A stretch of DNA of 64,000 bases from Alteromonas mediterranea DE. GTDB lineage: Bacteria > Pseudomonadota > Gammaproteobacteria > Enterobacterales > Alteromonadaceae. The notes under the pieces were generated by a model, which searched no databases, was not told where the DNA came from, and was given only the letters and a program-made list of their open reading frames with translations. The translations under genes were made by a program, and so were the position numbers. The stretch lies in assembly GCF_000020585.3 (NCBI RefSeq), contig NC_011138.3:3574140-3638139 (forward strand), read 5' to 3'. The stretch's first letter is position 1. Every line of letters starts with the position of its first letter. This document shows positions 1-64,000 of this stretch, piece by piece.

Positions 1-208
1 AAGAAAGCTCAGGATTGCGACTATGAATATTTAAAAGGTAATTAGTTCTTCGCTATTGCCTTAAAACATTATCTGTTGAAGTTTGTTCTTTCGTTTCATA
101 ATACTAAGTACTGAACTTTAAATATGAAATTTTCGTAATATTTGTATTCATAATTCATCACGTTTACGAATAATCGCGTATATTTCGCTTCTCACCCAAG
201 GCTAAGAC

Positions 209-1371
209 ATGGATAACGCTGGCTCTACTACTGAAAAACAAAAAAAGAATTTAACTGGTGCGTACCCTAAAATAGCCAAGCAAACTAAGTTGCTGAACAC
301 CCTAGTAATCTTTGCTTTTATTTACACCATGTATTTGGCGAAATCTTTACTTATCCCATTGTTCTTTTCCGCTTTTATCGCATTACTGTTAAGCCCACTC
401 GTTGCCATTGCTAGGAAAGTATTTGACCGCGGACTATCTCAGCAGGCGCACTAATTGTTCTATTGATAGCCCCATTCACATTGCTTACTGTAGAACTTGC
501 TGAGCCGGCAGAGCGTTGGATGCATTCTCTGCCAAAAATAGCCGCCGAAATTAGCGAAGAAATAGAAGAAATTAGCAGTAGTATTGATGCCTATACTACA
601 CCTCCTGCAGCTGAACCAGTTGAAGAGGAACCCTCTATTTTCAACTGGTTTGGCGACGACGATTCCCCAAAGCTGCCCGTAGCTCAACCTGATACCTCAA
701 ATTCGGTTACCGACAAGATTAAACAAAGCGGTATTAATATGGGAATAACCTTGTTTAGCAACGCGCCATTCTTATTAGCTCAAGTCATGGCATGTGTTGT
801 GTTGATTTTTTTCTTATTGGTTTTTGGCCCTAATCTGTTTCACGTTTTCATCAGAGATTTCCCGGTGGTTACCGACAAAAGACGAGCACTGGTATTAGTC
901 GATCAAATTCAGCGAGAACTTTCTGCATATATAGTCACAATCAGTATCATAAACACCTGTTTAGGGCTGGCTACAGCTGGTGCATTTTACTATTTGAATA
1001 TTGAAGACGCGCTTTTGTGGGGCGCCCTTGTTGCTTTAATGAATTTTGTTCCCTACCTGGGCGGTATCGCAAGTAGCATGGTGTTGCTAGTAGTAGGAGT
1101 TGTTCAGTTTGGACTTACCAGCAGCGCATTTCTTCCAGCCGGTGTCTTTTTGTTTTTAAATATTATTGAGTCTCAGTTGATTACCCCAGCCGTATTGGGG
1201 CGCAGTATGCAGCTCAACCCGCTAATAATAATTATTTGGATAGCTATTACAGGCTGGCTGTGGGGCGTGGTGGGCGTCTTACTCGCAGTGCCAATATTAA
1301 TGTGCGTTAAAATTATTTTGGAAAATCTAGGCGTTTTTGACCACTGGATAAGGCTTCTTGAGTCGAAGTAA
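209..1371 (+). pseudogene. AI-2E family transporter (PerM/YdiK-like), frameshifted
   Basis: Two adjacent reading frames together give one AI-2E/PerM-type multi-spanning inner-membrane protein of about 385 aa, the normal family size. The first (209-454) carries the N-terminal membrane segments and stops just after RKVFDRGL. The second, in the next frame, continues with a hydrophobic stretch (SAGALIVLLIAPF) and can be read upstream of its nominal TTG start at 463 as far as about 427. One missing base near 425-432 (for example gaccgcgg for gacccgcgg) explains the break. The C-terminal half has the family's usual hydrophobic pattern around PYLGGI and ESQLITPAVLGR. Family members export small molecules or ions; the substrate here is unknown. 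It is either a true null allele or a sequencing error. Confidence 0.8.
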
Positions 1372-1440
1372 TTTTTCTGTCGTTCGTAGAATAGAGAAAC
1401 CTTAGACCACTAGCTGTTGTTTACGATCCTTATCAACAAT

Positions 1441-1480
1441 AAAGGCCTAATGGACATTTTATACTCCGTTAGGCCTTTTT
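1441..1480. terminator. Bidirectional intrinsic terminator
   Basis: The arms AAAGGCCTAA (1441-1450) and TTAGGCCTTT (1469-1478) are perfect inverted repeats around an 18-nt loop. T-runs follow on one side and A-runs on the other. It lies between the convergent transporter and GH13 genes and can serve both. Confidence 0.8.
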
Positions 1481-1548
1481 ATATTGCCATCAAGTGCTAA
1501 CTAAAACGTTATTACGCTGAGAATGAAACTACTTCCCTGTTTTAAGAG

Positions 1549-3294
1549 TTAGCCTAGGTTACCCCGCTCAGTAAAAATGAAAATACCGAATGATGGAAGC
1601 CTTACTTTCCTGTTATTTATATGAACAGACTGCGTACACAACCCGTCTGACCATGCAAATAAACAATGAGGGTCGACCGGCACCCCTGATAACTGATAAT
1701 CATCTATGTCTTCGCCCCCCAGATGCAGATACACCCACACCGACTCATTGGCGATGTCATTGAAACGGCGATAACCCAAGACTTTGTTTTTACTGTCTCG
1801 ATGAACAACCTCTGTATTTGCGCCAGTTAGCCCGGTGGTAGCTTTATCTTCACCTTTACGTAAGTTAACCAGTTCCGTGATTGCCTCCAAGTATTCATCA
1901 AAACTATTGCGCCGTGACCAATCCAAGTCTTTTGTATCGTTAAACCACCCCGTCTCTTTAAATTCTTGCCCTTGAAACAGCATAGGAATACCGGCGCTTG
2001 TAAGCACCAGCGTGGCTGCTAACACGCCTTTTTGACGCGCAAAATAATCGTCATCTACATTTCCAGGCGCAACTTCTTCGACAAGGCGAGCTTTACCGTT
2101 AGCCACTTCATCGTGAGATTCGGTATAGACAACTCTAGCAAAGGGGCTAGCGCTGTATTGTTTGCATAACGCATCGACGAGTACATCAAGATTGACGTTT
2201 TCATCATCAGATTGAGTTAGTACTTCACGTACTGGGTGTACAAATGCAGCGTCCCATTGCGCAGTGTAACCGCAGCCTCCACCGTCTAAGGGATCTGTAA
2301 TGTAATCGTGCTGGTGGAGGTCTTCAGCAATTGTCATTTTTTCACCGCATGCGTGTTGAATGAACCCATTTATTCCCTTAATTAGCTCATAAGCTTCTGG
2401 AATATCATCTTCCCCTGAGTCTGCACCAGAGACGGTACGCATGAAAGGCACCATATCCATACGCAGCCCATCTGCTTTAAACTCTTGAAGCCACATTAAG
2501 GCATTGTCGGTAATATAATCTCTTACTTCTTGACGGCCATAGTCAGGTCGCGTGTCTCCCCATGGGGTAGCGGAGCGTTCGTCGTTGTAGAAATAAATTC
2601 CCCCCTTGTCGTTCTCGCTCCAGCCGTCAAACTGCCAAATATCCAAGTCGCTTGGGCCGAAATGGTTATATACAACGTCCATTATTACGCCTATGCCGTG
2701 TTTATGCGCGGCGTCGATAAAGCGTTTTAGGCCATCTGGCCCACCATAAGCTTCTTCAACGGCAAATGGGCATGCTGGGTTGTACCCCCAACTGATATCG
2801 CCAGCAAATTCATTTACTGGCATAAGCTCTATCATATTTACGCCTAGCGAAGCTAAGTAATCAAGCTTCTCTATGGCCGAGTCAAATGTACCTTGCTCAC
2901 CGTTTTTGCGGTGAAATGTGCCAATATGAAGCTCATAGATTATTCGTTGATGAATTGGAGCAGGTTTAAAGTCTTCTACCTCCCATCTAAAGGCATCGTC
3001 ATAAATAACGCTATTGCCTACACTATTGGTCATCAACCGTGCCCTAGGGTCGTTTTTTAAAACGCTATCACCTTTAGCATTAGTCACGTCATACTTGTAT
3101 TCATGGCCACATTTAGCATCATCAGTTTCACACCACCACACACCGTTATCTTGCCTCTGCATACTGATACCAGGGCGATTCCAGTCATTAAAATCTCCAG
3201 TTAGTGAGACGCTTTGTGCATTAGGCGCCCATACGGAAAAACGATATCCAGTTTGTGTTTTTACTACACCTGGACCTATTGAATTCTCACACAT
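1549..3294 (-). CDS. GH13 alpha-amylase-family enzyme with N-terminal CBM48 (branching-enzyme/trehalohydrolase-like)
   Basis: Predicted cytoplasmic glucan-active enzyme of 581 aa. An N-terminal early-set/CBM48 domain (FSVWAPNAQSVSLTGDFNDW) is followed by a GH13 TIM barrel. The conserved regions are visible: DVVYNH, the nucleophile Asp in ADGLRMDMV (about residue 280), the acid/base Glu in TIAEDL (about 324), and the transition-state Asp in ESHDE (about 395). The order and the ELHIGTF and ELMPVNEF motifs resemble GlgB branching enzymes and TreZ trehalohydrolases. No treY, treS or glgA neighbour is present to decide between them. I chose the ATG at 3294 (MCENSIGPG) because TGGAG lies 10 nt upstream and the protein then starts directly before CBM48. 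The longer frame to 3420 lacks a good ribosome-binding site. Confidence 0.8.
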   Translation of the reverse strand: MCENSIGPGVVKTQTGYRFSVWAPNAQSVSLTGDFNDWNRPGISMQRQDNGVWWCETDDAKCGHEYKYDVTNAKGDSVLKNDPRARLMTNSVGNSVIYDDAFRWEVEDFKPAPIHQRIIYELHIGTFHRKNGEQGTFDSAIEKLDYLASLGVNMIELMPVNEFAGDISWGYNPACPFAVEEAYGGPDGLKRFIDAAHKHGIGVIMDVVYNHFGPSDLDIWQFDGWSENDKGGIYFYNDERSATPWGDTRPDYGRQEVRDYITDNALMWLQEFKADGLRMDMVPFMRTVSGADSGEDDIPEAYELIKGINGFIQHACGEKMTIAEDLHQHDYITDPLDGGGCGYTAQWDAAFVHPVREVLTQSDDENVNLDVLVDALCKQYSASPFARVVYTESHDEVANGKARLVEEVAPGNVDDDYFARQKGVLAATLVLTSAGIPMLFQGQEFKETGWFNDTKDLDWSRRNSFDEYLEAITELVNLRKGEDKATTGLTGANTEVVHRDSKNKVLGYRRFNDIANESVWVYLHLGGEDIDDYQLSGVPVDPHCLFAWSDGLCTQSVHINNRKVRLPSFGIFIFTERGNLG

Positions 3295-3420
3295 TTTATT
3301 AGCGCTCCAACGCGAAGGAATGAATAAAAAAGAGGATTGCATCGCGTAATTAGCGACGACTCTAATAGAGTCCGTTAGTTGTGCAACTGAAGTGCCAATA
3401 ATGAAAACCGCCAAGCCCAT

Positions 3421-3685
3421 GTAAAGTGAGGGCTATTTTTATTGAGCTTTACATAGTCATCATTTTTTACCGTAGTTTTTACACATTGCTTGGTAAATTC
3501 GGTGGCTAGTGAGGTAGGTCGAGAGTAAGTACAAAGCTTAGTAAGGTCGGATACGCTGAAGATCGTTGAGGTTAGGTGTTACCTCAGTTGCTTAACGATA
3601 CACGCAAAGCCAGTATTGCATAGCGATTTAAATCAATAACCGCTACGCACGGCTCCATCCAGTAAGGTGAAAGAATAAGTGGTAA
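3421..3685. other. Intergenic region with a two-tier stem-loop
   Basis: No gene seen. At 3562-3599 the outer arms ATCGTT/AACGAT enclose an inner hairpin, GAGGT/ACCTC. It could form in the transcript running from the small DUF6644 gene towards the GH13 gene, or on the opposite strand. There is no clear T-run, so its role (terminator, processing site or nothing) is open. Confidence 0.3.
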
Positions 3686-4186
3686 CTAAGGCGTTTCTAC
3701 ATAGGGAATGAAGCGCCCCAATACGATAACGCTCAACCATAGCACGATAGATAACCAGGCAACTATCGCTGCCTCAGCGCCCGCTGTCTGCACTTTGTGA
3801 GCATTGTCTAATTGCGGTTTTACCCTTTTTACAAAGTAAAGTGTGTTAACGCCTGCTAACCCAATAACTAGCATCTTAAGGCCAAAAGCGATGTTAACTA
3901 AGTACCGTCCGGGGTCGCCAATTACAAATAAAACGCCAGTTATCGCATTAATAGCAAACCCAATAAGGGCGAAGCGAAGAAATGATTCAACATGGTTTAT
4001 TGGAATTTTTTTAGCAACACCTATAAGCCGTAAATCAACTATGAGCAAGGCCCCAAACAGCATGCTTAAGCCTAAAAAATGCGCCATTTCTAATACTGGA
4101 AATACTACAGCGTTATCCATAACAAAATGGTTTAGCTGGCTTGTTTGAAGTGTGTCGATGACACTAAATAAAAAAGCTTCCATCAT
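3686..4186 (-). CDS. DUF6644-type four-helix membrane protein
   Basis: A 166-aa integral membrane protein with about four hydrophobic helices. The first carries His and Gly (MAHFLGLSMLFG) followed by VDLRLIG; the last ends VIVLGRFIPY. This pattern matches uncharacterised DUF6644-like proteins, which loosely resemble CopD-type membrane domains (inference). It is clearly homologous to the C-terminal domain of the larger protein encoded just upstream: GFAINAITGVLFVIGD aligns with GFVINFLSGTALFFGN. The start MMEAF is 9 nt after the stop of the upstream gene's remnant (4196-4198), with a weak AGAGG. The two were therefore co-transcribed before the IS3 element inserted. Function unknown. Confidence 0.65.
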   Translation of the reverse strand: MMEAFLFSVIDTLQTSQLNHFVMDNAVVFPVLEMAHFLGLSMLFGALLIVDLRLIGVAKKIPINHVESFLRFALIGFAINAITGVLFVIGDPGRYLVNIAFGLKMLVIGLAGVNTLYFVKRVKPQLDNAHKVQTAGAEAAIVAWLSIVLWLSVIVLGRFIPYVETP

Positions 4187-4195
4187 TTTAGCCCT

Positions 4196-4284
4196 CTAAC
4201 CCATATAGCCAATTAATCGGCCAGCGATAATAGCGGCGACCCAACACAATAGCGTAGCAATAGCCATGACGTGCTCCAATAGAT
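4196..4284 (-). pseudogene. 3' remnant of the IS-split DUF6152-DUF6644 gene
   Basis: On the minus strand this short stretch reads LLEHVMAIATLLCWVAAI and then IAGRLIGYMG-stop, which is the missing last transmembrane helix and Gly-Arg motif of a DUF6644 domain. Joining base 4284 directly to 5510 (that is, removing 4285-5509) restores one open frame, giving ...VTWSTK-N-LLEHV.... This aligns well with the C-terminus of the small neighbour (VLWLSVIVLGRFIPY). It proves that one gene once ran from 7307 to 4196 and was cut by the IS3-family element. Confidence 0.8.
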
Positions 4285-4300
4285 TCACACACCCAGTTAA

Positions 4301-4314
4301 GAGATAATTATCTC
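4301..4314. promoter_or_regulatory. Perfect 14-bp palindrome at IS3 left end
   Basis: GAGATAATTATCTC lies between the left inverted repeat and the ribosome-binding site (GGAG, 4319-4322) of orfA. It is a likely operator or promoter element of the IS; OrfA binding is possible but not shown. Confidence 0.35.
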
Positions 4315-4327
4315 AACTGGAGTGTAT

Positions 4328-4621
4328 ATGAAAACCCGAAAAAGCTACTCGAAAGAATTCAAACTGGATGCGGTGAGTCTGGTTACAGAACAAAATTACA
4401 AGATTACTGAGGCTGCTCGCAGTCTTGGTATCAGTGCCAATATGTTAGGCCGCTGGCTTAAAGAGCAAGAATCAGAAGGGGCTCACGCATTTCGTGGCAA
4501 TGGTAAGTTGACGCCCGAGCAGGAAGAAATTCGCCAACTGCGAGCAGAGAATAAGCGCCTGAAAATGGAGAAAGAGATCTTAAAAAAGGCAACGGTCTTC
4601 TTTGCCAAAGAAACCAAGTAA
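4328..4621 (+). CDS. IS3-family transposase OrfA
   Basis: About 97 aa. The N-terminal helix-turn-helix of IS3/IS911-type OrfA is clear ([14 protein letters not shown], then [18 protein letters not shown]). A leucine-zipper-like helix follows at the C-terminus ([19 protein letters not shown]). I prefer the ATG at 4328 over the GTG at 4322, because GGAG sits 5 nt upstream of it and overlaps the GTG. Near the end, an A6G run at about 4581-4588 is a good -1 slippery site that would make the fused OrfAB transposase. Confidence 0.88.
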
Positions 4622-4668
4622 AATACGGTTTCATCACCCAACATAAGAAGACCTGGCCGATTAGCCTG

Positions 4669-5496
4669 ATGTGCGAGATTCTTGGTGTCAGTCGCTGTAA
4701 TTACTATAGTGCCGTGCGACGCAAGGAACACATTGAACCGGATCCGCAACATGATGAGTTAATTGAGTGGGTACAGAAAGTAGCAGATGCCAGTGACTTT
4801 ACCTATGGCGTAAGACGTATGAAACGCGCGTTGAATTCGCTTGGTTATCCGGTTGGAAAACAGCGAACGAGAGCCTTGATGAAAGAAGCTGGAGTGAGCG
4901 TCAGACGACGTAGAAAATACAAAGTCACGACTAACAGCGACCATCAGCAACCTGTCTTCGATAACGTGCTGTCACGCGACTTTGATGCTCAAAAGCCAGA
5001 CCAGGCGTATGTCTCTGACATTACCTACATCTGGACGCAAGAAGGCTGGCTGTATCTGGCCGTAGTGATTGACTTATTCTCACGAAAAATCGTGGGCTGG
5101 AGTATGGCATCGCGGATGAATGCCCAGCTTGTGTGTGATGCCTTAACGATGGCTTTGTGGCAACGTAAACCTAAAGTGGGCCTGATACATCATTCGGATC
5201 GCGGCTCTCAATACGCAAGCCGACAATTTAGACAGTTACTGACGCAATACAAGGTAACAGGTAGCATGAGCAGGAAAGGTGATTGTTGGGACAATGCCGT
5301 CGTAGAAAGCTTCTTCGGCACATTGAAACAAGAGCGAGTGCAGTGGCGTCACTACCAGAGTCGCCGTGCTGCCCAGCAGGATATTCTGCAATACATCACT
5401 ATGTTTTATAACAGTCAGCGAATGCACTCATATCTGGATTACAAGAGTCCAAATCAATATGAGGCTGACATGGCTAACTTACAAAAAGCGGCTTAA
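4669..5496 (+). CDS. IS3-family transposase OrfB (DDE integrase)
   Basis: Retroviral-integrase-like catalytic domain with a complete DDE triad: Asp in VSDITYI, Asp in [11 protein letters not shown], and Glu in [12 protein letters not shown], 35 residues later. An N-terminal HTH_21 region (LGVSRCNYY) precedes it. The frame is open upstream of this ATG to beyond the end of orfA, in the -1 frame. The real product is therefore probably the OrfAB fusion made by -1 slippage at the A6G run, with this ATG at most a secondary start. The triad and both ends are intact, so the element may still be active. Confidence 0.88.
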
Positions 5497-7307
5497 CTGG
5501 GTTGTGTGATTTTGGTTGACCACGTCACCAAGGGCTTATGGCCTTTTCCGCAGTCGCTTCCTAAAATAATTGCCCTTTTCACCATCAACTTAGTCAGGAC
5601 AAGGCCAAGAACTACTAGGCCAATTTTAATCCGAAAAGCCAGATTAAAATAAAGCTCAGAGGCGTTACCGAAGAACAGCGCGGTTCCAGATAAAAAATTA
5701 ATTACGAAGCCTATAAGCCCTATCGACCAATAGGGAGCAAAGGACGAAAGAGGTATGGTTGAAGTAAACCCTATAACGCGCGCACACAACATCAGTGAAA
5801 CGCCCACCATAATCGCCATACCTATGGCGTGTAGCGACAACACAATGGGATAGCCCCATTGTGTGCTAGATATGGTTATTCCAATTGTTGAATCTTCCAG
5901 CGAATACAGAAACCCTTTTGCAGTTTCGCTAGATTCAATGTTATTTTTGGTGGCTCGCGTTACGCCTACCCCACCTAAACTGTCAGATCCTCGTTCAGCA
6001 GTAAGATCTTCACATTCATAATCAATGAACTTGTCGTTGGTGAAGGTTACCTCGTCTTGCCCTTCCATTGGTGACGCTAAATACAGTGGGTCTGTTATCG
6101 TATATTTTCGGGACAAAACAGTGCCGTCTTCACTTAATGTAAAGCGCTCTACAATCGTCATTTGTGCACTGTTCTTAGCTGGAGAAGGAGGGCCTGGTCT
6201 TCCCTCGGGGCCTCTTGTTCCTGCTCTAGGTATACCTTGTTCACCAGACGGACGAGGTGGTCGCTTTGCTCTTTCTTGCCCCGGTGGCGGCCCACCTGGA
6301 TTACCTCCAAGAGGCGCCATGATCCACCCTTCATCAAACCCTGTGGTTGTCACAACTAATTCATCACCTTCCCATTTTCCTGTCGAAAAACCTGCACGAT
6401 TGGGCTGGTAATTAGCGGGCATCGTAGTGCCATCTAGATAGATAGTGCGCTTTAAATTCATAAAGCCATAAGTCAACGTAATACGTTTATCTGTTTGCTC
6501 AATATGATTGACCATCATATCGAACCACCAATCCATAATGATGTTAGTCGGCTTACATTGGTACCGTGGGTTATCAGCTGACGTCGCGCCTTCCACTGCT
6601 TTCTGCCCTGCAGGTGTAAGCATAGCTCTACTGCCTCCTCCACCAGGAGGGCCTTCTCCCGAACGAACCATTACCCAGTTACCAGCCATATTCAAAGAAC
6701 CATCTTCGCGAAGGCGCTCTCGCGAACTCAGGTCTACGGTCTGTTCTAATGGCGCGGTGTTAAGATGGCCGTCCTCGTCATGATGCTCATCGTCGTGATG
6801 GAAGTCTTCTTCGTGCTCTTCAGCGTGATATTCTTTTGAGGGCTCGCCATCCAAAGCGCCTTCACTTGTTACAAGAACGTTTCCATTTTCATCAAACTCG
6901 CTGTTTCGAAATGCGACAACACCATTTTCAAACGTGATTTCTTTCATGTAACAGGTAGTAGGATCGGTTCTGTCAGGTGAACCTTTGATGGAAATGAAGC
7001 TACCCGTTTTAAAGAGCGACTGGGTCCAGCCCCTTCGCTTTAACAAAGAACCAGACTGTAATTCACATCTTTTGTTCGTAACCTTACCTGCTTCATCAAT
7101 TGAGTCGAAATACACGTAAGCGTGAGGGTTAACAAGACGAACCCTAGTGATATTGCCGCTAAACTCGACCGTTGCATTGGTATCGAACTGTCCGCTACTT
7201 CCGTGGTGGGCGAATGCAGGAAATGCAATAAATAAGGCAAAAATTACGCACAGGCACTGAAGATTTAGTATTGCTTTTTCTTTGCTAAAAGACGTCGGTA
7301 GTGTCAT
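5493..7307 (-). pseudogene. DUF6152 / His-rich / DUF6644 membrane protein, 3' end cut off by IS3
   Basis: A signal peptide (cleavage near FPAFAHHG) is followed by a DUF6152-like beta domain (about residues 34-135), a His/Asp/Glu-rich stretch (161-181, HHDDEHHDEDGH) and an extracytoplasmic domain of unknown type (about 200-430). That last domain contains a collagen-like Gly/Pro/Arg insert (334-380). At 480-580 a DUF6644 domain begins: three helices with LSLHAIGMAIMVG and NFLSGTALFFGNAS. The last six residues (KITQPS) come from the IS end. The missing final helix lies on the far side of the IS at 4196-4284. The clustered acidic and His residues suggest metal binding (inference). The protein may still be made but lacks its last transmembrane segment. 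It is the fourth gene of the operon. Confidence 0.75.
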
Positions 7308-7558
7308 TTTTAGTTCAACTGATGTTTGAAAAGAAGAGGGTTGAAAACTTGAAGGCTCACATATGAATGATAGTGAAAGATTGCTTCTGGAGCTATAAAG
7401 TGAATGTAAAGAACGTTTAAATTTAACGCTGTTTTTTGTAGTAAGAACTCGCCTATTTACCCACTGCTACCTGATAACAGAGTGTTTGAGTAAGGATTTT
7501 CGCTATATCGCTTTTCTTTTGCGAAGTGTTTTTATACCAGTATCTGCTCTAATTAAAG
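7308..7558. other. Intergenic gap in the decaying operon
   Basis: No gene or clear terminator seen between the di-heme peroxidase gene and the DUF6152 gene. The gap of about 250 bp is AT-rich and could hold an internal promoter for the last two genes. Confidence 0.3.
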
Positions 7559-8629
7559 TCAAAGAATATTTAAAAACTCTACTAATGCTGTAACTTCTTC
7601 TTCCGTTAAGTTAAGTGGTTCGATAAGTGGTGTTGTTACAGGGAAAAAAGGATCGCTGGCTTTACTTCCTCTAGCCTTCGGTCTAAATCCGCCTGCATTA
7701 TATTGCTCAATCATAGGGCGAAACTGTGTGAATAACCCGTTGTGCATCCAAGGCCCTGTATTGGAAACACCAAGTAAGGAAGGTGTTCTGAATTTTCCGA
7801 TATCCTTAACATCTTGGGTAAATTCGCTTCTTCCTAAATCCTCAAAGCGCCTGCCATATAGATGAAACCCTGTAACGTGGAACTCGTTATCACTAAGTAA
7901 CGCACCTTCATGGCACGTCATGCATTGCGCTTTGGTTCTGAAAAGATGTAACCCTTGAAGTTCGGAGTCAGAGAGCATGCTTTGCGCTTTCTCTGGCAAC
8001 GTTTCAGCCAAAGTAATGAAGTGCTGGTATTTACTTTTAGGCGGTGGAATGGTTCTTTCAAACGCCACTAACGCCATTGCAAGCATAGGCGATGTTATAT
8101 CTTCTCTTCCATATGCGTTTTTAAACAAACTTGGGTATATTGGAGATTCATTTAATCGCTTTAATGCGTCCGCAATAGGTAAATCCATTTCTATGGGGTT
8201 TTCAATAGGCTTTAACGCTTGCTCAGTGGCGCTCTGGGCCCGCCCATCCCAAAAAAAGCTTTCCCAGTGATCAATACCAAAAATAGGTGGCGTATTCCGT
8301 TTACCTACTTGCTTTCTAACTCCAGTGGCACTTCGCCTGCCATCTTGAAAGTGACGCTCGCTAAAATGGCAACTAGCACAACTTACGCTGTTATCACGAG
8401 ATAACAGCGGGTCGTTGAATAACCTTTCGCCCAATGCAATTTGCTGGGAGGTGGCCAGAGGGGCTTTGGGTTTTAATGGAGCTAGGGCAATAGCGGGCTG
8501 GCCGTCCGCGGTTTCTGCTGTTGGCCAACTTTTTATCGGCTTTCCGTACATGTGCCTTAAGTTGTCATTGGCGAACGTCGAAAACGCCAAAAGAGCACAA
8601 ATAATTAGTGGGATAACCCTTAATGCCAT
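7559..8629 (-). CDS. Di-heme cytochrome c peroxidase / MauG-family protein
   Basis: A 356-aa periplasmic protein with a signal peptide (ICALLAFSTFAND) and two c-type haem sites: CASCH (residues 84-88) and CMTCH (236-240). The family context is well preserved: LGERLFNDPLLS before the first haem, KRNTPPIFG, FFWDGRA, and KFRTPSLLGVSNTGPWMHNG after the second. CcpA enzymes reduce peroxide; MauG and MbnH use bis-Fe(IV) chemistry to oxidise tryptophan or tyrosine in a partner protein. Which applies here cannot be told. The start codon overlaps the end of the TonB receptor gene by 10 nt, so the two are translationally coupled. That favours a role in processing what the receptor imports, or in modifying a partner protein. 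Confidence 0.88.
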   Translation of the reverse strand: MALRVIPLIICALLAFSTFANDNLRHMYGKPIKSWPTAETADGQPAIALAPLKPKAPLATSQQIALGERLFNDPLLSRDNSVSCASCHFSERHFQDGRRSATGVRKQVGKRNTPPIFGIDHWESFFWDGRAQSATEQALKPIENPIEMDLPIADALKRLNESPIYPSLFKNAYGREDITSPMLAMALVAFERTIPPPKSKYQHFITLAETLPEKAQSMLSDSELQGLHLFRTKAQCMTCHEGALLSDNEFHVTGFHLYGRRFEDLGRSEFTQDVKDIGKFRTPSLLGVSNTGPWMHNGLFTQFRPMIEQYNAGGFRPKARGSKASDPFFPVTTPLIEPLNLTEEEVTALVEFLNIL

Positions 8630-11340
8630 TGATAACCTACTTCAAACCAAATTGAACGACCAGTTTCAATACCTGATTCACCAGGCGCCACTGAATAGGT
8701 TCGCGAATCTAAAAGATTCTGAACATCTACTCTAAATCGAAGCGCATGGTCCCCAATTACCTCAGGCACCCAAGTAGCAGATGCATTAACTAGGAAGCGG
8801 CTAGGAACGTTAACCAACTGATACACTGGAACATTGAGCACCTCTTCACCGTCGCAAATAGAGCAAACACGTAAAAGCTGTCCGCTAGACTGTACATCGT
8901 CAGTAGCCACATAATCATCAAACGCTTGGCGATAGGAACCTGTTAAGCTAGTGGTAAACGTGTCTGTCCACCCTGTGGTCCACCCTACGTTAAATGCCAA
9001 AGGCTGTGAAAACTCAGTTTCAGCAAGACTTAAGTTGTTAAGCGTCGTTTCGACATAGGTATAGCCAGTTTCTTCATCTCCACTACGTAAGAAGATAAGC
9101 TCATCGATAGGCGCAACATCTACGTCTTCTTCATCGAAACTGACTTCTTCACTTATTTGGTAGGTGGTATTAAACCAAAAACTACTGGTATTAAATTGCC
9201 ATGCCCACGAAAGCGAAATACGGTCGTTCTGACCTTTACCATTATTAGTTTGAGTACGATAGTAGTAACCGTCTTCCGGGTTATAAACGGGGTCACCGCT
9301 AACGGAAATCTGATCGCGACGCCAGCGTTTCACATACTCAATGGCATAGTTACCCCAATCGGTAGCCTGTTTCCAACCAAGTACAATCTCATCGTTAAAA
9401 GGCGTATCTAAGTTATCAAAACGATAACGATAGTCGCTGCCTCCAGATAAAGGCGACCAACCTTGAAGTTCACCATTTAAGGAAATGCTTCGGCGCTCCA
9501 GTTGATAGGGCAACTGTGCTTCTCGTACTGCGTAAGAAAGCAAATTGGTATCGTAGTAGCGGTTTGCACCAAAGGTAATAAGTTTATCCCCATCGCCAAA
9601 CAATCGGTAACCACCACTAATTCGAGGAGCAATGTTTAAGTTTTGAAGGAAATCATCGTAGTCAGCCCGCAGTGCAGCATTCAATGTGACATCACCCAAA
9701 TCCATACTGTCGGTAACGTGAAATGAAACATTTTGTACATTCACATCTATGTATTCTTCAGGGTAAACACTTCGCAACGCAAAATACTGAGGTGACGCAG
9801 TGACAATATTTGAATACGCCAATACGTGATCGGGGTTTGTAAAATCTAAAGACTCGCCAAGCTGTGCCTCTAAATCCTCTATAGTCATTGATGTGGTTAA
9901 CGCTACGCAGTCAAATACCGCGCCGTTACAGTTTAGATTACTTATCCCTGTAATCGGCGAGTTATACACATAGGTATCGTAATATCGCTGACGCTCAAGC
10001 GATTCATTATTGTACTGAAATCCAGCTTTTATACTATGCTCAATATCTATCCAATTAAACTCATTAAACCTGACTAAATTATCAAAAAAGATGGTTTGTT
10101 GCGTTTTATCTAAATCTCCGTATCCACCTTGGTTAGACACTGCTGCTTCTTGGGTGGGATCACCTATCCCCCACTCTCTTCCGATAGCTTTAGCTCATGG
10201 ATAGTAATGTGGGTTGGCAGAACGCGTATTGTAACTCTCTGCAAAGCTAAGCTTCGATTCAAGGGCAAATTTATCAAAACTATGCTCTACTTTAATACTA
10301 CTGCTGAAGCCCCCGCCCTCTATTTCAAAGTCGCTATCAATAGCATTGGCTATAATGTCGTTACTTGTATACGGCGAATAATTAGCCGTTAGCGTAAGCT
10401 TGTCCACCCATAGGTTTCGTTGGGTCAGTTTAACGAGAACGTTCGCATTTTCACGTTCAGTGGCAACCGGTTGGTTTAGACTTAGTTTTGATATTTCACT
10501 GGTTGTGTAATTTGCCGACACCAGCAAGTGGTAGTATTCGTTAAGCGCTTTGGCAAAATTAACGTTTAATATCTGTTTTTCGAAAGCGGGCTCATCAGGC
10601 GCTTCTTCATTACCTTCGGTCACATCTTCAGCTAAAAAAGTTTCGTAGTTATTCCAGTCGCTTCGAGACGTTCGGTAGTTAAAACTAAACTCCGTTTCTT
10701 TGTAGCTTTCCCGCGTCTCGACATCAACCACACCTCCACTAAAACTGCCGTACTGAGCCGGCACATTGTTTGTGTAGACCGTAATATTATCTATATTTTG
10801 CTGATTAATGTTGAAGGTTTGCGTTGTACCTTCAACATCATTTATAAGTGTTGTATTTGAACGGTAAAAGCTTGGATCTTGACGGCTGTTGAAGTTCATA
10901 CCATCTAGAAAAAAACCGGTTTGCCATGCCTCAGCGCCCATAATAGATACCCGTTGCGCTTTAATTTCACCTTGCTCTGATGCATCGTATTGTTCGCCGC
11001 CCAACACTACGCCAGGCAATAAGCCAAGTAACTCGGTAAAATCACCGCCCGTTCGCGGCGTATACTCTATGAAGTTTCTATCGAGCGTAAAACGCCCTTC
11101 CACTTCTGGCACTTGCAGGCCGATAAAACGTCCTTCAACTAAAATACGCTCCATTTTTTTAGCGTGTTCTTTTTCTTCCACACACGCCAAACGTTCAGCA
11201 TCGGTCATCCTGTTCAACGCGTCTTCAGAAATGCAAACATCATTCTTAGGCGCAACTACATCTTGCTGCTGTTGGGCATTAACAAGCGGGGCGTTTGCTA
11301 ATAACGACAACAGCAGCCCGCTAGGGGCTGCATATTTCAT
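8620..11340 (-). pseudogene. TonB-dependent receptor interrupted by one in-frame TGA
   Basis: A single frame runs from ATG 11340 to 8620 (906 codons) with one internal TGA at 10195-10197, after NPHYYP. The same frame continues with AKAIGREWGIGDPTQ and a long beta-barrel to a typical C-terminus (LRFRVDVQNLLDSRTYS, ending GYQWH). The N-terminal part has a signal peptide (ANAPLVNAQ) and a plug domain (PGVVLGGEQYD, VPAQYGSFSGGVVDVETR). In related barrels this periplasmic-turn motif is often HYYPW, so a TGG-to-TGA transition is the simplest cause. Nothing points to selenocysteine. It lies in the operon between the repeat lipoprotein (17-nt gap) and the di-heme peroxidase. The substrate is unknown; a truncated product of 381 aa would not form a barrel. 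Confidence 0.82.
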
Positions 11341-11357
11341 AGGAAGTTACCTTATGC

Positions 11358-13301
11358 TTAATCTTGATCTAAAGGGTTAAGATCGTTGGGATCTTCAATG
11401 CCATCGTTATCAGCGTCATTGTCCGTACTAAGTCCAGACTGCGAGATAGCGTCATCACTTGCATTTAATAAGAAGAAGTTAGGAAGACCGTCGTTGTCAG
11501 TATCTACATTGGCTATTGTCGATGCCGGGAAGTCATCTTGCGTCGCCATTGTTTCAGCTATAACAGCAAATAAGGCTTCGCTATCTGCGGTGGTGTAAAT
11601 CTCGTTAAGCGCCAGCCACTGGGCATTTTCGTAATTGCCTAACCATGAAAATTGCTCAATGAATGACTCGTAAAAATCGACGTTTTCACTGTCTGCGAAC
11701 TCAGATGTTGTTGCCAGCAAACTTTCTAGTAAGGAAGCGCTCGTGGCTTTTACACTACCTATAGCCTGTGCGTATTCTTCATTTTTTCCAGCATGTTTTT
11801 TAGTGGCAAGTAGTAGGTGGTCGACGTTTAAAAAGGCGTTGCTGTCATCTGGTTCGAACACCGCTTCAAGTTCACCAAGAATATCGTCTACCGCATCGAC
11901 TTTGTCTTCAATTGTGGCAGCGCTGGCTACAGCATCTAGCGCTTGGTCTGCGACAGTAGAAAATAGAGAAGCAGCGGTTTCAAGCTCGCCTACCGACGCG
12001 AAAGTATTGGCAATATATATTCGGTATTCGAATAAACTATCAATATCTTCGCCACCTTCGGCTAGGGCCGCTACATTCTCTTGTGCGGTATACATAGCAC
12101 TTTGCATACCTTCATCGTCACCCAAGGTACGATAAATTAACGCAGCATTGATATACGCGTTCATTTTTTGCGATTCAGAGGCTTGACTGTCTTCACCAAA
12201 ATACGTATCCACAATGTTCAAACACGTGCCGTAAAGGGAGCCTGTTGTTTCACTATCACCACCAAACTCTGTAAAAAGCTCTACGAATCGGCTACAGCCG
12301 TAGTTTTCTACTAGTTTGTCTACGTTAAAACCAACATCGTCAAAATAGGCTTGTGTAGATAGCACGTTGATAGCCGCTGTGGTCACTTGTTGAGCTTCGG
12401 CATTTAGACCTGCATAGTGTAAAAACCATGCTGCACGCTTATCTAGAAAACCAACATCGTCCTGCTCTACTAACGCTTCAACCACGTATTCGGTATCACT
12501 GTAGGTTTCAGTAAAGGTGTAAGTAAGCGCATCAATAAGTGGGGCAATATCTTCGCTGTTAAATGCACTAGTTACAATGCTGTAAGCATAGTGATCGCGA
12601 TAGGCTCTTTTAGTGTCAGAGTCTGTAGATCCTTCTTCCTCTTCAACTAACATTAACGGTAAATTACCAATAGTAGTCTCGGTAGAGTTTGCCGCAATAT
12701 AGTCTGGATACAGTGCTGCAAAAGGACCAGCGAGGAAGCTAAGGCCGGTAGGGTAACGACGCAAGGTTTCTTCTGCGTAATCGGCCACGTTAACGCGGTA
12801 ATCATCGTCGTAATCAGCGGTAACATACATGGATATGGCTTGTGCTAATAAGGTTTTTGCCTTGTCAGTAAGTGCTATTTGCTGATTATCATCACCAATC
12901 AAGCTAGCTGCGTAGGCAAAACGCGTTGCCTCGACTAGAAGGTAGGTTCGATTGGTAAAGTAGTTGTTTCCACCTACTTCGTTAAAACTTGTGGTCTCTG
13001 CAATATGCGTAGCATAATCTATTGCGGTAATAACTGATTCGTAGTTTATGTCAGACTGTTCTTCAGCATAGGCTTCAATGCGACTTGCCAACAAGTCGGT
13101 GGCTAGAACTCCAAACCTGCCGTGTGCGGTGGTACGCTCTTGCGTCAAATCTGACAATTCATCGGCGTAGGCCTGGGTTATGTTTAGCACAACCTTTGCA
13201 GAGTCAAAATCATTCGCCGCTATATAATCTTCTACAAGCTCCCGATAGAAGTTGGCTTCGCTTATGTGGACTCCCCCTTTGTCAACAACATTAACCGTCA
13301 A
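11358..13301 (-). pseudogene. 3' portion of the IS-split repeat lipoprotein (TPR-like, Ca-binding tail)
   Basis: The first codons (to about 13267) are IS110 end sequence; the genuine host frame resumes at about ISEANFYRELVEDYI. The body consists of alpha-helical, TPR-like repeats (AAWFLHYAGLNAEAQQV, AALIYRTLGDDEGMQSA, ASLFSTVADQAL). The tail has thrombospondin type-3-like Asp-rich loops (VDTDNDGLPNF, DNDADNDGIEDPNDLNP) that normally bind calcium in secreted proteins. Before insertion it continued the lipoprotein whose 5' part is at 14593-15642, giving about 980 aa. Such a large TPR lipoprotein directly upstream of a TonB receptor may be a surface or periplasmic partner (inference). No recognisable ribosome-binding site precedes this fragment. 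Confidence 0.75.
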
Positions 13302-13484
13302 TTAAAGAATAAATGCGTGCTTATGTACGAGCTCTAACAGGGGAGCTATCCCAGGCTCTATGATATTTACGCGGACTTGTTGTCAAATCTCGATAGCGAG
13401 CTCTAAGCTCTGAGCGAAGCACTGACTAAACAAGCTGATTTTCATCTTTTATTGAGCATTATTATTGTTGTGCAACAACCTCTA
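13278..13484 (-). ncRNA. Candidate IS1111 guide (bridge/seek) RNA region
   Basis: IS110-family transposases are known to use an RNA encoded in the element's non-coding end to choose target and donor sites; in the IS1111 group it lies downstream of the transposase gene. Here that position is this stretch of about 205 nt, which has no open frame. It contains short inverted repeats, such as gagctctaa/ttagagctc-type pairs near 13330-13415. The RNA's ends and loops were not folded. The assignment rests on position and family only. Confidence 0.4.
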
Positions 13485-14522
13485 TTAAGCAGCGAGTAGT
13501 TCTGCTTTGTACTCTGTTCCATTCGCTAACATAGCGAATGCCGTTCTGACTGTTTTATTTGCTAGCGCGACCGCTGTGCAGCGCTTACCTCTGCGTTCAA
13601 CCATCTGCTGGATCCACATCTCTTTTTTGGTTTTTGCTGGTCGTCTCATCGCCTGATTCACCGCTGACATCGCTCCACTGACTAAGCAACTTCGTAGCAT
13701 ATTATTTTTAACATACTTGCCCACCGAGCCCAGTTTCACTTTACCACCCGAAGAGTGCTGAATGGGTGTTAAACCAATACAAGCAGATGCATCGCGACCT
13801 GTTTCAAATTGCCCCATCTCTCCACAGCCCAATGCCATGTATAGATTCACAGCGTTTAACGGACCAACACCTTCTAGGGCCTGCAGTGATTTACATGTTT
13901 CGTGTTCGTTTGCTGCTTTTTCTAAATATAAGTCGTACTGCTTTATTGATTCTATGCCCTGTTGGAGGTGTTGCCAGCTTGTATTGAGGGCTTGCCTAAA
14001 GACCACTGAAAAACCGTTTTCCGCGTCTTCCAAAACCGCTTCAACAACACCGCTAAGCCCCCCCTGACTGGGCGACACTCGGATATTAAACTCTAACAAT
14101 AAAGATTTGATCTGTTGCTGCACTGCGACTTTATGTTTGACGGCCAGCTCTCGTAGACGGACCAAGGTTTGCAACTCCTGTTGCTCTTTTGATTTGCCAT
14201 TGATGAAAGAAACATCGGTGAGTTGCGCTGCTTGTGCAACCGCTAAAGCATCGTTTTTATCAGTTTTTTGGTTTTGTCGCACACTGGCAACCAATTTTGC
14301 TGAAATTAATCGAGCATCGTGCCCAAATTCAAGCGCTTTTTGTTTCCAATAGTTTGAAGTACTACATGCCTCAAAAACAATTGTCATTGGTTTTGACGAC
14401 GCTAGCCAAGAAGCAAATTCTGTCGGTGTCATTGCCTGGTTTGACTGCACCTTGTTGCGTTTACAAACGCAAACCTGAATTTCTTCTTTCGCTAAATCAA
14501 CACCTGTGATTATATTGTGCAT
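13485..14522 (-). CDS. IS110-family (IS1111 group) transposase
   Basis: 345 aa. The N-terminal RuvC-like DEDD domain has Asp9 in GVDLAKEE, Glu in IVFEACSTSNYW, and the Asp pair in KTDKNDALAVAQA. The C-terminal Transposase_20 region has LEGVGPLNAVNLYMALG, the conserved Ser-Gly-Gly-Lys in IQHSSGGKVKLGSVGK, and ends near RRGKRCTAVALANKT. Length and domains are complete, so it may be active. It works with an RNA guide rather than by DDE chemistry. Confidence 0.92.
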   Translation of the reverse strand: MHNIITGVDLAKEEIQVCVCKRNKVQSNQAMTPTEFASWLASSKPMTIVFEACSTSNYWKQKALEFGHDARLISAKLVASVRQNQKTDKNDALAVAQAAQLTDVSFINGKSKEQQELQTLVRLRELAVKHKVAVQQQIKSLLLEFNIRVSPSQGGLSGVVEAVLEDAENGFSVVFRQALNTSWQHLQQGIESIKQYDLYLEKAANEHETCKSLQALEGVGPLNAVNLYMALGCGEMGQFETGRDASACIGLTPIQHSSGGKVKLGSVGKYVKNNMLRSCLVSGAMSAVNQAMRRPAKTKKEMWIQQMVERRGKRCTAVALANKTVRTAFAMLANGTEYKAELLAA

Positions 14523-14592
14523 GTTGGACTCCGTGATATTTTTGTGTGAGAACTAAAATATTAACCCAGCTCAATGAGTTGGGGGAGTCCAA

Positions 14593-15642
14593 TTATCTCG
14601 AACCTAGGTTGTCTAGACCAAGCGCGGCAACATACGCATTTTGCTGAACTACGGCTTCGGTTCTGAAAGTTTTTGCAGTATCGCTTTCACCGATTCTTTC
14701 TAATTCGTTTGCACTTAAGCGAAACGCTTCTGCTTTACCTGGGCGGGTGATAATTTTTTCGTTGATGGTTTGCAAACTTAAGTCTGCGAAGCCAGCGAGT
14801 GCATAACCAACGGCAATATTGATATAAGAATCTTCTGCTACTTCTGCGTCGGTAATAACAACTTCATCGTCAGCGCTATCGCTTTCAACCAAACTTTCGG
14901 CGTTGGCAATGTGTGAGTGAGAGGAAGCGTAATAGTAAGTCAGTTTGTCTTCATTACTCACATAAGAGGCGCCTAAATCGATAGTGCCTAATACTGGCTC
15001 ACCAATGCCATCAGACACACTCACTATAAAGCTATCGTCAACCGTAGCAAGTTCATTCGCGACGAAAGTAAACGCCCCAGTGTCGCTATCAATTTCCACC
15101 AGACCTTGCTCAGGCTGAGTATGAACAGTAAACGTTAATGCATCGCCATCAACGTCTGTGGCGTCAATAACGCCCGTTGTTTCACCATTGCTAACAACAA
15201 CAAGTTATGAGGTTTGAATAACAGGTAAATCGTTTACATTGGAAACGCTAAAAGTAAGTGTTGCAGTTACTGCTTCGATACTGTCAGATACTGTAATACT
15301 TGCTGTATCTTCACCAAAGAAGTCGGCACTCGGCGTATAAACAAAGCTTCCATCCTGGTTTACCGTCAAACTTCCATTAGTCTGGCTTGCCCCAACCGAA
15401 TAGCCTAGTGTGTCACCGTCTGAGTCGGACGCCACCACAGTTCCTGTTACAGCATTATCCTCAAGGGTAGTTATGGATAGACTAGCTTGGCTTAAGCTAG
15501 GTGCGCTATTACCGCCACTTCCGCCACCGCATGCAGACAACGCTAAAACGGACGTAGCTAAACACGCCAGTTTTCCACTTATTCTTATTTTATTTTCTTT
15601 GTTTTGAACGAACTTAAGTGCCATGTATGCCAACTCCAACAA
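14593..15642 (-). pseudogene. 5' portion of the repeat lipoprotein, with in-frame stop
   Basis: Starts as a lipoprotein; the ATG giving MALKFVQNKENK (15624) is the likelier start, and the lipobox is LSACGGG. VCBS/cadherin-like beta domains follow (SLSITTLEDNAVTGTVVASD, SADFFGEDTASITVSDS). A TAA at 15205-15207 (PVIQTS-stop) interrupts the frame. The same frame continues LVVVSNGETTGVIDATDVDG through a second domain (SDTGAFTFVANE) into helical repeats (AEAFRLSANELERIGES) until the IS110 element at about 14591. CAA-to-TAA would explain the stop. The remainder of the gene is at 11358-13267. Both lesions together make this a clear pseudogene; it was the first gene of the operon. Confidence 0.78.
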
Positions 15643-15717
15643 AAAGGAAGCGCATACTAATAAATAATACGAATGATATTAATTCTCATTTGAAATAAAT
15701 TCAAATCTTTACATTCT

Positions 15718-16428
15718 TTATTGGAGAATCAAAAGTGGGAAACGAGGATTGTTCTTAGGCTGCCAAGGAGATGATATAAACTTGATATTACTAACCCCCA
15801 TTTTTTCTAACAGTGCGGGAGTAACCGTCCACCCTCTTGCCTTTTGTTTAACCGCTGCTTTGACTAGATCTTTCGATAAACCAATTGTAAGCAACGCATG
15901 GTCGGTTGAAATACGCTTAAAGAATTGCTTTTCGCGGACAACAGATTTTCGTGTGATATCATCATAGTGTTGTCGAAGTTCTTGCCATTCTTTGCTTTTC
16001 TCTTCGCCCTCTAAGTGGCGTACCATGGCATTGATATCGCTATCCCGCCAATACGCAGAAGCCGCATCCCCGTGCCAACCCAATATTGCATTTTCACCAA
16101 GCCATTTGTTTTTGCCCGCAGTGAATACGTAGTTTGCGCATGAGGAAAAGCAAAATGTGTTCACTTTGACATCTAAATCATGTTCCAGAATAAACTCGCC
16201 TAAGTCCATTCCTAAATCCACATTGCCGCCACCACTAGTAATCACTAGGGTCGATGGCTTATCTACCGCTGCTTCATAAAGCGTAATTGCACGCTCATTG
16301 TTTTTTGCGGAAATGGGCCCTTCATACACAAGCTCTCGATTTTCAATAGATACACCTGCGGCAGCTTCATAAGAAAAAAGACCAACAGCAACAAGTACAA
16401 ATAGCTTTAGAAAACGAGTTAAAAACAT
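15718..16428 (-). CDS. ClpP-like periplasmic protein (COG3904-type)
   Basis: 236 aa with a signal peptide (LFVLVAVGLFSYEAAAG) and a ClpP/crotonase-like fold. Its features are LVITSGGGNVDLGMDLGEFI, corresponding to the oxyanion-hole Gly-Gly region, and FCFSSCANYVFTAG, with a Ser in the nucleophile position, followed by LGWHGDA, which offers a His. Related predicted periplasmic proteins are uncharacterised. Protease activity is plausible but unproven. It is at the end of the haem cluster, 73 nt after the Dabb gene, so co-transcription is possible. There is no similarity to the cytosolic ClpP N-terminus. Confidence 0.68.
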   Translation of the reverse strand: MFLTRFLKLFVLVAVGLFSYEAAAGVSIENRELVYEGPISAKNNERAITLYEAAVDKPSTLVITSGGGNVDLGMDLGEFILEHDLDVKVNTFCFSSCANYVFTAGKNKWLGENAILGWHGDAASAYWRDSDINAMVRHLEGEEKSKEWQELRQHYDDITRKSVVREKQFFKRISTDHALLTIGLSKDLVKAAVKQKARGWTVTPALLEKMGVSNIKFISSPWQPKNNPRFPLLILQ

Positions 16429-16501
16429 AAAAGGTGCCTTGGTATCGACAACGAAATACAGAACCTAACTTTTATTGACAAAGAGAAGCAATCAATAAGC
16501 C

Positions 16502-16951
16502 CTATACCGAAACAGAATCTCGCACTATGACCTTGCGCCATAAATCCGAACACTGCTCAACAAACTGTTTATGAATTGGATGAGATTGGTATTCATTTTG
16601 GGCCTCGATACTTTCAAAAAACATGAGCTCAGAAACATCAAAGGAATTATCAATAACATCGCGCTTTAAAGTATTGGCGGGTACACCAATATGAAGGGAA
16701 TGAATTTGCGGTATAGCTTTTAAGGACTCTAAGCCAGCTATCAACTTCGCTCTATCTTCATTAGAGCCAGGATTATTAAGCCAAAAATAAACCATATGGA
16801 GTATGGGGGGAAGCATACTGTTTTTCATGCTCGAAGACTTAGCAGAGGCTGAAGGCAAAGAACTTGGAGAGCTGGCACTAGCAGGTAATACAGCAAAAGA
16901 AGCCAGTGCACCAGCACTCGTTACAAACTGTCTACGTTTTATATCTGTCAT
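16502..16951 (-). CDS. Exported Dabb-family (stress-responsive alpha/beta barrel) protein
   Basis: 149 aa. It begins with a twin-arginine-type signal (KRRQFVTSAGALASFAVLP), indicating folded export. The mature part is a dimeric alpha/beta-barrel Dabb domain: ILHMVYFWLNNPGSNEDRAKL near the start, IHSLHIGVPA, FDVSELMFFESIEAQNEYQSHP. Dabb domains are ferredoxin-like folds related to several small haem or aromatic-compound enzymes. Its position downstream of hugZ suggests an accessory role in haem or iron metabolism (inference). The 122-nt gap to hugZ leaves operon membership uncertain. Confidence 0.78.
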   Translation of the reverse strand: MTDIKRRQFVTSAGALASFAVLPASASSPSSLPSASAKSSSMKNSMLPPILHMVYFWLNNPGSNEDRAKLIAGLESLKAIPQIHSLHIGVPANTLKRDVIDNSFDVSELMFFESIEAQNEYQSHPIHKQFVEQCSDLWRKVIVRDSVSV

Positions 16952-17073
16952 CTTTGATGCTCCATGGTTAAGCGTTTTATCGAAGATCTACTTACCATGG
17001 CACTATGATGCATTTGAAGCAACTATAGCCAGCTACTATTTAGAACAGCCAGCTATGGTCAAAACTACAGCAG

Positions 17074-17805
17074 CTACGACACCGCTTTGGGCACATTAAG
17101 CGCTTCCCGTGCATCATTAGTCAGTTTAACCAACGCTTTTCGTACATCTGTTGACGAAACACACAGCGCCTCAAAAGGGACAAACCACGTTTGTTTTTCT
17201 GTACCGCAATGCATGCCTTCTGGAAATACGCTATGCATTATTGGCTCTTCAACGTTAACACCCTTTTTGTGCTGCAAAATAAGCTGCATCGCGTCTTGAT
17301 GATCTTCGTTCATATGGTTAATCATACTCTCTGGCGCGCCATGCCAGTCTTGGGCTTCAACACTCCAATAGACTTTATCAACCCAATGGATTTTTCCGAA
17401 ACCACCGATAAAGCGTACTCGTTCAGTGCGTATAACGTAAAAATTAAAATCGTGGGTTTGCTCGTATTTTTTAGCTTGCGGAAACAAACGAAAATACTGC
17501 GCTTTCACGTCGTTTTGGTTCGCAAGCTCAGCACTTCCCATAATAGTAACGCGACCATTCGCCTGAGAGTCATCCTCACCGGCATCGAAAATAGTTAAGC
17601 TTACCTTGTCGTTCGCTTTAATATTGCGAGTGTGAAGCGCGATATCGCTAATATAGATAATTGCGTCACCGGCTGGCGTTAGGTAGTAAGGTACAACCGA
17701 ACCAAAAGGGTAGCCGGGCATTGATGTTGAATGCGTGCCCAATACACCGCTGTGATGGGTGCGGCTTAGCTGTTTTGCTTGAAATGCAATATCTTGCATG
17801 CTCAT
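17074..17805 (-). CDS. hugZ: HugZ/HutZ-family haem-degrading protein
   Basis: 243 aa. An N-terminal split-barrel, pyridoxamine-5'-phosphate-oxidase-like domain (SRTHHSGVLGTHS, YPFGSVVPYYL, VSLTIFDAGE) is followed by a C-terminal DUF2470-type domain (ESMINHMNEDHQDAMQLIL). This is the layout of HugZ and HutZ, cytoplasmic haem-binding proteins that open the haem ring and release iron. It is 37 nt downstream of hmuV, consistent with processing haem delivered by HmuTUV. The His residues in NHMNEDHQDA match the region that holds the haem-ligand His in this family. Confidence 0.86.
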   Translation of the reverse strand: MSMQDIAFQAKQLSRTHHSGVLGTHSTSMPGYPFGSVVPYYLTPAGDAIIYISDIALHTRNIKANDKVSLTIFDAGEDDSQANGRVTIMGSAELANQNDVKAQYFRLFPQAKKYEQTHDFNFYVIRTERVRFIGGFGKIHWVDKVYWSVEAQDWHGAPESMINHMNEDHQDAMQLILQHKKGVNVEEPIMHSVFPEGMHCGTEKQTWFVPFEALCVSSTDVRKALVKLTNDAREALNVPKAVS

Positions 17806-17842
17806 GGTTAACTCCGTTCTTGTTTTTCGGTTTTCGCGAAAA

Positions 17843-18673
17843 TTAATGCGTCACGAAAACTTGTTTTTGTTCGTTTTTAATTAGGTTTAGCTGGGTGTGA
17901 TAGCACCGAGATAGCATATCGGTAGTAAGAACCCGCGCGGGTGGTCCGTCGGCTAAGCACCGCTTTTCACCCAGTAAAATCAGTCTGTCGCAGTAAGGGG
18001 AAATCAAATTAAGGTCGTGGCTTACACAAACGATGCACAGCCCTTTTTCTCGTAGCGCGACCAGTTGCTGCATTACCAGTTTCTGATGCCGTAAATCAAG
18101 CGCCGAGGTGGGCTCATCTAACAGCAAAAGCTTGCCTTCCAAGCTCTCGTTCTGATCACTTGGTAATATTTGAAGAACAGCCTTGGCCAGAAATATCCTT
18201 TGCCTTTCACCGCCTGACAAGGTTTGTATATTTCGAGCAAGCAAGTGTGTAATGTCAAACTGCTCAGCTACAAGATTAATTAGACGACTCTTTTGTTCTA
18301 ACAACTCAATATGCTGATATCGCGCTAAGTGAAGTAGTTCATCGGCAATAAAACCAAAAGGCGTCGATGCGCTTTGTGCCATTACAGCACGCTGCAACGC
18401 TAAATGGTTTGCGCTTAGCGAACTTATCGCTTGCCCGCCAAGGGTTAGCTCTCCATTAAACGGCGTTTCTACACCACTAAGCATACTTAATAGCGTAGAC
18501 TTACCACATCCGTTTTCACCGGCGATAGCGGTAAACTCAGCGGTGTGGAAAGAAAGCGATAGCGGCTCTAGCAAGCGCTTCTTACCTCTGGCAATGACAA
18601 CATCTTTTAATGTAAGCAACTCAGTGTTTAACCGTTTGCCATTATCGCTTTGCTCTAGTCTTTCAATTTTCAT
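17843..18673 (-). CDS. hmuV: Haem ABC transporter ATP-binding protein
   Basis: 276 aa ABC ATPase of the FecE/HmuV type. Walker A is GENGCGKST (residues 52-60), the signature LSGGERQR (152-159), Walker B LLLLDEP (182-188), and the switch His is in VSHD. It powers import of haem across the inner membrane together with the permease encoded 5 nt upstream and the binding protein. The 15-20-residue N-terminal extension before the first strand is unusual; a later internal start is possible, but no better ATG is seen. Confidence 0.93.
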   Translation of the reverse strand: MKIERLEQSDNGKRLNTELLTLKDVVIARGKKRLLEPLSLSFHTAEFTAIAGENGCGKSTLLSMLSGVETPFNGELTLGGQAISSLSANHLALQRAVMAQSASTPFGFIADELLHLARYQHIELLEQKSRLINLVAEQFDITHLLARNIQTLSGGERQRIFLAKAVLQILPSDQNESLEGKLLLLDEPTSALDLRHQKLVMQQLVALREKGLCIVCVSHDLNLISPYCDRLILLGEKRCLADGPPARVLTTDMLSRCYHTQLNLIKNEQKQVFVTH

Positions 18674-18678
18674 ATCAG

Positions 18679-19815
18679 CTACACCCCACCACTAAATATA
18701 CGGCGCTGCTGCCACAGTAAGTAAAGGAAAAATGGCGCCCCTACTGCAGAGGTAACAATACCAATAGGTATCTCCATAGGTACAAACAGCGTTCGCGCAA
18801 GCGTATCGGCGACTATCAATAGTAGCGCCCCTGTTAGCGCACTGGCAGGAATTAGAACCTGGTGATTTACGCCAAAGATTGCCCTGCACATATGAGGCAC
18901 CACCAAACCTACAAAGCCGATAATGCCGCACAGCGCTGTCGCTAATGCCACGGAAAACGCCACCAACCATAAAACCCTTTGTTTATAGCGCGTAACATTT
19001 AGCCCCATGTAGGCTGCTTCTTTTTCACCCAGTGCCATTAAGTTAAGGGCATTACGGGACTTCATTAACCCTGTAATAGCAATAAAACTCGCTAAAGCGA
19101 CCAAACCACAAAGCGTCCAGCTTGCTCCGGCTAAACTCCCCATAGTCCAGTAGCTTATTTGGCGAAGCGCATCGTCGCTTGCCACGTAACTAATAGCCCC
19201 TATGACTGTGCCGGTTAATGCATTAATGGCTACCCCTGCCAAAATAAGCGCGGCTACTGAAACACCTTGCGGACCATTTGAAAACCGTAAGACCGTCCAT
19301 ACAGATAGTAGTGCTCCACCAAACGCCCACATGGCTACCCATACCGATTCAAGTGCAGGAAGAAGTGGAGGCACAATGGTCATACTCAGCGCCGCGGCGG
19401 CGGCTGCGCCACCGGCAATACCGATTAAGCCAGGGTCGGCGAGCGGATTGCGCACTAGACCCTGCATGGCGCAGCCAGATACGGCTAACAGCGCGCCAAT
19501 AAGCATAGTCATGATCACCCTCGGCAACCTTATTTCAGACAGCACATACCAATGGGTGGTGTTTGCTGCCGTATTTTCTACCGTATTTTTTACCGTATTT
19601 CCGCCGCTAATGAAGTATCTAAGTTGCTGTTCAATATCAATTGGTAAACTGCCGCGGGTTAACCCCACATAAGCACAGATCAATAGCAACAAGAGCAGTA
19701 TTCCCATGCCAATACGTTTTCGCTGTGCGCGGGCATTAATAAGCTGAAGTACCACAAGCACCGATGAGTAATCGCTTGGGTTATCACTGTGCTTAGCTGC
19801 GGAAGATAACTGCAT
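18679..19815 (-). CDS. hmuU: Haem ABC transporter permease (FecCD family)
   Basis: 378 aa with about ten hydrophobic helices. FecCD family marks: LRLPRVIMTMLIGALLAVSG, GLVRNPLADPGLIGIAGGA, LALGEKEAAYMGLNV-type loop, and GFVGLVVPHMCR near the coupling helix. The start ATG overlaps the stop of the binding-protein gene (TAATG), indicating translational coupling. It forms the membrane channel for HmuV. Confidence 0.93.
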   Translation of the reverse strand: MQLSSAAKHSDNPSDYSSVLVVLQLINARAQRKRIGMGILLLLLLICAYVGLTRGSLPIDIEQQLRYFISGGNTVKNTVENTAANTTHWYVLSEIRLPRVIMTMLIGALLAVSGCAMQGLVRNPLADPGLIGIAGGAAAAAALSMTIVPPLLPALESVWVAMWAFGGALLSVWTVLRFSNGPQGVSVAALILAGVAINALTGTVIGAISYVASDDALRQISYWTMGSLAGASWTLCGLVALASFIAITGLMKSRNALNLMALGEKEAAYMGLNVTRYKQRVLWLVAFSVALATALCGIIGFVGLVVPHMCRAIFGVNHQVLIPASALTGALLLIVADTLARTLFVPMEIPIGIVTSAVGAPFFLYLLWQQRRIFSGGV

Positions 19816-20771
19816 TATTGACTCGTTCCACTGTAAGCAGTCTTTTGCGTTTGCTTAATTTCAATGGCTTTTTCTGCATACTCTGCAACATGCTGAAGCG
19901 CCACATAAAAACGCGGGGAAAGGCCCAAGCTTATGCTGCTATCCATGGCTTCAACTAGGCAGTGTTTACCAGCAAACGTGGTAGCTAACGCGTGATGTGT
20001 ACAAAGGGCCTCCTTTTCACTTTTGCCACGAAGCATGTGCCCTGCTGCAATCACGATATCAGCGTTTTGCATAAGCACAGACTCTGCATCCATCACTTTG
20101 TAGCCTTTTACTGATTCTCCTATGTTAACGATTCCAAGAGTATCGAATAGCGCTTGAGGCACGGTATCTTTACCAGCTACCGTTATCCCTCTGTCATTGT
20201 TCGCCACCACAAAGAGCGCTTTGATTTGTGTGTTGAACGCAGAGGTTTTATCGGCGTACCGCGCTTTTTGTTGCTCTACCTTCTTTTCTATATGGTGGAT
20301 TAGTTCAATAGCCTGCTCGCTAGAGGCAAGTTTTTTGCCAATGTCTAGCACCAAGGCTTTCAAGCCACTAAGGTTTTTATCCACTTCAAAAGTAGTAACG
20401 TCTACGCCGGCGTGGGCTATTTGTTCAAGCGCAACACTTGGGCCTGCTGCCTCAGCTCCTAATAGCATTGTGGGCTGTTGGGCCAATACCCCTTCCGTGC
20501 TAAGCTGACGAAAGTACCCAAGCTTAGTTAAACTTGCCGCTTGTTGTGGAAACATACTGGTGCTATCGGTCGCGATTACCCAGTCGCCTCGCCCTAACGC
20601 GAACACAATTTCCGTGATACTGCCACCAGCGGTAACAATTCGAGGTGATGCAGTTTGAGTCTCTTCCAAAGGGGCGCTAAACGCCCCTAGTGCAAACAAA
20701 CTCCACCCTGCCATCACAGCAGAAATCGCTTTTGCGGCTATTGAAGAAAATGAAAGAGCGTGTTGCGACAT
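19815..20771 (-). CDS. hmuT: Periplasmic haem-binding protein
   Basis: 318 aa with a signal peptide and a class III periplasmic-binding fold: RIVTAGGSITEIVFALGRGD at the N-terminus, GYFRQLSTEGVLAQQPTMLLG, DIVIAAGHMLRG, and a long connecting helix. HmuT-like proteins carry haem from the outer-membrane receptor to HmuUV. It lies two nucleotides after the HmuY-like lipoprotein gene and overlaps hmuU. Confidence 0.9.
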   Translation of the reverse strand: MSQHALSFSSIAAKAISAVMAGWSLFALGAFSAPLEETQTASPRIVTAGGSITEIVFALGRGDWVIATDSTSMFPQQAASLTKLGYFRQLSTEGVLAQQPTMLLGAEAAGPSVALEQIAHAGVDVTTFEVDKNLSGLKALVLDIGKKLASSEQAIELIHHIEKKVEQQKARYADKTSAFNTQIKALFVVANNDRGITVAGKDTVPQALFDTLGIVNIGESVKGYKVMDAESVLMQNADIVIAAGHMLRGKSEKEALCTHHALATTFAGKHCLVEAMDSSISLGLSPRFYVALQHVAEYAEKAIEIKQTQKTAYSGTSQ

Positions 20772-20773
20772 TT

Positions 20774-21916
20774 TTACTCTCCACTTAAAGGGTCAGCGCG
20801 GAAACTATAGGCACCAGATGTCCCCTCTTCATCGTAATAGCTGGTAATTTGAAACTTATACGTGGTGTCGCCAGCCTGAATTAAATAAACCCCAAACTGT
20901 GAGTAAAGTAAGTGACTGGTGCTGTCGTAGAAATACCAGTTATTCGTACTCATCGCGTACTCACTGACCGTCTCTTCACTGAAACCATAATACTGCGCCG
21001 CTTCTGTGTCCACGCCGTTATACGTTTGTGCATCGGTGCGAAGTGCAGTGGCGTCATCCGCAATAGTCAGGGCAAATTCCCCCGCGCCGTCTGCACATGG
21101 AATAGATAAGTCCCAGCCGTCAGTTTGTGTAACCACTTGCTGCATATCGAAGTCAACGTAAACGGCGTCGCTACAACCTACCGCATCAACGGTGAGCGTA
21201 ACTTCTTCAGCAAAGGTAGTTTGCCCATCAAGAACACTTTGATGCATAACGCCAAGGGTTATTTCGCCAATACCTCGCCCTTCAGTGACGATATCGGTAA
21301 CGTGAAATTTTGTGTAGTTGCTGTCTGAAAACACGATGTAATACGTCTCTTCATTTGGCGTTACTACGTGAGTGGTAAAGTCGTAATTGTAAAAGGTATC
21401 GCCGATGACTTGGGTTTCTGTATCTGTGCTGAACGCTTCAGCTTCTGGGATATCGCTTTCGGTAACAGCCAAGTAGTCGTCTAGTTCACTGTCAGCGGTC
21501 GCATTTAGGAACAAGTCAGACACTGGCGCGCCAGTATCATCATAAAAGTCGCTGTTATTTCCAGTAAAATAAAAGCTTACTGGCGTGTCTTGATGCGTAT
21601 TTAAAAACACATTAGTACGTTTAAAACCAATATCCCACGCAGTATCTGTCGCAGCTTCTTCATCGGTGAGCGTAAGCTGCGTTTGTGTATCTAAGTCAAA
21701 GTAAACTGCAACAGGTGCTGATGTCGAGCCCGTACTGTATGGCCCATAAATGGTTGCTTCTTCGTTTCCACCGTCAGAACTTCCATCATCCGAACCTCCG
21801 CTACCATCGGTTACTTCGTCAGGTGTTTCAACTGGGGTGTCATCGCTACTTGAGCTACCACAAGCAGTTAGGCCGAATGTCATAGCAAGCAATAACGCTA
21901 AATAGGTTTTGTTCAT
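20774..21916 (-). CDS. HmuY-family haem-binding lipoprotein
   Basis: 380 aa. A lipobox (GLTACGSSSS) is followed by a flexible Ser/Gly/Asp/Glu linker. The HmuY-like fold follows: VAVYFDLDTQTQL, ATDTAWDIGFKRTNVFLN, YYIVFSDSNYTKFHVT, then a second half with AVYVDFDMQQ-type and WDLSI motifs that looks like a repeat of the first. HmuY proteins, best known from Porphyromonas, bind haem at the cell surface and pass it to a TonB receptor. This copy is about twice the length of a single HmuY domain, so it may be a two-domain form. It is placed between the receptor and hmuT in the operon. Confidence 0.75.
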   Translation of the reverse strand: MNKTYLALLLAMTFGLTACGSSSSDDTPVETPDEVTDGSGGSDDGSSDGGNEEATIYGPYSTGSTSAPVAVYFDLDTQTQLTLTDEEAATDTAWDIGFKRTNVFLNTHQDTPVSFYFTGNNSDFYDDTGAPVSDLFLNATADSELDDYLAVTESDIPEAEAFSTDTETQVIGDTFYNYDFTTHVVTPNEETYYIVFSDSNYTKFHVTDIVTEGRGIGEITLGVMHQSVLDGQTTFAEEVTLTVDAVGCSDAVYVDFDMQQVVTQTDGWDLSIPCADGAGEFALTIADDATALRTDAQTYNGVDTEAAQYYGFSEETVSEYAMSTNNWYFYDSTSHLLYSQFGVYLIQAGDTTYKFQITSYYDEEGTSGAYSFRADPLSGE

Positions 21917-22156
21917 GTGTTTTCCTTATTTTAAATTCGCTGTGTTAAGCAGCGGGTTTTATTTATTGGTTTAATTTGTTGGTCTAATTTGTTGGTCTAG
22001 GTTTTTAACCTAAGTTTTTGGGCCGTTTTTTTGGCCCGATTTTTTTGGGGCCGTTTTTTTTGAAAGTGGGGCCTCGTCAGTTTGATATCTGTCGTTAGGT
22101 GTTTTTTTGTTCTCAAACGTTTTTTTCTATGCCGGTGCTTTCGTTTTATGGTTATT
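21917..22156. other. hmuR-hmuY spacer with hairpins and homopolymer runs
   Basis: About 240 nt without a gene. It holds GGGCC and GGCCC blocks separated by T7-T8 runs (about 22018-22072), so the minus-strand transcript has GC hairpins with A-rich loops. An AGGTT/AACCT hairpin lies at about 22000-22012. A tandem 13-bp repeat, AATTTGTTGGTCT, occurs twice at about 21971-21997. A 5' attenuator or mRNA-stability element setting the receptor to lipoprotein ratio is possible. Confidence 0.5.
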
Positions 22157-24100
22157 TCAATACTGGTAACTCACGCCCAAATACAATCGCCTTGCAGCAA
22201 TGGGCCTTGCGTCGAAAGCCCCCGCTAAAAGTGCCTCGGTTGAGCGATGTTCATCGGTGAGGTTTTCAAGTCCGAGGCGCGCTTGCCACTGAGGCGTGAA
22301 CTGGTGCTGTACGACCGCGTTTAGCGTGGTAAAGCTATCTTTCGCTATTGAGCTATAGCCAATAGAAGGTGACACATTTCCCTCATGCACACCGTAAAGC
22401 TGTAGACTGGTGTCGGTATGACTAAACTGATAGGTAACAGACGCTTTAACTAAGTGGGTAGGACGTTCAGGCAAGCGCTGCGAACTGCCGTCTTCGGAAA
22501 CTAGGTAGCTGTAATTCAATTGCCACTGCCAATTGTCATCTTGCGCGCTAGCGCTTAAATCAGCACCGTACAGGGTGGCTTCATCGAGGTTCTTATAGAC
22601 TGAAATATCCAAACCCGCGTCTTGCGATGCATCCACGTCTACCGCCGTGGTAATGAAATCATCAGCTTTGGTGTAATGAAGGTTAATATCGACCTGATAT
22701 AACCAATCACTTTTGGTAGGCGTTAATCTAAGGTTTGTGCCTACGTTAGCATTTAGCGCTGTTTCAGGCGTAAGTGCGTCGTTGCCAAGCACCATATAAC
22801 CTAAGTTACTGTGGTCGAATACGTAATAGCGCTCCTTAAGGTTAGGCACGCGATAGCTACTGCCCACGCCAGCACGAAGTTGCCAAGAAGTATTTTCAGC
22901 GTTAAATGACTGGCTTGCACTTGCTTTAAACGCGGTATGCCAGCCAAAATCAGAATCGTTTTGTATTCTTGCGCCCGCTAAAAGCTGGGTGTGGTTTTGC
23001 TGCCAGTTCCCTTGTAAATAAAGCTCGGCACTTTCACGACTTACATCATCAACTTCAACCGTGCCCGTGCTGAGGTTTAGCTGGTCCAGCGAGTCGCCAT
23101 GTAAAACAACGCCGCCTACCCACTCAATATCTTTGGTGGAATAAATTTTCTGCGCTTCCATTTCCGCAAGCTGGATATCGGTTTGACGCAACCCGTTGCT
23201 GTTACCGCTTTCTTCATCATGTGAAAGATAGCGCGTATTGATATGCCAATCATATTGCTGCTCAAGGCGAAAATCGTGTTGCCACTGGGTTACGTTAGAC
23301 AGATAGCTGATGATAGTGGCTTGACCGGGTATTGATGATTGAGGCTTGTCTTTTTGTTCATCCAACCACTGCCCCTTGTATTGCACGCTCACGCTATTTA
23401 TCAATGTAGATAACGACATTTGCACGAAGGATTTGTCTACCGCGCCTCCATCTTGTGATGTAGTTTCGCCGTCGTAATCAAAACCCGGGTTGGTAATGTT
23501 CTGAGCCGTTATGCCAAGCTGCCAATCACTAATTGCTTTCGCAGCAGTTATCCTAGACGTGTGCCCGATTTCATCACCTTCAATTGCATCATCGGTAAAG
23601 TATGATGCCTCGTAGTCTGCTGAAAACTGCGACCCTTCCACCTTCTCGGTAATGATATTGATAACACCACCCATGGCAGAGCTGCCGAAAAGTACTGATG
23701 CCGCGCCACGCACTATTTCAATTTGTTTAATATTGGCAACGCTAATTTGGTCAAGGTCGACGGAAGAGCCTGTGGGAGAAATGATGGGCTGGCCGTTGAT
23801 TAACACCAATACGTGATCGCCATTGAACCCGTTTAGCTGAACGTTGTAGCCGTCTTTTTGACTTCGCCTCACCACAACGCCCGGCATCACCTCAAGCACT
23901 TGGCGCAAGGTACCTTTACTTAGTCGCGCAATCTCCGCTTTATCTACTACATCAATTTTTACGGGCGAAGAAGCCAATAGTTTAGGTGTCCTAGTACCTG
24001 TCACCACAACGCGCTCAAGGGCATCTTCTGCTAATACTGGAAAAGACAAAGGAAGGCTAGCGGCTACCACAAAGAAAGGTACAAAGCGGGCTCGTTTCAT
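22157..24100 (-). CDS. hmuR: TonB-dependent haem/haemoprotein outer-membrane receptor
   Basis: 647 aa. A signal peptide (LPLSFPVLAEDA) and a TonB box-like segment (ERVVVTGTRTPK) are followed by a plug domain (LRQVLEVMPGVVV, GFNGDHVLVLINGQP, VRGAASVLFGSSAMGGVINI). The 22-strand barrel ends with LGVSYQY. Length and motifs fit BtuB/HmuR-type receptors. The gene cluster (HmuY, HmuTUV, HugZ) indicates haem as substrate. It is first in the operon, with a Fur-like box just upstream, so iron-repressed expression is expected. Confidence 0.9.
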   Translation of the reverse strand: MKRARFVPFFVVAASLPLSFPVLAEDALERVVVTGTRTPKLLASSPVKIDVVDKAEIARLSKGTLRQVLEVMPGVVVRRSQKDGYNVQLNGFNGDHVLVLINGQPIISPTGSSVDLDQISVANIKQIEIVRGAASVLFGSSAMGGVINIITEKVEGSQFSADYEASYFTDDAIEGDEIGHTSRITAAKAISDWQLGITAQNITNPGFDYDGETTSQDGGAVDKSFVQMSLSTLINSVSVQYKGQWLDEQKDKPQSSIPGQATIISYLSNVTQWQHDFRLEQQYDWHINTRYLSHDEESGNSNGLRQTDIQLAEMEAQKIYSTKDIEWVGGVVLHGDSLDQLNLSTGTVEVDDVSRESAELYLQGNWQQNHTQLLAGARIQNDSDFGWHTAFKASASQSFNAENTSWQLRAGVGSSYRVPNLKERYYVFDHSNLGYMVLGNDALTPETALNANVGTNLRLTPTKSDWLYQVDINLHYTKADDFITTAVDVDASQDAGLDISVYKNLDEATLYGADLSASAQDDNWQWQLNYSYLVSEDGSSQRLPERPTHLVKASVTYQFSHTDTSLQLYGVHEGNVSPSIGYSSIAKDSFTTLNAVVQHQFTPQWQARLGLENLTDEHRSTEALLAGAFDARPIAARRLYLGVSYQY

Positions 24101-24116
24101 TGATAATTCTTTTAAT

Positions 24117-24135
24117 GCAAATGATAATGATTTGC
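24117..24135. promoter_or_regulatory. Fur-like operator upstream of hmuR
   Basis: GCAAATGATAATGATTTGC sits 17 bases upstream of the hmuR start and has palindromic outer arms (GCAAAT/ATTTGC). It shares the core ATGATAATGAT with the gammaproteobacterial Fur consensus. It would repress the whole haem operon when iron is plentiful. Confidence 0.75.
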
Positions 24136-24334
24136 GTTTAATCTTATTTATTTAAAACCTTTTTGCAAGGAAAATTGTTAACCGCTCTCATGAAAAATGT
24201 CTAAGCCTCTAATAAATAGGACTTTTAAAATGCTATTTAGAGGGTGAAAAAAGAAATTGAGGAGTAAACAAACTTGGCAAGATAATTGATTTACAAAGTA
24301 GATATTAAGGTAACAACAACGGGATTTTGACACT

Positions 24335-24466
24335 ATGCGCCTACCTACTAAACAACTTATCAATAAAATCGAAAACTTGTCTAATGGCCTAACACCAGAG
24401 CAGCTAACAAGCTTTCTCGATATTATTGACGCTATGACGGCACTGGTTGAGGAAGCTGGAGAGTAA
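24335..24466 (+). CDS. Possible 43-aa helical small protein
   Basis: ATG to TAA, 43 codons, beginning MRLPTKQLINKIENLSN and ending ALVEEAGE. It is predicted to be an amphipathic helix pair with the acidic/hydrophobic pattern of a real protein. A weak GGGA lies about 12 nt upstream. Nothing is known of its function, and no homologous family is recognised. It sits alone between hmuR and the glycerol facilitator gene. A longer frame on the opposite strand (24178-24486) looks less protein-like. Confidence 0.4.
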   Translation: MRLPTKQLINKIENLSNGLTPEQLTSFLDIIDAMTALVEEAGE

Positions 24467-24825
24467 AAAGCTGCTAGCGACACCAAAAATAATAGCCCCA
24501 GTACAGGGTTGTCCGTATTCCACTAGACTAAGGTTTACAGTGTTCACTGCCTTCAAGTAAGAGCGCTATAGCAATACCAAGAATGATGAATATTCGTTTT
24601 TGCTCACTTGCAGTTCGTTTATGTTCGTTTTATGATACGTCCCAATTAAATGTACATGGGAAGTTGCGTCAGAATAAGAACTAAACGGCCTGTTAGTTAG
24701 ATGGACAGTTAGTGCAATATTGCGCAACATAAAACGCTTTTCTGCCTTCATTTTCCCTAACATAACTCTGTCGTTTCTTTTTCTGCACAGCGCGTTGTAC
24801 TGGTTAAAGATTTAAAGGATGAATT
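24467..24825. other. Intergenic region upstream of the glycerol facilitator
   Basis: About 360 nt with no convincing gene or RNA structure. TAAAGGATGAATT gives a good ribosome-binding site (AAAGGA) just before the start at 24826. The repeated cgttttatg/cgtttatg words near 24615-24640 are only low-complexity similarity. Confidence 0.4.
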
Positions 24826-25695
24826 ATGTTACCTCTCACGGAACCAACGCTTTTCCGCCAGTGTATTGCTGAATTCATAGGCACGGCGATTCTGATTTTC
24901 TTTGGTGTTGGTGCAGTTGCAGCACTGGTATTAACAGGTGCTTCGTTCGGTCAATGGGAAATAAGTATTGTCTGGGGGTTTGGCGTAGCTGTTGCCATTT
25001 ATTGTACTGCTGGGGTTTCGGGTGCACATATTAATCCTGCGGTAACCATTGCGCTTGCTCTTTTTCATGGTTTTGAAAAGCACAAAGTAGGCCCCTTCAT
25101 CCTTTCTCAGTTTCTGGGAGCATTCGCTGCTGCCGCACTTATCTACGGCTTATATCATCAACTTTTTACAGACTATGAACTTACTCACAACCTTTCGCGC
25201 GATAGTGTAGAGGCTCTGGCGACCGCCAGCATTTTTTCTACTTTTCCTCACGAAGCCCTTTCATTCTGGGGTGCCTTTGGCGTTGAATTCGTTATCACTG
25301 CAGTGTTGATGTTTGCAATACTGGCATTGGGCGATGAAAACAACGGTGCATCACGTGGAGCCATGAATCCGCTACTAATTGGTATTGTCATTGCTGTCAT
25401 TGGCTCTTCTTTAGGGCCGTTGACCGGTTTTGCCATGAACCCAGCTCGCGATTTTGGTCCTAAGCTCTTTTCCTATATTGCGGGATGGGAGTATGCCCTT
25501 GATGGGGCGAAAGACATCCCCTACTTTATTGTGCCTATTGTAGCGCCTATATGTGGAGCATGCTTTGGCGCTTGGCTTTACCCTGTATTAATAGGCCGCT
25601 CTCTTTCCCAAGACAGTCGCGCCTGTACTATTCCTAGCGATTGCGAAACTTCCGTTGTTACACAAACTTCTCAAGAGAGTTTTGATAGAGGGTAA
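24826..25695 (+). CDS. glpF: Aquaglyceroporin (glycerol facilitator, MIP family)
   Basis: 289 aa inner-membrane channel with six helices and the two half-helix NPA motifs: SGAHINPAV (Asn70) and GFAMNPARD (Asn205). The Asp after NPAR (209) is the usual mark of glycerol-conducting members rather than water-only AqpZ. It conducts glycerol and small polyols by diffusion. No glpK or glpD neighbours are present, so substrate preference rests on the motif alone. The C-terminal tail past IGRS is longer than usual and hydrophilic. Confidence 0.87.
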   Translation: MLPLTEPTLFRQCIAEFIGTAILIFFGVGAVAALVLTGASFGQWEISIVWGFGVAVAIYCTAGVSGAHINPAVTIALALFHGFEKHKVGPFILSQFLGAFAAAALIYGLYHQLFTDYELTHNLSRDSVEALATASIFSTFPHEALSFWGAFGVEFVITAVLMFAILALGDENNGASRGAMNPLLIGIVIAVIGSSLGPLTGFAMNPARDFGPKLFSYIAGWEYALDGAKDIPYFIVPIVAPICGACFGAWLYPVLIGRSLSQDSRACTIPSDCETSVVTQTSQESFDRG

Positions 25696-25766
25696 GCTGA
25701 CTGTTGATATACGAGCGGCAATGGCCTATTTTACGCCGCAGTTGAATTTACAAAGAAGCATAGCGC

Positions 25767-26630
25767 GTGTTTTATTTAATAACAGTTACTGTCCTGTGGG
25801 CATTTTCCTTTTCGCTCATTGGCGAGTTTTTGGCTGGCTCAGTAGACAGTTATTTTGCTGTTTTGACACGCATTGTGCTCGCCACACTGGTTTTCCTTCC
25901 CTTTCTTAAGCCGGCATTATTAAACCTTAAACAAAAGGCGATCCTGGCGAGTTTAGGTGCTGTGCAGTTAGGGTTAATGTACATCTTCTTTTATCACGCA
26001 TTTTTGTTTTTAAGCGTGCCAGAGGTGTTGCTTTTCACCATTTTCACACCGCTTTACGTAGCCATTTTAAACGACGCACTCTTTAAGCGCTTCACCCCGT
26101 TTTACTTGTTGTGTGCACTTATCGCTACCACAGGGGCTGCCATTATTCGTTTTAACGGCATTAGCGATAATTACTGGTTTGGCTTTGCCGTTGTTCAAGG
26201 TGCTAACCTTTCCTTTGCGCTAGGACAGGTGGGTTATAAAAAACTCACCTCCACCTTCAAAACACAAGTGCCCTATCACAACGTGTTTGCGTGGTTTTAT
26301 TTAGGCGCACTGGCTATAGCACTACCTGCTTTCTTCATTTTTGGTAACACTAGCCAACTGCCGCAGAATGCTCAGCAGTGGGGCATATTGTTGTGGTTAG
26401 GTATCGTGGCATCGGGGCTTGGGTATTACTTTTGGAATCAAGGCGCGCTGAAAGTATCAGGAGGCACATTAGCCATCATGAACAACGCGCTTATTCCAGC
26501 AGGGCTGGTGGTTAATTTACTGCTTTGGCAAAAAGACACTGATTTTTCTCGTTTGTTTCTTGGCGGTGCCATCATTGCCATTGCGCTTTGGATGTCTCAT
26601 CAATACAGCAAGAAACAGAAGCAGCTCTAA
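25767..26630 (+). CDS. EamA-family (DMT superfamily) transporter
   Basis: 287 aa with ten predicted helices in two EamA repeats, the second starting at about WFGFAVVQGANLSFALGQ. Marks include the glycine-rich GIVASGLGYYFWNQGALKVSG and NNALIPAGLV, typical of drug/metabolite or amino-acid exporters. The start is GTG at 25767; the first helix begins immediately (FYLITVTVLWAFSFS). It follows glpF by about 70 nt on the same strand and may be co-transcribed. Substrate unknown. Confidence 0.85.
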   Translation: MFYLITVTVLWAFSFSLIGEFLAGSVDSYFAVLTRIVLATLVFLPFLKPALLNLKQKAILASLGAVQLGLMYIFFYHAFLFLSVPEVLLFTIFTPLYVAILNDALFKRFTPFYLLCALIATTGAAIIRFNGISDNYWFGFAVVQGANLSFALGQVGYKKLTSTFKTQVPYHNVFAWFYLGALAIALPAFFIFGNTSQLPQNAQQWGILLWLGIVASGLGYYFWNQGALKVSGGTLAIMNNALIPAGLVVNLLLWQKDTDFSRLFLGGAIIAIALWMSHQYSKKQKQL

Positions 26631-26648
26631 GCCTCAACAAAGCCGACT

Positions 26649-27131
26649 CTACGCAGGGCTATACTCGCTAATCATGGTGTAGTCTTTGCGCGGCCCTTTG
26701 ACCTGCCATGTTGAGCGCCACACTGGCAACTTTGCGAAGTCATAGTGCACTACGTAGTTGTCATCGCCGCATAAGTGTTCGGCATTCGGGTTGCTCGCAC
26801 TAAATGTATGAAAATAACGTTCATCGTCAAACAAAACATCGAACACACCATGCTGTGACTGTTGCCAAAAATAGCGGCGCTCGGCAGGCATAATGTTTCC
26901 ATTTGGCGCGGTTACTTCGCCCTGCTCGTAATAATTCAGCGTCGGTTTCTCCCACGCAGGCTCCCAACAAAAAGCAGCTGTCCCAACAAACGAAAAAGTA
27001 TCCCCGTTTTGCTGGATAATTTTCCGACGCAAATGCCAGCGCCCTGCGAAGTCGTCAAGATTCGCGGTGCCCTTAGAAGGCGCTGACAACGTCGATACGC
27101 TGGGGCTAGATGACACCTTAGAGCCTGTCAT
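26649..27131 (-). CDS. DUF6314-family protein
   Basis: About 160 aa, predicted soluble and lipocalin-like beta-rich. It has the family pattern FAGRWHLRRKI near the start, RRYFWQ and the strongly conserved end YDFAKLPVWRSTWQVKGPRK. I prefer the ATG at 27131 (MTGSKVSSS), which has AGGA 8 nt upstream; an ATG at 27140 is also possible. It follows the TonB receptor gene by 64 nt and may belong to its operon. Function unknown. Confidence 0.75.
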   Translation of the reverse strand: MTGSKVSSSPSVSTLSAPSKGTANLDDFAGRWHLRRKIIQQNGDTFSFVGTAAFCWEPAWEKPTLNYYEQGEVTAPNGNIMPAERRYFWQQSQHGVFDVLFDDERYFHTFSASNPNAEHLCGDDNYVVHYDFAKLPVWRSTWQVKGPRKDYTMISEYSPA

Positions 27132-27204
27132 ATAATACATCCTATCACTTCATAATTAATCAGACTAAGCAATAGTAAGCACTTACAATAAGAGTACTTC
27201 CCTA

Positions 27205-29079
27205 CTACCAAAAATAGGTCACGGTAGCCGAATACTGATCGCCCCGCCCTGGCGTACCGGGAATTTCTTCAAAACGCTCATCCCACAAATTATCAACTGC
27301 CAGTACTAGGTTTAACCCTTCAATTTGAGCCGGTGAATAGGTGAGTGTAACGTGAGAGAAGAATGCCGAATCACTACCGTTTCTAAGCGCGTTGATTTCT
27401 TGCTTGCGCCACTCGTTGTCTATGCGAACTTCAACCGTATCAGTTGCAAACCACACCAATCCAAGGGTTGCTCTATGCGGTGGATAGTTTAGCGCGTAAA
27501 AACTCGCATCCACACCATCAATTCCATAGTCTTCCGACTTATCTAGATAGGTATAACTGGCAACCACATCCGCATTATCAAAGCGCTTAATAGCAATTAG
27601 TTCAAACCCTAGCGTCTCAATATCTACGGGGTTTGCGCTGCGTGCCGAGGTGGAATCGAAGCTGTAAGTCCAGTCGGTCAGCTCGTTATCCCAGCGATAG
27701 AAAACGGCGGTATCAACTTTCCATGATTGCTCATCAAACGACGCGCCAAACTCGAGGTTTTTACTCACCTCACGCTGTAGCTGATTATTACTTCTGAACA
27801 AGCCACTCGTGGTGCTGCCGCCCACTGCAGTATAGCCGGCCACTTGAGTCGCTTCTGCATACGAAAGATATAAACTGCGCGAGGCATTATCGCCAGTTTG
27901 CGTATACCAGTTAATATCGCCCACAAAAGACAGCCGATCTTCATCGCGATTAGTATCATCAAACGCGCCACCTAAGCGTACGGTAATCGACTCCTTAGTG
28001 TTTAGCTGGGTACGATACTCTGGCACCACACTAATGTTGTAGTAGTCGCGGGAAGTGAAGTTATTTTCTAGCGTGGTCGATTCAATGTCGTCTGCAGTAA
28101 TTTGCGCGGAGTAGTTGATACCCAATCTTGGCGAGAGGTTGTGAGTACCAGAAAGCGCGAGTGATTTTACCTGCGTTTCGTGAAACGCCTGAAAACTTTC
28201 TGGGTTTTCGCGCGAAAATACATAGTGGTCATCGTTTTCCCTGTAATAAGTCGATACCTCAAAGGCACTTTCATTACCCTTTTCACCGTAGCGCTGGTTA
28301 TGATTTAGCATCACCAAACGCGTTTCAATATCTTCGGTTTCGTTAACGTCAAAGGGCGTATACAAATTAGGCCAACCGAAGAACTTTTGCTGATAACCAT
28401 AAAACAAGTCGGTTTGCGAACACTCGCTTGCTAACTGAACGCGACCTGACGCGCGTTCAAATTGGTGATCTCCATTGGCAATAGTGCCATCGCTTTCAGA
28501 GCGAGAATACTCTCCTTCCACACCCACAGACCAAGCTGGATAGCTTTTAAGCTGTTGTTTTACTGCGCCGTGAACGCGCTGCAAATTGAAGTTATTGTTG
28601 CCCACGCCAACAGATACACTGCCCGCCTCTTGAATAAGTTTCCAACCGAAGGACACCGTACCAACAGAGCTATTTACACCATAAAGCGCGTTATCAACAC
28701 CGGTGAAAATACTCGGCTTAGTCAACATTTCTGGCGCAATAGGAATTTCGGCAAAATAGTGCCCCGTTTGCGGGTCGATTAGCGTTGCGCTTCCCACTCG
28801 AAAGCCGGTGTTCTCGAAGATACCACCGCGGATGGTGACATCGGCCTGTGCTTCGGCCATGTTTCTTGATTGCAAATCTACCCGCGGGTCGTATTCCAAA
28901 TTTGAAATGGGTGAATTAAACGTACCAACCGGCTTGTTATTCGCAGTTGCCGCCCCTTCAATCGTAATTTTTTCGACGTTCGCTTCAGCCTTTTCTGTGG
29001 ATATAACATCTACGCTTTCCATGGCGAAAACAGATAAAGGAAGCGCAGATAAAAATAGAGGAAATGTTTTATGAAACAT
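27205..29079 (-). CDS. TonB-dependent outer-membrane receptor, substrate unknown
   Basis: 624 aa with a signal peptide (LFLSALPLSVFAMES). The plug domain has an atypical start (YDPRVDLQSRNMAEAQADVT, IRGGIFENTGFRVG). The barrel ends with the usual aromatic residue (QYSATVTYFW). The plug's DLQSRN...QADVTIRGG pattern belongs to a BtuB-like group whose substrates are not established. No cobalamin riboswitch or Fur box was recognised in the 286-nt divergent region it shares with the siderophore receptor. DUF6314 lies just downstream. Confidence 0.85.
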   Translation of the reverse strand: MFHKTFPLFLSALPLSVFAMESVDVISTEKAEANVEKITIEGAATANNKPVGTFNSPISNLEYDPRVDLQSRNMAEAQADVTIRGGIFENTGFRVGSATLIDPQTGHYFAEIPIAPEMLTKPSIFTGVDNALYGVNSSVGTVSFGWKLIQEAGSVSVGVGNNNFNLQRVHGAVKQQLKSYPAWSVGVEGEYSRSESDGTIANGDHQFERASGRVQLASECSQTDLFYGYQQKFFGWPNLYTPFDVNETEDIETRLVMLNHNQRYGEKGNESAFEVSTYYRENDDHYVFSRENPESFQAFHETQVKSLALSGTHNLSPRLGINYSAQITADDIESTTLENNFTSRDYYNISVVPEYRTQLNTKESITVRLGGAFDDTNRDEDRLSFVGDINWYTQTGDNASRSLYLSYAEATQVAGYTAVGGSTTSGLFRSNNQLQREVSKNLEFGASFDEQSWKVDTAVFYRWDNELTDWTYSFDSTSARSANPVDIETLGFELIAIKRFDNADVVASYTYLDKSEDYGIDGVDASFYALNYPPHRATLGLVWFATDTVEVRIDNEWRKQEINALRNGSDSAFFSHVTLTYSPAQIEGLNLVLAVDNLWDERFEEIPGTPGRGDQYSATVTYFW

Positions 29080-29365
29080 TGAGTGTCCTAGTTCCTAGTG
29101 CTAGTTCATATTCACAAACGCTAAACGCTTTTCAGACACCTGACATTTGCAGGTGCGTAATACGTACTATCACCGATACAGACTTTTATTACGTCGGTTT
29201 ATAGTGCGTAGTGTAATTTATGGTTAAGTGTTGGCTTATCGCTTAAATAAGGTCGCGAAGTGTATAGCATATGTGAGCATAGGAAAACGTCACTTCGCTG
29301 AGTTTAGACCAGTCTCCAACTATAAATCACCTCGCCAAAAAAAATGAGATAACATAACATCACCC

Positions 29366-31528
29366 ATGTTTACAAACCCTGCTGAAGACTCGTTAAACCT
29401 TCTTATGCTTAACTCTAAAATACCGTTTTTGTTTTCGTTAGTTGGACTATCGGTGAATGCCGCTGCGCAAAGTAGTAAAAGTTCCCTTCAAGATGCTCAC
29501 GATGAATTAGAGCACATCGAAGTAAAAAGACACTTTCAGCCTTATCGTGGTAACGTACCGCTTATCGACACGCCGCAAGCAATTGACCGAATTACCGCCG
29601 ATACATTAGCAAATGAAGGGATCACACGCTTCATCGATGCACTGGATTTTGCGCCGACTATCGTAAGGCAAAACAACTCGGGCGGTATGTTCGATAGCTT
29701 TGCTATTCGTGGCTTTTCTGGCGATGAAAACAATCCGTCGGGGTATCTGATAAACGGCTTTAACGTACGTGGCTACAGCGGCAATAGAAGTACGGTTAAC
29801 GTTCAAACTATTGAAGTAATGAAAGGGCCAGGCTCTGCCCTTTATGGGCAAGGCGAGCCTGGCGGTACCATCAACATCATCACCAAAAAACCGCAGTTTG
29901 AAGAGCAAGGCTACGTTCAAGCCACCGTCGGTAATTTTGATAAGAAGCACGTAGAGTTCGATTATACGAACGGCATTAGTTCAGATATGGCGTATCGCAT
30001 TAACGGTTCGTACGAAGACTCTGATACTTATCGCGATAACGTGTTTTTCAAGAATTTAAACCTTAACCCTTCATTTATTTGGAACCTCTCTGGTCACACC
30101 AGCTTAAGTTATCAGATGGAAATCTTAGATCAGGAAAAGCCGCTTGATCGCGGTGTATTTATCTTAAATAACGACTTTGACGCTGTAGATGCCGAAGACT
30201 TTTACGGTGATATCAGAGACAGTGCCCATGAAGTTAAAGCCTTTGGACATCAGCTAGTGTTAAATCACGAGTTGAATCACAATTGGCATTTTCTTAGTGG
30301 CTTCGCCTACAGAGACTCTTCTTTTGAAGGGCAGTCTTCAGATACTGAACTGTCAGATGGTCGTCAGCTTTTGTATACCGACCCATCTGTACTTTCAAGG
30401 CAGCGACGAACCCGCGACTATCAAGCGCAAGACTTATCGCTACGCTTTGAATTAAGTGGCGTGGTGGATGTGGCAGGCTTTGTAAACAACGTCTTATTTG
30501 GTTTGGACTACTACAACTACCACATAGATACAGACTATCGTCGTTGGCGCACGGCGTGGGGCGCGGGTGATACCACGTATAGTATCGACCCTGAAAACCC
30601 AGACTACACTATTTTCAGACCTGACGTGACGCCCACTACACTCACCGCCGAAAAGCAAAAAGGGTTAGGATTTTATGCACAAGACGTTATAGAACTTACC
30701 GATGCCACCAAGCTTTTAGTCGGCTTTCGTGTGGACAAGTTCGAGCAAGACATTTTTAATAAGCTGAGCGAAGAAGGGCAAGAACAAGACCAAACGGAAG
30801 TGACGCCACGCTTCGGTTTTGTGTATGAAATCAATCACGCTGTAAGTCTATACACGAGCTATGCAGAAGGTTTCAGACCCAATCCAGGGCTTGATTCAGA
30901 CCGCAACGCCTTTGACCCTGAAGAGACCACCTCTTTTGAGGTAGGTGCGAAGTGGGAAAACATCGCCGATAGGTTCTCAGGCAGCATTGCGATTTTTGAT
31001 GCAGCAAAGACCAATATGCTAACCGCTGAACCTAACACGGGCTTTTCAGCCACGCTCGGTGAAGTTGAAAGCCAAGGGGTTGAATTTCAGTTAACCACTG
31101 ACCTTACTTCAGACATTCGTCTTGATATGGCCTACGCATACATAGATGCTAAAACCGCGAATGAAGTCAACAACTTGGATTGGGGGGTGTCTATTCCAAA
31201 GGGTTCACGCTTAATCAATATTGCTAAACATTCGGGGTATATCTCGCTTAACCATTTCACCCGCGTATTTGAAAAAGAAGCGTTCTTTGGTGTGACCATG
31301 CGTTACGTGGGTGACCGCTTAGGCCAAACCACCGATCCAACATTCATCTTGCCGTCTTACACCCTTGTGAACCTTGCAGGGTCGGTGAATATTAGCGATG
31401 CGCTCTCTATGAGGTTTGACGTGAACAATCTGTTCGACAGGGATTACTTTGAGAACTCATACCACCAGCTTTGGACCATGCCCGGCTCACCGACTAACTA
31501 TACGGTAAGCGTTAAGTACCAGTTCTAG
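29366..31528 (+). CDS. TonB-dependent siderophore receptor
   Basis: 720 aa of the FhuA/FpvA class. After the signal peptide (LVGLSVNAAAQ), the plug shows IDTPQAIDRITADTL, GFSGDENNPSGYLINGFN and VMKGPGSALYGQGEPGGTIN. The barrel ends VNNLFDRDYFENSYHQLW and VSVKYQF. The N-terminus is uncertain: starting at 29405 (MLNSKIPFLFSLVG) gives a better signal peptide than 29366. No clear ribosome-binding site marks either. A weak ATGAGATAACATAAC-like sequence just upstream is not a convincing Fur box. Likely role: import of a hydroxamate-type or other ferric siderophore. Confidence 0.87.
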   Translation: MFTNPAEDSLNLLMLNSKIPFLFSLVGLSVNAAAQSSKSSLQDAHDELEHIEVKRHFQPYRGNVPLIDTPQAIDRITADTLANEGITRFIDALDFAPTIVRQNNSGGMFDSFAIRGFSGDENNPSGYLINGFNVRGYSGNRSTVNVQTIEVMKGPGSALYGQGEPGGTINIITKKPQFEEQGYVQATVGNFDKKHVEFDYTNGISSDMAYRINGSYEDSDTYRDNVFFKNLNLNPSFIWNLSGHTSLSYQMEILDQEKPLDRGVFILNNDFDAVDAEDFYGDIRDSAHEVKAFGHQLVLNHELNHNWHFLSGFAYRDSSFEGQSSDTELSDGRQLLYTDPSVLSRQRRTRDYQAQDLSLRFELSGVVDVAGFVNNVLFGLDYYNYHIDTDYRRWRTAWGAGDTTYSIDPENPDYTIFRPDVTPTTLTAEKQKGLGFYAQDVIELTDATKLLVGFRVDKFEQDIFNKLSEEGQEQDQTEVTPRFGFVYEINHAVSLYTSYAEGFRPNPGLDSDRNAFDPEETTSFEVGAKWENIADRFSGSIAIFDAAKTNMLTAEPNTGFSATLGEVESQGVEFQLTTDLTSDIRLDMAYAYIDAKTANEVNNLDWGVSIPKGSRLINIAKHSGYISLNHFTRVFEKEAFFGVTMRYVGDRLGQTTDPTFILPSYTLVNLAGSVNISDALSMRFDVNNLFDRDYFENSYHQLWTMPGSPTNYTVSVKYQF

Positions 31529-31601
31529 CAGTTCATTGCGAACACTTTTTGTTTGAGCAATATTTTTCAACTGCGCTAGATACAGGTTTAAAACCGTAAA
31601 T

Positions 31602-31638
31602 AAAAGCCGGAAGTGTCTTAATCACACTTCCGGCTTTT
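31602..31638. terminator. Strong bidirectional terminator
   Basis: A perfect 15-bp stem: AAAAGCCGGAAGTGT (31602-31616) and ACACTTCCGGCTTTT (31624-31638), with a 7-nt loop. It lies between the convergent siderophore-receptor and BNR-repeat genes. Confidence 0.9.
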
Positions 31639-31679
31639 CGGTTTTATAGCTTCAGCAAGAATAAAATTCGCTCGCCTCG

Positions 31680-34600
31680 CTACAAACGCTCTAAATCAAA
31701 CGTGCCTTGCTTTGACAGCTTTTCATTCAACGGTTTCACTTCTTCGCCAAACAAGGTTTCTAGCTGCACTTTATATTGCTGCCACTTTGACTCTAAGTCT
31801 TTCAATCGCTTCAGTGCACCAGCTTGTGCCGGCGCCCCCGTTCTGTCGAAGTTATCCATTAAGAAACGCACTTGTCTGTCGAGCATATTCGGCCAGTTAA
31901 TATCATCCTCAAAGGTTTGATGTTTAGGCTGAATGACCAGTGCTTCCCAGTCGTCGATTGCACTAACAATGCGCTCGATAGATGCAGACACATTGCTTGC
32001 CAGCATGACGTTATCTTCCGATAACATCACTCAACTGCGCGCGCACATCACGGGCTTTTTGCAAGTGTGCAAACAAATCGTTTAACAAGGTTTCTGTTGC
32101 CTGAATGCTCTTTTCAACCACTTGAAGCTGCGCTTTGTCGGCCTCTTCTCTTGGGTCTGGAAGCACTTTAAACGCACGGGTTTGTGCCTGTTCACCCACG
32201 GTGATCTTCGCCTTGTAGTCGCCCGGCATCACGCGAGCACCTTTCCAACCGCCAAACAGTTTTACATTCTCAATGCAGTTTAGTGGCTCACGGCGAAGGT
32301 CCCACACGAACGTGTTGTACCCTGCTTTGGTCGATGGGTGTTTAAATTTGATAGGGCTGCGAACGTCTTCGTTACCTTTTGCGCATTTCTCAAATGCACT
32401 CGGTGCTGATGACAGTGTGCGAACCAGCTCGTTATCTGCATTAAATATGTCAATGCGTAGCGTTTGGTCTTCTTCTAATGCATCTTTCAGGTAATAGCGG
32501 AAAGTCGCGCCACGGGGTGGATTTTTCGCTTGTGGCTGATCGGTCATGCCGCCGCCAGATAACAAGCGAACGCCATCAACCGGTTCAAATTGAAATAGCG
32601 CTTCATCATCAAGGGACTTATGCACTTCGCGCAGGGGGCTAATGTCATCTAAAATCCAAAAGCCTCGCCCTTGCGTTGCAACAACCAGGTCGTCACCCTT
32701 TACCTGCATATCGGTGATCGACACCGGCGGAAGGTTTAAATCTAGCTCTTGCCAGTGTTTGCCGTCATCGAAGCTAATAAACATGCCGCTTTCTGTACCC
32801 GCGAACAGCATCCCTTCACGCTCTGTATCTTCACGCACAACACGTACAAAAGCGTCTTCAGGGAGCCCTTCGTCAATACGCTTCCAGCGCTTGCCGTAAT
32901 TATCGGTTTTGTAGATGTAAGGTGTGTAGTCATTTAACTTATAGCCTGCTACCGCAACGTAAGCTCTGCCTTGTGCATGAGGGCTTAGCTCAATAGCATT
33001 AACCTGCGCTTCTTTATTATGTGGCGTAACATCTTTCCAGTTTTTACCTTCATCACGCGTAATATGAAGCTTACCGTCATCAGCACCAACCCAAAGCTCG
33101 CCTTTGTTAACCGCTGACTCAGCAATATAGAAAACCGTATTGTAGTATTCTGCCCCGGCTTGTTCATTGGTAATCGGCCCGCCGTTTAGCCCCTGTTTTT
33201 CAGGCTCGTTACGGGTTAAGTCTGGGCTGATTTCTTGCCAATTTACACCGCGGTCGGTGGTTTTTAAAATCATCTGCGTGCCGTAATACACCGTGCTAGG
33301 GTCGTGCTTTGAAACCAGCACTGGCGCATTCCAATTCGTGCGGTACTTTTGATCCCTCGCATTGCGTCCAAACACATACTCAGGGTAAGGCATGATGGGA
33401 CGTGTAAGCCCGGTATCGCGGTTGTATTCGGTTAGTGTTCCATTAATGGTAGTGGCGTAAATAAGCGTTGGATCGTCAGGGTTAAACGCAATATGCGCAC
33501 TTTCGCCACCGCCAACAGCAAACTGATCTTCTATACCCATACCGTCACCCCAGGTTTCAGACGGCGTTGCCATAGTTGAGTTGTCTTGCTGGCCGCCATA
33601 CACATAGTAAGGGTTTAAGTTATCAGTGATTACACGATAAAACTGCGCCGTTGGCTGGTTGTAAATGCTTGACCACGATTCACCACCGTCGAAGGTAACC
33701 GTTGCGCCACCGTCATTAGCATTGATCATGTTTAAGCTGTTTTCCGGGTTTATCCACATATCGTGGGTGTCACCGTGGGGCAGAGATTTAATTTCGAAGG
33801 TTTTGCCGCCATCAATGGATTTATGCAGCTGCACATTCATCACATACAGGGTATTTTCATCTACCGGGTCAACCTTAATGTGGTTGTAATACCACGCGCG
33901 AGCTTTAAGAATATTGTCGCCGTTCATTAGCTCCCATGATTTACCTGCATCATCACTGCGATATAAACCGCCTTCATCAGCCTCGATAATGGCGTAGAGG
34001 CGCTTTGGGTTAGACGCAGCAATATCAACACCTACTTTACCAATAAGCTTAGGCAGGCCCTTTTCTAGCTTGTCCCAGCTTTCACCACCGTCTGTTGATT
34101 TGTAAAGGCCACCGCCCTCGCCGCCTGATTTAATAAACCAAGGCGTTCTGCCGTGATGCCACATGCTCGCATAAAGAATTCTGGGGTTGGTTGGGTCAAT
34201 AGCCAAATCAGCTGCGCCCGTGTCGGCATTCACTTTTAATACGTGCTGCCATGTTTCGCCGCCATCCGTCGTTTTGAATATACCGCGCTCTTCATTCGGC
34301 CCCCAGATATTGCCCTGCACTGCCGCCCAAGCTATATCAGGATTAGTGGGGTGTATGCGAATTTTAGGGATTTGACCCCGTTTATCTAACCCCATCAGCT
34401 TCCAGTTTTCACCGCCGTCAGTAGATTTATAAACACCTTTTCCATGGCTTGTGGTTACACCTCGAATAGGGCCTTCACCAGTACCTACGTAAATAACGTT
34501 AGGGTCTGAAGGCGCAACCGCGATAGAACCAATACTGCCTACTTTAAATGTTTTATCGGATATAGCTTTCCACGATAAACCCGCGTTTTCGGTTTTCCAC

Positions 34601-34836
34601 ACACCGCCACCAGCGGTACCCATAAAATAAAGGTTGGTATTACCTTCAACCCCAGTGACCGCCACCGAGCGCCCGCCGCGATAAGGCCCAATGAAGCGAT
34701 ACTCCATTTTGTCGAAAAGTTCAGGGCTAACCGTATCTTCAAGTGCGAATGCAGAATGCGAGAAACTAGAAAGTGCACTTACGCAAATAGCAAGCGCAGC
34801 CACCATTTTCCCAGAAATCAGTCTCTGTGAAACCAT
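31680..34836 (-). pseudogene. VPS10/BNR-repeat exported protein with 3' frameshift
   Basis: A 941-aa frame (34836-32011) encodes a signal peptide (ALSSFSHSAFALED) and two seven-bladed-propeller-like sets of BNR/sortilin repeats (KSTDGGENW, KTTDGGETW, RSDDAGKSW, KTTDRGVNW). It ends early at AQLSDVIGR. The normal C-terminal helical domain (about 110 aa, INWPNMLDRQVRFLMDN onward) lies in another frame at 31680-32030, overlapping by 20 nt. One missing base near 32011-32030 explains this. Homologues are usually about 1050 aa with both parts. Annotations as glycosyl hydrolase are not supported by any catalytic residue seen. Function unknown. True mutation and sequencing error are both possible. Confidence 0.78.
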
Positions 34837-35084
34837 AGAAAGTGCCTTGTCGTGTTTTTTATTTTTAATAAGAAGAACTTCTTATACTGCTTTGTTACAG
34901 TCGTTATGGCAAAAGTTTTTGTAGTAGGCGCGTGCCTGAATAAGCCATTGTCATAGTACTTGAACGATTTCATTGTGCATAAAGCGCCTTCCCCTCTACA
35001 ATGAAAGGCACTAAGTTGTTACAGCGCCGATATTCATAGCTAACACTGTGTAAACCAACGCCCTATTGTTTAAAGAGACTTATT

Positions 35085-35642
35085 ATGAGACTTCTACTTT
35101 CTGTTGCGCTCGCTACCATTTTTGCTGGCTGCGCCACCCTTTCTCAACTATCGGTTTATACCGTATCCAATGCTGAACTAGAGCAAGTGCTTGATAGCCA
35201 GATAAGTACATTACAAAAAAAGACATCACTTGCCGGTATACCTTTGTTTTTAGATGTTGAGGATATGACCGCAACCATAGGCCCAGATGGCAGAGACGTG
35301 GTGCAGTTAGGCGCTATTGCTACAGCCCGGGTGAGCGCGTTTGGTTTGAACTATCCGGCTAAAGTCAGCCTGTCTTTAGAAGGCACGCCTTATTACGATA
35401 GCGAAGAAAAGGCGATTTTTGTGCGCTCGCTATCGCTGCTTGACAGCACCATTGATGCGGGCGGCTTTAAAGGTAACCTAGCCCCGGTGAGCGGCGAGTT
35501 TATGCAGCTTATTAATGGGTACTTGTCGACTAACCCAGTTTACCGATTAGATTCTACCAATAAAGCCGTTAGCTTACTGTCAGCGGTGCCATTGCAGTTG
35601 AGCGTAGAGAACGGTCAGCTTGCGTTAAGACCCAAGCAGTAA
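35085..35642 (+). CDS. DUF1439 (YceB-like) lipoprotein
   Basis: 185 aa. The signal peptide has a lipobox, IFAGCATLS. The mature part is a lipid-binding-like beta fold seen in YceB: YTVSNAELEQVLDSQIS, GRDVVQLGAIATARVS, KVSLSLEGTPYYDSEEKAIF. E. coli YceB is an outer-membrane lipoprotein of unknown role. Start at ATG 35085, with AAAGAGA upstream. It is convergent with the beta-CASP gene, only 28 nt apart. Confidence 0.85.
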   Translation: MRLLLSVALATIFAGCATLSQLSVYTVSNAELEQVLDSQISTLQKKTSLAGIPLFLDVEDMTATIGPDGRDVVQLGAIATARVSAFGLNYPAKVSLSLEGTPYYDSEEKAIFVRSLSLLDSTIDAGGFKGNLAPVSGEFMQLINGYLSTNPVYRLDSTNKAVSLLSAVPLQLSVENGQLALRPKQ

Positions 35643-35670
35643 GCGTTGAGCCTTAACCTACAACAAAGGT

Positions 35671-37086
35671 TTAGAACGATAATGTTTCGTTCAAATGAGG
35701 TATTGTTGCTTCCCATCCCTTTTCTTTAATGGCGCTACACAAGGTTTGTTTAGCGCCCTCTTCACCATGCACCAAGTATATCTTCGGTGTTTTTTCGAAA
35801 TGCGATAGCCAATTGATAAGCTGAGATTGACTGGCATGGGCAGAAAACCCACCTAAGGTATGGATTTGCGCGCGAATAGCAATATCCTCTCCGGCCATTT
35901 TGATACGCGTTGCGCCATCTACCATTTTTCGCCCCGGCGTGCCCATGGCCTGAAAGCCAACAAAAATTACATGAGATTGCTTGCGCCACAGGTTTTGTTT
36001 TAAGTGGTGGCGAATACGCCCGCCGTTACACATACCGCTGCCGGCAATAATTATTGCGCCACTCACCACTTTATTAAGCGCAATCGATTCTTCTGTAGAG
36101 GTGGTATAACTCAAAATAGGCAACAAGGAGTGTAAGCTTTGGTTGTGGCTGTGTGCTCGCTCGGCACTTTCTTCAATAGCGTCGAAGTCCTCTTCGTTGT
36201 ACACATCTTGATAGCGATGGTAAATTTCCGTAACTGCAATGGCCATAGGGCTGTCTAAATACACTTTTTGATGGGTAAGTTTGCCCTGCTGATACAGCTC
36301 GCCCAGGCGAAAAATTATCTCTTGGGTACGCCCTACTGCAAATGATGGAATAAGAATGTTGCCGCCATTCTCACTGGCTTCAAGAATAACCTGTTCAAAC
36401 TCATCGAGCGTCTCTTCCATTGAACGGTGATTGCGGTCACCATAGGTAGATTCAAGAAGTACCACATCGGCTTCAGTAACGATATCTGGGTCGCGAAGTA
36501 ATGCAGCCTGTGAATTTCCAAGGTCACCAGAAAAGACCAACTTTTTACTCTGCCCATTTTCAGTGATAAATATTTCCACTATCGCTGAACCCAGAATATG
36601 CCCCGCATCGGCAAAATTAATTTCAACGTCTTGCGTGATTTTACGTTTGGTATGATAGCGAGTCGATTTACACTGCTTCATAACGCCGTCCACTTCTTCT
36701 TGCCGGTACAAAGGTTCGATGAGCGGTTTACCCGAGCGCTGGCGGCGTTTATTTTCCCATTCGGCGTCGCGCTCTTGTAAAGAAGCCGCATCCTTTAACA
36801 GCACTTCTATTAGCTCAACGGTCGGCCGTGTCATGTAAATAGGCCCGCAATACCCTTCTCGTAACAAAATAGGTAAACGGCCAGAATGATCTAGGTGTGC
36901 ATGGGATAGAATAACAGCGTCAACTTGACTCACATCGATAGGTAGAGGCTCGTGATTTTTAGCTTCTTCATCTCGCCTACCTTGGTACAGACCGCAATCT
37001 AAAAGCAAAGTACTATGCTCAGTTTTTAGTAGGTGCATAGATCCTGTCACCCCCTCCACCGCGCCTAAAAAAGTTAGTGTTGCCAT
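35671..37086 (-). CDS. Metallo-beta-lactamase/beta-CASP RNase-like protein
   Basis: 471 aa. It begins immediately with the MBL fold; the motif-2 zinc ligands are HAHLDH (62-67). Further ligands are seen in DAGHILGSA and SGDLGN. The beta-CASP segment is followed by the RNA-metabolising MBL motif, GSGMCNGGRIRHHLK, and the C-terminal GGFSAHASQ and VHGE (final His ligand). This is the YSH1/CPSF-like bacterial group thought to process RNA. All ligands are present. Monocistronic, cytoplasmic. Confidence 0.9.
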   Translation of the reverse strand: MATLTFLGAVEGVTGSMHLLKTEHSTLLLDCGLYQGRRDEEAKNHEPLPIDVSQVDAVILSHAHLDHSGRLPILLREGYCGPIYMTRPTVELIEVLLKDAASLQERDAEWENKRRQRSGKPLIEPLYRQEEVDGVMKQCKSTRYHTKRKITQDVEINFADAGHILGSAIVEIFITENGQSKKLVFSGDLGNSQAALLRDPDIVTEADVVLLESTYGDRNHRSMEETLDEFEQVILEASENGGNILIPSFAVGRTQEIIFRLGELYQQGKLTHQKVYLDSPMAIAVTEIYHRYQDVYNEEDFDAIEESAERAHSHNQSLHSLLPILSYTTSTEESIALNKVVSGAIIIAGSGMCNGGRIRHHLKQNLWRKQSHVIFVGFQAMGTPGRKMVDGATRIKMAGEDIAIRAQIHTLGGFSAHASQSQLINWLSHFEKTPKIYLVHGEEGAKQTLCSAIKEKGWEATIPHLNETLSF

Positions 37087-37353
37087 ACCCGTTTCCTATA
37101 GACGCTTAGCGTCATGTTCGTCGGTTCGCGTTCGATATGATTAGCGTCGCTACATTATCCCTTGCTTACCCGTTGTGTATTTTGCAGTGTTAATTATTCG
37201 GCGCTTCCAGTTTCTAACGTAATTCGGCTTTGCGCGCCTTCATAAACGTATAGATAAGAGTACAATGCATAAATGCTGGTTTCCTTGTTCTTGGTCAATA
37301 AGCAATGGGAATAATCACGGCACGCAAAGCAACGTAAATGAAAGGTGATGTGA
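37087..37353. other. Divergent promoter region (beta-CASP gene / selO)
   Basis: About 267 nt between divergently transcribed genes; no ORF or clear operator. It must hold both promoters. AAAGGTGATGTGA precedes the GTG start of selO. Confidence 0.4.
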
Positions 37354-39057
37354 GTGACAGAACGTATTAAGACAATAGATGAGTTCGCAAAGCACGTAGA
37401 CTATTCGCTGCTAGAAAGCTTAAATTGCGACCCTCAAGCAACCCAAGATGGTAACGACCACAACCCTCGTCAAGTTTTCTCCGGTCACTATGTGCCGGTT
37501 ACTCCGACCCCATTAACTTCGCCCAAATATATTGCGCACAGCGAGACCCTGTTTGCCGAATTAGGGTTAGACGACAGTTTGGCAACATCTAAAGCGTTCA
37601 CGCAGCTCTTTTCAGGGGATATGTCAGCAGTACCTGCACCTATGAAACCATTTGGCTGGGCAACCGGCTACGCACTTTCTATTTACGGTACAGAGTACAC
37701 ACAGCAGTGCCCGTTTAGAACAGGTAACGGCTACGGCGACGGCAGAGCAATTTCTATCGTTGAAGCAGTATTAAACGGCAAACGTTGGGAAATGCAGTTA
37801 AAAGGTGCTGGTCGCACGCCTTATTGTCGCGGCGCAGACGGGCGCGCCGTATTGCGCTCAAGCGTGCGCGAATTTTTAGTGCAAGAACACATGCACGCGC
37901 TTGGCATTCCGACCTCACGTTCGCTGAGCTTGTTTATGTCTGAATCAGACTCGGTAGACAGGCCGTGGTATCGCGAAGGGTCTCATTCCTATGAACCTGA
38001 AGTGATGGTAGAAAATATCACAGCGATATCCACCCGCGTTGCACCGTCATTTTTACGCGTCGGGCAAATTGAGCTTTTTGCACGACGTGCGCGCTGTGAT
38101 GAACATGAACATGCACGGGACGAATTAAAAGCCATCGTGATGCACCTTATCGAACGGGAGTACGCGAAAGAAATTGATACAACTGCTCCGCTAGAAGAGC
38201 AAGTGATTAGGCTTGCTGAGCTATTTCGAGACCGATTAACCAACCTTGTCTCACAGTGGGTGCGCGTGGGTTATTGCCAGGGCAATTTTAATAGCGATAA
38301 CTGCGCAGCCGGAGGGTTTACGCTAGATTACGGGCCATTTGGTTTTTGTGAATTTTTTGAAGCAGACTATCAACCATGGACAGGCGGCGGCCGCCACTTC
38401 TCGTTTTTAAACCAACCGATAGCGGCGCAAAAGAACTTTGATATGTTCTGTCGCTCACTGATGACTTTACTTGAAGAGAACAGTGCTCAGCTATCACAGC
38501 TTAACGCTATTAATGATGGCTTTTCCGGCGTTATGGAACGGGCGATGGAGAGCATGTGGGCAACAAAACTTGGCCTTGCGAGCTACGACCACGACTTGCT
38601 TATCAAGCTGCTGCAATTAATGCTGCGCACTGGCGTCGACTACAATATGTTTTTTAGAGAGCTATCGTCGATACCTGAAGATATGGCGAGTTTGACGAAG
38701 AGCTTTTACTACCCGCCTAAAGCAGAGGTGATGACAGAATGGGAGGCTTGGTTGCAAAGCTGGCGTGAGCGGATTGAAAAGGACGCAGAAGCACAGGGCA
38801 ATCAAACAAACGCTATTGCTACTATTGCAGAGAACATGCAGCAAGCAAACCCTAAATTCACATGGCGTGAATGGCTTATCGTACCTGCTTATAAAGCCGC
38901 AGAGAAAGGTGACTTTACTCAAATACACGAACTTCAGAACATCCTCACCGCGCCTTATGATGAGCAATCAGAAGAGGTAGAGAACAAGTATTACCAACTG
39001 CGCCCACTTGAATTTTTCAGTGCTGGCGGTGTTGCACACTACAGCTGCTCTTCGTAA
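37354..39057 (+). CDS. selO: SelO/YdiU protein adenylyltransferase (AMPylase)
   Basis: 567 aa pseudokinase-fold enzyme that transfers AMP from ATP to Ser, Thr or Tyr of target proteins. Family marks: [47 protein letters not shown] (the inverted-ATP-binding region), [31 protein letters not shown] catalytic loop ([16 protein letters not shown]), and TLDYGPFGF. The C-terminus ends HYSCSS, matching the redox-active Cys region that carries selenocysteine in some homologues; here it is Cys. GTG start chosen by homology of the N-terminus. The stop codon lies inside the terminator hairpin. Confidence 0.92.
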
Positions 39058-39076
39058 TAAAGAGCAGCTTTAATTT
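39043..39076. terminator. Terminator overlapping the selO stop codon
   Basis: The 10-bp stem AGCTGCTCTT (39043-39052) / AAGAGCAGCT (39060-39069) is followed by ttaattt. The hairpin includes the last codons and stop of selO. It lies between selO and the convergent M24 peptidase gene. Confidence 0.75.
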
Positions 39077-39083
39077 AGTTTAC

Positions 39084-40289
39084 TTACAAAGAGTCGATAG
39101 ATTCACTAGGCTCAGTAAACCATACTGGGCCCTCGTCGGTCATATAGAAGTGGTCTTCTAAGCGAATACCGAACTCGTTTGGCACCACTATCATAGGCTC
39201 GTTACTAAAACACATGCCAGGTGCTAACGGATGAGGATTGTCTTTAACCAAATACGGCCATTCGTGAATATCCATACCAATGCCATGCCCTGTTCGATGG
39301 GGCAAACCCGGTAAATTATAATCTGGCCCTAAGCCGTCTTTCGCTAAGCTATCTCGGGCGGCTTTATCCACGTCACCACAAGGTACACCGACCTTTGCAG
39401 CGTTAAATGCCGCAAGCTGAGCGCGCTTTTCGCTTTCCCATAGTGCACGCTGTTTATCTGTCGGCTCACCGAAACAATAGGTTCGAGTGATATCAGAGAG
39501 GTAGCCATGTACTTTACAGCCAGTATCAATCAATACTAAGTCGTTTTTCTTTAATACTTGCGGGTCTTTAACGCCGTGGGGAAACGAGGTTGCTTTACCA
39601 AACAGCACAATGCAAAAATAGTTACCGCTGGCCCCCACTTTCTTATGCGCATCGTTAATAAATGCTTCAACTTCTGTGGTGGAAATACCTTCATAAAGCA
39701 TACTGGCAGTGGCTTTGTGCACAGCAAGGGTCATGTCCATGGCCCGCTGAATTAGCGCAAGCTCATTTTCTGACTTGTGCATGCGGCAATGCGCGGTAAC
39801 CTCTGAACCATTCACAATTTGCCAAGGTTCATTCAGCACCTTGGTAAACCCATCAACAATAAAAAATTGGGTAGATTCATCAACGCCTAATTTTATGCCA
39901 CCCGCCGTATTGACGGTATTCAGAATAGACATGGCAAGTGCGTAAGGGCTTTCGTGCTCTTGCCAACCGATAATATCCCCTTCCACTACTTTGCGTTCGT
40001 TCAAAGAGTCAATTTCAAACGCAGGAGCTAGGTAAACAACGTTCCCCTCTGCGGGTAGAAGCGCCCCCACTAAACGCTCACTGGCGTACCACTGCATGCC
40101 TGTAAAATACGCTAAGTTAGTGCCCGCGTTTAAGTAAAGCGCGCCTATGTCATGCTGTTGCATGTAATGCTGTGCTTTGGCAATTCGGGCCTGATACTCA
40201 GCAAGAGTGATGGGTGTTAGGTCGCCTGTCATGTCGACAAGACTATCTAGTGCTTGTTGTGCTGTCTTTGTGCCGATAACTGTGTTCAT
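39084..40289 (-). CDS. M24-family (Xaa-Pro aminopeptidase-like) metallopeptidase
   Basis: 401 aa. An N-terminal creatinase-like domain (LYLNAGTNLAYFTGMQWYAS) is followed by a pita-bread catalytic domain with all five metal ligands: Asp in LIDTGC, Asp in SDITRTY, His in RTGHGIGMDIHEWP, Glu in SNEPMIVV, and Glu in IRLEDHF. It is likely an aminopeptidase P-like enzyme cleaving X-Pro. The ATG at 40289 is preferred over an upstream TTG. It is encoded 140 nt downstream of, and on the same strand as, no other gene in a tight operon; the SAH-hydrolase-like gene ends 141 nt upstream of nothing closer, so both are probably separate units. Confidence 0.88.
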   Translation of the reverse strand: MNTVIGTKTAQQALDSLVDMTGDLTPITLAEYQARIAKAQHYMQQHDIGALYLNAGTNLAYFTGMQWYASERLVGALLPAEGNVVYLAPAFEIDSLNERKVVEGDIIGWQEHESPYALAMSILNTVNTAGGIKLGVDESTQFFIVDGFTKVLNEPWQIVNGSEVTAHCRMHKSENELALIQRAMDMTLAVHKATASMLYEGISTTEVEAFINDAHKKVGASGNYFCIVLFGKATSFPHGVKDPQVLKKNDLVLIDTGCKVHGYLSDITRTYCFGEPTDKQRALWESEKRAQLAAFNAAKVGVPCGDVDKAARDSLAKDGLGPDYNLPGLPHRTGHGIGMDIHEWPYLVKDNPHPLAPGMCFSNEPMIVVPNEFGIRLEDHFYMTDEGPVWFTEPSESIDSL

Positions 40290-40429
40290 CAAAGCCCGCC
40301 TTAGGTCTGAAATTTTAAAACGGGCTCACTTTACAACACTCAAAAATAATGTCGAGATAGCAGTCGCTCCCCCGACAATTCGTTTAGTTCTTGCGTATTA
40401 ATTAGATTACACGCCTCACAGCTTGAACT

Positions 40430-41548
40430 TTAAAGCGCGCCTTTCCATGCCTTTTCAGGCAGTAAATAAAGGCCCTTTTCACTCTTCGCACCTTCATTGA
40501 CGATAAAGCCTATACCAGCAGCCATAACCGCTAACGTCACGTCAAACGCATTGATGCTGTCGCCATAGCCCGCGGTTAAGTTAAACATAGAACCATCAGC
40601 CAGCAAATAAAGCGTTTTATCACCCAGTTTATAAGCATTTACATAAGGCATTGGCTCGCTGTGGGACGCGTTGTTTTTAAGGTACGGCACATCGATTTCT
40701 TGCGCTACATGACCTACGTTTAAAATAAACGCCCCGTCTTTCATGCTGTCCAGGTGTTTCGAATTTACTACGCCGTAGGCACCTGTTGCTGTGGCAATAA
40801 CATCAGCTTGGCTAGCAGCCTCGTCTAAACCAACCACTGGCCAACCGTCGTATTTCGCCTGAAGCGCTCTTGCAGGGTCAAGTTCCGCTACTTGAACCTG
40901 TGCCCCAAACGCTTTAGCCGATGCCGCCACGCCCTGCCCCACTAAACCATAACCAATTACGACAACCAGCTTTTCGTGCAGCGTTAAATGGGTGGTTTGG
41001 AAGAAGGTTTGCCATGCACTTAGGCCCACCATGTGCCTGTTGTGAAGGCCTTCTTTTACAGGCAAATCGTCCCAGTTAAAGATGGGGTAATTGGGCGCCA
41101 TACCGTTTAGTCGGTTAATGCCTGATCCCGTTGCTTCTAACCCCGATATAATGCTAGGGACTGGCTTGTTTGCTTTTACGTTTTCATGCAGTCGGGTAGT
41201 GAGGTCCGCGCCCATTTCACATAAATGGGTAGGCTGCCACGCCAGTGCTTTATCGAATGATTCAGACCAGTCAGCATCGCTCATATCACGCCATGCGTGG
41301 GCTGTTGCCCCTTTATCAACTAAGTAAGAAACCACATCGTCTTGCACCGTGGTAGGGTTGCAGGTAGTAAGGAATATATCGCAGCCACGTGACAGCAGCC
41401 CTTCAACTAAAGGCGCCATCTTTAAGTCTAGGTGCATGTTACAAGCAAGTTTTACGTTAGACAGGTCAGGTAAAGAAGCGATAGCGTGGCGAGTGCGCGG
41501 CATATGCAGGCTGGCCCACGTCAACTCTGCTTGAAAATCTTTGTACAT
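40430..41548 (-). CDS. S-adenosylhomocysteine hydrolase-like NAD-binding protein
   Basis: 372 aa, shorter than true SAH hydrolases (about 430 or more). It keeps the substrate-side start (LTWASLHMPRTRHAI, CNMHLDLKMAPLVEGLL), the NAD-binding Rossmann glycines (VVVIGYGLVGQGVAASAKAFG) and the inner-core ATATGAYGVVNSKHLDSMKDG. The canonical C-terminal tail that closes over NAD in the tetramer (Lys-x(4)-Tyr-Arg-Tyr) is absent. It is therefore a paralogue that may have a different substrate or no hydrolase activity. Neither ahcY-pathway genes nor methionine genes flank it. Confidence 0.75.
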   Translation of the reverse strand: MYKDFQAELTWASLHMPRTRHAIASLPDLSNVKLACNMHLDLKMAPLVEGLLSRGCDIFLTTCNPTTVQDDVVSYLVDKGATAHAWRDMSDADWSESFDKALAWQPTHLCEMGADLTTRLHENVKANKPVPSIISGLEATGSGINRLNGMAPNYPIFNWDDLPVKEGLHNRHMVGLSAWQTFFQTTHLTLHEKLVVVIGYGLVGQGVAASAKAFGAQVQVAELDPARALQAKYDGWPVVGLDEAASQADVIATATGAYGVVNSKHLDSMKDGAFILNVGHVAQEIDVPYLKNNASHSEPMPYVNAYKLGDKTLYLLADGSMFNLTAGYGDSINAFDVTLAVMAAGIGFIVNEGAKSEKGLYLLPEKAWKGAL

Positions 41549-41615
41549 GAGAGACTTACCTAGAAAAAAAGAAAACAGAATAATACGTGAGATTTCTGTT
41601 TTTATAAATCAGCGA

Positions 41616-43357
41616 TTACTCTTTCCTCTCATTCCAAAGCACAACTTTATTTCGCCCTTGGGCTTTGGCTAAGTAGAGCGCTTGATCAGCCTCTTTTATC
41701 AAAACGTTTAGATCATCTTCTCCCGGGTACGAGCCAGAAACGCCAATACTCACCGTCACCCTAACCAACTTATTAATATCATGGCTAAATAGATGTAGCC
41801 TTAAGTTCTCTGCAATTTGCTTGGCGTAATTAGCCCGGGTATTGGGTAAAAACACCAAAAATTCCTCACCGCCCCAGCGAAAGGTTATATCCGACCCTCT
41901 CACTTGGCCCTTTATCTCTTTAGCCACGTTTTGCAGCACTTTATCGCCCATATCGTGGCCAAATTTGTCGTTGATACGCTTAAGCCAGTCTAAATCGATA
42001 AGTAAAACCGACATGTGTTTATTACTGCGTTTTCCTAATTCCCAAATGGGATAGACCAAATCTTCAAATGCCCGTCGGTTGTAAAGCGAGGTGAGCGGGT
42101 CTAATCGCGCATCTCGTTCGGCACTCAAGCGTGCCTGTTGTACTTGCTTGTAATTGAAGGCCAGAGAAATCGACAGCAAAGACATTTCTAAAACCATACC
42201 AATTTCGATACCGCGAAATGCCCATTTCGAATAGCTCACTAGTCCCCACGTAGCGAGACTTGATACCGTCGCGCCCCCAGTTCCACAGAGTACCGCAGCA
42301 GAAAAAACTTAGCCAGTGTATCGCCATTTCTGTAAGCAAAAATACCGATAGCTAACATCCAAAGTGAAATTGTAGTTAGCACGACAAGTTGTGACATAAC
42401 AGCGAAAGAACGGCTACCGACTAAAATAATCAATACTGCCAGCGCCCCTAACCCTCCGTAAATGTACTTCCTGTTTCAGTAAAGCTTAGGTAAGTAAAGT
42501 TGAGTGTTGAGAAACTCAATGGTCAACCGTACGGCGCTAAAAAGGTAAAAGAACATTAGCGTGGGCATAAGCCCCTGCTGAAGGAATACAGAGTCAGACC
42601 ATACCCACCAAAAACCGTGCCCCGTATAGGTGAAATTAAAAGCCAGAAAAGAAAGAAGGTACAAGGAATATAGTAAATACCTTCGCTCTTTTAGGTAGCT
42701 ATATAAAACCAAGTTATAAACCAAAAGAATAACCAATGAACCGTAAAGCGCACCATAGAAATAGGCGTTTTCAGTAGACTTGTCGTTGGCGATGACGGGC
42801 TGGCCTAGATAAACCGGAATGGTCATGGGGTCTTGAGATGAGAACCTGAAAACAACGATAGTTTGTTGCTGGGTAAATCGATAAAAAACGGAAGGCATTC
42901 TAGCGCGCTCGGCCCGCGCGCTGTGTATTTGGTTATCGCCCAATGTAACGTGATGCTTTCTTTCGCCGTTTTCAAAGAAATACACGTCAATATCGTCCAA
43001 CCAAGCGTTGTCTATTTCTATGACTAAAGGCAAGAAAGGAAAACTTTCTGATAGATTATGGGGATCGCTCGTTACGGGTTCACCGTAGGTATTGATATCA
43101 ACAGGCAAAACACCCCATATAGTGTTGTTCGTAAACCCATAACTCACTTGCCCTGATGTGTTTTTAGTGAGCAACCGGCCTTCATATTTAGCCATAACCT
43201 CTTCGGCAGAGAGTGCACTGCCACTTTCCTGCAACATCCACAGCTTGTCATTAACTAGCTGCATCCCTCCTGAAGGGTCTATGCTTTTCGCATGCGCAAG
43301 TTTGCACAATAGGATGCTAATAACAACAAAACCAGCGAAGAAAAGAAAAGCTCTCAT
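41616..43357 (-). pseudogene. 7TMR-DISM sensor diguanylate cyclase, broken by stop and frameshift
   Basis: Three fragments make one sensor. Residues from 43357: signal peptide (ILLCKLAHAKS), 7TMR-DISMED2 periplasmic domain (AYFYGALYGSLVILLVYNLVLY starts the 7TM part). A TGA at 42476-42478 follows LYLPKLY; the same frame goes on NRKYIYGGLGALAVLIIL. At a C5 run (42274-42278, G5 on the coding strand) the frame shifts; one more G would give GGATVSSLATWGLVSYSKW and the rest. The last part is a GGDEF domain with RWGGEEF intact and DPLTSLYNRRAFEDL. An intact version would make cyclic di-GMP in response to a periplasmic ligand. The homopolymer indel could be technical; the stop is less likely to be. 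Confidence 0.8.
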
Positions 43358-43654
43358 ATATCTATTCTTTCTAATGTCGGGGTAATCTGCGGGACGATTC
43401 TCAATAACAGCAAACCTAACTCTTAATAAATATTAACTTACGCTTATTAAACACGTTTGTGAATACTTATTAATCACAAGATGTGGGCCACTGCGCATTT
43501 TTCTTGTCGTATCTTGAAATTTCTCTTATGCATCAAAGAAGAACGTTGGCATACTGTGTTATCACGCGCTGCACTTCAGTTCAGCTCCAGATCATTCTCT
43601 TTGAAATCCAATAAAAGGCCTGGTTCTTTTTATGCTCAGCTTTGTCACCAGTAC
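43358..43654. other. Non-coding stretch beside the IS5-type element
   Basis: About 297 nt between the DISM gene start and the IS left end. It should hold the DISM promoter. No part of the missing response-regulator output domain is recognisable here on either strand, which points to a deletion next to the IS. A plus-strand frame of about 60 codons runs into the IS but has no protein-like features. Confidence 0.4.
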
Positions 43655-44708
43655 GGCTTTGTTGCTTAATTCAGAGAGAAGACATGCCTGTCCTATAGTG
43701 CTTGATTCTTAAACGATATACTGAGTTTCAGGCATACCTAACCCTGTAAGCTTATTCAGCGCCTTGATCATAGCGTAAGTCTCGCCAACTTGAGCGTTGT
43801 AGTTTCTCAGGCTTAATTTCCCACCTAACAACTGTTTCACTCGATACATTGCTGTCTCTGATAGCGAGCGCTTGTGATAGCCGTACTGCTTTTTCCACAT
43901 CTTGTTCGAGCCGTAAAGCTTCTGACAACCTACCGCTAAATTGCGAGGATGCCCACGTTCCCAGAAGGCTGCCCCTTCTCGTGGCGGGATAAGCGGAACC
44001 GCTCGTTTGATTCGTATAGCATCATAGCAACCCTTTGTGTCATAAGCACCATCACCTGATATCTCAATGATTTTACGACGTGTCTGCTTTAGCAAGTTAG
44101 GGAGCACTTCGGCATCGGTTACGTTAGACAAACTCAGCTCTGCTGCGACGATTTCGTGGGTGTGCGTATCTACTGCGATGTGCAGCTTACGCCATACTTT
44201 GCGCTTCCCATCAGTACCATGCTTCTTGACCTTCCATTCACCTTCGCCATAAACCTTAAGACCAGTAGCACCAATGGCTAGATGTTGTATTGGTCCTCTG
44301 TTTTTGGTTTTAAATGAAACCTCAACTTCCTTAGCTCGGCGGCTTATACAGGTGTAGTGTGGGCAAACAAGCGGGATGTTAGCCAGCTTAAATACTGAGT
44401 CTAGAAAACCTTGCAGCGCTCTCAATGGCATAGAGAAAACGCGCTTCACCATCAGTGCGGTAGTAATGGCTAAGTCGCTGAATCGGCGAGGTCTACCACG
44501 CTTGCCTTGTTTGTTTTGCTTCCACTCGACTATCGCTTCCTCATCAATCCAAAAGGTCAGAGAACCACGGTTAATTAAGGCTTTATTGTACTGCTTCCAG
44601 TTAGTTGTTTTATAACGAGGTTTAGGCATGAGGCTACGACGATTGATGGGTGTAGCCGATCAGATCGTCGCTTCTTGATTTAGTTCCATCGATTTAAGCA
44701 ACAAAGCC
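43655..44708 (-). mobile_element. IS5-family (IS903 subgroup-like) insertion sequence, 1054 bp
   Basis: Perfect 15-bp terminal inverted repeats: GGCTTTGTTGCTTAA (43655-43669) and TTAAGCAACAAAGCC (44694-44708), very like those of IS903. One full-length transposase lies inside. The flanks (caccagtac and tcgaacatg) show no 9-bp duplication, although this group normally makes one. That suggests an adjacent deletion or recombination after insertion. Confidence 0.9.
43709..44629 (-). CDS. IS5-family (IS903 type) transposase
   Basis: 306 aa. It starts like IS903 transposases (KTTNWKQYNKALINRGSLTFW). The DDE domain has Asp in HIAVDTHTHEIVAAEL, Asp in ISGDGAYDTKGCYDAI, and the Tyr-Arg-Glu region near YRVKQLLGGKLSLRNYNAQ. 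Length is normal and the frame intact, so the element may be mobile. Confidence 0.92.
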   Translation of the reverse strand: MPKPRYKTTNWKQYNKALINRGSLTFWIDEEAIVEWKQNKQGKRGRPRRFSDLAITTALMVKRVFSMPLRALQGFLDSVFKLANIPLVCPHYTCISRRAKEVEVSFKTKNRGPIQHLAIGATGLKVYGEGEWKVKKHGTDGKRKVWRKLHIAVDTHTHEIVAAELSLSNVTDAEVLPNLLKQTRRKIIEISGDGAYDTKGCYDAIRIKRAVPLIPPREGAAFWERGHPRNLAVGCQKLYGSNKMWKKQYGYHKRSLSETAMYRVKQLLGGKLSLRNYNAQVGETYAMIKALNKLTGLGMPETQYIV

Positions 44709-44959
44709 TCGAACATGCTGAAAAAGATGATTTTTAAATCTGGATGTCGCTTCAAAAAAATCTTGGCTAAAACAAGGCCACTTTCATTTGAAAGGTTTAT
44801 GTCTAGGATTAAGATCTCAATGTCACTACTGGCTAATAAACGATGGGTTTGCGCGCCGTTTTCAGCATCAAAAATACGACAATCAGGCATCATGGCGTTA
44901 AGCAATGCTTTGTAGCCCTCTCTTACCACGGCGTGGTCGTCTACAATGAGGATATTCAT
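44660..44959 (-). pseudogene. NarL-type response regulator truncated by the IS5-type element
   Basis: Only the first part of a receiver domain is genuine (44709-44959, about 83 residues): MNILIVDDHAVVREGY with the acidic pocket, and the phospho-acceptor Asp in ILILDINLSNESG. The remaining residues come from the IS end. The Thr and Lys switch region and the entire LuxR-type DNA-binding domain are missing, and were not found beyond the IS. The start overlaps the kinase stop by 4 nt (ATGA). The receiver is similar to the intact regulator at 61739 (both have LDI-L-NESG). Confidence 0.85.
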
Positions 44960-46215
44960 GCGACATTTGCGCCTAACATAGGCGGCTCTTTTCTAAGTGT
45001 TAGAGAGAGCGACACGGCAACTCCGCCTTCATCGGGCGATGCGACGCTACAATTTGCGCCAATACAGCGTGCCCGACTTCGCATTGACGACATTCCAATA
45101 TTTTCTACTATATGATTTCCAAGGCCTCGACCATTGTCTTTAACTGTCACAGTGACGCTATGCGTATCGCCAAAAATTTGAATGCTAACCTTTGTGGCTT
45201 TAGCATGTTTAATTACGTTGTTAATGGCTTCTTGAACAAAACGATAAAGGTGGATGTCGCGCTCGGTATCCTCCTGATACCGCTTCAGGTTAATTGATAC
45301 GTCCCATTGAGTGCCAGGTTGCGCTACTTCTTGTTCATATACTAAGCGCTCAAGCGATGCCTGTAGCGATACTCTATCTAGTACAAGAGGGTGAAGGTGA
45401 GCCGTGAGTTTTCTTATAGCGTCACTTATTTGGTGTGACATCACCTGCACTTTCTGAGCCGAAAGCTCTACCACCGAACGCTCTTTAGTGTTGACTAGAA
45501 TATACGCATGAGCTTTTATCGTAGTCAGCAATTGCCCCACGTTGTCGTGAAGCTCCCTGGCTAAATAGTTTCGCTCTTGCTCTTGAAGTAGCGCCAATTG
45601 TTTGTCGATTTTAATCAGCTGCTTTTCTTTGGCATCTAGCGCGCTTTTTAGCTGCTGGAATTGGTTAATTACCCTGTTCATTTCAGCAATATCTGAGTGA
45701 GGAAGCGGCTGTGTGGCTTTACCTTCTCGTAACTTCGAAAGCGCGTCGCCAAGCTGTTTTAATGGCACAAGCCGCTGCCTGACGGCAATGCTTAATGTAA
45801 ACAGTAGTAAAACAAATGTTGCAAAGAAAAGGCCTGCCACTAAAGCAAAAAACGTAAGGTTTTGGGTTAACTCCGTATTCTCGAAAGGAGTGACAATAAG
45901 GTACTGATTCTCTTTTATGGGGATAATAACGGGCACTAATACATTTTGCTGGTTAACGGTGTTTACTTGAGTTTGGTCTGTGCTCAAGCGCCCTGAAAAG
46001 TATTTGGAAGATAAATGAGGACTTGGCTTAACAATAGCCTCAATGTCAGAAACAGGTACATTGCGTCTGACCATTTCCCGCACTTGGTTAAGTGCGCCTG
46101 TCATTTCTTCTTCAATATTGTTTTGTATATGAAAATAAACAAGACAGGTAAAGAGTAAAAAGCAGCTAATGAAAACGGCCACTATCGCTGTAGATATTTT
46201 TGTAAAACCCGACAT
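44956..46215 (-). CDS. NarX/UhpB-type sensor histidine kinase (HisKA_3)
   Basis: About 419 aa. An N-terminal helix (ISTAIVAVFISCFLLFTC) is followed by a small periplasmic domain (about residues 35-115), a second helix (FFALVAGLFFATFVLLLF), a HAMP-like linker, the dimerisation domain with phospho-acceptor His in LARELHDNVGQLLTTIKAH, and a GHKL ATPase with QEAINNVIKHAKAT (N box) and VKDNGRGLG (G1). I chose the ATG at 46215 (MSGFTKIS, AGAGG upstream); a longer frame begins at 46299 inside a palindrome. Its partner regulator is truncated, so the kinase has no known output unless it cross-talks. Confidence 0.85.
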   Translation of the reverse strand: MSGFTKISTAIVAVFISCFLLFTCLVYFHIQNNIEEEMTGALNQVREMVRRNVPVSDIEAIVKPSPHLSSKYFSGRLSTDQTQVNTVNQQNVLVPVIIPIKENQYLIVTPFENTELTQNLTFFALVAGLFFATFVLLLFTLSIAVRQRLVPLKQLGDALSKLREGKATQPLPHSDIAEMNRVINQFQQLKSALDAKEKQLIKIDKQLALLQEQERNYLARELHDNVGQLLTTIKAHAYILVNTKERSVVELSAQKVQVMSHQISDAIRKLTAHLHPLVLDRVSLQASLERLVYEQEVAQPGTQWDVSINLKRYQEDTERDIHLYRFVQEAINNVIKHAKATKVSIQIFGDTHSVTVTVKDNGRGLGNHIVENIGMSSMRSRARCIGANCSVASPDEGGVAVSLSLTLRKEPPMLGANVA

Positions 46216-46297
46216 GACTGCCTCTGCAACCCCTTTAATACAGAGCCATGCTATACAGGCCGCGGTGAAAAGCACATCCTGCAATAGGGGCGAATTC

Positions 46298-46315
46298 ATC
46301 CTACCAAGGTAGGAT
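46298..46315. promoter_or_regulatory. 7-2-7 inverted repeat upstream of the histidine kinase
   Basis: ATCCTACCAAGGTAGGAT: two 8-bp perfect arms with a 2-bp spacer, centred about 90 nt before the preferred kinase start. The 7-2-7 layout of TCCTACC/GGTAGGA is the arrangement recognised by NarL/LuxR-type regulators. It may have been the autoregulatory site for the now-truncated regulator. Confidence 0.5.
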
Positions 46316-46359
46316 AAATGCCCCTTTAAATAGTGGAACGTAGGGCTTAGTCAGTTCGC

Positions 46360-47244
46360 TTAATCAATAAATCGCGATTGGTAACGCTCAACCTTTTCTT
46401 GAAGCCACTGCGTAAAAACTTGGAAACGGGCTTGAGAGTGAGTTTCCTTGTGCGTTGCCAACCAGAATGTGCGCTTAATGTGAATGTCGTTCTCGATTAG
46501 CCTAACTAAACCTGGCTGAGTTTCAGCCATAAATTTAGGCAAAATGCCTACGCCAGCGCCATTAATAAGCATTTGATACTGCGCGTTAATACTGGTGCTG
46601 CGAAGCGCACTTAACTGTGACAAAGCGGTCTCTTCAATGAACTTTAATTGCGGCGCGTACACCAAATCGGGTACATAGCTGACGAGGTTATACGATGTTA
46701 AGTCCTGCAATGTTTCAGGCTTTCGTTCTTTGATAAGTGACCGGTGAGTATAAAGATAAAGATTGTAATCGGTAAGCTTTTGAGTCACTAACAAGCCTCT
46801 ACTGGGCTTTTCCAACAGGATAGCCATATCGGCTTCCCGCTTATTCAGATTTAAAAAACCACTGGTTGCTACAAGCTCAATACTTATGCCCGGATACCGC
46901 TTTTTAAAATCTGGCAGTAAAGGCGCTAAAAACCAGCTACCAAACCCTTCTGAAACGCTCACTCGAATAGTACCGGCTAAGTGTGAACGCTCATCGCCCA
47001 GTTCATTTTGCGCTTCTAAAAAATAATGCTCGGCTTTCTCAATATACGTGACCAACTCTGTGCCATGAGTGGTAAGTACATAGCCTTTTTTGGTTAGCTC
47101 GAATAATTTACAATTTAAAGAATCTTCCAGCTTTTTTACACGACGAATGAGCGTTGTAGGATCTACCTTCATCCCCTTAGCTGCAATAGCTACCCGCCCA
47201 TTTCTTGCCAAACCAAGAAATAACCGCATGTCATCCCAATTCAC
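46360..47244 (-). CDS. LysR-family transcriptional regulator
   Basis: 294 aa. The N-terminal winged HTH (MRLFLGLARNGRVAIAAKGM, VDPTTLIRRVKKLEDSL) is typical of LysR regulators. The effector domain begins at about residue 90 (GTIRVSVSEGFGSWFLAPLL) and contains LINGAGVGILPKF. It is divergent from mmsA with 98 nt between the starts, so mmsAB is its likely target and an intermediate of valine breakdown its likely effector (inference). Confidence 0.88.
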   Translation of the reverse strand: MNWDDMRLFLGLARNGRVAIAAKGMKVDPTTLIRRVKKLEDSLNCKLFELTKKGYVLTTHGTELVTYIEKAEHYFLEAQNELGDERSHLAGTIRVSVSEGFGSWFLAPLLPDFKKRYPGISIELVATSGFLNLNKREADMAILLEKPSRGLLVTQKLTDYNLYLYTHRSLIKERKPETLQDLTSYNLVSYVPDLVYAPQLKFIEETALSQLSALRSTSINAQYQMLINGAGVGILPKFMAETQPGLVRLIENDIHIKRTFWLATHKETHSQARFQVFTQWLQEKVERYQSRFID

Positions 47245-47342
47245 TTAAGCACCTGCATTTTTACAGCATCATACTGCAAGTATATGTATTGCTATTGCAA
47301 ACACAAGGTTTCAATATTGTTAAAAATTACAGGAGCCAGATC

Positions 47343-48842
47343 ATGAGAAAGATTGTTCACTTTATTGCAGGTAAAGACTTTGAAGATAGCAGTGAAAATA
47401 CCGCATCGGTATTCGCGCCTAATACCGGTGAAGTTCAGGCAGAAGTAAGTCTAGCCAATGCTTCAACGCTAAGCCACGCTATAGAGACAGCCCAAGCTGC
47501 ACAAGTTGAATGGGCGGCCACTAACCCTCAGCGACGTGCTCGTGTCATGTTTAAATTTAAAGAGCTCGTTGAAGCCAATCGCGACCGTCTAGCGGCGCTG
47601 TTATCAAGTGAGCACGGCAAAGTGTTGGTTGATGCGCAGGGTGATATTCAGCGTGGCCTTGAAGTTATCGAGTTTGCTTGCGGCATTCCTCATGCGCAAA
47701 AAGGTGAATACACGGAAGGCGCAGGTCCGGGCATAGACGTATACTCAATGCGCCAAGCGTTAGGCGTTGTTGCCGGTATCACCCCGTTTAATTTCCCAGC
47801 CATGATCCCTATGTGGATGTTCGGCGTGGCCATTGCCTGCGGTAATGCCTTTATATTAAAGCCATCAGAGCGCGATCCTTCTGTTCCTATTGAATTAGCG
47901 AAACTTATGATAGAAGCGGGCCTTCCTGCAGGCGTGCTTAACGTTGTTCACGGTAACAAAGAAGTGGTAGACAGAATTTTAGATGATCAAACCATTAAAG
48001 CAGTAAGCTTCGTGGGTTCTTCTGATATTGCTAACTACGTGTATGAGCGCGGCGCTCGTGCAGGAAAGCGGGTTCAAGCAATGGGCGGCGCGAAAAACCA
48101 CGGTATCGTAATGCCTGATGCCGATCTTGATCAGGTGGTAACGGACTTGGTAGGTGCTGCCTATGGTAGCGCCGGTGAACGCTGTATGGCACTACCGGTT
48201 GTGGTTCCTGTCGGCGATGAAACCGCCGAAAAACTCAAAGCTAAACTTATTCCGGCTATCAAAAACATCATGGTAAGCCATAGCGAAGATCCTAACGCCC
48301 ACTATGGCCCTGTCGTTACCGCCGCCCACAAAGAGCGCGTTGAAAGCTATATCGACCTTGCGATAGAAGAAGGCGCAGAGCTTGTTTACGACGGCAGAAC
48401 AAGTCAAATCCCAAGTGACAGCCACGGCTATTTCATCGGGCCGACGTTCTTTGATCACGTAACTAAAAACATGCGCTCATACCAAGAAGAGATTTTTGGC
48501 CCCGTGCTGCAAATGGTTCGCGCCAAAGATTTCAATGAAGCCGTTAATTTAGCAAGTGACCATCAATACGGTAACGGCGTTGCTATGTACACCCGAAACG
48601 GTCATGCAGCACGTGAATTTGCACAGCGCGTTAACGTGGGAATGGTAGGTATCAACGTACCAATTCCAGTGCCGGTTGCCTACCATACATTTGGCGGCTG
48701 GAAACGCTCAGCCTTTGGCGATACTAATCAACACGGTATGGAAGGTGTGAAGTTCTGGACCAAGGTTAAGACCATTACGCAGCGCTGGCCTGATGGCTCA
48801 GATACGAACGACAACGCCTTTGTTATTCCAACCATGGGCTAA
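47343..48842 (+). CDS. mmsA: Methylmalonate-semialdehyde dehydrogenase (CoA-acylating)
   Basis: 499 aa aldehyde-dehydrogenase-family enzyme converting methylmalonate semialdehyde to propionyl-CoA with NAD and CoA in valine and thymine catabolism. ALDH marks: GITPFNFPAMIPMWM, FVGSSDIA, and catalytic Cys281 in GSAGERCMALP. The MmsA-specific MGGAKNHGIVMPDAD and TFGGWKRSAFGD are present. The ATG at 47343 follows CAGGAGCCAGATC, a strong ribosome-binding site, so the frame extending to 47205 is not used. mmsB follows 14 nt later. Confidence 0.94.
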   Translation: MRKIVHFIAGKDFEDSSENTASVFAPNTGEVQAEVSLANASTLSHAIETAQAAQVEWAATNPQRRARVMFKFKELVEANRDRLAALLSSEHGKVLVDAQGDIQRGLEVIEFACGIPHAQKGEYTEGAGPGIDVYSMRQALGVVAGITPFNFPAMIPMWMFGVAIACGNAFILKPSERDPSVPIELAKLMIEAGLPAGVLNVVHGNKEVVDRILDDQTIKAVSFVGSSDIANYVYERGARAGKRVQAMGGAKNHGIVMPDADLDQVVTDLVGAAYGSAGERCMALPVVVPVGDETAEKLKAKLIPAIKNIMVSHSEDPNAHYGPVVTAAHKERVESYIDLAIEEGAELVYDGRTSQIPSDSHGYFIGPTFFDHVTKNMRSYQEEIFGPVLQMVRAKDFNEAVNLASDHQYGNGVAMYTRNGHAAREFAQRVNVGMVGINVPIPVPVAYHTFGGWKRSAFGDTNQHGMEGVKFWTKVKTITQRWPDGSDTNDNAFVIPTMG

Positions 48843-48856
48843 GCGAGGAGACTATC

Positions 48857-49732
48857 ATGATCACTGTTGCATTTATTGGCCTAGGTAACATGGGCTCAGG
48901 CATGGCAGACAACCTTGTTAAACACAATTTCAAGGTAATGGCCTTTGATTTAAGCGAAGCGGCACTGGCAAAAGCCAAAGATGCAGGCTGTATTATTGCA
49001 CAAAGTACCGAGCAAGCTGTATCTGAAGCTGACATCGTCATCACCATGCTGCCTGCGGGTAAACATGTTAAGGATATCTATTCAAATCAGATCCTCGATA
49101 ACGTGCGTGACGGCACCTTATTAATTGACTGTTCGACCATCGATGTAGAAACGGCCAAAAGCGTGTCAGAGCTCGCTGAGAAAAAAGGCCTTAAGATGCT
49201 TGATGCCCCTGTATCAGGTGGTGTTGCCGCTGCTGCGAGCGGCACACTTACCTTTATGGTGGGAGGAGATGCTGACGCGTTCGATAAAGCCCAAGGCGCA
49301 CTTGGCGCCATGGGTAAAAAGATTGTTCACGCAGGCGGCCACGGCGCAGGGCAAGCTGCGAAGATTTGTAACAACATGTTACTTGGCGCGACCATGATTG
49401 CGACGTGTGAAAGCTTCCAGCTCGCCCAGAAACTCGGGTTAGACGCGCAGGTATTCTTCGATATCGCGTCAAATGCCTCGGGTCAAACATGGTCAATGAC
49501 CACCTACTGCCCTGTTAAAGGTGTAGGGCCACAAACCCCTGCTGATAACGATTTTGCCGGCGGTTTCGCTTCTGCACTTATGCTTAAAGATTTAGGTCTT
49601 GCCATGCAGGGCGCGAAGGGCGTAAATGCCCAAGTACCTATGGGTGAGCTTGCTGCAAAGTGGTTTGAAATGCATTGCGATGAAGGCAATGCAGGGATGG
49701 ATTTCTCATCGATAATTAATCGACTGGCATAG
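48857..49732 (+). CDS. mmsB: 3-hydroxyisobutyrate dehydrogenase
   Basis: 291 aa NAD-dependent enzyme oxidising 3-hydroxyisobutyrate to methylmalonate semialdehyde, the substrate of MmsA. It has a dinucleotide fold with GLGNMGSGM at the N-terminus, the substrate site DAPVSGGVAAAASGTL and catalytic Lys in GQAAKICNNM. GCGAGGAG gives its ribosome-binding site. Operon with mmsA; the rest of the valine pathway is not in this window. Confidence 0.94.
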   Translation: MITVAFIGLGNMGSGMADNLVKHNFKVMAFDLSEAALAKAKDAGCIIAQSTEQAVSEADIVITMLPAGKHVKDIYSNQILDNVRDGTLLIDCSTIDVETAKSVSELAEKKGLKMLDAPVSGGVAAAASGTLTFMVGGDADAFDKAQGALGAMGKKIVHAGGHGAGQAAKICNNMLLGATMIATCESFQLAQKLGLDAQVFFDIASNASGQTWSMTTYCPVKGVGPQTPADNDFAGGFASALMLKDLGLAMQGAKGVNAQVPMGELAAKWFEMHCDEGNAGMDFSSIINRLA

Positions 49733-49816
49733 TATATAAGCTTTTATGTTTCATTACGATGAGCGTAATAACGGGAAAAAAGCGCTGAGGTCAACACCCA
49801 GGTACTAGGGGATAAT

Positions 49817-49846
49817 AAGGGAAAGCAAGTTTGCTTTCCCTTTATT
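49817..49846. terminator. Terminator of mmsAB (bidirectional)
   Basis: A 12-bp stem, AAGGGAAAGCAA/TTGCTTTCCCTT (49817-49842), with T-rich tail TTTATTTT. It also serves the convergent BCCT gene from the other side. Confidence 0.85.
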
Positions 49847-49870
49847 TTACAAGGTGTAAAAACGGCTTTG

Positions 49871-51901
49871 CTACCTTTCCGGTTTTTGCAGCATATCGTC
49901 GTAAGCATCCATTTCCCAAGGAAGTTCCCCTGGACTGGTATCAAGGAAATGCAAGTAGCTTTCAAACTGATCCAAGATATCCTTAGCTATACTCACCTTT
50001 TCATAGCCATAAATATCGTAGGCTTGACCGCCGCGACGCAAGAACACTTCAGCGCGATAGTATTTCTCTGACTCATCATCTTCTGAGCGCACTTCAGCAT
50101 AGCTGAAACCTGGGACTAAATACTCGGTTATGCGGATATCATAGATGAAGTCCATATGATCATGTCGTTCCACAGTGAAGGTCGCCCTTACCATGTCTTC
50201 ATCAAATTCAACGTGCGCTTTCCACTCCCGTGCCTTAAGCGCAGACTGTACGTCTCTCATCGCTTCAGTCACCGTATTTTTAATGAAGTCATGAACCACG
50301 TCACGACTAGGGTATTCGACCATCGCCGCCAGTCGCCCTTTGAGGTTTGCCGCTCGACCGCGGTTTCTGTTCAATGTATTAGCTTGCAAGCTGCTATTTC
50401 TATAGCCTTCGATGACGAGCGCGCGCCAAAGACCGGCGGCAGCGATCAGCATGATAAAAGCAAATGGCAAAGCACTGGCTATAGTCATGGTTTGAAGGGC
50501 GTTGAGCCCACCCGCTAAAAGCAGTACCGCTGCGACCGTACCTTCTAAAAACGCCCAAAATATACGTTGCCATACAGGGCTTTCTTCTAGACCGCCAGAT
50601 GCAAGAGAGTCAATAACTAACGATCCCGAATCTGATGACGTCACAAAAAAGGTGATGATAAGTAGTACCGTCAGCCCCGACATAATTGACGCACCAGGGA
50701 GCAGATCGTAAAGCTTGAATAAGGCAACGGCTTCGTTTTCTTGGACGTCGCTAATAAGTGTTGTCACGCCCTGATTCATTATTGCATTAAGGGCTGTATC
50801 ACCAAACACTGAAAACCAAAGGAAGGTAAAAATAGTGGGCACCAGCATGACACCGAAAACAAACTGACGAATGGTTCGACCGCGACTAATTTTGGCGATG
50901 AACATTCCCACAAATGGTGCCCAGGCAATAGTCCAACCGAAAATAAACAGCGTCCAGTTACCAATCCAGTCGCTGCGACTGTAGGCCTGCAGATTAAAAG
51001 TACGCTCGACAATCCCGCTGATATAGCTTCCAGTGTTCTGAAGGAAGGTTTCCAGAATATGAATGGTTTCACCCATAATAAACACAGTACTCATAAGAGA
51101 GACTGCCAGTAGCATATTAATAATTGATAGCCGTTTTATGCCCTTATCCATCCCGGCAATAACCGATATAGTGGCTGCGATAGTCACAATAGCGATAGTG
51201 CCTACCTGCACCATGATATCGATTGGGATATCGCCAGAGAGATAATTGAGCCCTGCATTTATCTGCGTAACAGATAGCCCCAGCGTGGTAGCAATACCAA
51301 ACAGAGTACCGAGAATAGCGAATACATCTACCGCGTGCCCAATAGGACCATAAATTTTATCACCTATTAGCGGATATAGCGCAGAGCGAATGGAAAGCGG
51401 GAGCCCGTGACGAAAGGCAAAGTACGCAAGAACGAGGCCCACAAGCCCGTAAATCGCCCATATATGAAACCCCCAGTGGAAAAACGCGATTTGCATTGCC
51501 TGTTTTGCTGCATCAACCGTTTCAGCGGCACCGGCTGGCGGTGATGAGTAGTGTAGTACTGGCTCTGCCACACCAAAGTAGAGCAGCGCCACCCCGTAGC
51601 CTGCCGAAAATAACATTGAAAACCATTCTGGGAAGCTGTATTGCGCTTCAGCGTGGTCGGGACCTAACTTGATATTTCCCCATCCCGACGCTGCAACCGA
51701 GACAATAAACACAAGGAAAATTGCCACTGATAACATATAAAACCAGCCAAAGGTCTGAGTTATCCAGGCTAACGTACTGCTGAAAGCTTCGCCGGCAAGT
51801 TCAGGGTCACTGATTGTTCCAATAACCAGAAGTAAAATGATCGCGACCGCGGGGATAAATACAGGAAGCAGAATGGTAGAGCTTTGTACTTTGCCTTTCA
51901 T
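49871..51901 (-). CDS. BCCT-family betaine/choline/carnitine transporter
   Basis: 676 aa with twelve helices and the long C-terminal cytoplasmic domain found in BetT-like members. BCCT marks: YSFPEWFSMLFSAGYGVALLYFGVAEP, FFHWGFHIWAIYGLVGL, LGLSVTQINAGL, the Trp-rich IGNWTLFIFGWTIAWAPFVGMFIAKISRGRTIR, and SSDSGS. It imports a quaternary amine such as glycine betaine or choline as an osmoprotectant or nutrient. The regulatory C-terminus (HVEFDEDMVRATFTVERHDH onwards) is about 180 aa. Confidence 0.9.
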   Translation of the reverse strand: MKGKVQSSTILLPVFIPAVAIILLLVIGTISDPELAGEAFSSTLAWITQTFGWFYMLSVAIFLVFIVSVAASGWGNIKLGPDHAEAQYSFPEWFSMLFSAGYGVALLYFGVAEPVLHYSSPPAGAAETVDAAKQAMQIAFFHWGFHIWAIYGLVGLVLAYFAFRHGLPLSIRSALYPLIGDKIYGPIGHAVDVFAILGTLFGIATTLGLSVTQINAGLNYLSGDIPIDIMVQVGTIAIVTIAATISVIAGMDKGIKRLSIINMLLAVSLMSTVFIMGETIHILETFLQNTGSYISGIVERTFNLQAYSRSDWIGNWTLFIFGWTIAWAPFVGMFIAKISRGRTIRQFVFGVMLVPTIFTFLWFSVFGDTALNAIMNQGVTTLISDVQENEAVALFKLYDLLPGASIMSGLTVLLIITFFVTSSDSGSLVIDSLASGGLEESPVWQRIFWAFLEGTVAAVLLLAGGLNALQTMTIASALPFAFIMLIAAAGLWRALVIEGYRNSSLQANTLNRNRGRAANLKGRLAAMVEYPSRDVVHDFIKNTVTEAMRDVQSALKAREWKAHVEFDEDMVRATFTVERHDHMDFIYDIRITEYLVPGFSYAEVRSEDDESEKYYRAEVFLRRGGQAYDIYGYEKVSIAKDILDQFESYLHFLDTSPGELPWEMDAYDDMLQKPER

Positions 51902-52088
51902 ATCAAGTCCTTTTTAATTGACAGGAAAATCAAACCCTGCAACTACATAATAAACTTCTTTTTTCTACTGAAAGGTGGTTAGTTTGGTTCAGATTGGTTT
52001 ACGTGATGGGTTGATAGAACATGAGGCGGCTGACCTTTGTTTAACACAAAAATCAGCAGCCTTGTCGTATTTAACGCTTAAGTTAAGC

Positions 52089-53822
52089 CTAATGGTTTCC
52101 GCCGCAGCATCCGCCGCTCTGCTCGGCCCAATTTTTACGCTTGGTGGTTTTACCTATGCCCGGGTTGAAGCTGTTGGTAGGGTCTAACTCTCGGTAGAAG
52201 TTTTTAAGCGCGTCTTTCGCAAAATATTCGTGCCCCACGTTATGTTCTGCTGGGTATTCCGCGTTTCTCGCGTCAAAGGTTTCTAAAATTTTGCCTTTCA
52301 GCAGTTTGGCATCGGCCCCTTTTTTCAATACGTAGTTTTGGTGCATAACATGGCAAAACAAGTGACCATAATAAAGCTTAGTGTCAATCTGGTCGTCTAT
52401 TTCTTTAGGCAAAACTTCAAACCAATCTGGGTCATTACGGCGAAGCGCGACGTCGATGGTCATCATGGCGCCCACTTCTTTACTGTGCATCACGTGGTAG
52501 CGACCAATCGCGCCACCGGCAACAAAGCGGTGTAAAATTGCTTTATCCGCTTCTTCTTGCGTACACTCGAAATAGCTACCTTCATTCGTTTTGAAGAATT
52601 CATCAAGGTAGGCTTTAGCTTCTTCTACCCCGACGTTACTCATTTCCAAAATCCAATGATGTTGATACTTGTCTCTGTACTCTTCCATGCGCTTAGGCAG
52701 ATGACTTGGGAACAAGTAGCTCATATATTGCATAACACGGTCTGACATTTTGTTGGGTAGAAAACCAAGTTTGTCGGTAAATGCGTCGAACTTGCGTTTA
52801 AAAGCAAATAGCTTCGGAATAAATTTCGCGCCAAGTTTACTGATAACGATAAACATATCTTTGCCATACTTTTTAGATACGTCATAGCAGTCGCGGTGCA
52901 GATATTCACCTGAATCAGGTAAGTTTTTAAATGTAGAAAGTATGTCGCGACGCACCTTAGTGAAAACCGCAGCATCGTTAGACCCTACGTAAAACACCTG
53001 TTTCTTTTCAGGTATAGGGAAAGTGTCTAGTCTCACGGCAAACACCGCGAGTTTACCTGCACAGCCTGAAGCTTCATGAAGTCTTCTGCCGTCATTATTG
53101 AAGCGAGAAGGTGTTTCTGAATCAACGTCTCGAACTCGTTCATCATACTCGTTGTCTGATGCACGAGCGTCAGGGTGCTGAACGTCAGCTTCTTTGTAAC
53201 GTTTGTTCTCAAGATTATTCAGAATTTCTTCTGGCTCACTACCTAGGTTAATCCCCAGATTGTTTACCAAAGATAGATTGCCATTAGCGTCGATTTGGGC
53301 AAAAAGCGCAAGTTCGGTGTACGCTGGACCCCGTTTAACCAATGCGCCGCCAGAGTTATTACAAATACCGCCCACAATAGATGCGCCAATGCATGATGAA
53401 CCAATCACCGAGTGAGGCTCGCGCCCGTAAGGCGCTAGCGTTTCTTCCAATCCAAAAAGGGTACTGCCCGCTAACCCTACGATTTGCTTACCGCTATCCA
53501 CTAACTGTATGTCGTCAATACGCATGGTGCTGATAATAACCAGCGGTCTGTCATAGTCTTTACCATCTGGCGTAGAGCCACCGGTTAGGCCAGTATTAGC
53601 TGCCTGCATGATAACTGCAACGTCGGCCTCGACACATAATTTGAGCACTCGCCAAATTTCGACAAGCGTACCGGGTCGCACCACCGCAAGCGCCTCGCCT
53701 GCACCAAAGCGAAACCCTTTGGTGTACGGTTGCTTTTTCGCTTGATCAGTTAACAAATAGGCTTGCCCTACTACATCTCGTATAGATGCAATCAAAGACT
53801 GAGTGTCAACATTTACGGTCAT
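52089..53822 (-). CDS. dld: Quinone-dependent D-lactate dehydrogenase
   Basis: 577 aa FAD-binding membrane-associated enzyme oxidising D-lactate to pyruvate. FAD-binding type 4 domain: VVRPGTLVEIWRVLKLC, QAANTGLTGGSTPDG, CNNSGGALVKRGPAYTE. The Dld-type membrane-binding and C-terminal cap region follows, with HRFVAGGAIGRYHVMHSKEV and DPTNSFNPGIGKT. The last residues (SGGCCGGNH) form an unusual Gly-Cys-Cys tail. Start ATG at 53822. Monocistronic. Confidence 0.93.
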   Translation of the reverse strand: MTVNVDTQSLIASIRDVVGQAYLLTDQAKKQPYTKGFRFGAGEALAVVRPGTLVEIWRVLKLCVEADVAVIMQAANTGLTGGSTPDGKDYDRPLVIISTMRIDDIQLVDSGKQIVGLAGSTLFGLEETLAPYGREPHSVIGSSCIGASIVGGICNNSGGALVKRGPAYTELALFAQIDANGNLSLVNNLGINLGSEPEEILNNLENKRYKEADVQHPDARASDNEYDERVRDVDSETPSRFNNDGRRLHEASGCAGKLAVFAVRLDTFPIPEKKQVFYVGSNDAAVFTKVRRDILSTFKNLPDSGEYLHRDCYDVSKKYGKDMFIVISKLGAKFIPKLFAFKRKFDAFTDKLGFLPNKMSDRVMQYMSYLFPSHLPKRMEEYRDKYQHHWILEMSNVGVEEAKAYLDEFFKTNEGSYFECTQEEADKAILHRFVAGGAIGRYHVMHSKEVGAMMTIDVALRRNDPDWFEVLPKEIDDQIDTKLYYGHLFCHVMHQNYVLKKGADAKLLKGKILETFDARNAEYPAEHNVGHEYFAKDALKNFYRELDPTNSFNPGIGKTTKRKNWAEQSGGCCGGNH

Positions 53823-54222
53823 GGCTCTCTCTATGTTTCAAATGGGAAGAAATAATGTGGTTATGAACTATACACTAACGCCAATTTTAACAAAGGGGGC
53901 GAGCGCTTTTTCTAGAGATAATTTACTTATATTTAATGCACTGTGCTAACCTCACTACTGCTATTACGCCGGTTAACTTCTATGGCATTTTTCGGCTACT
54001 TTATTTATTTCAAACGCTTAACTATTTTGGTATTTATAAAGTCGATAGGCACTAGGTATGGTAGGTGATTTAAAGCGTTAAGCCGTGAGGCTTTTAAGCC
54101 AAGCCTACAGGTCTTTTTCACTGTAACATTTTGTTACGCTTTGGTCGGTCAAGTAAGGCTAATGGAGTATTGTAAAGACCTTGTATAGTTCGTAAGGTTG
54201 ACAATCACGAAAAGGAGCTTTC
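53823..54222. other. Divergent promoter region of dld and csgD
   Basis: 400 nt without a gene. It contains TGTAACATTTTGTTACG (about 54122-54138; arms GTAAC/GTTAC), placed about 90 nt before csgD as expected for an operator. There is a short AAGCC/GGCTT hairpin at 54080-54093. The csgD ribosome-binding site is AAAAGGAG at 54209-54216. Confidence 0.5.
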
Positions 54223-54900
54223 ATGTCACATCACGCGTTCGTACTAACAAGAAACAGTTACGGCGAAAATACAAGAAGGGACGAAGCTTATGAACGATTC
54301 CTTAGTATTTTACCGTCGTGTGGATTCAGCGTTACCAGTGGTGCTATACACCCACCACGTAGCGTTTTAAACAATACCTATACCTTCTTTATAGATGCCC
54401 AGTATTGCGACTCAGTCGCCATGCTCAACTTGCCCGTTGTTAATGATTATCCCGATTTGAACAAAGTTATTTTCAATGTTCCACAAGCCGATGTTGATTT
54501 TCATTACGCTGCGCTTCAGCATGGAATAAACGGCATTTTCCATATAGAAGACAATTTGGAATTACTCGTTCGCGGGGTTCAGCAAGTGCAAGCAGGCAAC
54601 AAATGGTATAGCCGGGAGATTATGAGCCGCTATATTGATGCCAATTTAGTGCCAAAAACTAAGCCGGTTGCTGCGCTTCAATCGTCAACTACAGTCCTAA
54701 CCAAACGAGAACTAGCCATTACGCGCAAAATTGCAGATGGCGCGCAAAATCAAGAGATTGCGGATTGTTTACACATCAGCGTCAATACGGTGAAAACTCA
54801 TGTGTACAGTATTTTCAGGAAAACTGACTGCCGCAACCGCGTAGAGCTCATTAAGTGGTTCGATCATCAGTTTAGTCAGCCTCAGCAAGTAAGTTATTAA
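54223..54900 (+). CDS. csgD: CsgD-like curli master regulator (LuxR family)
   Basis: 225 aa. A degenerate receiver-like N-terminal domain (HALQHGINGIFHIEDNLELLV-type segment at about 105-125) has no conserved phospho-acceptor Asp. It is followed by a LuxR HTH: LTKRELAITRKIADGAQNQEIA, HISVNTVKTHVYSIFRKT. In enterobacteria CsgD activates csgBA. Here it is convergent with csgG, at the far end of the curli operon rather than divergent from csgB. It may act on the csgB promoter region at 58600-59000. Confidence 0.85.
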   Translation: MSHHAFVLTRNSYGENTRRDEAYERFLSILPSCGFSVTSGAIHPPRSVLNNTYTFFIDAQYCDSVAMLNLPVVNDYPDLNKVIFNVPQADVDFHYAALQHGINGIFHIEDNLELLVRGVQQVQAGNKWYSREIMSRYIDANLVPKTKPVAALQSSTTVLTKRELAITRKIADGAQNQEIADCLHISVNTVKTHVYSIFRKTDCRNRVELIKWFDHQFSQPQQVSY

Positions 54901-54926
54901 GTACTCTCCTTACTTGCGTGTGGCGC

Positions 54927-55688
54927 CTACGCTTTAGCGCGCCATACGCCCCTTTCCATGCCCTGCAGTACCAATTCGGTCACCGCTTTTTCTATACTTT
55001 GCTTAACGCACTCGAACATAGGCTCATTGGTAGTATACCCTGTCTCAGCTTCAAGCAGGCGCTTTAGCGATACATACCTAAAGAGCCCAGCTCTTACTTC
55101 TTGGCTCAAGACTTTTTTAGAGGTAGAAACCGACACTAATACTTGCCCTGTTCTTACATCAACCGCCCGCATATAAATGGAGATCTGATCTTCCCGGAAT
55201 AGTTCACTTGCGCCAATGCCAAAATATTCCACGCCAGCGCCCCCTGTACGAATGTTCGTATCGTAGCTGATTATACCGCCTTCAATAATGATTCTAGCCG
55301 TGGTAAGAGGGGGCAATTCACTACCGTTGCTTTCATCTGCACGGATAATTTTTCGCTCGGTAAGAATGTTTTGTAAACCTTCACGTTCTACAGGTAAGAA
55401 CCACGATGTTTCACTCAAGGTTTGAACAAGAATCGACGTAGCACCTTGCGTCACAGCTGTAGAAAAAGAACTGGCCCCCGTACTGGGTTTGTACTGGCCT
55501 GTCTGGTCTCTAAACGCATAAACGGAAACGGGGATTTGCCCCATAGGTGCGGGTAAGCTTTTTACTTCCGAAAGGGTTTCGCTGTCTTTAATGATCCCTG
55601 CCGCAGTCGTATCTGGCGGCAGCGTGTTGGTAATTGATTGGCAGCCAGAAAGTGCTATAGCCAATAATAAAAATACGGTACTTCTCAT
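54927..55688 (-). CDS. csgG: Curli secretion channel lipoprotein CsgG
   Basis: 253 aa. Lipobox ALSGCQSI; CsgG marks PVSVYAFRDQTGQYKP, STAVTQGATSILVQTL, WFLPVEREGLQNILTERKIIR, GGAGVEYFGIG, and VSVSTSKKVLSQEVRAG. It forms the nonameric outer-membrane pore for curlin subunits. It is 8 nt downstream of csgF and is the last gene of the operon. Confidence 0.94.
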   Translation of the reverse strand: MRSTVFLLLAIALSGCQSITNTLPPDTTAAGIIKDSETLSEVKSLPAPMGQIPVSVYAFRDQTGQYKPSTGASSFSTAVTQGATSILVQTLSETSWFLPVEREGLQNILTERKIIRADESNGSELPPLTTARIIIEGGIISYDTNIRTGGAGVEYFGIGASELFREDQISIYMRAVDVRTGQVLVSVSTSKKVLSQEVRAGLFRYVSLKRLLEAETGYTTNEPMFECVKQSIEKAVTELVLQGMERGVWRAKA

Positions 55689-55696
55689 GTGTTTCC

Positions 55697-56146
55697 CTAC
55701 CCAAACCGTGGAATTTCGACAACCGTAACTTCACCTGTTAGCAGGTTAGTAATATTCACTACAATGCTATCAGGGTTACTGGTAATCAGCTCTACCTGAA
55801 AATCACCACTGACGAATATGCTGTCTTGGTTAAATATACTATCTATGGGGTTTCCATCTTCGTCATATTCCTGCTCGCCAAAGGCGATATCAGTAATTTC
55901 GCGAACAATACGATTAATGTACGCACGCTCAAGTGACTCTTGTAAGCGTTCATCATAAGAGCGCTCACTTAGCGGTGCGCTATGCGCATTCTGTGAATTA
56001 GCTTTGCTAAGTAAAAATGACCCATTAAGTGGGTTGCCACCAAACGATGGGTTAATAGGCTCATAGACCAACTCTGTCGCAAAGGCACTGAACTGAAATA
56101 CAGCCCCCAAGGTTATTAATGCGGTGATTAACGTCCTTTTCTTCAT
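55697..56146 (-). CDS. csgF: Curli assembly protein CsgF
   Basis: About 149 aa. Signal peptide (LGAVFQFSAFATELV) followed by the conserved CsgF N-terminus LVYEPINPSFGGNPLNGSFLL, which inserts into the CsgG pore; the C-terminal half is variable. The ATG at 56146 (MKKRTL) overlaps the csgE stop (TAATG); an ATG two codons earlier (56152) is also possible. It anchors the CsgB nucleator at the surface. Confidence 0.92.
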   Translation of the reverse strand: MKKRTLITALITLGAVFQFSAFATELVYEPINPSFGGNPLNGSFLLSKANSQNAHSAPLSERSYDERLQESLERAYINRIVREITDIAFGEQEYDEDGNPIDSIFNQDSIFVSGDFQVELITSNPDSIVVNITNLLTGEVTVVEIPRFG

Positions 56147-56538
56147 TACCATTCATCCCCTGCTAAATCTGGGCTTCTACTATCTATACTTGCGTTAGCG
56201 ACAGCGTCTAAGACTAAAACGATAGCCTGCTGAACTTTCTCATCTAACGGTACTTGGCGTCGCCCCATGTATGTCTGGTAAACCACTTTATTGTCGTATA
56301 CCACAGAGAGTAATGTTCCTGCTTGCGGCACAATAATTTCTTTAACGACAAGGTTTTTACCCGAACTATCAGGAACTTCGCGCCAATATTGGCTAATTTT
56401 AGAGGCAAATTCATGACCCTGGCGGCTAATGCTGTTATCTAACAACAGTCCACCCAGCCGAATTTCTTCTGCATGAATCGGAGAAAAGAGCACACTAAAA
56501 AACAGCGTGAAAAGAGAGAAACGATACAAGTACTTCAT
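56146..56538 (-). CDS. csgE: Curli secretion specificity factor CsgE
   Basis: 130 aa. Signal peptide (LFSPIHAEE), then the CsgE domain: GGLLLDNSISRQGHEFASKIS, WREVP, and ASIDSRSPDLAGDEW at the C-terminus. It caps the periplasmic side of CsgG and brings curlin subunits to it. It is 41 nt after csgA and translationally coupled to csgF. Confidence 0.92.
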   Translation of the reverse strand: MKYLYRFSLFTLFFSVLFSPIHAEEIRLGGLLLDNSISRQGHEFASKISQYWREVPDSSGKNLVVKEIIVPQAGTLLSVVYDNKVVYQTYMGRRQVPLDEKVQQAIVLVLDAVANASIDSRSPDLAGDEW

Positions 56539-56579
56539 TATTTTGAAAATAGGCCGGGCTTGTGCCCGGCTACTCGCGC

Positions 56580-58031
56580 TTACATTTGAACAACTGTAGC
56601 TACGTTGTAATCACCCACTTGCGTAACACTTACTGTGCCGCCGTTGCCAGTTATACTACCTGTTACTAGGTTGTCGTTACCCATTTGCGTTACTTCAAAC
56701 GTGTTCATATCACCTGAAATAACAAACTGACCACCCATATCATCTGTTACCCAGTTACCTGCGCCTTCTTGCATAACGCTGATGACATTGTCGTTACCAT
56801 TAACCAGTAAATCCAACAAGTTTAGTTCACCCGTTTGGGCAACCATAATCTCGTTGCCACTTGATGTGATATCACGCGCTAACTCAACTGACGCTATATT
56901 CTCATTACCTTCTTGAGACATTTCAATTAAGTTGGCATCTGCGACATACGCTGCATCACCAATACCGGCTTGCGCCAGCGCTAAGTTAGCATCACCGTCT
57001 TGTTCAATTTCGACGGTGTTAAACCAACCATCAAAGTTCACTGTACTTATTTCGTTGGCATCACCTACCTGCGTTAGGTCAAACTCATTGAACAAGCCAA
57101 TAACGCCTGCGTAGGCTACATTTCCTTCACCCACTTGATTAATTTCAAACGTATTAACTCCCCCGCCAATCGTTTCAACTGTAGCAAGGTTAACATCGCC
57201 AATTTGGTCGATATTCACTTCGTTATCTGAGCCTTCGAACACACCTGTGGTAATCTCATTACCGTCACCGTCTTGTTCAAATTCAAGTACGTTGCCGTCG
57301 CCAACCATGTTCCAAGTAATAAGATTTTCATCACCGTCTTGGTCAACTTCAACCTCGTTATCAGAACCTACCACCGTTAAATCAGAAATGTTATAAAACC
57401 CGTCTTGGATGACATCAATAAGGTTGGCGTCGCCACTTAGTTCACGAACGTAAGACTCATGCCAGTCGCCACTTTGATCTACAAAGACAGTGTTATCGTT
57501 TCCTGCAATCGCATTGTTAGCCCAGTTACCACCATCACCTTGATACACAGATAACGTGTTGCCGCTACCCGCTATGCTGTTTATAGAGCGGCTGAAAATA
57601 AAGCCAAATGGTCCACCGTCGCCTAATTGAACAAGTGAAACTAGGTTATCATCGCCCTCGACAACGAACTCTGCCGTGCTGTCTAAACTATCTTGCTCAG
57701 ACTCCAAGAAGTTTCCGTTACCAGTAACGCTTGCAAAAAAGGTGTTACCCGATTGCATTTGCGATGCAAGCACTTCGTTAGCGTCACCGGTTACCTCTAC
57801 AACTATAGCGTTAAGGTCACCTTCTTGGCTTAGAACTGATTCATTACCTACTTCGTTCCCTTCTGGCGCCGTTTGGGTTAGCGTAATCTCATTACCTTCT
57901 GCTGCGGCAACGAAATCCGCTGAAGCATTAAAGTCGACTGATTTGCTCGCTGGAATCTCTTGAGCTGATGCCCACCCTGTCGCTGCTACTAAAAGCAATG
58001 CACTCGCTATTTTTGTTTTTTTCATTTTCAC
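56580..58031 (-). CDS. csgA: Large CsgA-like curlin subunit, about 19 repeats
   Basis: 483 aa, about three times E. coli CsgA. Signal peptide (LLVAATGWASAQEI), then roughly 19 imperfect curlin repeats of about 22 residues with the Gln-x-Gly-x(1-2)-Asn pattern (FEQDGDGNE, IDQIGDVN, INQVGEGN, LTQVGDAN, IEQDGDAN, VTQMGNDN). Asp and Glu are strikingly frequent in the repeats, giving an acidic fibre. It is the likely major amyloid subunit. It is 24 nt downstream of csgB. Confidence 0.88.
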   Translation of the reverse strand: MKMKKTKIASALLLVAATGWASAQEIPASKSVDFNASADFVAAAEGNEITLTQTAPEGNEVGNESVLSQEGDLNAIVVEVTGDANEVLASQMQSGNTFFASVTGNGNFLESEQDSLDSTAEFVVEGDDNLVSLVQLGDGGPFGFIFSRSINSIAGSGNTLSVYQGDGGNWANNAIAGNDNTVFVDQSGDWHESYVRELSGDANLIDVIQDGFYNISDLTVVGSDNEVEVDQDGDENLITWNMVGDGNVLEFEQDGDGNEITTGVFEGSDNEVNIDQIGDVNLATVETIGGGVNTFEINQVGEGNVAYAGVIGLFNEFDLTQVGDANEISTVNFDGWFNTVEIEQDGDANLALAQAGIGDAAYVADANLIEMSQEGNENIASVELARDITSSGNEIMVAQTGELNLLDLLVNGNDNVISVMQEGAGNWVTDDMGGQFVISGDMNTFEVTQMGNDNLVTGSITGNGGTVSVTQVGDYNVATVVQM

Positions 58032-58055
58032 GTTTGTCTCCCTATGGCAATTGCA

Positions 58056-58568
58056 TCATTCTTTGTATTGCGTGATGTTAATTACCATTTCGTTCCCTAT
58101 CTGATAAACAGTAAAAGACTGCTCACCCAGTTGATTAACATTGGCTACATTGTCAAACCCATCTTGGATAATCTCGAAGTAATTGTTGTTGTTTTGCTGC
58201 AATAGATTCACGACATTTCCCTCACCAAGTTGGGTGATGATCGCTTCATTATTACTGCCATTTTGAACAACATTTGATAGGTTTGCGCCGTTACCGCTTT
58301 GAATGATGTTAGTTATGTTATTTAACCCAAACTGGCTGACAGAGATGAAGACCGTTTCATCATCTATCGTAATAGCTTGGGCATTCAGACTCATTGAAAG
58401 AGAAGATTCCACCATGTCGGAGCTTGTTGATAAATCGGACTGTTGGGCATAGACAGGAGAATTGACGGTTAGAAGACCACATACCGTTAACGCTAAAAAC
58501 GCTGTGGCTTTTATTGCTCCTACGTATGTAGCGAATTGGTATTTTTTAACCTTTAACTTCTTGTCCAT
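58056..58568 (-). CDS. csgB: CsgB-like curlin nucleator subunit
   Basis: About 170 aa with four to five curlin repeats (ISVSQFGLNN, NIIQSGNGAN, NVVQNGSNN, IITQLGEGN, EIIQDGFDN, NVNQLGEQ). Signal sequence ends near NSPVYAQQ. I chose ATG 58568 (MDKKLKVKK), which has AAGGAAG upstream, rather than the longer frame to 58598. By size and position upstream of the long subunit it is the probable nucleator, but repeats alone cannot prove CsgB over CsgA. First gene of the operon. Confidence 0.82.
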   Translation of the reverse strand: MDKKLKVKKYQFATYVGAIKATAFLALTVCGLLTVNSPVYAQQSDLSTSSDMVESSLSMSLNAQAITIDDETVFISVSQFGLNNITNIIQSGNGANLSNVVQNGSNNEAIITQLGEGNVVNLLQQNNNNYFEIIQDGFDNVANVNQLGEQSFTVYQIGNEMVINITQYKE

Positions 58569-58598
58569 GTGAACGACTGCTTCCTTGATTAACAACAA

Positions 58599-59008
58599 AG
58601 GTGACCCTTCTATAAAACGCCTTAAAAGCGCGAGAATCCATCACTATTAAGTTGTATTTATTACAATCGAAATAACATCAGCATCGGTTTCACTGGTAAT
58701 TTCGCGGCTCAAGCTAATACCTTAGTACTATTTTTGTTCAAAAAATACACACGGAAAGATTTATTGGTAAGACCTCTTTAAAGGTTTAAACACAACACCT
58801 CACGTAAGACGCCTGTCTAATAATTAAGTACCACTTCACCATTTATTTATATTCGAGTCCTAGTGGTTAAGTTGTATTTTTGTACTAATTTGTGCGTTAA
58901 AGGTGGCAGGTTTTCAAAATTGAGTTATAAGTTTTAATCGTTAGTTATATCAGACCGAGCGAGAAGATTTCGTGATAACAGCACTATTGCTAATTATGGA
59001 ATCTAATT
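58599..59008. promoter_or_regulatory. csgB / protease divergent region with duplicated motif
   Basis: 410 nt without a gene. TTAAGTTGTATTT occurs twice in the same orientation (58647-58659 and 58867-58879). The first copy is part of an inverted repeat, TTGTATTTATTACAA. Duplicated sites in the promoter of the curli operon are candidates for CsgD or another regulator. Confidence 0.4.
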
Positions 59009-61531
59009 ATGAAAACAAAGCCTTTTAAAACAGGCCTTTCAGCATTGTCATTAGCCCTACTTCCGCTAATGGCGTCTAGTCATGCACATGCCGCAACAGC
59101 CGAAGTCTTCGATGATAGCGTCATCGTGGTTTACAAAGAGAATGTAAGCAAAGCGGAAAAAATGCGTGCCCGTTCATCGGTGGGTGCTCGAATTAGCGAC
59201 GCCAATAGAGATGAGATTGACGATCGCTTTTCGAACCTTCTAAATGGTCGTATCGCTAAGCTCCAGCTTCGCGGTAAATCTGTTAAAGATGCCATTGAAA
59301 CACTCAAGAAAAACCCTGCCGTTAAAATTGCAGAACCAAATTACCTGTACCGTAAAGCACTTGTGCCGAACGACCCGTCTTACGGTGACTTGTGGGGGTT
59401 AAACAATACAGGCCAAGCCGGCGGTACTGACGACGTGGATATTGATGCGCCAGAAGCGTGGGATATCACCACCGGTGACAGTGACGTGGTGATCGGCGTA
59501 ATAGATACGGGTGTTGATTACACCCATGAAGATATCGCTGACAATGCATGGATGAACCCAGGCGAAATACCAGGAAACGGCATTGATGACGACGGTAACG
59601 GATATATCGACGATGTATATGGTATCGATACTGCAAACGGAGATACCGATCCGATTGATGACGACTCTCACGGTACACACGTCGCAGGTACCATTGGTGC
59701 TGTAGGCGGTAACGGTATCGGCGTGGTGGGCGTAAACCATGACGTATCAATTGCTGCGTGTAAATTCTTAGGCGCCGATGGCACAGGCTCTACAGCAGGG
59801 GCTATAGAGTGTATTGATTACTTTACCGACTTAAAAGAAAACCGCGGCATAAACATTAAAGCGACCAATAATAGCTGGGGTGGCGGCGGCTATAGTGAAG
59901 CGCTAGAAACTGCCATTGAAGTCTCTGGGCAGGCAGGCATACTGTTCGTTGCTGCAGCGGGTAACGCAGGGTCAAACAACGACAACGTAGATAACTACCC
60001 GTCTAATTATGTGACGACGACTAACAGCTTGATGGCTGTTGCCAGTATCACGCGTAACGATAGCGATAGTGGCTATTCATACGGCATTGAAACCGTAGAT
60101 ATTGCCGCGCCGGGTTCGGCAATTTTATCAACAATTCCAGGCGATAGTTATGCGGCTTACTCAGGTACGTCGATGGCAACGCCTCACGTTGCTGGTGCCG
60201 CTGCGTTAGTATGGTCGCTAAACCCAGAGCTTACGCCTTCAGAAATGAAAGAGTTATTGATGGCAACCGGTGAAACCAGCCTATGGGCTGACGGGCGCAC
60301 AGTGTCGGGCAACCGGTTGAATGTGCTAAATGCCCTTGAAGAAGCAGATCCTACGCCAGGCTTTAAGCTCGGTATTACGCCGGGCTCTGCTGAGATTGAA
60401 GCAGGCGAAGCTTATACCTTCACCATCGAAGTCGGTTCTATTGCTGGCTACGAGGAAGAAGTTCAGCTATCTCTTGCTGAAGAGAGCGACATTGCTTCCC
60501 TAAGTGCTAACACTGCGATGCCTGGCGATACTGTATTACTTATGGTTGAAACCGCTGAAGACACGCCGTGGGGACAGTACAGCTTTACCGTTAACGGCGT
60601 GAGTGGCGAGATTGAAAAGTCCAAGTCGGCAAACTTGTATGTTTACCCTCAAGGTCTCAATGACTTCCCTTATAATTACTCGGGCGACCCCGTTCCAACC
60701 CTTCCTAACGAAGAAGATCCGGATGATGTGGGCGTAGACCTTGTTATTAACATACCAGATGATTTAACCGTATTCGGTATGCAGGCTTCGGTAAATATTA
60801 CTCATACCTATAGCGGTGACTTGGTGCTTTCGCTTACTTCTCCTCAAGGTACAACTACCGTTCTGCGCCAAAACCAAGGCGGCGGTACTGACGACATTAT
60901 TGAAAGCTACGATACCGACGCATTTAACGGCGAAGTTGCTACAGGCGATTGGACACTGAACGTACTTGATACCTTTAATGGCGATAACGGAACAGTAAAC
61001 GATTGGAGCCTAGTAGTTACTGGCATTGGAGAAGTAGGGCCAACACCGCCAAACGCAGTATTTACTTACGATGCTTCTGGCTTATCGGTCAGCTTTACTA
61101 ACAACAGCAGTGACGTTAACGACGATATTGTTAGCTATAGCTGGGACTTTGGTGACGGCGCCACATCAACAGAAGAAAGCCCTACCCACGTATATGCGGG
61201 GACTGGTGCTTACGATGTCACGCTAACGGTAACTGATTCAGAGGGGCAGACAGATGTCGCTACTAAAACTGTAGCCGTTTCTGATAGCAACATTGTTGCA
61301 GAAATTGACCGCGCTATGCTGTCTCGTTTCGGTTCACTAAGAGTTGACTTATCTTACAGCGGCTCGATGGCAGATACTGTTATGATTTATCGCAACGGTG
61401 AATTGCTTGAGGAAGTGAGCAACACTGGTCGCTATCGCGACAGAAGTCGAGGTGTTCAACCTGGTGAATATACTTATATGGTATGTGACGAAACATCAGC
61501 ATGCTCTGCGCCAGTGACGGTAAACCTTTAA
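59009..61531 (+). CDS. Secreted subtilisin-like (S8) serine protease with P domain and PKD domain
   Basis: 840 aa. Signal peptide (ASSHAHAA); I9-type propeptide (about 35-115, SVIVVYKENVSKAE); S8 catalytic domain with Asp166 (VIDTGVDY), His221 (SHGTHVAG) and Ser388 (SGTSMATPHVAG). A linker beta domain is followed by a proprotein-convertase P domain (about 555-665, ITHTYSGDLVLSLTSPQGT), a PKD domain (SYSWDFGDGATSTEESPTH) and a short C-terminal beta domain. It is an extracellular protease for protein scavenging. The ribosome-binding site is weak. A strong terminator follows. Confidence 0.93.
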   Translation: MKTKPFKTGLSALSLALLPLMASSHAHAATAEVFDDSVIVVYKENVSKAEKMRARSSVGARISDANRDEIDDRFSNLLNGRIAKLQLRGKSVKDAIETLKKNPAVKIAEPNYLYRKALVPNDPSYGDLWGLNNTGQAGGTDDVDIDAPEAWDITTGDSDVVIGVIDTGVDYTHEDIADNAWMNPGEIPGNGIDDDGNGYIDDVYGIDTANGDTDPIDDDSHGTHVAGTIGAVGGNGIGVVGVNHDVSIAACKFLGADGTGSTAGAIECIDYFTDLKENRGINIKATNNSWGGGGYSEALETAIEVSGQAGILFVAAAGNAGSNNDNVDNYPSNYVTTTNSLMAVASITRNDSDSGYSYGIETVDIAAPGSAILSTIPGDSYAAYSGTSMATPHVAGAAALVWSLNPELTPSEMKELLMATGETSLWADGRTVSGNRLNVLNALEEADPTPGFKLGITPGSAEIEAGEAYTFTIEVGSIAGYEEEVQLSLAEESDIASLSANTAMPGDTVLLMVETAEDTPWGQYSFTVNGVSGEIEKSKSANLYVYPQGLNDFPYNYSGDPVPTLPNEEDPDDVGVDLVINIPDDLTVFGMQASVNITHTYSGDLVLSLTSPQGTTTVLRQNQGGGTDDIIESYDTDAFNGEVATGDWTLNVLDTFNGDNGTVNDWSLVVTGIGEVGPTPPNAVFTYDASGLSVSFTNNSSDVNDDIVSYSWDFGDGATSTEESPTHVYAGTGAYDVTLTVTDSEGQTDVATKTVAVSDSNIVAEIDRAMLSRFGSLRVDLSYSGSMADTVMIYRNGELLEEVSNTGRYRDRSRGVQPGEYTYMVCDETSACSAPVTVNL

Positions 61532-61604
61532 GGTTTTCTGTTTTAGCGAGATATGCCAAATATTGTTTAATCAAAATATAGGTTAAACCCCATATTGAGC
61601 AACT

Positions 61605-61632
61605 GCCGGCCCATGGAAGGGCCGGCTTTTTT
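61605..61632 (+). terminator. Intrinsic terminator of the protease gene
   Basis: GCCGGCCC (61605-61612) and GGGCCGGC (61619-61626), 6-nt loop, followed by TTTTTT. Confidence 0.92.
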
Positions 61633-61738
61633 GTGCGCTTACTTAATTAAAAGGCAAACGCGCCTAAGTCATCGGCTTATTCACTATAAGCCAAATTCAA
61701 CGTAAACTAGATGCATTAAGTATCAGCAAGAATTTTTC

Positions 61739-62395
61739 ATGAATATACTGATCATTGACGATCATGAGATAGTACGGGACGGAATCAAAGCGCTCATTGA
61801 ACAAGAGTATGGCTGGCACGTTGTTTATGCGGTAGATTCGATAGGGGCGCTTCCCTCCTACGCATCGTTTGATGAAGTCGATGTCGCCATTTTGGATATC
61901 TCACTGGTAAATGAAAGTGGCTTCGACACCCTGGTAAAGATTAAGCAGCAAGCGCCTTTTGTAAAATGCTTAATGCTTAGCATGTACGAACATGTCGGCT
62001 ATATCAGCAAAGCGCTCGAACTTGGAGCCGACGGCTACGTAACGAAAAACGCAGCGACGAAAGAGTTAATGAACTCATTAGAGTCGCTGGAAAGAGATGA
62101 AAACTACTTAAGCTCTGATATTAGCAAGAAATTAGCATTTGGAGACAAGTGCTTAACCTCGCTCCTCACCGATAGAGAAAAAGAAATTTTTCTACTTTTG
62201 GCAAAAGGGTTTCAGCCCAAACAAATTGCCTACCACATCGATACCGCCCCCAAAACGGTCATGGTTCACAGAACGAATATTTATAAAAAATTAAACGTAA
62301 CCTCTCAGTTCGGATTGCTAAGAATTGCATTGGAAATAGGTTACCTTGATGTTTACGATGTCATTAATGACGATGCATTAGTCAAAACCATTTGA
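61739..62395 (+). CDS. NarL/FixJ-family response regulator
   Basis: 218 aa. Receiver domain with the acidic pair (IIDDHE), phospho-acceptor Asp53 (AILDISL), and switch Lys in GYVTKNA. LuxR-type HTH at 150-205: LTDREKEIFLLLAKGFQPKQIA, TAPKTVMVHRTNIYKKL. Intact. Its stop overlaps the start of the next gene (TGATG), so the neighbour should be its kinase, but that protein has lost its kinase domain. Confidence 0.92.
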   Translation: MNILIIDDHEIVRDGIKALIEQEYGWHVVYAVDSIGALPSYASFDEVDVAILDISLVNESGFDTLVKIKQQAPFVKCLMLSMYEHVGYISKALELGADGYVTKNAATKELMNSLESLERDENYLSSDISKKLAFGDKCLTSLLTDREKEIFLLLAKGFQPKQIAYHIDTAPKTVMVHRTNIYKKLNVTSQFGLLRIALEIGYLDVYDVINDDALVKTI

Positions 62396-63882
62396 TGAGT
62401 TTGAAACCGTACATAAACACTTCGTTTTTGTTCATGGGGTTGATGTACACCGCCCTATTTCACAGCGTATGGCTAATCAGCACCCAGTTCGAAATAATTG
62501 CCAGTACGGTAAGCTGGTATTTGCCCGCAGGCGTCCGCTTTGCTGCGTTTATGCTACTTCCCTTACGAAGCTGGCCTATACTGCTTTTTTCAGAAAAACT
62601 CACTCACTTTGTTTTATTTCACCCTGGTGGAATACTCGATAACACCGCATTTTTAAGCGGTAGCTTAGGGTGGTATCTTGTTCATTTACTCCTATCACCC
62701 GCTTTACTTTGTACTAGCGTTTATATCTTCAGACGCTGTTTTAAAGCACCTTATATCAGCAACATAAACAGCACGCTTGCCACACTCGGGGTCGGTTTAA
62801 TTATTAGTGTTGTACTTGGGGCCGTCTTTATTGGAAGAAGGGCGATAGAGCTTCAAACTGATATCACGGTGTTTTTTCCCCTACTTTTTGATTTCTCATT
62901 AGGTGACTTTGTCGGCCTCATCGTACTGTGCCCTCTTCTCTTTGTATTATACGATCGTGAGCACTTACACCGGGTCAACACCACCCTGTATTGGATAATT
63001 GGCGCTTGGCTATTCTTGCTGTTACTAAGTAGCTATGCCTATAGCCACGGGACGAATATTAGCTACCAAGTAAAATACCTTGCTGTATTCCCCGCGTTGT
63101 TCCTATCCTATCGCTATGCAGTTACGGGCAGCGCTTTATCCTGCTTATTAGTGGGGGTAACCGCCTTTGTTGTGGCAATTCAAAGCGATTTGTCTCCGCT
63201 TGAACATCAATTTTATATCATCGCGCTGTGTGTAAGCTGCCTTATTCTAGGCGCTTCGGTGAATCACGCTGAGCAGATGGGTGGCGAGCGATTAATGGGC
63301 CCTGTTTTTAAGAAGGTCACTCATTTCATTGGGCGCCCTCATAACGATGATGAGTTCGTTGAACTAGAAGTATACGCGGGCGGCATGGTTGCTGTTGAAG
63401 CTGAGCTAGTATTCGAGTTAGGAAAAGAAGTTACTCCAGGTTCAATTGATACTAAGGTGCCACTTAAACACCTAATTAACGCAGTCTATGCCGGCGTTGA
63501 AATAGCCTCAAGCCCGGTAATAGACTTAAATAGCTATGGACCTACTGCAATCATCAGCGATTTTGGGGTTAACCAAGGGATGGTCGTTGGCGCACCTATC
63601 GAGCAATGGGATTCAGTGATTGAGAACATACAGACCTCTGTATTTATCAACAATGAACATATTAACTCTGCCCCTTCTAACAACGTATTGCGTGGCCCTA
63701 TGGCTGCCGTGGCATATTTAATTGATCAAGCTGCGGCACGCAACATTACGCTACCTAAAGGCTGTATGATTTGTTCTGGTGCTATCACCGGTGTTCACGA
63801 CACCGTTGTCGGGGCTAGCGCTACGGTAAGCTTTGAGGGCATTGGCAACATCAACATGAAGTTAATTCCTGTCACGCCATAG
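62395..63882 (+). CDS. Chimera: MASE1 membrane sensor fused to 2-keto-4-pentenoate hydratase-like domain
   Basis: 495 aa. Residues 1 to about 290 form a MASE1-type sensor with eight or so helices (WYLPAGVRFAAFMLLPLRSW, FDFSLGDFVGLIVLCPLLF, YLAVFPALFLSYRYAVTGSA), as found in front of histidine kinases. After NHAEQMGGER, at about residue 300, the sequence becomes a soluble hydratase of the FAA-hydrolase/MhpD superfamily: AVEAELVFELGKEV, YAGVEIASSPVID, LRGPMAAVAYLIDQ, GCMICSGAITGVHDTVVGA. No HisKA or ATPase motifs are present. About 60-70 residues of the hydratase N-terminus are also missing. ATG 62395 overlaps the regulator's stop. A deletion that joined two genes is the simplest explanation. 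Whether the product is stable or has either function is unknown. Confidence 0.8.
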   Translation: MSLKPYINTSFLFMGLMYTALFHSVWLISTQFEIIASTVSWYLPAGVRFAAFMLLPLRSWPILLFSEKLTHFVLFHPGGILDNTAFLSGSLGWYLVHLLLSPALLCTSVYIFRRCFKAPYISNINSTLATLGVGLIISVVLGAVFIGRRAIELQTDITVFFPLLFDFSLGDFVGLIVLCPLLFVLYDREHLHRVNTTLYWIIGAWLFLLLLSSYAYSHGTNISYQVKYLAVFPALFLSYRYAVTGSALSCLLVGVTAFVVAIQSDLSPLEHQFYIIALCVSCLILGASVNHAEQMGGERLMGPVFKKVTHFIGRPHNDDEFVELEVYAGGMVAVEAELVFELGKEVTPGSIDTKVPLKHLINAVYAGVEIASSPVIDLNSYGPTAIISDFGVNQGMVVGAPIEQWDSVIENIQTSVFINNEHINSAPSNNVLRGPMAAVAYLIDQAAARNITLPKGCMICSGAITGVHDTVVGASATVSFEGIGNINMKLIPVTP

Positions 63883-63892
63883 CGTTTCTGAC

Positions 63893-63930
63893 AAAGCGGT
63901 AATCCGATACGGTTAATTACCGCTTTTCTG
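63893..63930 (+). terminator. Intrinsic terminator after the chimeric gene
   Basis: AAAGCGGTAAT (63893-63903) and ATTACCGCTTT (63916-63926) form an 11-bp stem followed by a T-run. Confidence 0.85.
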
Positions 63931-64000
63931 CCTCCTTTTGTGCTACATTGTCGTTGATTTCACACATATTTTGACAGTTTTATGCATAAAATCTCTTTTG

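Follow-up and report, generated by a model that had tools for sequence, protein, structure and literature searches.

The open reading frame that follows an intact NarL/LuxR-type response regulator in the window, as we call the whole 64-kb stretch of DNA analysed here, is very probably the scar of a recent in-frame deletion of about 2.0 kb. As far as sequence comparison and a predicted structure can tell, this deletion joined the membrane sensor of a histidine kinase to the larger part of a 2-keto-4-pentenoate-hydratase-like protein, gave a product that is probably functionless, and left the regulator without its kinase.

The fused frame and its join

The regulator gene (61739-62395, plus strand) encodes 218 residues in which both expected Pfam domains score above their cut-offs, the receiver (Response_reg) at 77.1 bits and the GerE/LuxR DNA-binding domain at 59.6 bits, and 14 further genomes of the genus contain orthologues that are 64-88% identical across most of the length. 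The gene is thus intact, as an earlier note on this DNA had proposed, and its neighbouring kinase is gone. In the place of the kinase lies a frame of 495 codons (62395-63882, plus strand), open throughout and without a stop codon, for which the ATG at 62395 is a likelier start than the alternative TTG at 62392 given in the list of open reading frames (496-residue numbering). Its kinase-derived part (62395-63279, plus strand) corresponds to kinase residues 1-295 and contains a MASE1 membrane sensor, which Pfam places at residues 14-289 in the 496-residue numbering (39.5 bits against a cut-off of 29.8), or approximately 13-288 in the 495-residue numbering used below. The hydratase-derived part (63271-63882, plus strand) corresponds to residues 72-274 of a 274-residue MhpD/HpcG-type protein and gives a sub-threshold FAA_hydrolase match (331-488, 496-residue numbering). 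In a Pfam search of the fusion protein neither HisKA_3, the DHp domain with the phosphorylated histidine, nor HATPase_c was present, in agreement with the earlier statement that no kinase motifs are left.

Near-identical intact counterparts of both halves are found in the protein database. P0002 is a kinase of 536 residues in which Pfam recognizes MASE1, HisKA_3 (327-381) and HATPase_c (426-535), and it differs from the MASE1 half of the fusion at five of the 295 shared residues (98% identity). P0012 is a hydratase of 274 residues that differs from the C-terminal part at a single position out of 203. These two proteins give strong support to the earlier suggestion that a deletion fused two genes and orphaned the regulator. 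The in-frame switch from sensor to hydratase-like sequence, also described in that note, occurs at 63271-63279 (plus strand), where GAGCAGATG encodes Glu293-Gln294-Met295 of the fusion. The same tripeptide is present at residues 293-295 of P0002 and 72-74 of P0012; around the break P0002 reads Ala-Glu-Gln-Met-Asn, P0012 reads Arg-Glu-Gln-Met-Gly, and the fusion reads Ala-Glu-Gln-Met-Gly.

Because Glu-Gln-Met stands at the break in both intact proteins, the deletion probably ran between short direct repeats around GAGCAGATG in the kinase and hydratase genes. For P0002 and P0012 the repeat is known at the protein level, and we infer its length: seven of the nine bases must agree whatever the codon choice, and the two remaining third-codon positions vary among hydratase relatives in blastn alignments. 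In a simple simulation of random joins with equal base frequencies, chance overlaps of at least 7, 8 and 9 bases had probabilities of 4e-4, 1.2e-4 and 3.5e-5, so that if all nine bases agree, chance is a poor account of the overlap.

We consider a misassembled join very unlikely. The host genome consists of one contig (4,480,937 bases) with the fusion in one copy, and the fused MASE1 half shows the five differences from the intact P0002 noted above. We rejected an assembly artefact because a second fused allele, P0001, exists in the protein database and differs from the window copy at two of 495 residues (346 and 472). With at least two alleles and a database cluster around P0001 of 130 member sequences by cluster count, the fusion is not peculiar to a single clone. 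The window copy agrees with the intact P0012 at residues 346 and 472. P0001 carries at 346 the residue found in all 12 other aligned relatives, and at 472 that of the three closest; Val355 is common to both fused copies and is Gly in P0012, at a position that varies among relatives. Although the numbers are small, this pattern would fit a fusion that arose once and was later recombined or sorted within the population. The coexistence of near-identical fused and intact proteins in the database suggests that the fusion probably occurs in part of the species.

P0001 is the only protein that spans both halves, both among 53 protein-database matches (7999 best candidates scored) and among the 40 matches of a search centred on the junction. 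No second species with a MASE1-hydratase fusion was found among the genus, protein-database and junction-centred matches. Scans of collections from which records of this or very near genomes may be missing gave no relative of the fusion among viral contigs, no match among plasmids, and two unfused relatives among genome contigs. Among the papers listed on NahK, MhpD, MASE1, the FAH superfamily, Alteromonas fusions and orphan regulators, no title or abstract opening mentions such a fusion. In the public record, the 523-residue MASE1 histidine kinase P0007 of Alteromonas portus is named 2-keto-4-pentenoate hydratase, a name that was possibly copied from a fused relative of this kind.

Gene order in relatives and the lost segment

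The fusion protein was searched against 59 genomes of the genus, the window's own counted, of which 26 matched at E <= 0.001. Only the window's own genome gave a full-length match. A MASE1 kinase in 13 other genomes matches approximately residues 1-300 at 44-72% identity, in open frames of 523-565 residues, and a hydratase in six genomes other than the window's own matches from residue 293 to 493-495 at 68-89% identity, in frames of 281-310 residues. The matches in G003 and G026 are distant and of kinase type (23-25% identity), that in G044 is a hydratase remnant corresponding to fusion residues 427-492, and the remaining hydratase-type matches are 22-27% identical.

Genes of the locus were grouped across genomes by blastp, each family being named from one copy, that of G022 or of the window. 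In G022, G028 and G049 a protease gene is followed by the regulator (218 residues), the MASE1 kinase (523 residues), a short-chain dehydrogenase (251 residues), the hydratase (274 residues), a thioredoxin-like gene (272 residues) and a helicase gene. These three genomes keep what the earlier note suggested looking for in related loci, a separate kinase and hydratase with the lost segment between them. The flanks are the same in the window's genome, where the fusion replaces kinase, dehydrogenase and hydratase. In six further genomes (G040, G012, G001, G023, G021 and G041) the regulator and kinase are followed directly by the thioredoxin-like gene, dehydrogenase and hydratase being absent between them, and in G033 and G007 the dehydrogenase and hydratase are present without the regulator-kinase pair.

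By blastn, counted from the start of the regulator, the window aligns with the three full loci up to 1519 and the alignment resumes at 3500. In all three the distance between kinase residue 296 and hydratase residue 72 is 1958 bases, or about 1.97 kb with the nine shared bases, and since the nearest intact kinase, P0002, is 13 residues longer than theirs, about 2.0 kb is a reasonable estimate of what the window's ancestor lost. Comparison with these relatives identifies the lost segment as the kinase transmitter, the dehydrogenase gene and hydratase residues 1-71. Transposition of the segment to another site was rejected, as the window's genome has distant paralogues only: the best match to the lost C-terminal part of the kinase is 31% identical, and the best matches to the dehydrogenase are 35-36% identical.

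We propose that the ancestral order was regulator, MASE1 histidine kinase, short-chain dehydrogenase, hydratase-like gene and thioredoxin-like gene, and that one deletion took the whole of that segment, including both the DHp and ATPase domains of the transmitter, with the frame kept by chance. The fused gene would yield a MASE1 domain in the inner membrane with an incomplete FAH-superfamily domain attached. This product would carry out no phosphotransfer, the domain for this being gone, and would very probably have no hydratase activity. The regulator stayed intact as its neighbouring kinase was lost, and the fusion would persist as a young, pseudogene-like scar.

What the hydratase half retains

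The earlier note had put forward a second possibility, a new membrane-tethered enzyme in which the MASE1 sensor directly controls a hydratase or decarboxylase domain. Several observations would suit such an enzyme, and count to that extent against a scar: the frame is open and common to at least two alleles, the structural model is of good confidence over most of the C-terminal part, and Glu114, Glu116 and Glu148, invariant in an alignment of all 38 hydratase-like database matches, are retained. These are presumably the three metal-ligand glutamates of the MhpD/HpcG/NahK class. The 130-member cluster and the dN/pS values described below, which are not clearly raised, also count against the scar reading. 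MASE1 itself is an input domain on c-di-GMP enzymes and kinases (PMC6510439).

Against a working enzyme stands what the fusion lacks. Nine of the 29 invariant columns of the 38-sequence alignment lie in the lost part of the hydratase, and the invariant Gly60-Trp61-Lys62 falls within it. Lys62 aligns to MhpD, and we take it to be the lysine of the Gly-x-Lys strand, Lys60 of MhpD in 1sv6 numbering, with a catalytic role. Strand 58-65, at which most of the wider FAH-superfamily matches start, is also gone. The intact P0012 matches the core fold of the superfamily fully (the list of PDB entries being a re-alignment of Foldseek matches), whereas the fusion copy, which begins at residue 72, differs from the MhpD/HpcG/NahK class in having neither the N-terminal region with its helices, nor the first core strand, nor the invariant lysine. 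In the structural model of the fusion, ten-residue mean pLDDT values in the hydratase part are 69-94 outside 295-310 and 381-390, mostly good confidence, but pLDDT values under 50 occur where the two halves meet (295-307), at 384-393 and in three stretches within the MASE1 half. Such a fusion is seen in no second species among the matches, and nearby and orthologous deletions, described below, point to decay. With the core strand lost, a single spanning protein in each of the sets of 53 and 40 matches, and these further deletions, the idea of a tethered enzyme is not supported, and we regard it as unlikely.

We also asked whether the retained parts evolve unusually fast, using NG86-type counts. 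The regulator was represented by 12 of its 16 genomes, the kinase by 10 of the 15 in which kinase sequence is present (the fusion and the G037 remnant being among the 15), and the hydratase by seven genomes. The mean dN/pS of the regulator is 0.134, compared with 0.114-0.144 for nine close relatives and 0.229 and 0.353 for the distant G041 and G048. The MASE1 part has a mean of 0.295, marginally higher than its eight close relatives reach (0.238-0.291), the distant G041 being at 0.472, and the hydratase part has 0.152, compared with 0.139-0.190 for five relatives and 0.363 for the distant G007. Clear relaxation of selection is seen in none of the three parts, in a test that has little power for a recent event because synonymous changes approach saturation (mean pS about 0.6-0.9) and the fusion is younger than most of the divergence. 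Changes since the split from the intact P0002 and P0012 are too few to serve as evidence.

Other deletions and the regulator left behind

At E <= 1e-40 a search with the regulator matched 17 of the 59 genomes. Without G026, a distant match at 41% identity, there are 16, of which 15 match most of the regulator and one, G056, matches residues 1-117 only. Thirteen of the 16 have a long kinase frame and three, the window's genome, G037 and G056, have an internally deleted kinase. In G037 the kinase is cut to a 155-residue C-terminal piece (L038 11073-11540) that has lost the sensor and DHp parts, with full-length regulator, dehydrogenase and hydratase genes beside it. In G056 an in-frame receiver-HATPase_c chimera of 282 residues (L070 1495-2343) lacks the DNA-binding end of the regulator as well as the sensor and DHp parts of the kinase. 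Both resemble the fusion in being internal deletions of the same two-component pair, and differ from it in their breakpoints and in what became of the regulator, which is whole in G037 and has lost its DNA-binding end in G056. From the different breakpoints and hosts we infer that the three deletions arose independently.

The genes that follow the fusion are also damaged. The thioredoxin-like gene, which starts at 63982-64000 (plus strand) and continues past the window (L034 8122-8739), is shortened to 205 residues, compared with at least 272 in relatives, by a 131-base frame-breaking deletion. Farther downstream, a GGDEF-EAL gene (L034 10752-12970) consists of two overlapping frames of 283 and 456 residues where relatives have one gene of about 700 residues; the split apparently stems from a short frameshift, which could be a sequencing error. 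These two broken genes fit relaxed constraint around the fusion.

Elsewhere in the window, an insertion element lies at approximately 43653-44710 (minus strand), with a transposase at 43709-44629 and GGCTTTGTTGCTTAA-like inverted ends that are alike at 15 of 16 bases. On the same strand, 41616-43357 holds a 7TMR-DISM sensor fragment of 293 residues with a partial 7TM domain and, after it, a GGDEF frame of its own, 207 residues long; the two, close to the insertion element, may be pieces of a broken gene for a membrane diguanylate cyclase.

We considered whether loss of the kinase might have rewired signalling, such that a different kinase now acts on the orphan regulator at 61739; one candidate would be the HisKA_3 kinase at 44956-46299 (minus strand). 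This kinase is the genome's best match to the lost transmitter, and the regulator next to it is itself broken: it is 100% identical to a G021 regulator over 85 residues and then stops at the insertion element, its remainder not being found within the window by tblastn. The regulator-less kinase and the kinase-less regulator, the latter intact and conserved, lie approximately 15 kb apart. However, kinases and regulators are as a rule specific partners, 31% identity to the lost transmitter does not point to cross-talk, and the genome has two further kinases with HisKA_3 above the Pfam cut-off, three in all. That two half-broken two-component pairs in one 64-kb window complement each other is a speculation to which we give little credence, as we do to rewiring in general. 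If true, it would be a naturally rewired signalling pair soon after its formation, with the MASE1-hydratase fusion as a by-product.

UhpB-like MASE1 kinases (HisKA_3 and HATPase_c) coupled to a NarL-type regulator have the same sensor half and the same regulator coupling as the fusion, which differs in lacking the DHp and ATPase domains. The kinase relatives themselves fall below the UhpB cut-off: of the two intact kinases that were checked domain by domain, that of G022 and P0002, the former has UhpB as its best NCBIfam model (1.1e-39) at 136.6 bits against a cut-off of 408. The fusion is most likely an ordinary deletion product rather than a new kind of sensor-enzyme, and annotators should call it neither a functional hydratase nor a functional kinase. 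With an internally deleted kinase in three of the 16 genomes that have the regulator, each at different breakpoints, the locus offers a small natural series on the fate of a regulator after its kinase is lost, and the fusion neatly illustrates that what looks like a new domain architecture can arise from an in-frame deletion.
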